A stretch of 33,336 bases of DNA from Pseudomonadota bacterium. Lineage in GTDB: Bacteria; Pseudomonadota; Gammaproteobacteria; Burkholderiales; Thiobacillaceae. How positions within the stretch are numbered: the first letter of the stretch is position 1; each line of letters begins with the position of its first letter. The stretch covers positions 1 through 33,336 of the forward strand of contig JAUYFG010000010.1 in the NCBI GenBank assembly GCA_030690985.1. The letters run 5' to 3'. Under the pieces are notes generated by a model that was not told where the DNA came from, did not search any database, and worked only from the letters and a program-made list of their open reading frames with translations. This document shows, in pieces, positions 1-33,336 of the stretch. Both the position numbers and the translations under genes were made by a program.

Positions 1-1
1 C

Positions 2-106
2 ACCCTTCGCTCCTATCTCGCCACCCCCCACAAGCAGGGCGCCAATCCATTTCTCGCTTTGACCCTGGCTTTCCAGGGCCACACGCCACAGCCCCGCTTC
101 GCCTGA
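2..106 (+). pseudogene. C-terminal end of an IS66-like transposase (partial)
   Basis: An open frame enters from the window edge and stops with TGA at 104-106, giving 34 residues. The tail has the pattern RSYLAT..KQG.NPF.AL, which resembles the C-terminus of IS66-family transposases. Only this end is visible, so it could be the end of an intact element lying outside the window or a remnant. No terminal inverted repeat was recognised after the stop. Identification rests on a short stretch and is tentative. Confidence 0.4.
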
Positions 107-140
107 CCAACAGATCAACTACGGCTACCTGAGTAGTTAC

Positions 141-181
141 GCCGGCGTCTTTAAAACAGCCGGCTGGAAGCCGGCGCTACG
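141..181. repeat. Palindromic REP-like repeat (GCCGGCTGGAAGCCGGC type)
   Basis: The segment contains GCCGGCGTCTTT followed by AGCCGGCTGGAAGCCGGC and ends GCTAC. The same words recur in inverted orientation at 32236-32300, where they form a long hairpin. It is a dispersed intergenic palindrome, here between the transposase tail and the rhodanese fragment. Confidence 0.6.
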
Positions 182-224
182 GGGAAGGCATGTTGCTTCG
201 GCACGATTTGCTGCTGCGTGCCGC

Positions 225-452
225 TCAGTTCCTGACCACCGGATTGCCTTCGCCGATCCAGCGGCTGATGCCGTTGCGCACGTTGTAGACCTTCGTGTAG
301 CCCATCTTCTCCATCAACTCGCGCGCCAATGAGTCGGTGCGGTTGCCGGTGCGGCAGATGACGATGACGGGTTGCTCGCGCGGTACTTCCCGCGTGAAGG
401 TGGGGAGGAAATCCGCTGCGTTATTCATATCGATGACCGGCCTGGTTTCCAA
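225..452 (-). pseudogene. Truncated rhodanese-domain protein directly behind htpX
   Basis: The frame encodes 75 residues with the rhodanese active-site loop CRTGNRT (cysteine nucleophile) and the C-terminal pattern VYNVRNGISRW. Complete single-domain rhodaneses are about 100-120 residues; the N-terminal strand and helix region with the usual DVR and HIxGA motifs is missing. The frame begins with TTG at 452, immediately after the TAA of htpX and in the same reading frame. A more conventional ATG lies 8-9 codons further in. No Shine-Dalgarno sequence is evident. The layout suggests a deletion removed the start of a rhodanese gene and joined the rest to the htpX end. Translation by re-initiation or stop-codon readthrough is possible but unproven. 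Confidence 0.6.
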
Positions 453-1340
453 TTACTGCAACGCCCGCAGTGCAGCGATACGTTCTTCCAGCGGCGGGTG
501 GGTCATGAACAGGCGCTTGATGCCGCCGCCACCGCCACCGGCGATGCCGAAGGCCGCCATTTTTTCCGGCAGGGGTGCCGGATGCAGCGAATTGAGGCGT
601 TGCAGCGCGGCGATCATGTTGTGCTTGCCGGCGAGGGTGGCGCCGCCGCTGTCGGCGATGAACTCGCGGCGCCGCGAGAACCACATGACGATGATCGAGG
701 CGAGAACGCCCAGCACCATTTCGGCGATGATCATGGTGACGAAAAATGCCGGGCCGGTGCCGCGTTCGGTCTTGAACACCACCTTGTCCACCACGTAGCC
801 GATGACCCGGGAGAAGAACATGACGAAGGTGTTCACCACGCCCTGGATCAGCGCCAGGGTCACCATGTCGCCATTGGCGGCGTGCGATACCTCATGGCCC
901 AGCACCGCTTCCGCCTCTTCCCGCGTCATTTGATTGAGCAACCCGGTGGAGACGGCGATCAGCGAGCTGTTCTTGCTCATGCCGGTGGCGAAGGCGTTGA
1001 CATCGGGCGACTCGTAGATGCCGACTTCCGGCATCTTGATGCCCGCTTGCGCCGAGTATTTGCGGATGGTTTCCACCAGCCAGCGTTCAGTCAAATTCGC
1101 AGTCGAGTTCGACGACACATCGATGACTTGCACGCCCATCGACTTTTTCGCCATCCACTTGGAAATGGCCAGCGAGATGAACGAGCCGCCGAAGCCCATC
1201 ACCGCCGCGAAAATCAGCAGCGAGGTCAGGTTGAGGCCTTGTTCGTTGAGGTAAGGCTCGACGCCGAGCAGGCGCATGGTGACGGACAGCACCAGCACGA
1301 TGGCCAGGTTGGTGGCGAGGAAAAGCAGAATGCGTTTCAT
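453..1340 (-). CDS. htpX: Membrane zinc metalloprotease HtpX
   Basis: This 295-residue protein matches HtpX, an inner-membrane M48-family endopeptidase that degrades misfolded membrane proteins alongside FtsH. The catalytic HExxH motif is present as HEVSH (H149, E150, H153) and the likely third zinc ligand is E226 in REFIAD. Two N-terminal hydrophobic segments (about residues 3-22 and 38-60) and two central ones (about 160-185 and 198-222) fit the four-helix topology. Length is close to the E. coli protein (293). The ATG at 1340 is preceded by AAGGAGA on the coding strand, a good ribosome binding site. A truncated rhodanese frame follows its stop codon with no gap. No regulatory site was recognised upstream. 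Confidence 0.95.
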
Positions 1341-1408
1341 GGGGTCTCCTTGGGGTTCTCTAAAAAAATCAGTGGTCGTTGGATTTCGTGAGTCTATCCA
1401 TCAGTGGC

Positions 1409-1605
1409 GTAGGTTGGGTAACGCGCAGGGCCGGCGGGCAGGTCACGCCGATCAAACCGCATACCGGCGAGGGTAGCGTGCGCCGTGCGCACGATTGGAC
1501 TACGGAGGAGCTCGTAGGAGCGGGCTTGCCCGCGATTGACGGCGGTTATCGCGGGCAAGCCCGCTCCTACGGCAACGCGTTACCCACTACGAATCACATA
1601 GAGCC
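1409..1605. mobile_element. Degraded MITE copy A (right end intact)
   Basis: The right end (1576-1605) matches the 30-bp terminal inverted repeat of the intact copies at 6231-6549 and 8561-8882. The left end is recognisable only from about GGGTAACGCG at 1416-1425; the outermost bases are lost or diverged. The interior keeps the GGCAGGTCACGCCGATCAA segment and an uninterrupted palindrome GTAGGAGCGGGCTTGCCCGC...GCGGGCAAGCCCGCTCCTAC. It lacks the second arm of the first internal hairpin and the insert found in the other copies. It carries no gene. Confidence 0.75.
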
Positions 1606-1664
1606 GAAAAATCCGAATTATCATGATGCGTAATTCGTATTTATCGATTCATGGAAGACCCTTC

Positions 1665-2570
1665 ATGCTCAATTTCAAGCACCTCCATTATTTCTTCGCC
1701 GTGGCCAAGGCCGGCGCGGTCAACCGCGCTGCGGAAAAGCTCCATCTCACGCCGCAGACGCTGTCCGGCCAGTTGACGCTATTCGAGCAAAGGTTGGGCG
1801 TGTCGCTGTTCCGCCGCACCGGGCGGCGGCTGGAACTGACCGATACCGGGCGCCTGGTCCTGTCCTACGCCGAGGAACTGTTCCAGGTGAGCGCGGAACT
1901 GGAAGAAGCCTTGCGCGGCCGCCCTGAGGAAAAAGCGTTTCCGTTCCGGGTGGGGATCGCCGATGTGGTGCCCAAATCCATCGCCCACCGCTTGCTGGCC
2001 CCGGCGCTCGCCTTGCCGGAACCGGTGCGTCTGGTGTGCCGGGAAGACCGGCTCGACCGCCTGTTGGGGGAGCTGGCCGTGCACCGCCTGGACATGGTGC
2101 TGGCCGACAGCCCGATGCCGCCGGGCATGGATGTGAAAGGCTACAGCCACCCCCTGGGCGAATGCGGCGTCACTTTCTTCGCCACACCTGACCTGGCCGC
2201 GCGCCTCCCCGGCACTTTCCCCGAACAACTCGATGGCGCGCCCCTGCTCATTCCCGGCGAGGACAGCGCCCTGCGCGCGCCGCTGACACGTTGGCTGGAA
2301 CGCTGCAACCTGCGCCCGCGCATCGTCGGCGAATTCGACGACAGCGCGCTGATGAAGGCTTTCGGCAAGGCCGGCGCCGGCGTTTTTCCCGCACCGTCGG
2401 TCACTCGCCAGGAAGTGGAAAGCCAGTATGGCGTGGTGATGCTGGGAGAAACGCTGGAGATCAGGGAACGCTTCTACGCCATCTCGGTGGAGCGAAAAAT
2501 CGCCCATCCCGCCGTGCGGGCGGTGAGCGAGGGCGCGCGCGCGGGCATGTTTGCGGAAAAGAGCGAGTGA
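1665..2570 (+). CDS. nhaR: LysR-family transcriptional regulator, NhaR-like
   Basis: The 301-residue product starts with a LysR winged helix-turn-helix (residues about 5-64, with HLHYFFAVAKAG and the recognition region LTPQTLSGQL) and continues into a substrate-binding-type effector domain. The wording LHLTPQTLSGQ, LGECGV.FF, LLIPGEDS and GEFDDSALMKAFG matches NhaR, which in E. coli activates the Na+/H+ antiporter gene nhaA and pgaABCD. No antiporter gene lies next to it, so its target is unknown here. The ATG at 1665 is chosen because GGAAGA lies 7 bases upstream and the conserved domain begins at once; an in-frame ATG at 1623 would add 14 unconserved residues. The gene follows degraded MITE copy A, which may supply or interrupt its promoter region. 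Confidence 0.85.
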   Translation: MLNFKHLHYFFAVAKAGAVNRAAEKLHLTPQTLSGQLTLFEQRLGVSLFRRTGRRLELTDTGRLVLSYAEELFQVSAELEEALRGRPEEKAFPFRVGIADVVPKSIAHRLLAPALALPEPVRLVCREDRLDRLLGELAVHRLDMVLADSPMPPGMDVKGYSHPLGECGVTFFATPDLAARLPGTFPEQLDGAPLLIPGEDSALRAPLTRWLERCNLRPRIVGEFDDSALMKAFGKAGAGVFPAPSVTRQEVESQYGVVMLGETLEIRERFYAISVERKIAHPAVRAVSEGARAGMFAEKSE

Positions 2571-2685
2571 CCGGGCGGTTGTAGATGTCCTTGCGCTTGT
2601 CGTAGAGCGGGATGGTGGTGCCGCTGATGCGGTTCTTCAGCAGGTTGTCCAGGTTCACGTCGGCCACCACGCGCTCGCGCAGGCT
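2557..2685 (-). pseudogene. Unidentified conserved-looking coding remnant
   Basis: One minus-strand frame reads like real protein, with ERVVADVNLDNLLKNRISG and TTIPLYDKRKDIYNRPVTRS, unlike the Arg/Ala/Pro-rich text of the other frames. It overlaps the end of the nhaR-like gene by about 14 bases and lacks a plausible start. It follows the restriction-methylation remnant at 2691-2927 on the same strand but in another frame, so it may be a separate broken gene or a frameshifted continuation. The family was not recognised. Confidence 0.3.
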
Positions 2686-2690
2686 TCGTT

Positions 2691-2927
2691 CTACCGCTCG
2701 CGAGCCGGCGGTGAAGCCTTGATCTCGTCGAGGCCGAGGGGCCGTCCCAGCAGGGGCTGTTCCCGGTAGGACAGCCATTTCTTGAGCACCTGGCAGCCGC
2801 CCAGGGGGTATTCCGACACAGGTTCCGGGATGTCACGCCGGCAGGCGCGGTCATTCAGGTGCACGTCCACCCTGCGGCTCCCCAGCCGGGTCAGGCGTCG
2901 TGCCGGATATCGCAGCCAGTATTCCAT
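2691..2927 (-). pseudogene. C-terminal remnant of a type ISP-like restriction-methylation enzyme
   Basis: The 78-residue frame contains LNDRACRRDIPEPVSEYPLG followed by QVLKKWLSYRE, which resembles the C-terminal region of large type ISP restriction-modification proteins (usual wording IPE.VWEY.LGGYQV.KKWLSYRE). Those enzymes exceed 1,000 residues; nothing of the helicase, methylase or nuclease parts is present. Expected W and Y positions are altered (EPVSEYPLGGC), suggesting decay. This indicates a lost restriction system between the nhaR-like gene and ahcY. Confidence 0.5.
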
Positions 2928-3021
2928 CCGCCAGCCACGCGCGATTGCGCGCAGTACGCCGATCGCGACCAGATCGTCGATACAGATAGGCGCGGAAAAA
3001 CATCACCAAGTTCGGCGTATG

Positions 3022-3055
3022 AAAAGAAAAGGCCGCTACTTTCAATAGCGGCCTT
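3022..3055 (-). terminator. Rho-independent terminator of ahcY
   Basis: On the minus strand the sequence reads AAGGCCGCTA-TTGAAAG-TAGCGGCCTT followed by TTCTTTT: a 10-bp stem with a T-rich tail, about 45 bases beyond the ahcY stop. A second hairpin (GAAGCCGGC/GCCGGCTTC, 3062-3090) without a T tract lies between the stop and this terminator. Confidence 0.85.
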
Positions 3056-3097
3056 CCTGTTGAAGCCGGCTTCAGGAGCGCCGGCTTCCGGGGCGGA

Positions 3098-4525
<1,428 letters not shown>

Positions 4526-4563
4526 GCGAACTCCTTGAACTTGCGGCCGGGAGAGGGGGCGCA

Positions 4564-4660
4564 CTCACCTGGCGCACCCGTGCCCGGCACAGGTTGAACA
4601 GGTGAGCGCAGTTTTGAACCGAGCCTGACGGACAACCGTTGCAGCGCTCCTCGGTGGGGC
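4564..4660 (-). promoter_or_regulatory. SAH riboswitch of ahcY
   Basis: Read on the minus strand, the leader contains CCGAGGAGCGCTGCAACGG (4636-4654), then CAGGCTCGG (4619-4627) and CTGCGCTC (4604-4611). This is the ordered set of conserved words of the SAH riboswitch family: CCGAG pairs with CTCGG, and GAGCGC pairs with GCGCTC as a pseudoknot. Directly after it, CTCACCTG and CAGGTGAG (4565-4572) can form an alternative hairpin, a likely expression platform about 40 bases before the start codon. SAH riboswitches are known to switch on SAH-recycling genes. Position and orientation fit ahcY exactly. Confidence 0.93.
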
Positions 4661-4798
4661 GGGATTATCCCGACTCCCGCCCATATCGCAAAGCCGGTTC
4701 AGGCCAGATTCAGGCAAATTCGCGCCACCCCCGCGAAGGCATCGCGCTATGCAACTGTGCATGGCTCGGAGAACCGCCCCATGCCATGAAACAACGAT

Positions 4799-4879
4799 GT
4801 AGGTTGGGCTGAGGGACGAAGCCCAACAACAGTGCGGCTGGCGTGGGGATGTTGGGCTTCGTCCCTCAGCCCAACCTAC
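4799..4879. repeat. Long perfect palindrome, GTAGGTTGGGC type
   Basis: The left arm starts GTAGGTTGGGCTGAGGGACG and its exact reverse complement ends at 4879, giving a stem of 29 bp around a 23-base loop. Related palindromes occur at 15704-15776 and, more loosely, 20206-20278. It lies between the ahcY promoter region and the outer-membrane protein terminator. The rest of 4661-4921 shows no gene. Confidence 0.85.
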
Positions 4880-4921
4880 GTGGGACCCGAATGCCGGCTG
4901 TTTCACAGTAACCGTGCGCCC

Positions 4922-4948
4922 AACAAAAAGCCCGGCCGAGGCCGGGCT
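4922..4948 (-). terminator. Rho-independent terminator of the outer-membrane protein gene
   Basis: On the minus strand AGCCCGGCC-TCG-GGCCGGGCT is followed by TTTTTGTT, a nine-base-pair GC stem with a T tract, 25-50 bases beyond the stop of the gene at 4973-5614. Confidence 0.85.
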
Positions 4949-4972
4949 GCGCGAGAGGGGGTTGTGTAGCGT

Positions 4973-5614
4973 TTAGAAGTGGAATACGGCGCCAAGTGAA
5001 TACAGATCGACGTCGTGTTTATTGAAGTTGTTTCCGCCGCCAACATCCTGGAAGCGGTCCCATTCGGCCCGCAGGCCCATCTGCTTGCTGATCTGCCAGT
5101 TCACGCCGAGGCCGTAGGCCAAGTCGGTGCCATCGTCGCTGGCGTTGGCCGAGGCCAGCGTAGTCGACGCGGTTGCTTCGAGGTTCCAGGCGAAAACGCC
5201 CGCCTTGGCGAAGACGGCAAATGTCTCGTTTACCGGTAGGATGCCCACGGCGGAAAGCAGGAAACCATCCCCATCCGTTTTCGAGCGATAGGGGCTTCCC
5301 GCCAGGGTGGCGTAGGTGGCATTGCCGGTGAATGAACCCAGACCCACATAGGCTGCCTCGACTGCGAAATTCTTGTTCACTTGGTAACCGCCGAACAGCT
5401 TCCAGCCGGTGTCCGAGTCGTCCACCGAAGCCACGACGCCGGTCGCACCGAGCGCTTCCAGGTCGGATTTGAGTTGGCCCGCGTCGGAGTCAACCGTGGA
5501 TTGCCCCAGAGACACCCCGGCATACCAGCCGCTATCCGCAGCCATCGCCGCGACGGAACTGCCGGCCAGCAGCAGGGTGGCGAGGCTTGAAACGATCAAT
5601 TTGGTACGAAGCAT
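4973..5614 (-). CDS. Outer-membrane beta-barrel protein (OmpA transmembrane-like)
   Basis: The 213-residue product has a clear signal peptide (basic MLRTK, hydrophobic core, cleavage expected after AAMA around residue 25). The mature part is built of alternating strands: GWYAGVSLGQS near the start, KLFGGYQVNKNFAVEAAYVG in the middle, and a C-terminus ending in F (SLGAVFHF), the usual outer-membrane assembly signal. This fits an eight-stranded OmpA/OmpX-like barrel without a peptidoglycan-binding OmpA C-domain. Its role is unknown. The ATG at 5614 is preceded by GGGAGAAAG; longer starts would place the signal peptide internally. It is transcribed away from the XRE regulator at 5759, with which it shares an intergenic region, and ends at a strong terminator. 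Confidence 0.85.
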   Translation of the reverse strand: MLRTKLIVSSLATLLLAGSSVAAMAADSGWYAGVSLGQSTVDSDAGQLKSDLEALGATGVVASVDDSDTGWKLFGGYQVNKNFAVEAAYVGLGSFTGNATYATLAGSPYRSKTDGDGFLLSAVGILPVNETFAVFAKAGVFAWNLEATASTTLASANASDDGTDLAYGLGVNWQISKQMGLRAEWDRFQDVGGGNNFNKHDVDLYSLGAVFHF

Positions 5615-5686
5615 TTTCTTTCTCCCGATGGTTTGAACAAGGTTTTCCTTACGGATACGGCCTGATTTCGGTCGCAATACTACGTT

Positions 5687-5710
5687 ATGCGTAATTTGTT
5701 GTGCGTAATT
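5687..5710. promoter_or_regulatory. Direct repeats in the divergent promoter region (candidate operator)
   Basis: ATGCGTAATT (5687-5696) and GTGCGTAATT (5701-5710) are near-identical 10-mers with starts 14 bases apart, in the 144-bp gap between the outer-membrane protein gene and the XRE regulator. Further downstream GTTTTTGCGAAAAAC is close to palindromic. Such repeats between divergent genes are typical regulator sites; binding by the neighbouring XRE protein is an inference. Confidence 0.35.
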
Positions 5711-5758
5711 AATGGTATTGTTTTTGCGAAAAACGTAAGTAGTTTGCATATTCGCCGC

Positions 5759-6091
5759 ATGAATATCGGCGGCACGATCAAGGCTCTGCGAGAACAACGT
5801 GGCTGGTCCCAGGAAGAGTTGGGCTGGCGCGTAAGTTCATCGTCGGCAAACATTTCCCGCATCGAAACGGGTAAACACGGCCCCGGGCCTGATGTCCTCG
5901 AAGCCTTGGCCAAGGCTTTCGAGCTCAAGGTCTATGAACTGTTCGCTTTGGCCGAGGGCGAACCACTGCACCTGGTTGCCCGTCTCCCTGACCAAGCCGA
6001 GGAATTGCTGCTCCAGTCCTTCCGGGCGATGAGCGAGGAACGACGGCTACTGCTGCTGCAGGTGGGCGCCCAGTTTGCACAGCCAGGCTAA
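5759..6091 (+). CDS. XRE-family helix-turn-helix regulator
   Basis: The 110-residue protein begins with a Cro/C1-type helix-turn-helix (residues about 4-58: IKALREQRGWSQEELGWRV, ISRIETGKHGPGPDVLEALA), followed by a short C-terminal helical tail with QAEELLLQSFRAMSEERR that may support dimerisation. There is no peptidase or ligand domain. The ATG at 5759 places the domain at the N-terminus; longer forms run into the promoter region. It is divergent from the outer-membrane protein gene and may regulate it. No toxin gene adjoins it, so an antitoxin role has no support here. Confidence 0.85.
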   Translation: MNIGGTIKALREQRGWSQEELGWRVSSSSANISRIETGKHGPGPDVLEALAKAFELKVYELFALAEGEPLHLVARLPDQAEELLLQSFRAMSEERRLLLLQVGAQFAQPG

Positions 6092-6108
6092 GTAGGAAGG
6101 TCTTCCCT

Positions 6109-6230
6109 GTAGCGCCGGCTGATAAAGCCCCTGATGAAGCCCCTAAGCGAAGGACTAAGCCGCCAAAAGACGGCGGCCAAGTCCCTGCTTATACCCTTCG
6201 GCAATCCTTGCCGGCGGGATATAAAAAAAC
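6109..6230. repeat. Nested palindromic repeats, including a 62-bp repeat also at 15837
   Basis: Bases 6131-6192 are identical to 15837-15898. The repeat folds as nested stems: GCTT/AAGC outside, GGACT/AGTCC inside that, and GCCGCC/GGCGGC at the tip. The outer words CTGTAGCGCCGG (6109-6120) reappear inverted as CCGGCGCTACAG (6571-6582), so MITE copy B interrupts a larger palindromic array. No gene is present. Confidence 0.75.
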
Positions 6231-6549
6231 GGCTCTATGTGATTCGTAATGGGTAACGCGCAGGGCCGGCGGGCAGGTCACGCCGATCAACCTGCATACC
6301 GGCGATGGTAGCGTGCGCTGTGCGCACGATTGGACGTGTCCCATGGGATACCGTGCCCTGCGGGACAAAAATCGTGCGCACAGCGCACGCTACGGAGTTC
6401 GTAGGAGCGGGCTTGCCCGCGATTGGCGGCGGTTATCGCGGGCAGCGGAGTCGTTGCCGCTTCAGCGGCTTTACGAATCCGGCGTGCCCCTTGCGGGTGC
6501 AAGCCCGCTCCTACGGCAACGCGTTACCCACTACGAATCACATAGCGCC
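6231..6549. mobile_element. MITE copy B, 319 bp, with 30-bp terminal inverted repeats
   Basis: The ends (6231-6260 and 6520-6549) are inverted copies of the same 30-bp sequence, starting GGCTCTATGTGATTCGTA, with two mismatches. The element is flanked by the 8-bp direct repeat AAAAAAAC (6223-6230 and 6550-6557). Removing it and one repeat copy restores a hairpin with arms ATCCTTGCCGGCG and CGCCGGCAAGGAT. Inside are two large hairpins and no gene. The GG-terminated ends and AT-rich 8-bp duplication resemble ISL3-family transposition, an inference; no such transposase is in the window. Confidence 0.85.
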
Positions 6550-6622
6550 AAAAAAACGCCGGCAAGGATACCGGCGCTACAGTAGGGATTCGATTTTCGG
6601 CTGCGGGCCGATGACTTCGCTT

Positions 6623-7192
6623 TCAAGCCACGTCAGTCCCTGCGTACAACTCGGCAATCGGCAGCGCCACGCCGACGCTGGCGAATTCCACCACGTCGCC
6701 GGGCTCATAGGTGATGTAGAGCCAACCTATATCGCCTTGGCAGCGGTAGATCTCGACCTGTTGCGTGTCCTGGCTGACCAGGACGTATTCCTGGAGCGAG
6801 GGCAGGCGACGGTAGGCGTGCAGCTTCTCGCGCCGGTCGGTGGCTTCGGTGCTGGGCGAGAGGACTTCGACCACCAGCAGCGGGTTGCTCACCACCTGGG
6901 ATTCGTTGGCGGCGCTGGCCTGTTCGGAACAGGTGGCCATCACATCCGGGTAGTAATAGGCGCTGTCTCGGGCGACGTGGAGTTTCACGTCGTTCATGAA
7001 GACCTGGCAGGGTCTGCCTTTCAATGCCAGGGAGAGCGAGATGTAGGCATTCCCGGCTACCCGGTTGTGCCGCAGCGTTCCCCCCGACATGGCGTAAGCC
7101 TCGCCCCCCACGTATTCATGGCGGAACGGCGCGGTTTCCTCGAAGGCGAGGTACTCGGCTTCGGAAAGTATTTGTTTTTCCGCGAGTTGCAT
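6623..7192 (-). CDS. Uma2-family (DUF820) putative nuclease 1
   Basis: The 189-residue protein has the Uma2 layout: an N-terminal EAEYLAFEE..P.RHEYVGGE, a central VARDSAYYYPDVMATC carrying the PD of a PD-(D/E)XK fold, and NPLLVVEVLSPSTEATDR followed by KLHAYRRLPSLQEYVLVSQD. The family is structurally nuclease-like, is common in cyanobacteria and many other bacteria, and has no settled biological role. The ATG at 7192 lies 10 bases after the stop of the upstream Uma2 gene, so the two form an operon. The leader before the pair carries an SAH-riboswitch-like element. Sequence similarity between the two products is limited to the core motifs, so this is not a recent duplication. Confidence 0.85.
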   Translation of the reverse strand: MQLAEKQILSEAEYLAFEETAPFRHEYVGGEAYAMSGGTLRHNRVAGNAYISLSLALKGRPCQVFMNDVKLHVARDSAYYYPDVMATCSEQASAANESQVVSNPLLVVEVLSPSTEATDRREKLHAYRRLPSLQEYVLVSQDTQQVEIYRCQGDIGWLYITYEPGDVVEFASVGVALPIAELYAGTDVA

Positions 7193-7202
7193 GACGCGCT
7201 CC

Positions 7203-7676
7203 TCAGTGATTAAGCAACGGCCTGGGGTCCAGCCCATATTCGGATTGCGCGCGCTCGCCCTCGGCGCCGAAGAATCGTGCCTCGCCTGTTTCCAGGACGA
7301 TCCACACTTCCCTGGCGCCGGCCTCCAGGTAGAGGCGGGTCTTGAAGTGAAGTTCTTCCTCGGAATTGGAGGGGGAGCGCACCTCGACGCAGATTTCCGG
7401 GGCACGTGGGTAGGGCGTTTCGTAGCCGTGGCGGTTGAAAAAGGCATCTGAAAACCAGGCCACGTCGGCCACTTTTACCCCTTCTGGGGTGGCGACTGAA
7501 CATTCCATGAGGGTGCGTCCTTGCGGAAGCTTCTCCAGCAGGGTGGCGAGCACCGATTGCAGCCGGCCATGCCGATTACTGGCTGGACTCAAGACCACGT
7601 TTCCCCATTTGTCGAGTTCGATCTTGTACGGCAGGTCTCTGAGCGACTTGTCGGATAGCACTTCAGCCCACTGCAT
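7203..7676 (-). CDS. Uma2-family putative nuclease 2
   Basis: This 157-residue protein is the first gene of the pair. It shows the shorter Uma2 pattern: KIELDKWGNVVLSPASNRHG near the start, VADVAWFSDAFF with the acidic residue of the catalytic core, and APEICVEVRSPSNSEEELHF with E-V-R-S-P-S at the second acidic position, then LEAGAREVWIV. The ATG at 7676 has a GGGGG run 5-9 bases upstream as a weak ribosome binding site. It is about 95 bases downstream of an SAH-riboswitch-like element, at a spacing similar to ahcY and its riboswitch. Function is unknown; regulation by SAH is implied by position only. Confidence 0.8.
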   Translation of the reverse strand: MQWAEVLSDKSLRDLPYKIELDKWGNVVLSPASNRHGRLQSVLATLLEKLPQGRTLMECSVATPEGVKVADVAWFSDAFFNRHGYETPYPRAPEICVEVRSPSNSEEELHFKTRLYLEAGAREVWIVLETGEARFFGAEGERAQSEYGLDPRPLLNH

Positions 7677-7726
7677 GATGGCCCCCTATTTCCGTTGCGC
7701 AGGAGGTGGTGAGGCACGAACCGCAT

Positions 7727-7880
7727 CACCCTCACCTGACGTCCCATGCCCGGCACGGGTTGAACAAGCGAGCGCGGTTTTGAATCGAGCCTGACGGAAT
7801 AGCCGTTGCAGCGCTCCTCGGTGGGCCGGGATTATCCCGACTCCCGGCGCAATCGCAAAGTCGGCTTGCACCAGATTCAT
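7727..7880 (-). promoter_or_regulatory. Second SAH-riboswitch-like leader, before the Uma2 genes
   Basis: On the minus strand this block repeats the ahcY leader: CCGAGGAGCGCTGCAACGG (7803-7821) is identical, followed by CAGGCTCGA (7785-7793) and CCGCGCTCG. The similarity extends upstream through CGGGAGTCGGGATAATCCCG and TTTGCGAT to TGAATCTGG, and downstream through GTGCCGGGCA to CAGGTGAG. The outermost P1 pair is lost (CCGAG/CTCGA) but CGAG/CTCG remains, and the pseudoknot halves GAGCGC/GCGCTC are intact. The downstream alternative stem is kept with G-U pairs (CTCGCTTG/CAGGTGAG). Core conservation argues against simple decay; function is untested. Confidence 0.75.
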
Positions 7881-8041
7881 GCCACTGCAAGAAACCAGGC
7901 GCGATCAACTCCGCGATGCCTGATGCGGGATGCCCGCCTGCTTCGACTGAAAGAGGGGTGATGATTCACCGCAATTTTCCGCTATCCTCGCCACGCCCAC
8001 CGTAGCCACATACCACCCGTCTTTCCGTAGGAGAAAACATC

Positions 8042-8428
8042 GTGTCCGAAGAAAAAACAGCAGCCCCGAAGCGAATCACGAAGAAAGCCGTAGCCGTTGC
8101 AGAAACAGCCAAGCCCAGGAAAGCCGCAGCGGCTGCGCCCAAGGCTGTAAGCACGCCTCCCGTGAAAACCGCCGCCAAGGCTGTCAGCAAGGCGCCCGCT
8201 GCGGCCAAAGCCGCAACTGCCAAGCCCGCTGGCGAGGCCAAGAAGAAAGCACCCGCTGCCAAAAAGCTCGTCGACAAGCCCGCCGCGCCCTCGGCGGAGG
8301 AACGCCAGCGCTGGATCGCCACCGCAGCCTACCATCGTGCCGAGAAACGCGGATTTGCTGCGGGTTACGAGGTGCAGGACTGGTTTGACGCAGAAGTGGA
8401 AATCGACGCACTCGTCGGCAAAGCCTGA
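8042..8428 (+). CDS. Lys/Ala-rich protein with C-terminal DUF2934 domain
   Basis: The 128-residue product has two parts. Residues 1-80 are a low-complexity tail of Lys, Ala and Pro (repeats of AKAV, KAPAAAK, KPAGEAKKK) resembling the histone H1-like tails of AlgP and similar proteins, expected to be disordered and to bind nucleic acid through charge. Residues about 84-125 match DUF2934: ERQRWIATAAYHRAEKRGF..GYE.QDWFDAE.EID. The start is GTG at 8042 with TAGGAG 8-13 bases upstream; no other start gives this frame. The gene stands alone between the Uma2 leader (opposite strand) and MITE copy C. A nucleoid-associated role is inferred from composition only. Confidence 0.8.
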   Translation: MSEEKTAAPKRITKKAVAVAETAKPRKAAAAAPKAVSTPPVKTAAKAVSKAPAAAKAATAKPAGEAKKKAPAAKKLVDKPAAPSAEERQRWIATAAYHRAEKRGFAAGYEVQDWFDAEVEIDALVGKA

Positions 8429-8484
8429 TCCGACACAGGGCTTGAGGGTTTGCCGGTCGTATTTCCAGGCAAACCTCGCATAGA

Positions 8485-8531
8485 GGCCAGTGTCAGGTTT
8501 TCGTGAAAAGATAATCCGACACTGACTGGCT
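8485..8531. repeat. Imperfect inverted repeat
   Basis: GCCAGTGTCAGG and GACACTGACTGGC face each other around TTTTCGTGAAAAGATAATCC. The arms fit only with a bulge. It follows the DUF2934 gene but has no T tract, so it is not an obvious terminator. Confidence 0.4.
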
Positions 8532-8542
8532 CCGTGATTCCC

Positions 8543-8900
8543 TGTAGGTGCGAATTTATTGGCTCTATGTGATTCGTAGTGGGTAACGCGCAGGGCTGGC
8601 GGGCAGGTCACGCCGATCAAACCGCATACCGGCGAGGGTAGCGTGCGCTGCGCGCACGATTGGACGTGTCCCATGGGATACCGTGCCCTGCGGGACAAAA
8701 ATCGTGCGCACAGCGCACGCTACGGTGGAGTTCGTAGGAGCGGGCTTGCCCGCGATTGACGGCGGTTATCGCGGGCAGCGGAGTCGTTGCCGCTTCAGCG
8801 GCTTCACGAATCCGGCGTACCCCTTGCGGGTGCAAGCCCGCTCCTACGGCAACGCGTTACCCACTACGAATCACATAGAGCCAATTTATTCGCACCTACG
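8543..8900. repeat. Palindromic target hairpin split by MITE copy C
   Basis: GTAGGTGCGAATTTATT lies left of the MITE and AATTTATTCGCACCTAC right of it. Joining them with one AATTTATT copy gives GTAGGTGCGAA-TTTA-TTCGCACCTAC, a perfect 11-bp stem with a 4-base loop. The element therefore inserted into the loop of a REP-like hairpin. Confidence 0.85.
8561..8882. mobile_element. MITE copy C, 322 bp, with perfect 30-bp terminal inverted repeats
   Basis: The ends 8561-8590 and 8853-8882 are exact reverse complements over 30 bp. Flanking 8-bp direct repeats AATTTATT sit at 8553-8560 and 8883-8890. Inside, GTAGCGTGCGCTG... (8638-8660) pairs with ...CAGCGCACGCTAC (8701-8723) over 23 bp with one mismatch, and a second palindrome starting GTAGGAGCGGGCTTGCCCGC is interrupted in its right arm by roughly 57 bp. 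There is no coding capacity. It is very similar to copy B. Confidence 0.92.
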
Positions 8901-8914
8901 AGCAAGCGCCTGGC

Positions 8915-11824
8915 TTACATCCCACTCAGGCTGAAGTACTCCAGCAGGCTCAAGCCGGAAATGGCGGAGAGGAAACCGAGCACCGTGCGGGCGAGCGGCT
9001 GTTGGCTCAGGTTGGCGAAGACGCCGACGTTGATGGTGCGGATCTGGTTCACCATTTCGTCGACCTGGCTGACCAGGCCGCCCTCACCTTCTCCCAGCAG
9101 TTGCATGCGGTAGCGCGCGAGACGGCGCAGGGCTTCCGAGCGCACGCTTTCCGCGACCCGGCGCAGGCGCCAGGCCGACCCCAGCAGCACGGCCACGGTG
9201 AAACCCACCAGCAGATAGAGTGAGAGCGGCACCACCCAATGGTCGAACAAACTGCTTTGCGCGAAGAACAGCAGGAACAGGATCAGGAAGGGGTAATAAA
9301 CCAGGCGCTGCACCGGCTCGGTGGCGCGCGCCAGGAGTTGCACATCCATCCAGTCGTCGTACAGACATTCCATGCAGGCGTCGGGCATGCCGAAGCGATT
9401 CAGGCTGTGCGCCGGCCAGCGGGTTTCGCCGGCGAGGGCACGGGCCATGGCGATGGCGTGGCGGGTCACGCGCAGGACATAGACCAAGAGCCACAGGAAG
9501 GCCGAGATCGACATGACCGCGAAGCCGTAATCCAGCGCGCGCATGGTGAAACTGCGCACCGGCGCGCGGGGAAAGCCGTAGGCCATGAAGATCGCCACGC
9601 CCAGAACCCAGAACATCAGGATCACGAGCAGATAAGGGCGGGCACTGTGCAGGAAGGGCGGCGGCTTGAGTGACTGTTTGCCCAGTGCGCGCCGCAGCAG
9701 GGAACGGCTGTCATGCGGTCGCGCCAGGCTGAGCCGGGGTTCGTGCCCGAGCGCGCGGAGGAAGTCACGCCACACCGCCAGGGTGGAGCGGCGCGACACG
9801 GTATCCGGATCGACCCGCCGCACGCCTTTGAAGTAACGCGCCATGCAGCGCCGCCCGCACGCCGCCAGGGTGTCTTGCGCGCGTGCCAGCAGGCACAGGG
9901 CGAGCAGGCCCGCCGCCAGGCGGATTAATTCGGTGGGCCAGGCGCTGCCGCCCTCCACCCAGCCAAACGGTTCCCCGGCCGGCATCGGCAGACAAGCCAC
10001 GAAACCGGCTGTGAGCAGAGCCAGGGCGGCACCGCCGTAGACCCAGCGGCGACGACGACGCGGCTGGCGCAGGGTGCGGCGCCAGTCGGGATAAAGCAGC
10101 GCCAGCAACAGCGCGCCGCTGGTCAGCGTGGTCAACACCCAGCCCAGCCGCCACAGTGGTAGTTCGTGGGCGGCGGCAGCCTGGGGATTGGCGCAGTGGC
10201 CGGGAAAATCCGTACAACCGCCCGCTACCGTGTTCAGGGGGACGAACTGGCTGCGCCCCACCTCGAATAACCGTGCCTGGCGCCAGGTTGCGTGATTGCT
10301 AGTGCCGCCCGCCATCTCCGCCAGCACCGCCCGCGTGGTTGCGTAGGCGGCCGTCTGGTAGCTGTCACGGAACGGCGGCGCATCGCCCTGTACCGGCGGC
10401 GCCAGTCTGAGGCCATAGCCGGAGGCGACCAGCAGGTTCCGTGTATAGCGGTTGTCGGCCGGGTGCAGCATGGCCGCATCCAGGTCGGTGGTGAAGAAGA
10501 GGGCATCCGGAATGGCGCCGCGCATGGCTTCCAGGGCAAGCAGTTTGTCGTGGTAGTCGTCGCCGAGGATGCCGATGGCGCGTATCCCCGGCCTGCCCGC
10601 GCGTTGCAGTTCGCTTTGCCGACGCAACAGGTCTTGCGCCAGGCGGCGCAGGTAGTCGATCTGGGCATCGCCTTCCGGGCGCTCGATGGCGGTCTTTTCG
10701 TCCTTGCCGGATTTGTCTTCCTTGCTGGAGCCGCCCGCCCGTTTGCCATCGACCCCGCGCAGATAGCCGGTTTTCAGCACCTCGACCCGGTATGGTCGCA
10801 GGGCATCCTCCAGCGCCGCCGAGAGGCCGCGCGCATAGGCCGTGTCGCGCTGCCCGACCAGGGCCACGGTGATGCCCGCCGTTCCGAGCACGGGCAGGTT
10901 CCTTCCGGGCAACTCCTTGCCACGCCAGGCCGGCCAGCGCCCGTCGATGCCGCGTGCCGCCAGTTCACCCGCCAGCGCCCGCGCCAGTTGCGCATCGTCG
11001 GCAATCTGACTGGTGAAGCCGCCGAATTTCCCGGCCAAGGCGGCATCGTGGCTGGTCGCACCGGCTTGCAGCTTGTCCGGGGCCAGGGTGGCGAAGGGGG
11101 AGTGCCAGTGCAGGCGCTGGGCAAAGTCCGGCGCGGCTTTCTCGTCCAGCAATCCTCGCAATGTCCCGCTCGAAGCCGGGCCGATCAGATGCAGATCGCA
11201 ACTGGGCGGCAGCCCCTGCAGCAAGCCCTGCATGCGCGCCAGCAGCGGCGCCGGGCCGCCTTCCTGCGGGCGCTGCCCGAGCGCGGCTTCATCCAGCCAG
11301 AGCAGCAGAATATGGCGCTTCGCGATGGACAGACCGTCGCTGGTCGCGCGCGTGTGCCACTCGAACGGCAGCAGTTTGGGCAGGCCGGGTTCGACATAGC
11401 CGATGTGCTCGGCATCTTCCGGCGCGTAGCCGGCCGTGCCCAGGGCGGAAACCACGGCATAGCGAATGCGGCGGCGGAATTCCTCCGCCCCCACGTAGGG
11501 CGAACCCGGCAGCAGGATGCCCAGCGCGGCGACTGTGCAATCCTCGTTCGCGGCACATTTCTTCCTCGCCTGTTCGCTCAGCCAGTCCAGCGTGTGGCCG
11601 TCGCCGGGATGCTTGTCCTGGTGCCGCGCGACCGCCGAGAACGGGTCTTGCCAGAGGCGCGCTTCCGCCTGTTGCACGCCGACGCTGTCCACCCCGGCCA
11701 GCGGCTGGTCCGGCCGTGTGCCGATCAGCGGCCAGGGCGTGAAGATGGCGCCCATCGCCAGCATCAGCGCCAGCAGAAACTGGGGCCAGACGCCTTGGCC
11801 AGGGGAGGCGGTCGGGTCGGACAT
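8915..11824 (-). CDS. Large multi-pass membrane protein with extended N-terminal soluble region, unknown function
   Basis: The 969-residue protein was not recognised. It opens with a hydrophobic anchor (about residues 14-30). A soluble region of some 500 residues follows, with several alternating beta/alpha stretches, for example GITVALVGQRDTAYARGLSA, IRAIGILGDDYHDKLLALEA and ALFFTTDLDAAM, reminiscent of periplasmic-binding or Rossmann-like folds. From about residue 560 there are around seven hydrophobic segments, including GWVLTTLTSGALLLALLYP, PYLLVILMFWVLGVAIFMAY and LSLYLLVGFTVAVLLGSAW, with Arg-rich cytosolic loops. The start at 11824 (MSDPTASPG) is preferred; a TTG further upstream is possible, and neither has a strong ribosome binding site. 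It follows the hydrolase gene by 81 bases and ends next to MITE copy C. A sensory or envelope role is only a guess. Confidence 0.75.
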   Translation of the reverse strand: MSDPTASPGQGVWPQFLLALMLAMGAIFTPWPLIGTRPDQPLAGVDSVGVQQAEARLWQDPFSAVARHQDKHPGDGHTLDWLSEQARKKCAANEDCTVAALGILLPGSPYVGAEEFRRRIRYAVVSALGTAGYAPEDAEHIGYVEPGLPKLLPFEWHTRATSDGLSIAKRHILLLWLDEAALGQRPQEGGPAPLLARMQGLLQGLPPSCDLHLIGPASSGTLRGLLDEKAAPDFAQRLHWHSPFATLAPDKLQAGATSHDAALAGKFGGFTSQIADDAQLARALAGELAARGIDGRWPAWRGKELPGRNLPVLGTAGITVALVGQRDTAYARGLSAALEDALRPYRVEVLKTGYLRGVDGKRAGGSSKEDKSGKDEKTAIERPEGDAQIDYLRRLAQDLLRRQSELQRAGRPGIRAIGILGDDYHDKLLALEAMRGAIPDALFFTTDLDAAMLHPADNRYTRNLLVASGYGLRLAPPVQGDAPPFRDSYQTAAYATTRAVLAEMAGGTSNHATWRQARLFEVGRSQFVPLNTVAGGCTDFPGHCANPQAAAAHELPLWRLGWVLTTLTSGALLLALLYPDWRRTLRQPRRRRRWVYGGAALALLTAGFVACLPMPAGEPFGWVEGGSAWPTELIRLAAGLLALCLLARAQDTLAACGRRCMARYFKGVRRVDPDTVSRRSTLAVWRDFLRALGHEPRLSLARPHDSRSLLRRALGKQSLKPPPFLHSARPYLLVILMFWVLGVAIFMAYGFPRAPVRSFTMRALDYGFAVMSISAFLWLLVYVLRVTRHAIAMARALAGETRWPAHSLNRFGMPDACMECLYDDWMDVQLLARATEPVQRLVYYPFLILFLLFFAQSSLFDHWVVPLSLYLLVGFTVAVLLGSAWRLRRVAESVRSEALRRLARYRMQLLGEGEGGLVSQVDEMVNQIRTINVGVFANLSQQPLARTVLGFLSAISGLSLLEYFSLSGM

Positions 11825-11905
11825 GCTCAGTTGACGGTTTGCAAAGTGATTCTCGATAGCGCAAGCAGTGCCGTGCCCCTGCAATCCGGGATGAATGCCA
11901 TCGCT

Positions 11906-13513
11906 TCACGCCTCCATCAGCGCGTCCGGATTCCAGGCCGAGATGACAAAGCGCAGCGTGCCACGGATGCCGGGCGTGGTGATGCTGTCGAAGGGAATAC
12001 GCACATCCACCTTGCCACCTTTGAGGCTTTTGGTATCGATCTCGGTATCGGCCGCGCTCATGCCCTGGTCCTGCCAGGCATAGTGGACTTTCCATTTATC
12101 ACCCTCTGCCGCAGGGGGAACCATTTCCAGCACGATCGAATTGCGGAACAGATAGCCGCCCTCGTAATGCTCATTCACCCAGAGTTTGCGGTCGATCTCG
12201 TAATCAGGCACACGCACTCCGAGCGCCATGCTGTAGGCAAGCGAATTCCGTTTCTTGTTGATGCGCGAGCGATTCGCCAGAAACACCGACGACAAATACA
12301 ACGAGCCGTTCTTCTTCGGTGCGCTTTGCCATTCCTCGTGGGTAAGACAGGCAACTGAATCTTCCTCGGCGGTGCGCCGCGTGAGATACCACAATTTCCC
12401 ACGCGGCGACGCCAGCAATTCAAATTGATACAGCGCATTGATCTTGCGCCCGTCACTCACGGCATTCTGCACCTCGGTCGGCAGGCGTATTTCCGCCACA
12501 TCGACCCAGAGATCGACCCGCACATTGCCGAACAGAAAGCGAGTGAGGTTCTGATAAGCCTCTTCACTGTTGACTATGCCAAAAAAACCCGAATGGGCAC
12601 GATACGCAAATGCCTTGGCACACGGAGCGCCCGGCGCACCGTTGGCTTTGAGTCCGGTCAGCGTTGCGTTTTGAATGCGCACCAGGCCGTCGCTGCCGTG
12701 GCCGGCAAAGGTGCGCGATGCACCCAGCGCCACCTCGTAATCCATGCGGTTGCTGCCAACCATGCAGAAGACGCGTTCCGGGGAAAAAAGCGCCTCGGGA
12801 ATCCAGGCGACACTGTCTGTTTTTTCATAGGCGGCTTTGATGTCGAGATAGCGCGCCATGTTTTTTCGGTTGAAGTTATCCATGTCGGCAAGACTCAACC
12901 AGGACGGCACATTGATTCCCGCCATCTCGATGCCGTCGTGTGGCGTCGCATAAGTGAACAACTTGTCGACATACTGCCTGGCATTCTTGACATCAAGCTT
13001 CGGGTTCTGCAGAAGGCCACGGCAGACCAGCCCGCCCATCGAATGCGCCACCAGATAGCAGCGAAATGCATCGGGCGTGATGCCGTTATCGGGATTGGCA
13101 CAAACCAGATCACGTACACGCAATATCAGTTCGCCCAGTCTGGTGGAGAAATCTTCAATTGGCGGGGTCTTGCCCAGGCCAAGCAGACGCGATGATTCGT
13201 CGTAATAGCGGTAAATGACGATCGAGCGGCTGGTGAGCTTGTTGTCCGGGTCCGCACTCCATTCCGGATCGAGAATGTCATAGCCATCCTCATATACATC
13301 CCGATAATTGAAATCCGACGCGAGTCGCACTACCGGCGATTCGAAATGGTATTTTCGCGGCTGTCTGGATTTGTCGGGCACGGCGCGATATACGGTCGAA
13401 CCTATATTGAATCCACAGAAAGGATCGGCAGTGGTTTCGTCGATCTCGGAAGGTGTCATGGCATAGCCGCGCACATAAATGATCGGGTGAAACGGTGTGT
13501 TCTTGTTAGGCAT
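11906..13513 (-). CDS. Alpha/beta hydrolase, PGAP1/lipase-like
   Basis: The 535-residue protein has a lipase-type alpha/beta hydrolase N-terminal half: HPIIYVRGYAMT as the first strand and oxyanion region, nucleophile S158 in CYLVAHSMGGLVCRG, an acid candidate D275 in GHGSDGLVRI, and the catalytic histidine candidate H307 in YRAHSGFFGIVNSEEA. The remaining 200 residues form a beta-rich C-terminal domain that was not identified. No signal peptide is present. The ATG at 13513 has AGGAGA a few bases upstream. It lies between the amidase (111-bp gap) and the large membrane protein, all on the minus strand. Phospholipase or esterase activity is inferred; the substrate is unknown. Confidence 0.8.
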   Translation of the reverse strand: MPNKNTPFHPIIYVRGYAMTPSEIDETTADPFCGFNIGSTVYRAVPDKSRQPRKYHFESPVVRLASDFNYRDVYEDGYDILDPEWSADPDNKLTSRSIVIYRYYDESSRLLGLGKTPPIEDFSTRLGELILRVRDLVCANPDNGITPDAFRCYLVAHSMGGLVCRGLLQNPKLDVKNARQYVDKLFTYATPHDGIEMAGINVPSWLSLADMDNFNRKNMARYLDIKAAYEKTDSVAWIPEALFSPERVFCMVGSNRMDYEVALGASRTFAGHGSDGLVRIQNATLTGLKANGAPGAPCAKAFAYRAHSGFFGIVNSEEAYQNLTRFLFGNVRVDLWVDVAEIRLPTEVQNAVSDGRKINALYQFELLASPRGKLWYLTRRTAEEDSVACLTHEEWQSAPKKNGSLYLSSVFLANRSRINKKRNSLAYSMALGVRVPDYEIDRKLWVNEHYEGGYLFRNSIVLEMVPPAAEGDKWKVHYAWQDQGMSAADTEIDTKSLKGGKVDVRIPFDSITTPGIRGTLRFVISAWNPDALMEA

Positions 13514-13624
13514 GACGTTCTCCTCTTGTGATCGCGGGGTGTGCGGTTTTTTCGGGGTGTTGAAAACCTGCATGAATTTGCGTCGATGCCACTTCGACAC
13601 CCTCAGTGCCAATCGCCTCGCCGT

Positions 13625-14455
13625 TCAAGCCGCTTGCAAATAGCGGCCGTGGCACCACCCCACCAGGTCCATCACGCCGCTCACCTCGTCCAGCACATCG
13701 ACCTTCCACCACAGGCCGTTCTGTTCCAGCGCCTGTACCCGGGTGCCCGCCGGGATGGGGCTGCCCGCGAGGATGGGGTGCTCGGTGCCGGGACCGCTAC
13801 GCACGTTGAGCGCGGCGCTGCTGGTGAAGATCGGCAGATCGTCTTCCTGGCGGCCGAAGAGGCGGGCGCGCAGGCTGGCCAGCGGGAAGTCGGGGCCGGG
13901 GTCGCTCTTGCGGCCGGGGGCGATGTCGTCGTGGCCGATGATGTCCTGCAAGCCGTAGTGCGCAATCAGGGCCTGGGAAACACTGAAGGCGGCATCGATC
14001 TGCTCCGGGGTGTAGGTCTGCCAACCGCTGGGAGGCAGGCCGGGGGCATCGTTCTTGTGGCGGGCGACACGCACCTGATCGTCCGGAACGACGATCTTGA
14101 GCGGCGAAATCCATTTCCCGGCGATGTGGTCGAGCCGGCCGACGTTGTCCAGTTCGATACCTGTCGTGAGGTGGTTGAGGCCGCTTACCCCTTGCCAGAT
14201 CGATGCGCCGGCGTGCCAGGCGACGACATTGAACGGCACCAGTTGGGTGATCTTGCCGTCGCGGCCGATGACCAGATGCGCGGAGGCTTTGGCCTGCGGG
14301 TTGACCAGCCAGCTGATGCTGCTTTCGGCGCTACGCCCGGCGGTGTAGTGCATCACCAGCCAGCGCGGCTGCATGACGCCGCCTTTATTGGGACTGGCCA
14401 GGTAGGGAATGGCGGTACCGTCATCCTGGACCAGGCGGTGATTGCGGATTTTCAT
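13625..14455 (-). CDS. N-acetylmuramoyl-L-alanine amidase with C-terminal SH3-like domain
   Basis: The 276-residue protein has an Amidase_2/PGRP-type catalytic domain (residues about 15-190) that cleaves the lactyl-amide bond between muramic acid and the peptide stem. Expected zinc ligands are H36 in LVMHYTAG, H175 in IIGHDDIAPG and D185 in GRKSDPGPDF; E101 in TTGIELDNVG is a further conserved acidic residue. Residues about 208-276 form a bacterial SH3 domain (LNVRSGPGTEHPIL, WWKVDV), usually used for wall binding. No signal peptide is visible, so it either acts in the cytoplasm like AmpD or leaves the cell by another route. The ATG at 14455 has AAGGAG upstream. It heads the minus-strand set with the hydrolase and membrane protein. 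Confidence 0.9.
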   Translation of the reverse strand: MKIRNHRLVQDDGTAIPYLASPNKGGVMQPRWLVMHYTAGRSAESSISWLVNPQAKASAHLVIGRDGKITQLVPFNVVAWHAGASIWQGVSGLNHLTTGIELDNVGRLDHIAGKWISPLKIVVPDDQVRVARHKNDAPGLPPSGWQTYTPEQIDAAFSVSQALIAHYGLQDIIGHDDIAPGRKSDPGPDFPLASLRARLFGRQEDDLPIFTSSAALNVRSGPGTEHPILAGSPIPAGTRVQALEQNGLWWKVDVLDEVSGVMDLVGWCHGRYLQAA

Positions 14456-14722
14456 GGGAACTCCTTGTTCGTTGCGGGTAGCGGCGCAAGGGTGTTTTAG
14501 CAAGGATAGTGCCAGGACGGCATAGGTGCGAATGCGGTCGGCAGCACGGGTGGGGCGCGGGTCTGCCGGGGCATGGATGACCCGGTCAGGCAGCCTGGTG
14601 GGTCAGAAAATACCCGCCTGGAAAAAGAATGGGGACAGGGTAAATCCCCGCGCTTGGTTGGCAGCGTCCCTGCTTTGCTGTTTCATGTGAGCATTCCCGT
14701 GCATTTCAGAAGTGGTCTCTCG
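14456..14722. other. Intergenic region between amidase and corA-like gene
   Basis: This 267-bp divergent region holds the promoters of the amidase set (minus) and the transporter (plus). No clear -35/-10 pair, operator or repeat stood out. Confidence 0.4.
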
Positions 14723-15691
14723 ATGGACATCCTGTTGCTCGCTTCCCCTGTCGGCACACCGCCACGCAAACTCGATCGGATCGATTCCTGCCCGAGTGAG
14801 GGCTTTGTCTGGCTGGACTTCACCCGTGGGCAGGCGACCAACTGGCATGAAACGGTGGAACGTCTGGGTTGCGGCCCGCTGCACGAAGGCCATGTGCGCG
14901 ATAGCCTGAACCCCGCGCATCCCTCTTTCTTCGACAGCACCAGCAACTACGACATGGTGATATTTCGCGGCCTGGCGCCGGATATCGAAGACGACCAATT
15001 CAACACCCATGCAGTCGCCTTATTCCTGTTCGACCGGGTTCTGGTGACGGTGCAGCCGGGCGACAGTCGCTCCATAAAGGCGGTGAAGGAGCGCCTGCTC
15101 GACCAGAACGGACGCGCGCCGGCCGATCCGGCGGCATTGCTGCACCTGCTCCTCAACGCGATGGTGGATCGCTTCCTGGCGTTGCGTGAACCGCTCACCC
15201 AGCAGATGGAAGTGTGGATGGAACGTCTGCTCGATCCGCGTCGGCGCACCAGCAAGTGGTATCGGGTGATGAGCCACCGCAGCCAGTTGCGGCGCCTGGA
15301 AGTCCTCTGCGACGAACAGGAAGACGCCCTGGTCACCTGGCGCGACAACACCCGCCTGGAGATCGCCGAGAGTCTTTATGTCCGCTATACCGATCTGCTG
15401 GAGCACATCCGCCGCGTAGCCAAATTCGCCCGCGGCCAGCAACATGAAGTGGAAGGGCTGATGCAGTTGCATTTCGCCGCGCTGTCGAACCGCACCAACG
15501 AAATCATGCGCGTGCTCACCGTGCTCTCGGCCATCTTCCTGCCGCTCACCCTGGTCGCCGGCATCTACGGCATGAATTTCGAGTTCATGCCGGAACTGCA
15601 TACCCGCCACGGCTACTTCTACACCCTCGGCGGCATGGTCTTGCTCGCTGCGGCGCTGCTGGGGTGGTTTCGCTGGAAAAAGTGGTTCTGA
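14723..15691 (+). CDS. corA: CorA-family divalent cation transporter
   Basis: The 322-residue protein has the CorA/ZntB layout: an N-terminal cytosolic alpha/beta domain, a long helical stalk (about residues 140-250, rich in R, E, L), then two C-terminal transmembrane helices with the signature YGMNFEFMPEL after the first. The GMN motif forms the pore entrance in the pentameric channel. It could carry Mg2+ or Co2+ inward, or Zn2+ as in ZntB; the sequence does not decide. The ATG at 14723 starts the conserved region; a longer start would add 50 unconserved residues. The last seven codons (RWKKWF plus stop) are repeated at 15779-15799 beyond a palindromic repeat. No regulatory element was seen. 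Confidence 0.88.
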   Translation: MDILLLASPVGTPPRKLDRIDSCPSEGFVWLDFTRGQATNWHETVERLGCGPLHEGHVRDSLNPAHPSFFDSTSNYDMVIFRGLAPDIEDDQFNTHAVALFLFDRVLVTVQPGDSRSIKAVKERLLDQNGRAPADPAALLHLLLNAMVDRFLALREPLTQQMEVWMERLLDPRRRTSKWYRVMSHRSQLRRLEVLCDEQEDALVTWRDNTRLEIAESLYVRYTDLLEHIRRVAKFARGQQHEVEGLMQLHFAALSNRTNEIMRVLTVLSAIFLPLTLVAGIYGMNFEFMPELHTRHGYFYTLGGMVLLAAALLGWFRWKKWF

Positions 15692-15799
15692 GCAAGGTTG
15701 GAGGTAGGTTGGGCAAAGCGAAGCGTGCCCAACATTGCGACGGGTTGTTGGGCACGCTTCGCTTTGCCCAACCTACGTCGCTGGAAGAAATGGTTCTGA
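15692..15799. repeat. GTAGGTTGGGC palindrome flanked by a copy of the corA-like gene end
   Basis: The palindrome at 15704-15776 has arms of about 30 bp starting GTAGGTTGGGCAAAGCGAAG. On either side stand CGCTGGAAAAAGTGGTTCTG (15671-15690) and CGCTGGAAGAAATGGTTCTG (15779-15798), each followed by A. The copies differ at two bases, both silent in the RWKKWF reading. This looks like a target duplication or a recombination footprint at the gene end. Confidence 0.75.
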
Positions 15800-15836
15800 G
15801 GACGACGTCCGGCCGCAGCCGCCATCCCGGATTCCG

Positions 15837-15898
15837 CTGATGAAGCCCCTAAGCGAAGGACTAAGCCGCCAAAAGACGGCGGCCAAGTCCCTGCTTAT
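15837..15898. repeat. Second copy of the 62-bp nested-hairpin repeat
   Basis: Identical to 6131-6192 over all 62 bases. Complete identity over 9.7 kb, in DNA without coding capacity, suggests recent spread or selection on the structure. It sits just beyond the end of the small secreted protein gene, on the opposite side from its promoter. Confidence 0.85.
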
Positions 15899-15922
15899 GC
15901 GCTGCATCCGGGCTACGAGTGC

Positions 15923-16117
15923 TCAACGCAAACTCAGCGCCAGCCAGAACATGCGCCGGGTGATCTCGGCCTTCAGCGCCGGGCTGGTGCGTGGGTGGGC
16001 ACGATGCGGTGGCGCCACCTCCCTGGCCTGCAAGGTCGGCACATGGATCGGCCGTTCCAGTTGCGCCGCCTGCGCGACCCCAACCGACAACAGCATGCAC
16101 AGCAGAACATTTTTCAT
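15923..16117 (-). CDS. Small secreted hypothetical protein
   Basis: A 64-residue frame starts MKNVLLCMLLSVGVAQA, a convincing signal peptide with cleavage expected after AQA (residue 17), leaving a basic, proline- and histidine-containing mature part of 47 residues (EVAPPHRAHPRTSPALKAE). GGAG lies 8 bases before the ATG at 16117. No family was recognised. The 5' region folds into strong hairpins (16128-16235). The signal peptide and ribosome binding site make it likely to be real, but small frames in GC-rich DNA carry risk. Confidence 0.5.
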   Translation of the reverse strand: MKNVLLCMLLSVGVAQAAQLERPIHVPTLQAREVAPPHRAHPRTSPALKAEITRRMFWLALSLR

Positions 16118-16127
16118 GATCGTCTCC

Positions 16128-16235
16128 GGCTTTGCCGCCTCTCGCCCCATGCGGGAGACCGTAAAGCCAGACTAGGCAGCCAGGGTTGCGCGGGTAAGCA
16201 ACCCGGTTGCGACCGGGTTGGCCTACCAGGTTGGC
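16128..16235. other. Structured intergenic element with several hairpins
   Basis: Read on the plus strand, GGCTTT and AAAGCC enclose an inner stem TCTC...GAGA (16128-16172). After GACTAGGCAGCCAGGGTTGC come a 7-bp stem GGGTTGC/GCAACCC and a competing longer stem between GGTAAGCAACCCGGTT and ACCGGGTTGGCCTACC. The words GACCGTAAAGCC and CAGCCAGGGTTGC recall the 3' half of c-di-GMP-I (GEMM) riboswitches, but the 5' half does not fit well. It could equally be a leader hairpin of the minus-strand small gene. Confidence 0.35.
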
Positions 16236-16400
16236 TGGTGGAGACAAGGCTTTGACGGTAAGTAATTGCTCGCCTTGCCAGGACCGGAGAGGGCGGATAA
16301 GTTAGCGCCGCAATCGTTTCCGTTGCGCCGGCATCCTTGTTCCGGCGCATTCCGGCCGCATATGGCACCCGTTCAAGGCCATCACATCGAGGTAACAAGC

Positions 16401-17423
16401 ATGACTGTCTGGACCGATTTTCTGGTCGCTCAGGGCGCCACATTGGACGGCGAGGTTGTCGCCGACTTCGCCGCCGCCGCCGATGAGCTGCTCGCCGCGC
16501 GCGACGCCGCCGTCCTCGCCGACCTCTCCCACTACGGCCTGATTGGCCTCGCAGGCGAGGACGCGCAAACCTTCCTGCATGCCCTGATCAGCAACGATCT
16601 GCGCAACCTGCGCGAGAACGCCGCCGTGTTCGCCGCCCTGCTCTCGCCCAAGGGCCGCATGCTGGCCAACTTCCTGGTGCTGAAGCGCGGCGGCAATCTC
16701 CTGGTGCTGCTGCCCGCTTCCTTGCGTGAGGCCATCCAGAAACGCCTGGCCATGTACATCCTGCGCGCCAAGGTGAAAGCGCGTGACGCCGGCGGCGAAT
16801 GGGTGCGCCTGGGGATCGCAGGGCCCGGCTCCGATGCCGCCGTGGCCGCTCTGCTCGGCCAGGCAGTGCCGGAGGGCATCATGAGCATGGCGCAGGCGGA
16901 ATCGGCCTTTGCCATTCGCCTGGGCGATGCGCGCTTCGATCTGTTCGTGGCCCCCGCTGCCGCCCCGGCCGCCTGGGCCAGCCTGGCCGCCACCCACCGC
17001 GCGGTGGGCGCGCCGGCCTGGGACTGGCTGCTGGTGAATGCCGGCATTCCCGCCGTGCTGCCGGCCACGCAGGACCATTTCGTGCCGCAGATGGCGAACA
17101 TGGAAGTGCTGGGTGGGGTGAGCTTCAACAAGGGCTGCTATCCCGGCCAGGAAATCGTGGCACGCAGCCAGTATCTGGGCAAGGTCAAACGACGTTTGTT
17201 CCTGGCCCATGTCGACGCCGAGGCGAAGCCGGGTGACGAACTGTTCAGCCCGGATCTGCCGGATCAATCCGCCGGCAGCATCGCCAACGCCGCTCCGGCA
17301 CCCGGCGGCGGCTTCGATGTGCTGGCCGTGGTCCATAGCAGCAGCATGGAAGCCGGCGAAGTACATCTGGGCAGCCGCGACGGCCCGCGCCTCGCCTTCC
17401 GGCCTCTGCCCTATCCGGTGTGA
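16401..17423 (+). CDS. ygfZ: Folate-binding protein YgfZ (GcvT-like)
   Basis: The 340-residue protein belongs to the YgfZ family, tetrahydrofolate-binding relatives of the glycine cleavage T protein that support the repair or assembly of certain iron-sulfur enzymes, such as MiaB. The diagnostic motif KGCYPGQE occurs as FNKGCYPGQEIVAR in the C-terminal third; its cysteine is essential in E. coli. The N-terminal LSHYGLIGLAGEDAQTFLHA is also typical. The ATG at 16401 has GAGGT 8-12 bases upstream. A broken DUF4936-like gene overlaps its stop by 4 bases, a neighbour arrangement common in betaproteobacteria. The reverse strand shows long open frames here, as expected from GC-rich codon use. Confidence 0.93.
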   Translation: MTVWTDFLVAQGATLDGEVVADFAAAADELLAARDAAVLADLSHYGLIGLAGEDAQTFLHALISNDLRNLRENAAVFAALLSPKGRMLANFLVLKRGGNLLVLLPASLREAIQKRLAMYILRAKVKARDAGGEWVRLGIAGPGSDAAVAALLGQAVPEGIMSMAQAESAFAIRLGDARFDLFVAPAAAPAAWASLAATHRAVGAPAWDWLLVNAGIPAVLPATQDHFVPQMANMEVLGGVSFNKGCYPGQEIVARSQYLGKVKRRLFLAHVDAEAKPGDELFSPDLPDQSAGSIANAAPAPGGGFDVLAVVHSSSMEAGEVHLGSRDGPRLAFRPLPYPV

Positions 17424-17573
17424 GCTTCGGCTACTACATCGGGTATCGGGTGTACGCCGACGAGCGCGAAACCGAGACCGTCATCCGCCACATGATGGCG
17501 CGCCTGGCTGCCGCAGCGGTGTCAGCGGCCGGCTCCTGAAAAAACGCGAGGAGCCGCGTCCCCGTATAATCCG
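17420..17573 (+). pseudogene. Frameshifted, truncated DUF4936-like gene
   Basis: From GTG at 17420 (overlapping the ygfZ stop) the frame reads SFGYYIGYRVYADERETETV, the N-terminus expected of DUF4936 proteins, and stops at 17539 after 39 codons. The next characteristic segment, GVSGRLLKKREEP, is present in another frame at about 17512-17555. A frameshift near 17510 thus broke the gene, and everything after about residue 50 is missing because dbpA follows. Intact relatives are around 90-100 residues. Function of the family is unknown. Confidence 0.65.
17565..17570 (+). promoter_or_regulatory. Consensus -10 box of dbpA
   Basis: A perfect TATAAT lies 6 bases before the dbpA ATG, so transcription should begin at or next to the A of the start codon. 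No good -35 hexamer was found 16-18 bases upstream, and no Shine-Dalgarno sequence precedes the ATG. A leaderless mRNA is the simplest reading. Confidence 0.5.
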
Positions 17574-17576
17574 GCG

Positions 17577-19109
17577 ATGCCCAATCGCCCCCCCTCCCCC
17601 GAACAGCCGTCGCTCGACTCCGCAACGAGCGGTGCCCCCGACAATCTCGCCTTCGAACAACTGCCGCTGACGCCCGCCGCGCTGGCGAACCTGCGCCAGC
17701 TTGGCTACCTGAACATGACGCCGATCCAGGCGGCCAGCCTGCCGCTGACCCTGGCGGGGCATGACCTGATCGCCCAGGCGAAGACCGGCAGCGGCAAGAC
17801 GGCGGCGTTCGCGCTGCCTCTGTTGGCGAATCTGAATCCACGCAGCTTCGCGGTACAGGCCATGGTGCTGTGCCCGACCCGCGAGCTGGCCGATCAGGTG
17901 ACCCAGGAAATCCGCCGCCTGGCGCGCGCCGAGGACAACATCAAGATTCTTGCCCTGGTCGGCGGCACCACCATGCGCCCGCAGATGGCCAGCCTGGAAC
18001 ACGGCGCCCATATCGTGGTGGGCACGCCGGGCCGCATCCTGGACCACCTGCAACGCGGCAGCCTGAATCTGGACGCGCTCAACACCCTGGTGTTCGACGA
18101 GGCCGACCGGATGCTCGACATGGGCTTCTTCGACGACATGGTGTTCGTGGCGAAGCAGTGCCCGAACAAGCGCCAGACCCTGCTGTTCTCCGCCACTTTC
18201 CCGGAGAGCATCGAAAAACTGGCCCACCAGTTCCTCCGCCAGCCCAAGGAAGTGAAGCTGCTGGAGCGGCACGAGAGCGACAAGATTCGCCAGCGTTTCT
18301 ATGAGGTGGCGAACGAGGAGCGGCTGGAAGCGGTCGCCCGCCTGCTCAACCACTTCCGCCCGGTCAGCAGCCTGGCCTTCTGCAATACCCGGCAGCAATG
18401 CCGCGACTTGTTGAAAGTGCTGCGCGCCCAGGGTTTCCACGCCCTGGCGCTGCATGGCGAACTGGAACAGCGGGAACGCGACCAGGTGCTGATCCAGTTC
18501 GCCAACCGCAGTTGTTCGGTGCTGGTGGCCACCGACGTGGCCGCGCGCGGGCTGGACATCGCCCAACTGGAAGCGGTCATCAACGTCGATGTGACGCCCG
18601 ACCCCGAGGTCTACATCCACCGCATCGGCCGCACCGGCCGCGCCGATCAGGATGGCTGGGCGCTGAGCCTGGCCAGCCCCAACCAGATGCGCCGCGTCGC
18701 CAACATCGTCAAGGAATTGGGCACCGAGGTGGAGTGGCACCCCATCGACGAGCTCCCCGCGAGTGGTGGCAAACCCGGTGGCAAACCCGGCGATGAACCG
18801 CTGCTGCCGCCGATGACGACCTTGCAGATTCTGGGTGGCCGCAAGGACAAGATCCGCCCCGGCGACGTGCTCGGCGCCCTCACCGGCGAGGCCGGGTTCA
18901 CTGCGGCCCAGATCGGCAAGATCAATGTCGGCGAGTTCCACACCTATGTCGCGGTGGCGCGCGACATCGCCCAGGAAGCGCAACGCCGGCTGATGGCCGG
19001 CAAGCTGAAGGGCAAGACGGTGAAAGTCCGCATTCTTGATATTCCCAGCGAGGCGCAGACGGAAACCGTATCCCGCGCCAATGCCGGCATCCGGCGACGG
19101 CCGCAGTAG
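17577..19109 (+). CDS. dbpA: ATP-dependent RNA helicase DbpA
   Basis: The 510-residue DEAD-box protein carries all core motifs in order: Q motif (FEQLPL...MTPIQ), motif I AKTGSGKT, Ia PTRELA, II DEAD in VFDEADRMLDMGF, III SAT, V TDVAARGLDI, VI HRIGRTGRA. After about residue 410 comes the DbpA-specific RNA-binding domain (TLQILGGRKDKIRPGDVLGA, then INVGEFHTYVAV), which in E. coli and B. subtilis targets hairpin 92 of 23S rRNA during 50S ribosome assembly. Length is slightly above the E. coli protein (457) because of a 25-residue Pro/Ser-rich N-terminus and a short basic tail. ATG 17577 is the only start in this frame before the helicase core. It begins right after the broken DUF4936-like gene. 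Confidence 0.95.
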   Translation: MPNRPPSPEQPSLDSATSGAPDNLAFEQLPLTPAALANLRQLGYLNMTPIQAASLPLTLAGHDLIAQAKTGSGKTAAFALPLLANLNPRSFAVQAMVLCPTRELADQVTQEIRRLARAEDNIKILALVGGTTMRPQMASLEHGAHIVVGTPGRILDHLQRGSLNLDALNTLVFDEADRMLDMGFFDDMVFVAKQCPNKRQTLLFSATFPESIEKLAHQFLRQPKEVKLLERHESDKIRQRFYEVANEERLEAVARLLNHFRPVSSLAFCNTRQQCRDLLKVLRAQGFHALALHGELEQRERDQVLIQFANRSCSVLVATDVAARGLDIAQLEAVINVDVTPDPEVYIHRIGRTGRADQDGWALSLASPNQMRRVANIVKELGTEVEWHPIDELPASGGKPGGKPGDEPLLPPMTTLQILGGRKDKIRPGDVLGALTGEAGFTAAQIGKINVGEFHTYVAVARDIAQEAQRRLMAGKLKGKTVKVRILDIPSEAQTETVSRANAGIRRRPQ

Positions 19110-19135
19110 CGCCGGCGCCCACGCCGGCGGGTTTT
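19110..19135 (+). terminator. Probable terminator of dbpA
   Basis: Immediately after the stop, CGCCGGCG-CCCA-CGCCGGCG is followed by GGTTTT. The stem is 8 GC pairs; the T tract is short, so termination may be partial. Confidence 0.65.
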
Positions 19136-19202
19136 AAAATAAGCCCGCGCGGCCCCGGCGCGACCGCAAGCCTGTTTCACGAAACCAATCCGAGACTCGA
19201 TC

Positions 19203-19592
19203 ATGAAATGGCTGTTCAGAACTTTCTTCAAAACCTTGCGCCTGGTATTGGGCCCCGTGCTGTTGCTGCGTGAGCGGTTGACCGCGCCCGATGGGCTGGT
19301 GCGTGCGCCGGAAGCGCAACAGGACGTGGACCGGCAATGCCGCGATCTGGCGCTGTACCAGTTCAAGACTTGCCCGTTCTGCATCAAGGTGCGCCAGGAG
19401 ATGCGTCGCCTGGCGCTCGACATCGAACAGCGCGACGCCCAGCACGACACCGGCAACCGCGCGGCCCTGTTGCAGGGTGGCGGGAAGCCTGCCGTACCCT
19501 GCCTGTGGATTCGTGACGAGCAGGGAAATGAACGCTGGATGTACGAATCCGGCGACATCATGGCCTACCTGCGTGGGCGCTTCGCCGTTTGA
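19203..19592 (+). CDS. Membrane-anchored glutaredoxin-like protein
   Basis: The 129-residue protein has an N-terminal hydrophobic segment (residues about 4-22, WLFRTFFKTLRLVLGPVLLL) followed by a glutaredoxin fold: LALYQFKTCPFCIKVRQEMR with the redox pair C57-P-F-C60, then GGGKPAVPCLWI with the cis-proline, and YESGDIMAYLRGRF at the C-terminus. Glutaredoxins reduce disulfides or glutathione mixed disulfides; here the domain would sit at the inner membrane. The ATG at 19203 is preceded by CGAGACTCGATC, a weak binding site. Its TGA overlaps the TTG start of the exonuclease gene, which indicates a two-gene operon. Confidence 0.88.
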   Translation: MKWLFRTFFKTLRLVLGPVLLLRERLTAPDGLVRAPEAQQDVDRQCRDLALYQFKTCPFCIKVRQEMRRLALDIEQRDAQHDTGNRAALLQGGGKPAVPCLWIRDEQGNERWMYESGDIMAYLRGRFAV

Positions 19593-20206
19593 GCGCCACC
19601 CTGCTACCGGCCGAATATCGCCGCACGATCGGCAGCGAGGAAATCGCCGGCCTGCCGATCAGGCGTTACGAAGGCGAAGTCATGGTGGTCGCCACAGCGG
19701 ACGAACTTGAGCGGGCGATGGCCGATATCCGCCAGGAACGGGTCGTCGGTTTCGATACCGAGACACGCCCCGCCTTCCATAAGGGCGAGGACTATCTGCC
19801 CTGTCTGGTGCAGTTGGCGACGGCCCGCAGGGTGTATCTGTGGCAATTGCAGCGACTGGATTTTTCCCACGCGCTCACCGAGGTTCTGGGCAACCCGGAC
19901 ATCATCAAGACCGGCGTGGCGCTGGCCGGTGACATCGGCCAACTCAAGCGCCTGTTCCCACTGCAACCGGCTGCCGTCGTGGACCTGGGCCAGGTGGCCA
20001 GACGCCACGGCAACCGCCAGACCGGCCTGCGCAACCTGACCGCGCTGTTCCTGGGCAGCCGCATCCCGAAAGGGGTGCGCACCACCAACTGGTCCGTGCC
20101 GCGTTTAACGCCCGCACAAATCGGCTACGCCGCCACCGACGCCTGGGCCGGCCGCGAACTCTATTTGTGCTTTGAAAGGCTGGGATTGCTGGCGCATCAA
20201 GCGTAG
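19589..20206 (+). CDS. RNase D-like 3'-5' exonuclease (DEDDy)
   Basis: The 205-residue protein has a single DnaQ-like exonuclease domain with the DEDDy residues D56 and E58 (VVGFDTETR), D115 (ALAGDIGQL), and Y180 with D184 (YAATDAWAGRELY). It lacks the HRDC domains of full-length RNase D (about 375 residues), so it belongs to the short 3'-5' exonuclease group. Substrate, RNA or DNA, is not evident. The start is TTG at 19589, overlapping the stop of the glutaredoxin gene; no ATG lies before the conserved domain except ATG near codon 32, which would cut into it. The two genes are probably translationally coupled. Confidence 0.88.
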   Translation: MSATLLPAEYRRTIGSEEIAGLPIRRYEGEVMVVATADELERAMADIRQERVVGFDTETRPAFHKGEDYLPCLVQLATARRVYLWQLQRLDFSHALTEVLGNPDIIKTGVALAGDIGQLKRLFPLQPAAVVDLGQVARRHGNRQTGLRNLTALFLGSRIPKGVRTTNWSVPRLTPAQIGYAATDAWAGRELYLCFERLGLLAHQA

Positions 20207-20580
20207 GTCGAGTTAGGCGCAGCCGTAACCCGACATCCGGTGGAGCGTCGGGTTACGCCGTCGCTAACCCGACCTACCGGTCGCCGCCTGGGTAAAGTGT
20301 CGTAGTCGCATGATCCTGGATTCCTCAGTTGATCGCTCCCTGACCACCGGGACGCCGCATGGATACAGGCGCGGGAGCGTCCGATGGCATCCACCCTTCG
20401 GGTGACCCCGCAAGGTCGTCGTAGGAGCGGGCTTGCCCGCGATACCACGGTGGCTATCGCGGGCAAGCCCGCTCCTACGACGCGGTCAACTGAGGTTTCT
20501 AGGATGATGGGTTTCGCTATCGCTCAACCCATCCTACCGAGAGGTGGCCAGCCTGGGACGGTGCGCGCGGCGCACCCTAC
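20206..20580. repeat. Cluster of four different palindromic repeats
   Basis: This 375-bp gene-free stretch holds: a GTAGGTCGAGTTAGGC palindrome (20206-20278); a pair of about 20-bp inverted repeats ATCCTGGATTCCTCAGTTGA (20313-20332) and, inverted, TCAACTGAGGTTTCTAGGAT (20485-20504), 17 of 20 matching; between them the palindrome GTAGGAGCGGGCTTGCCCGC...CTCCTAC (20421-20478); then GATGGGTT/AACCCATC (20507-20536) and GGTGCGCG/CGCGGCGCACC (20560-20577). The inverted-repeat pair may be the ends of another small mobile element. Confidence 0.7.
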
Positions 20581-20584
20581 ATGC

Positions 20585-24733
<4,149 letters not shown>

Positions 24734-24935
24734 GGCTGTACAAGAAAAAGGGCAGTGAGACGGCGGCAACTTCACCGCGATGTTAAAGGCATCACGGAAT
24801 TTCACCAGAGCAGCGAATTCGGAAGCCCGGCAAAGTTGCCGTAACGCCTTGATCGAGCAAAGAACGTCCAGCGTTCAGCCTTAGAATTGCGGGCGGCGTT
24901 GATTCAACATGGCTCAGATAGCCTGGGGACAAGAG

Positions 24936-26531
24936 ATGGAACGATTTTTCAACACAGCGGGACCGATCATTCCGACCGATCACTACCACATCCCCTCGTT
25001 CGAACGGGTGGACTGGGACGAGATCCAGAACCTGATCGCGCGGAAACGCTATTTCCTGCTGCACGCCCCGCGCCAGACCGGCAAGACCAGCGCCCTGCTG
25101 GAAATGATGCAGGCGCTCAACGAGGTGGGGAAATACCGGGCGCTTTACGCGAATATCGAAGGTGCGCAGGCCGCCCGCAACGATGTCGAAGCCGGCATCG
25201 CCACCGTCTGCAATGCCCTGGTGCGTTCCGCCGATGTCTATCTGCAAGAAAAGCGGCTGAGCGCCTGGCTCAATGCCGAGGGCAAGGCCATGCCCGCGCA
25301 GGATCGCTTCAGCGCCCTGCTGGCGCACTGGGCCGGCATCAGCGACAAACCCATCGTCCTGTTCCTCGACGAAGCCGACGCCCTGATCGGCGACACCCTG
25401 GTTTCCCTGCTGCGCCAGATTCGCGCCGGCTACGCGCAACGTCCCAACGCCTTCCCGCAATCCATCGTCCTGTGCGGCCTGCGCGACATCAAGGACTACC
25501 GCATCCACGTCGCCAACGGCGATGTCATCACCGGCGGCTCGGCGTTCAACATCAAGGCGAAATCCCTGCGCCTGGGCAACTTCAGCGAAGCCGAGGTGCG
25601 CGCGCTCTACCAGCAGCACACCACGGCCACCGGGCAGACCTTCGCTGAGGCCATCTTTGTGGAGGCCTGGGCAGACACCCGCGGCCAGCCCTGGCTGGTC
25701 AACGCCCTGGCCCACGAAATGACCTGGGAAGACCGCGCCGCCCGCGACCGTGCCACCCCGATCACCCTGGAACGCTACCTCGCCGCGCGCGAGCGGCTGA
25801 TCTACTCACGCGCCACCCACCTCGACCAGCTCACCGACAAACTCCGGGAGCCGCGCGTGCATGGCGTCATTTCCGCCCTGCTTTCCGGCGAACAGACCGA
25901 ACTGCTGGTGCCCCACGACGACCTGCAATACGTCGAAGACCTCGGCCTCATCGTCCGCAAGCCGCAACTGCACATCAGCAACCGCATCTACCGGGAAGTC
26001 ATCCCGCGCGAACTCACTTCGGTGACGCAGGACACCATGGTGCAGCAGCAATCCTGGTACCTCACCCCCGACCGCCACCTGGACATGGCCAAGCTCCTCG
26101 CCGCCTTCCAGCAGTTCTTCAGGGAGAACTCGGAGAGCTGGATCGAACGCTTCGACTACAAGGAAGCCGGCCCGCAACTGCTGATGCAGGCCTTTCTGCA
26201 ACGCATCATCAACGGCGGCGGCCGAATCAACCGCGAATACGGCTTGGGCCGGCGCCGCACCGACCTCCTGATCGAATGGCCGGTGAATGAGGCCGCAGGC
26301 TTCCACGGCGAGGTGCAGCGCATCGTCATCGAACTCAAGCTGCAACACGGCACATTGGAGGCCGTGCTCGACAAGGGACTCGAACAAACCGCCGACTACG
26401 CCGACAAGTGCCGCGCCGACGAAGCCCATCTGCTCCTCTTCAACCGCAATCCGAACGTGAGTTGGGACGACAAGATCTGGCGGCGGACGCTGGAAAACCA
26501 GGGACGGAGCATCGACGTCTGGGGCGCCTAG
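24936..26531 (+). CDS. AAA-like ATPase with C-terminal PD-(D/E)XK nuclease domain, copy 1
   Basis: The 531-residue protein has an AAA/STAND-like ATPase with Walker A APRQTGKT (44-51) and Walker B IVLFLDEAD (140-148), a helical middle, and a C-terminal nuclease-like domain with E434, D443 (RRRTDLLIEW) and E466-x-K468 (IVIELKL), the PD-(D/E)XK pattern. Similar single proteins are widespread in bacteria with no established function. The ATG at 24936 is chosen because the tandem paralogue begins at the same residue (ME.FFNTAGP) and both then have exactly 531 codons; ATG 24909 is possible. Between residues 39 and 208 the two paralogues differ at one position, whereas the N-terminal 38 residues and the C-terminal third diverge. 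The gap to copy 2 is 13 bp. Confidence 0.9.
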   Translation: MERFFNTAGPIIPTDHYHIPSFERVDWDEIQNLIARKRYFLLHAPRQTGKTSALLEMMQALNEVGKYRALYANIEGAQAARNDVEAGIATVCNALVRSADVYLQEKRLSAWLNAEGKAMPAQDRFSALLAHWAGISDKPIVLFLDEADALIGDTLVSLLRQIRAGYAQRPNAFPQSIVLCGLRDIKDYRIHVANGDVITGGSAFNIKAKSLRLGNFSEAEVRALYQQHTTATGQTFAEAIFVEAWADTRGQPWLVNALAHEMTWEDRAARDRATPITLERYLAARERLIYSRATHLDQLTDKLREPRVHGVISALLSGEQTELLVPHDDLQYVEDLGLIVRKPQLHISNRIYREVIPRELTSVTQDTMVQQQSWYLTPDRHLDMAKLLAAFQQFFRENSESWIERFDYKEAGPQLLMQAFLQRIINGGGRINREYGLGRRRTDLLIEWPVNEAAGFHGEVQRIVIELKLQHGTLEAVLDKGLEQTADYADKCRADEAHLLLFNRNPNVSWDDKIWRRTLENQGRSIDVWGA

Positions 26532-26544
26532 CCAAGGAAACGAC

Positions 26545-28140
26545 ATGGAAAAATTCTTCAATACGGCGGGGCCGATGAAGGCCGAGATTCACTACTGCAT
26601 CCCCTCGTTCGAGCGAATCGACTGGGACGAGATGCAAGTGCTCATCGCCAGCCAGAAATATTTCCTGCTGCACGCCCCGCGCCAGACCGGCAAGACCAGC
26701 GCCCTCCTGGAAATGATGCAGGCGCTCAACGAGGCCGGGAAATACCGGGCGCTGTACGCCAATATCGAAGGTGCGCAGGCCGCGCGCAACGATGTCGAAG
26801 CCGGCATCGCCACCGTCTGCAATGCCCTGGTGCGTTCCGCCGATGTCTATCTGCAAGAAAAGCGGCTGAGCGCCTGGCTCAACGCCGAGGGCAAGGCCAT
26901 GCCCGCGCAGGACCGCTTCAGCGCCCTGCTGGCGCACTGGGCCGGCATCAGCGACAAACCCATCGTCCTGTTCCTCGATGAGGCCGACGCCCTGATCGGC
27001 GACACCCTCGTCTCCCTGCTGCGCCAGATTCGCGCCGGCTATGCCCAGCGCCCCAACGCCTTCCCGCAATCCATCGTCCTGTGCGGCCTGCGCGACATCA
27101 AGGACTATCGCATCCACGTCGCCAACGGCGATGTCATCACCGGCGGCTCCGCCTTCAACATCAAGGCCGAGTCGCTACGCCTGGGCAACTTCACCGAGAC
27201 CGAGGTGCGCGCGCTCTACCAACAGCACACCACGGCCACCGGCCAGACCTTCGCTGAGGCCATCTTTGTGGATGTCTGGGCGGACACCCGCGGCCAGCCC
27301 TGGCTGGTCAACGCCCTCGCCCACGAAATGACCTGGAAGGACCGCTCCGCCCGCGACCGTGCCACCCCGATCACCCTGGAACGCTACCTCGCCGCGCGCG
27401 AACGGCTGATCTACTCACGCGCCACCCACCTCGACCAGCTCACCGACAAACTCCGGGAGCCGCGCGTGCATGGCGTCATCTCGGCCTTGCTCTCGGGCGA
27501 ACAAACCGAACTGCTGGTGCCCCACGACGACCTGCAATACGTCGAAGACCTCGGCCTCATCGTGCGTAAACCGCAGATGCGCATCAGCAACCGCATCTAC
27601 CAGGAAATCATCCCGCGCGAACTGATCTCGGTGACTCAGGACACCATGGTGCAGCAACAGTCCTGGTACCTCAGCCGCGAGCGCCGCCTGGACCTGCCCA
27701 AGCTGCTCGCCGCCTTCCAGCAATTCTTCCGCGAGAACTCGGAGTCCTGGATCGAGCGCTTCGACTACAAGGAAGCCGGCCCGCAACTGCTGATGCAAGC
27801 TTTCCTGCAACGCATCATCAACGGCGGCGGCCGGCTCAACCGCGAATACGGCCTGGGCCGCCGCCGCACCGACCTGCTGATCGAATGGCCGGTGAATGAG
27901 GCAGAGGGCTTCCACGGCGAGGTGCAGCGCATCGTCATCGAACTCAAGTTGCTGCGCGGCGCTCTGGAAACCGTGCTGGAAAAAGGCCTGCGGCAAACCG
28001 CCGAATACGCCGACGCGGCGCAGGCCGATGAGGCCCACCTGGTCATATTCAACCGCGATGCCGCAGTGAGTTGGGACGACAAAATCTGGCACCAGGGACG
28101 GGAATTCCAGGGGCGGATGATCGGGGTGTGGGGGGCGTGA
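26545..28140 (+). CDS. AAA-like ATPase with C-terminal PD-(D/E)XK nuclease domain, copy 2
   Basis: A tandem paralogue of the preceding gene, also 531 residues, with the same Walker A (APRQTGKT), Walker B (IVLFLDEAD) and nuclease residues (RTDLLIEW, IVIELKL). Differences cluster at residues 11-38 (GPMKAEIHYCIPSFERIDWD) and after about 209, including the region before the nuclease (SWYLSRERRLDLPKLL). AAGGAAACG precedes the ATG by 3-11 bases. Its TGA overlaps a possible ATG of the nucleotidyltransferase gene that follows, so copy 1, copy 2, MNT and HEPN appear to form one transcript. Retention of intact active-site residues in both copies argues that both are used. Confidence 0.9.
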   Translation: MEKFFNTAGPMKAEIHYCIPSFERIDWDEMQVLIASQKYFLLHAPRQTGKTSALLEMMQALNEAGKYRALYANIEGAQAARNDVEAGIATVCNALVRSADVYLQEKRLSAWLNAEGKAMPAQDRFSALLAHWAGISDKPIVLFLDEADALIGDTLVSLLRQIRAGYAQRPNAFPQSIVLCGLRDIKDYRIHVANGDVITGGSAFNIKAESLRLGNFTETEVRALYQQHTTATGQTFAEAIFVDVWADTRGQPWLVNALAHEMTWKDRSARDRATPITLERYLAARERLIYSRATHLDQLTDKLREPRVHGVISALLSGEQTELLVPHDDLQYVEDLGLIVRKPQMRISNRIYQEIIPRELISVTQDTMVQQQSWYLSRERRLDLPKLLAAFQQFFRENSESWIERFDYKEAGPQLLMQAFLQRIINGGGRLNREYGLGRRRTDLLIEWPVNEAEGFHGEVQRIVIELKLLRGALETVLEKGLRQTAEYADAAQADEAHLVIFNRDAAVSWDDKIWHQGREFQGRMIGVWGA

Positions 28141-28184
28141 TGCCCGCTCGCGCCGCGCCGAGTCTCGGATATAAACCATACCCC

Positions 28185-28484
28185 ATGCGACTCACCCCTG
28201 AACAAAGCGAAATCATCCGTCATGCCGCGCGCGAAACATTCGGGCCGGAAACGCAGGTTTGGCTGTTCGGCTCCCGCGTCGACGACGGCAAACGCGGCGG
28301 CGACATCGACCTCCTGATCCAGCCCGCGCTACCCCGCATGGCAACCGCCCTCACCGACAAGCTGCGCCTGCTCGGCGCGTTGGAGCGGCGACTGGGAGAA
28401 CGCAGAATCGACGTCATCATCGAAGCCCCCGGCGACACCCGTCCCATCGTCCAGATCGCGCACGCAACCGGGATCAGGCTATGA
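28185..28484 (+). CDS. MNT-type nucleotidyltransferase (putative antitoxin)
   Basis: This 99-residue protein is a minimal nucleotidyltransferase: VWLFGSRVDDGKRGGDIDLL gives G29-S30 and the metal ligands D40 and D42, and RRIDVIIE supplies a third acidic residue (D76). MNT proteins of this type pair with HEPN RNases, and in studied pairs the MNT neutralises HEPN by transferring AMP. The ATG at 28185 starts the conserved region MRLTPEQ; an ATG at 28140 overlapping the upstream stop would add 15 residues. It overlaps the HEPN gene by 4 bases (ATGA). The antitoxin role follows from family and arrangement. Confidence 0.88.
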   Translation: MRLTPEQSEIIRHAARETFGPETQVWLFGSRVDDGKRGGDIDLLIQPALPRMATALTDKLRLLGALERRLGERRIDVIIEAPGDTRPIVQIAHATGIRL

Positions 28485-28966
28485 CCGCCACACAGGAACA
28501 AGCCGCCCTGCGCCACGCGCATCAACTTTGCCTGGGGCACCGTGAGGCATTGCAGGATGCGCTCGCCGACCTCGGCCAGCGTGGCCTCGCCGGCGAAGAC
28601 CTGGATCGCCTGAACACGCAAGACCGCCGTTTGCTCGACCAGTTCGCTTATCGCTATACCCGCTTGCAAGATGACATGGGCAACCGACTCTTCCCCGCCG
28701 TGCTACGCGCGCTGGGCGAAGAAATCGCCGCCATGCCGGTGCTGGATCGCCTGAACCGACTGGAACAACTGGGCTGGCTGCCTTCCGCCGATGCATGGGC
28801 CGACCTGCGCCGCATTCGCAACGAATTCACCCACGATTACCCGGAAAGCGCCGGAGATCGCCTTTCCAGGCTGCAATTGGCCATCCAGGCGGCATCCAGG
28901 CTCCTGGAAGTGCTGGCGGGAATCGACCGGAACATCGCGCAGCGGTTTCCAGAAATGGCGGCATGA
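28481..28966 (+). CDS. HEPN-domain protein (putative RNase toxin)
   Basis: A 161-residue all-helical protein with the HEPN signature R-x4-H at R113-H118 (RNEFTHDYPE). The preceding part (LDQFAYRYTRLQDDMGNRLF) fits the HepT/HI0074-like group that partners MNT nucleotidyltransferases. It overlaps the MNT stop by ATGA and itself overlaps the next small frame by ATGA. In characterised pairs HEPN is the ribonuclease toxin and MNT its modifier. The tyrosine two residues after the histidine (HDY) is the usual AMPylation target position in such systems. Activity here is inferred from these residues. Confidence 0.85.
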   Translation: MTATQEQAALRHAHQLCLGHREALQDALADLGQRGLAGEDLDRLNTQDRRLLDQFAYRYTRLQDDMGNRLFPAVLRALGEEIAAMPVLDRLNRLEQLGWLPSADAWADLRRIRNEFTHDYPESAGDRLSRLQLAIQAASRLLEVLAGIDRNIAQRFPEMAA

Positions 28967-29211
28967 GACTCAGCACACAACAAACCCAGGCACTCCGCCA
29001 GCTCGCGCAGCGCCTGGCTGGGGATCAGGCGCACCTGCGGCTGTTCGGCGAACCATTCACCCTGGAGCGCGCTGGCCAGCTCGAACACGATCCCGACCTG
29101 GCGGAACGGGTCGATGCCTTCGTCGGCCGCCTGCAGGACACCCAGGGCGACAAATTGCTGCCCCGCCTGCTTGCCGCCCTGGGTGAAATCGAACGGCGCG
29201 ATTGGGCCTGA
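28963..29211 (+). pseudogene. Chimeric MNT-HEPN remnant (82 aa)
   Basis: The frame starts MRLSTQQTQALRQLAQRLAG and reaches LRLFGEP, matching the N-terminus of an MNT protein up to the point where GSR...DxD should come. It then switches to ERAGQLEHDPDLAERVDAFV and GRLQDTQGDKLLPRLLAALGE, which resembles the HEPN protein just upstream (YRYTRLQDDMGNRLFPAVLRALGE). Catalytic residues of both domains are absent. It is best explained as a second MNT-HEPN pair fused and gutted by an internal deletion. ATG 28963 overlaps the HEPN stop, so it may still be translated. Confidence 0.65.
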
Positions 29212-29348
29212 TGCAGCGTCGCGGGAGGGCAAGCGCATCGCCTGGCCGAACGCGCCACACCAACGCTTGTGCCGGCGTTTCGGGCGTGGCCGAAGGCACA
29301 AGGCAGTCCGGCTGCCAGCCACCGGAGTGGCTTGCCAGCGCGAATACC

Positions 29349-29379
29349 TTGCATATTGATCGTCTAATGCACAATATGC
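29349..29379 (+). promoter_or_regulatory. Promoter with overlapping palindrome before the AAA/DUF4143 gene
   Basis: TTGCAT (29349-29354) and CAATAT (29372-29377) are spaced 17 bases apart, as -35 and -10 boxes. The perfect inverted repeat GCATATTG/CAATATGC (29351-29358, 29372-29379) overlaps both. Transcription would begin a few bases before ATG 29387. Autorepression is likely in principle but unproven. The remainder of 29212-29348 shows no gene. Confidence 0.5.
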
Positions 29380-29386
29380 GCGGCAT

Positions 29387-30556
29387 ATGATTCCACGTCT
29401 GCTGTCCACCTCCTTGCGTGAGCGCCTGGCTTATTACCCTGGCGTGGTCTTGCTGGGTCCGCGCCAGGTAGGCAAAACCACGCTGGCTCGCAGCCTGGCC
29501 GAGACCTATCCCGGCACTGTCCTGCTGGATTTGGAGCGTAGCGCCGACCGGGCGCGTCTGGCCCGGCCCGATCTGTTCTTCGCCAACAATCGGGATCATC
29601 TGGTCGTGCTCGACGAGGTGCAGAACGCGCCGGACATCTTTGCCGCCCTGCGCCCTGAAATCGACCACGACCGCCGCCCTGGCCGCTTCCTGCTGCTGGG
29701 GTCGGCTTCAGGAAAACTGCTCAGGCAAAGTTCCGAGTCCCTGGCCGGGCGCGTCGCCTATCTCGAATTGACCCCGTTGTTGGCGGCGGAACTACCTGAT
29801 GATTCCCACTCACTGCAACGATTGCTGCTGCGCGGCGGTTTTCCCCTGAGCTACGCAGCACCTTCCGATGAATTGTCCTTTCTCTGGCGCGAGGATTTCA
29901 CCCGCACCTTTCTGGAACGCGACCTGCCACAACTGGGCGTGACCATTCCAGCCGAAACCCTGCGTCGCTTCTGGCGCATGTTGGCGCACCTGCATGGACA
30001 GCTTTTCAATGCTTCGCGGATCGGCCAGTCCCTGGGCGGCATCGCCCATAGCACGGTGGCACGCTATCTCGATCTGCTGGTACAGACGATGCTGGTGCGC
30101 CGACTGGAGCCGCTGCATGCCAACCTGGGCAAACGTCTGGTCAAGTCGCCCAAGGTCTATGTACGCGATAGCGGAATGCTGCACCTGCTGCTCGGCATCC
30201 AGACCTTGAACGACCTGCATGGCCATCCCGTCGTCGGCGCCGCCTGGGAGGGCTTCGTCGTCGAACAGCTATTCGCCCATGCGCCATTGGGCGCGGACAT
30301 CACCTTCTACCGGACAGCGGCCGGCGCCGAACTGGACATTGTTGTCACCCTGGGTGGCCGCCACTATGCCTTCGAAGCCAAGTTTTCCTCCGCGCCCAAA
30401 CCGACCAGGGGCTTCTGGCAAGCGCTCGATGATCTGGATGTGGAGCGGGCCTGGGTGGTGGCGCCGGTGGAGGCCGAATACCCCCTGGATGAACGGGTGG
30501 ACGTGGTGCCGGTGCAGCGGCTGCGTGAGATAGTCGGGGCCTTGGGTCATGTGTGA
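29387..30556 (+). CDS. AAA ATPase with DUF4143 domain
   Basis: The 389-residue protein belongs to the common AAA_14/DUF4143 group: Walker A GPRQVGKT (24-31), Walker B HLVVLDEVQN (71-80), sensor region FLLLGSASGKLL, and a C-terminal DUF4143 domain with VRDSGMLHLLLGI and GAAWEGFVVEQL, followed by a nuclease-like GAELDIVV...YAFEAKFS (D and ExK spacing as in PD-(D/E)XK folds). These proteins are abundant in genomic islands; their role is not established. It is a different family from the 531-aa pair despite the similar domain plan. The ATG at 29387 is supported by the promoter immediately upstream. A short GTG frame overlaps its stop. Confidence 0.9.
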   Translation: MIPRLLSTSLRERLAYYPGVVLLGPRQVGKTTLARSLAETYPGTVLLDLERSADRARLARPDLFFANNRDHLVVLDEVQNAPDIFAALRPEIDHDRRPGRFLLLGSASGKLLRQSSESLAGRVAYLELTPLLAAELPDDSHSLQRLLLRGGFPLSYAAPSDELSFLWREDFTRTFLERDLPQLGVTIPAETLRRFWRMLAHLHGQLFNASRIGQSLGGIAHSTVARYLDLLVQTMLVRRLEPLHANLGKRLVKSPKVYVRDSGMLHLLLGIQTLNDLHGHPVVGAAWEGFVVEQLFAHAPLGADITFYRTAAGAELDIVVTLGGRHYAFEAKFSSAPKPTRGFWQALDDLDVERAWVVAPVEAEYPLDERVDVVPVQRLREIVGALGHV

Positions 30557-30702
30557 ATATACGGATCACTCATCGGTTACGCGTGCTGGACCGCAAGGAG
30601 GGCACCAATCTGGCGCACCTGCCGATTCACGACATCACGCTCAAGGAAGGCCAATTACCACGATGCCAGTCCCTGACCCACTGCTCTGTCTGCGCTCCCT
30701 GA
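30553..30702 (+). other. Short overlapping frame, unidentified
   Basis: A 49-codon frame starts with GTG overlapping the previous stop and reads NIRITHRLRVLDRKEGTNLA, then HLPIHDITLKEGQLPRC. The first 35 residues look like protein rather than noise, but the frame ends at the left end of the IS1595-like remnant, so it may be a gene cut by that insertion. Family not recognised. Confidence 0.25.
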
Positions 30703-31032
30703 GTTCAGTCCGTCTTAACTGTTGCTCCGGTAAAATAGCCGCGCTAGCCGGGGGTTGAGCATGGAACAAGTTGAATACAAACAGATAGTTGCGCACCTTG
30801 ATGGCCTTACGGACGAACAGTTCGATGCTTTGCTGGAGATGCTGCGCCAGCGGAAGGAGACAGACGGCATGAAACGCCTTGTGATGGCGCGCTTCCACGG
30901 CGTCGCCACAAAGTACCTGGGCTGGCGGCGCCTGCTTGACCGCTTCAAAGACAGCCTCACGCCCCAGCGGATTCTGTTTCACGCGCTTCGGGCCTCCTAC
31001 CAGTGATGCCATACACGGTTAAGACGAACTCA
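30700..31032. mobile_element. Internally deleted IS1595-like element
   Basis: The left end TGAGTTCAGTCCGTCTTAAC (30700-30719) is matched in inverted form by ACGGTTAAGACGAACTCA (31015-31032), with a short gap in alignment. Between them is a single frame that joins the start and end of a transposase. At about 330 bp it is one third of a complete IS1595-family element and cannot move alone. Confidence 0.55.
30758..31006 (+). pseudogene. IS1595-family transposase, internal deletion
   Basis: The 82-residue frame has an N-terminus LDGLTDEQFDALLEMLRQR and a C-terminus RFHGVATKYLGWRRLLDRF, then SLTPQRILFHALRAS. The latter resembles the end of IS1595-family transposases (GV.TKYL..YLGW.R). The zinc-binding region and the catalytic DDE core between them are missing. 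A start ATG at 30761 also exists. Likely nonfunctional; a residual DNA-binding product is conceivable. Confidence 0.55.
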
Positions 31033-31221
31033 GCCGAAGAGCGGGTATGGCTCGACATGATCGAGATGCGAAACCTTTCCTCGCATGTCTACGACGAGCA
31101 GGAAGTTTCGAAGATTCTTACCGAGCTCGATCGCTACCTTGCCGCATTTGAAGCGATTCAAACTCGGTTGAGCAAGACGCTGGCACCAACACTTAATGAC
31201 AATCAGGCAGATGTACGTTGA
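31006..31221 (+). pseudogene. C-terminal HEPN (HI0074-like) fragment
   Basis: The 71-residue frame contains VWLDMIEMRNLSSHVYDEQE, with the R-x4-H signature RNLSSH and the Tyr two residues on, as in nucleotidyltransferase-substrate-binding HEPN proteins of the HI0074 group. Those are about 130-145 residues; the first half is absent. The frame begins inside the right end of the IS1595-like remnant, so insertion or deletion there cut the gene. No matching MNT gene remains beside it. Confidence 0.65.
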
Positions 31222-31302
31222 AATGACTAACAAAACACAAAAAATCGCCCTGATTACTCGGTTCTTAAACTGAATTGGTGCTGACCCCGTTCCCCAATAA
31301 TC

Positions 31303-32142
31303 ATGCAAAGCCAGCCCGCGATTTTTGAAGAGTACGAAATTCGTCGCATCTATGATGATGCGTCCGAAACCTGGTGGTTTTCAGTCGTCGACATCATTCA
31401 GGTGCTGACCCAGCAGGCGGATTACCAGACGGCACGCAAGTACTGGAACAAGCTGAAGGAGCGCTTGGGCAAGGAAGGCAGTGAGTCGGTGACAAATTGT
31501 CACCGACTGAAATTGCCTGCCGCCGATGGTAAAAACTATCTCACTGATGTGGCTACCGCCGAAACCCTGCTGCGGCTGGTGCAGTCCGTTCCCAGTCCAA
31601 AAGCCGAGCCGATCAAACTGTGGCTGGCCAGGGTGGGTTATGAACGCATGCAAGAGATGACCGACCCCGGCCTTTCTCTCGCGCGCGCCCGCGAAACCTG
31701 GCAGCAGCACGGGCGTAGCGAAAAATGGATACAGCAGCGCATGACCGGGCAGGAAACGCGCAACAAGCTGACCGATTACTGGAGCGAGCACGACATCAAA
31801 AAAGGCGAGGAATTCGCCATCCTCACCAACATCATTCATCGGGAATGGTCCGGCGTGAGCGTGAAAGCGCACAAAGATTTGAAAGGCCTCAAGACTCAGA
31901 ATCTCCGCGACCACATGAGCGAAGCGGAGTTGATATTTACCGCATTGGCTGAACTTTCGACGCGCCAGATTGCCGAGAGCAAGGACGCTACCGGAATGGA
32001 AGAAAATGAATCGGCGGCAAAGACCGGCGGACATATCGCGAAACGTGCGCGGCTGGAGTTGGAGGAGAAAACGGGAAAGTCCGTTGTCAGCGGAGAAAAT
32101 TATTTGCCGCCGCCAGGCAAGCGTCGGCTGAACAAGAAATGA
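31303..32142 (+). CDS. Bro-N domain protein (antirepressor-like)
   Basis: The 279-residue protein starts with a Bro-N-type domain (IRRIYDDASETWWFSVVDII, VLTQQADYQTARKYWNKLKE). It continues with a segment typical of a chromosomal family: SPKAEPIKLWLARVGYERMQ, EEFAILTNIIHREWSG, LKGLKTQNLRDHMSEAELIF and ESAAKTGGHIAKRARLELEE. Bro-N occurs in phage antirepressors and in stand-alone proteins like this, often in accessory regions. DNA binding is expected; target unknown. The ATG at 31303 lacks a clear ribosome binding site. No other phage gene is nearby. Confidence 0.85.
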   Translation: MQSQPAIFEEYEIRRIYDDASETWWFSVVDIIQVLTQQADYQTARKYWNKLKERLGKEGSESVTNCHRLKLPAADGKNYLTDVATAETLLRLVQSVPSPKAEPIKLWLARVGYERMQEMTDPGLSLARARETWQQHGRSEKWIQQRMTGQETRNKLTDYWSEHDIKKGEEFAILTNIIHREWSGVSVKAHKDLKGLKTQNLRDHMSEAELIFTALAELSTRQIAESKDATGMEENESAAKTGGHIAKRARLELEEKTGKSVVSGENYLPPPGKRRLNKK

Positions 32143-32170
32143 ACGAGCAGAGCGCAAGCATGACAACCGA

Positions 32171-32196
32171 AACGGTGTCTGACCCCCACGGCACTA
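32171..32196. repeat. Direct repeat bracketing the flippase segment (left copy)
   Basis: AACGGTGTCTGACCC followed by CCACGGCACTA recurs at 33184-33209 with two mismatches in 26 bases. A third, shorter copy (AACGGTGTCTAACCC) starts at 32213. Sequences of the form GTGTCTGACCCC are common in scattered repeats of proteobacteria. Confidence 0.7.
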
Positions 32197-32235
32197 CAGT
32201 AACGGCAGCAGTAACGGTGTCTAACCCTGTTTTCA

Positions 32236-32300
32236 CCGGCTTCCAGCCGGCGTCTTATAACAACCGCCTGTAAAGACGCCGGCTGGAAGCTGACGCTACA
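32236..32300. repeat. REP-like hairpin (GGCTTCCAGCCGGCGTCTT type)
   Basis: GCTTCCAGCCGGCGTCTT and AAGACGCCGGCTGGAAGC (right arm 32273-32290) form an 18-bp perfect stem. It is the inverted relative of 141-181. It lies between the Bro-N gene and the flippase; no gene is present in 32143-32363. Confidence 0.8.
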
Positions 32301-32363
32301 TGGCGTGCGAGGCACTTCCATGGAATCAATAAGTTGGGATGTGTTTCTGGAGAGGTGCCCTGG

Positions 32364-33152
32364 ATGAGTTACCCCCCCTCATCCTGGCTCCGCTACCTGC
32401 CCGCACCCATGCGCGCCAGAATCGAGCACCGCCCCAACCTGCAAAAAGCGCTTACAAATACTGGCTGGTTGTTTGGCGACAAGATTCTGCGCATGGGAGT
32501 GGGACTGTTTGTTGGTGCATGGATCGCGAGGCATCTCGGACCAACAGACTACGGCGCGTTGGGCTATGCGCTCGCGCTTGTTGCCATATTCCAGACTGCC
32601 GCCACGCTTGGTCTTGACAATATAAGTATTCGCGACATGTCACGGCCTGGAAGCCAGCCCGAAGTGATACTTGGCACACTTTCTCGCTTACGGGTGGGAT
32701 CAGCAATAATTGCCGGTCTGTGCGCCAGCATCACAATTTTGTTGCCGGAGTCGCACGAAAGCGGGCGCGCTACTGCTCTACTTTTGGTCTGCTGCCTGCC
32801 TTTTTACGCTGTTGACATCATCGATCTCAGATTCCAGAGCCGACTTGAATCCCGATACACAGTGCTTGCCAAAGGAACTGCGTTTATCGTCGGTGCAATA
32901 CTCAAAATATTTCTGTTGATTACCGGTGCCCCGCTAACTGCCTTCGCTCTCGCCATCTTGTTCGAAGTATCGATTGGCGGACTCGCGCTGGGTTATGCGT
33001 ACAAACTCAAACGTATTGATGCGAATTGGGAATGGAACCGAACACTCGCAGTAAAGATGCTTGCAGAAGGATTCCCTATATTTCTAGCCGGTATAGCACT
33101 GACACTTTATACACACAACCTTCGGCGACATCATGGCTTTCCGCATCCGTAA
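32364..33152 (+). pseudogene. Truncated polysaccharide flippase (Wzx-like)
   Basis: The frame encodes 262 residues of a polysaccharide-biosynthesis membrane transporter: NTGWLFGDKILRMGVGLFVG at the first helix, IARHLGPTDYGALGYALALV at the second, and about six hydrophobic segments in all. Such proteins flip lipid-linked sugars across the inner membrane and normally have 400-480 residues and 12 helices. Here the homology ends at GIALTLYT and 12 unrelated residues (HNLRRHHGFPHP) follow, so the second half is lost. GGAGAGG lies 9-15 bases before ATG 32364. Codon use is visibly less GC-biased than in neighbouring genes, which suggests acquisition from elsewhere. Direct repeats bracket the segment. 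Confidence 0.7.
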
Positions 33153-33183
33153 AGGATTCATGAGCAGTGATGATGGCAAGGGT

Positions 33184-33209
33184 AACGGTGTCTGACCCTC
33201 ATGGCACTA
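33184..33209. repeat. Direct repeat bracketing the flippase segment (right copy)
   Basis: Matches 32171-32196 with two mismatches. The sequence beyond (33210-33336) shows no recognised gene; it may be the end of an element that continues outside the window. Confidence 0.65.
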
Positions 33210-33336
33210 AGTTAAGCCCTGGATACCCGTTTTTCGAGGATTTCCCTCCTTGCCTGCCGTCTTGGTGTCATGAGTAATGGCAGGTTTTTCGGTCTTCGTT
33301 TCTTTGCTCGTGGCTCCACCCGATTGGGGCGTATGG

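Follow-up and report, generated by a model that had tools for sequence, protein, structure and literature searches.

In the 33,336-nucleotide stretch of DNA analysed here, which is referred to as the window, a two-gene Uma2 operon has probably been brought into an SAH-responsive regulon by a duplicate of the promoter and SAH riboswitch of ahcY. SAH is the methylation by-product that is sensed by the SAH riboswitch. The switch before the Uma2 genes, designated RS2, is most likely an SAH-ON switch, at present or until recently, by which the Uma2 pair is tied to the methylation state; the switch of ahcY itself is designated RS1. Among the 117 genomes of the family that were surveyed, the arrangement of RS2 and the Uma2 pair is carried by two only, the window genome (G000) and a second MAG (G015). 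Uma2 proteins occur in large numbers without an agreed role, and their recurrent location next to metK and ahcY, seen in two groups of bacteria, provides a concrete clue for a subfamily. The SAH sensor located before Uma2 in one lineage adds to this clue for one Uma2 subfamily, and the RS2 leader represents an example of a promoter-riboswitch cassette before a new operon.

The SAH riboswitch leader ahead of the Uma2 genes

With the Rfam model of the SAH riboswitch (RF01057, gathering score 37 bits), two matches were reported in G000, both on the minus strand of the window: RS1 at 4656-4597 before ahcY, with 52.8 bits, and RS2 at 7823-7763 directly before the Uma2 pair, with 46.4 bits. The original prediction of a second SAH-riboswitch leader, for which a covariance search had been proposed, is supported by this score above the cut-off. 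By its covariance score, RS2 is an SAH riboswitch with putative SAH binding. A 19-base core, CCGAGGAGCGCTGCAACGG, is present at 4636-4654 and 7803-7821 and is absent elsewhere even when two mismatches are allowed, and it did not occur once in 100 shuffles. A chance resemblance of RS2 was ruled out by the covariance score and the shuffles of the core.

In RS2 of the window, the pseudoknot strands GAGCGC/GCGCTC (7816-7811 and 7775-7770) and the P2 pairs are intact, while P1 contains one C-A mismatch (7821/7785). The shared core, the pseudoknot halves and the promoter-like block had been described correctly before; the mismatch in P1 had been left unmentioned. From 26 columns which are invariant across 24 other aptamers, 25 are retained in RS2 of the window and 24 in RS2 of G015; of the reference aptamers, 20 belong to the genus, including that of G006 at the end of its contig, and the named genome collection contributed the other four. 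Both RS2 copies score below the RS1 copy of their own genome.

The position upstream of a methionine-cycle gene is a habit of RF01057 and no part of its structure. RS2 is located immediately upstream of Uma2 and of no methionine-cycle gene, and ahcY, preceded by a switch of its own, lies a further 3.2 kb away. With the ahcY switches of RF01057, RS2 shares, by its score, the aptamer fold, and in addition most of the conserved core, the pseudoknot strands, the competing downstream stem and the promoter-like block, but it differs from them in the gene downstream, which is Uma2, and, in the window copy, in the P1 mismatch. PMC4239095 names ahcY and metF as targets of SAH riboswitches, joined in certain taxa by metH, COG1189, PF04020 and COG1385, and a further proteobacterial target, PF04993, is given in PMC3766115; the word Uma2 is absent from both main texts. 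If the reading presented here is true, the targets of SAH switches extend beyond those named in these two texts. In a literature search covering article texts from few subscription journals, Uma2 and the SAH riboswitch were never found together in one paper, and within the same scope no paper was found that pairs Uma2 with metK or COG4636 with a riboswitch.

The leader of the Uma2 genes repeats that of ahcY at 84.3% identity (7731-7882 compared to 4564-4715). The duplication of a cassette had been recognized previously, with bounds of 7727-7880 which are corrected here to 7731-7882. A promoter-like block, TTGCGA-16-GATAAT, is located on the minus strand at 7831-7858 and is a copy of the ahcY block at 4691-4664; the two are the sole such sites within 4400-8000, with a mean of 0.9 sites in shuffles of this region. 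Across the block of the Uma2 leader, a run of 33 bases is identical to the ahcY leader of G011. The homology of the leaders ends before the ahcY Shine-Dalgarno sequence, and a spacer without counterpart in the ahcY leader (7677-7727, minus strand) lies between the downstream stem and uma2_1. In this spacer, a possible anti-Shine-Dalgarno sequence, CCTCCT (7706-7701), and the Shine-Dalgarno sequence AGGGGG (7687-7682) were identified. Immediately ahead of uma2_1, a stretch of 22 bases (7698-7677) can be aligned with the spacer between metK and uma2_1 in G014; for the spacer of G011, the alignment covers 15 bases.

By blastn, the RS2 leader is more similar to the ahcY leader of G011 (90% over 135 bases) than to the resident leader (84%). 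G011 is no more than a possible donor of the cassette, with longer leaders erasing the difference (82.3 versus 83.4%) and the tree giving no placement. An assembly artefact is very unlikely, since the gene order recurs in G015, a MAG of its own.

Selection on the leader and switching

When G000 and G015 are compared, 8 of the 152 cassette sites are changed, against 44 of the 162 fourfold sites of uma2_1 and uma2_2 (p=1e-7). The differences are found at 2 of 59 sites in the promoter part, at 4 of 61 in the aptamer and at 2 of 32 in the platform; the spacer, outside the cassette, differs at 6 of 54. The aptamer alone is likewise less diverged than the fourfold sites (p=5e-4). Three of the four aptamer differences affect columns that are invariant in the 24 other aptamers, such columns making up 26 of the 61. 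One of these three changes is the P1 C-A mismatch of G000 and two belong to G015. In the RS2 of G015, in which P1 is paired, a C-to-U substitution converts one pseudoknot pair into G-U, and an A of the AAC motif is replaced by U. The RS1 aptamer shows no difference between the two genomes. Judged by these substitutions, the RS2 leader is still under selection, with a ligand response that may be altered or weakening.

It is rather unlikely, in comparison, that the pair lost the promoter of metK and took over that of ahcY with an aptamer which was intact at first but is in decay at present and has ceased to control expression. Such fading would agree with the promoter being the best kept part of the cassette, with the changes at invariant columns in both lineages, and with the folding of the G015 leader described below, for which an unchanged exposure of the Shine-Dalgarno sequence is predicted. 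However, the aptamer is better kept than the fourfold sites, and both RS2 copies (43.0 bits in G015) lie above the Rfam cut-off. The aptamers of G001 and G013 also depart from the consensus, at one and two otherwise invariant columns, so that changes of this kind need not kill a switch. With 41.1 bits for the ahcY switch of G001 and 40.1 bits for the contig-end match of G006, two further matches score below both RS2 copies.

The stem of the expression platform that competes with the pseudoknot is located at 7728-7775 on the minus strand and contains an inner hairpin, CCCGTGC/GCATGGG. Here, GCGCTCGCTTG (7775-7765) can form 10 of 11 pairs with CAGGTGAGGGT (7738-7728), including three G-U pairs, in agreement with the earlier observation that the switching stem is kept through G-U pairs. 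In an alignment of 12 of the 22 RF01057 matches of the genus, the stem is 93.7% paired, and three sequences carry a two-sided change of one pair; the whole structure is 94.2% paired, compared to 29-59% when slid. Only 6 of 500 shuffles attained the covariation score, but 401 of the 500 attained the observed count of pairs with two-sided changes, and the covariation has to be considered modest. The stem and the pseudoknot share one strand and are therefore mutually exclusive, as expected of an ON switch.

An intrinsic terminator is not evident in the RS2 leader, because no T-run follows the stem. Switching through the Shine-Dalgarno sequence was considered as another route. The predicted unpaired probability of AGGGGG in the window increased from 0.05 in the free leader to 0.27 with the pseudoknot strand withheld, and from 0.39 to 0.47 when the whole leader was folded. 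In the comparison of the free state with the withheld pseudoknot strand, the values were 0.33 and 0.34 for the RS2 leader of G015 and dropped from 0.64-0.66 to 0.32-0.45 for five ahcY leaders. Shine-Dalgarno switching is thus unsupported, because the exposure falls in the five ahcY leaders, is flat in G015 and rises in the window copy only.

RS2 of the window is somewhat more likely to function as a switch than not. In the proposed SAH-ON mechanism, transcription would start just before the aptamer. At low SAH, the 3' strand of the pseudoknot would pair with 7738-7728 and the expression of Uma2 would be low. With a rise in SAH, the pseudoknot would form, the strand 7738-7728 would be freed and the Uma2 pair would be expressed. 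By this SAH-responsive expression, the pair would keep its old tie to the methylation cycle despite the loss of metK.

The Uma2 genes and the metK-ahcY locus

The two Uma2 genes are encoded on the minus strand. The uma2_1 gene (7203-7676) codes for a protein of 157 amino acids with 63.3 bits to PF05685, and uma2_2 (6623-7192), which starts 10 bases after uma2_1, for one of 189 amino acids with 116.5 bits; both proteins are above the Pfam gathering score of 27 bits. The AlphaFold model of uma2_1 (mean pLDDT 90.4) matches the DUF820/Uma2 crystal structures 3ot2, 1wdj, 6okh and 9y1l. All seven Foldseek matches with E 5e-8 or better (TM 0.59-0.67 by query length) are chains of these four structures. 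For uma2_2, a match to 9y1l was obtained by sequence (E 2e-14). A restriction-endonuclease-like fold is thereby predicted for uma2_1 from the model, and for uma2_2 from its sequence.

The residues D71, E98 and K112 of uma2_1 and D83, E109 and K123 of uma2_2 are kept, and we take them to be catalytic by analogy with the superfamily. In uma2_1, the three residues are present in at least 90% of 24 homologs, with residue 98 being a glycine in G011. The pair looks like nucleases of the PD-(D/E)XK type with the putative active-site residues kept. Between G000 and G015, dN/dS is 0.06 for uma2_1 and 0.24 for uma2_2, which shows that both genes are under purifying selection as proteins. With the PADLOC PDC-S03 profiles, uma2_2 was matched with E 7e-28 and uma2_1 more weakly with E 3e-8; PDC-S03 is a candidate defence family only, and the match is no proof of a role in defence.

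In passages of PMC2701414 and PMC1913061, the Uma2 family is described as highly abundant in cyanobacteria, as a likely solo toxin and as a predicted PD-(D/E)XK endonuclease; the labels of solo toxin and predicted endonuclease are those of PMC2701414, and DUF820 is placed among the PD-(D/E)XK nucleases in PMC1913061. The window proteins resemble this Uma2/DUF820/COG4636 family in their PF05685 scores and, for uma2_1, in the structural matches, and they differ from it in their apparent tie to the SAM cycle.

Between uma2_2 and RS1, a gene for an OmpA-like beta-barrel protein (4973-5614, minus strand) and, divergent from it, a gene of the HTH (Cro/C1) type (5687-6091, plus strand) were identified, both of which are also present in G014, G015 and G002. 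They are followed by ahcY (3098-4525, minus strand), encoding the SAH hydrolase with 475 amino acids. On another contig of the window genome (L058 378-467, G000:C250), an apparently broken Uma2 gene is found, in which about 30 initial residues similar to uma2_1 are followed by a palindromic repeat.

In several relatives, the Uma2 genes are located behind metK. The order in G014 is metK-uma2_1-uma2_2-HTH-ompA-RS-ahcY, with RS for the riboswitch, and in G002 it is metK-uma2_2-HTH-ompA-RS-ahcY. G011 and G016 contain metK-uma2_1-uma2_2, while G012 and G018 contain metK-uma2_2-RS-ahcY. In G017, metK is followed by an 86-residue remnant of uma2_1, RS and ahcY, and directly after metK, pieces of uma2_2 are present in G001 and a 35% homolog in G022. 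Outside the genus, metK-uma2_2-uma2_1-RS-ahcY was identified in L095 and in L097 from the Methylococcaceae, uma2_2-uma2_1-RS-ahcY in L094 (the contig starts inside uma2_2), uma2_1-RS-ahcY in L096 and metK-uma2_1 in L098. The loci of G014, G012, G018, L095 and L097 share with the window metK, uma2_1 and/or uma2_2, RF01057 and ahcY. However, Uma2 stands there after metK and before the switch, whereas in the window a copy of the switch stands before Uma2 and metK is located elsewhere.

In the named genome collection, all nine loci with at least 60% identity to uma2_1 lie by metK or ahcY, compared to none of 19 below 60%, with some of the flanks at these 28 loci being short and four of the nine being G011, G014, G015 and G016. 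For 11 distant homologs from 369 genomes of the class, metK or ahcY was found within 1.5 kb in no case. From these gene orders, the close Uma2 subfamily appears to have belonged to the SAM-cycle locus for a long time, and the neighbourhood together with RS2 hints that the orphan Uma2 family works with the methylation cycle.

A generic passenger status of Uma2 genes in metabolic operons, in which their proximity to metK/ahcY and to the riboswitch would be uninformative on their function, is less likely than not and would be compatible with a functional switch. Among 20 metK loci examined in the genus, 11 have no Uma2 gene and nine have a Uma2 gene or remnant right behind metK; in this count, G006 and the partial metK of G019 are excluded, G021 has no metK match, and the G000 contig ends 199 bases behind metK. 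A Uma2 paralog of G022, 53% identical to uma2_1, is found in the setting of a leucine operon (L127 3168-8078, G022:C12), where the aconitase family, Uma2, isopropylmalate dehydrogenase and semialdehyde dehydrogenase were assigned by Pfam and leuD by eye. A passenger role is opposed by the span of the metK/ahcY association across Thiobacillaceae and Methylococcaceae, by its completeness in the close subfamily, and by the SAH-type leader of the pair that was parted from metK. By eye, similar leucine-operon settings are present in G021:C35, G017:C56 and G007:C23. The paralogs of these settings, that of G022 included, are 49-55% identical to uma2_1 and suggest a tendency of Uma2 genes to become established in metabolic operons.

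A more far-reaching proposal is a permanent partnership of the pair with the SAM/SAH cycle, in which the nuclease level would be set by the methylation state, through cotranscription with metK in several lineages and through the captured switch here. The nucleases would act on a stall of methylation, with nucleic acid that is under-methylated or a phage attack on SAM as examples. This is decidedly unlikely in its full form, and the induction of Uma2 by a SAM-degrading phage, as suggested in the original prediction, is a guess.

Origin and rarity of the arrangement

In G000 and G015, metK is located on other contigs and RS2 stands before uma2_1 in the place of metK. The two RS2 leaders cluster in the tree with moderate support (87/91), so that a single cassette event predating the split of G000 and G015 is likely. 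The ahcY leader could either have been copied straight to uma2, or first before metK with a later loss of metK. Capture of a cassette by the Uma2 operon, as originally proposed, agrees with the riboswitch score, the duplicated cassette, the Uma2 genes directly downstream and the sister case in G015. However, the pair is no unrelated operon, being already part of the metK/ahcY locus in relatives.

The proposal of a relic of a lost ahcY or metF gene holds in an altered form, in which the leader may once have stood before metK. An ancestral order of RS-metK-uma2-RS-ahcY with later loss of metK is compatible with an SAH-responsive Uma2 operon and is unlikely, with evidence on both sides. The order RS-metK-RS-ahcY exists in G190 and G421, which belong to another family, and metK is gone from the locus in G000 and G015 and present in G014. 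On the other hand, the 18 other genomes of the genus with RF01057 have one match each. No switch was detected upstream of metK by a core-motif scan of 22 metK loci of the genus with about 1.5 kb of flanks, nor by a covariance scan of 13 of these loci. The upstream flanks of RS2 also do not match the metK flanks of G014 and G002, so that the original order is not readable.

A second ahcY lost from behind RS2 is very improbable. The leader is of the ahcY type, and in G014 an extra 3' fragment of ahcY (L024 39-306, G014:C67), with 87 residues and 99% identity to the window ahcY, lies about 7 kb downstream of a full, more diverged ahcY, which indicates a recombination or duplication of ahcY in the clade. 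However, no ahcY coding piece is present behind the leader, where homology stops before the ahcY Shine-Dalgarno sequence. G000 and G015 each contain one ahcY match at E<=1e-60, and G014 has metK, not ahcY, at the position of RS2.

Among 117 genomes of the family, 108 RF01057 matches were found in 104 genomes, using stricter filters for large sets, by which some weak matches are lost, and counting ahcY matches at E<=1e-60 only. Before ahcY, 104 of the 108 are located: 101 have the gene within 481 bases downstream, and in three, the ahcY that follows is cut short by the end of the contig (G038:C33, G110 and G047). Two precede Uma2, those of G000 and G015; the survey of SAH riboswitches upstream of Uma2 genes in relatives, as originally suggested, hence revealed a second case. 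The remaining matches are that of G006, where the end of the contig leaves the following gene out of view, and that of G105, which is below the cut-off and without ahcY. In G115, tandem SAH aptamers precede one ahcY (L123, G115:C145:1159-1260 and 1381-1481), an arrangement that could provide a steeper or two-input response.

In the class, 10 of 369 genomes have two RF01057 matches among those listed: G000, G223, G340, G186, G190, G235, G271, G351, G382 and G421. The gene behind the second copy was identified in five of the nine other than G000 and is either metK (G190 and G421, by Pfam) or metH (G340 by Pfam, G235 and G351 by eye). In G186, ahcY is located behind both copies, and in G382 the second copy is at a contig end. 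The RF01057 matches of the order RS-metK-RS-ahcY are at 160-242 and 1440-1529 of L146 (G190:C3) and at 783-861 and 2095-2194 of L147 (G421:C1). According to PMC4239095, metK is not controlled by SAH riboswitches; by their gene order, G190 and G421, which are from one family, look like an exception to this statement.

A MITE-like repeat of about 320-355 bases was identified in the window at 6231-6551 and 8561-8884 and in part at 1396-1611, and also in L082 (8827-8933). Its terminal inverted repeats (8544-8590/8853-8899) are 96% complementary. The repeat flanks the uma2 segment on both sides in G000, and a matching piece is present at the contig end after the displaced metK. The repeats D2-D4 were considered as movers of the cassette and rejected: the corresponding stretches of G015 fail to align with them, so that the repeats probably arrived later. 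Elsewhere in the window, 24980-25279 and 26589-26888 form a 300-base direct repeat with 91% identity and a start-to-start spacing of 1609.
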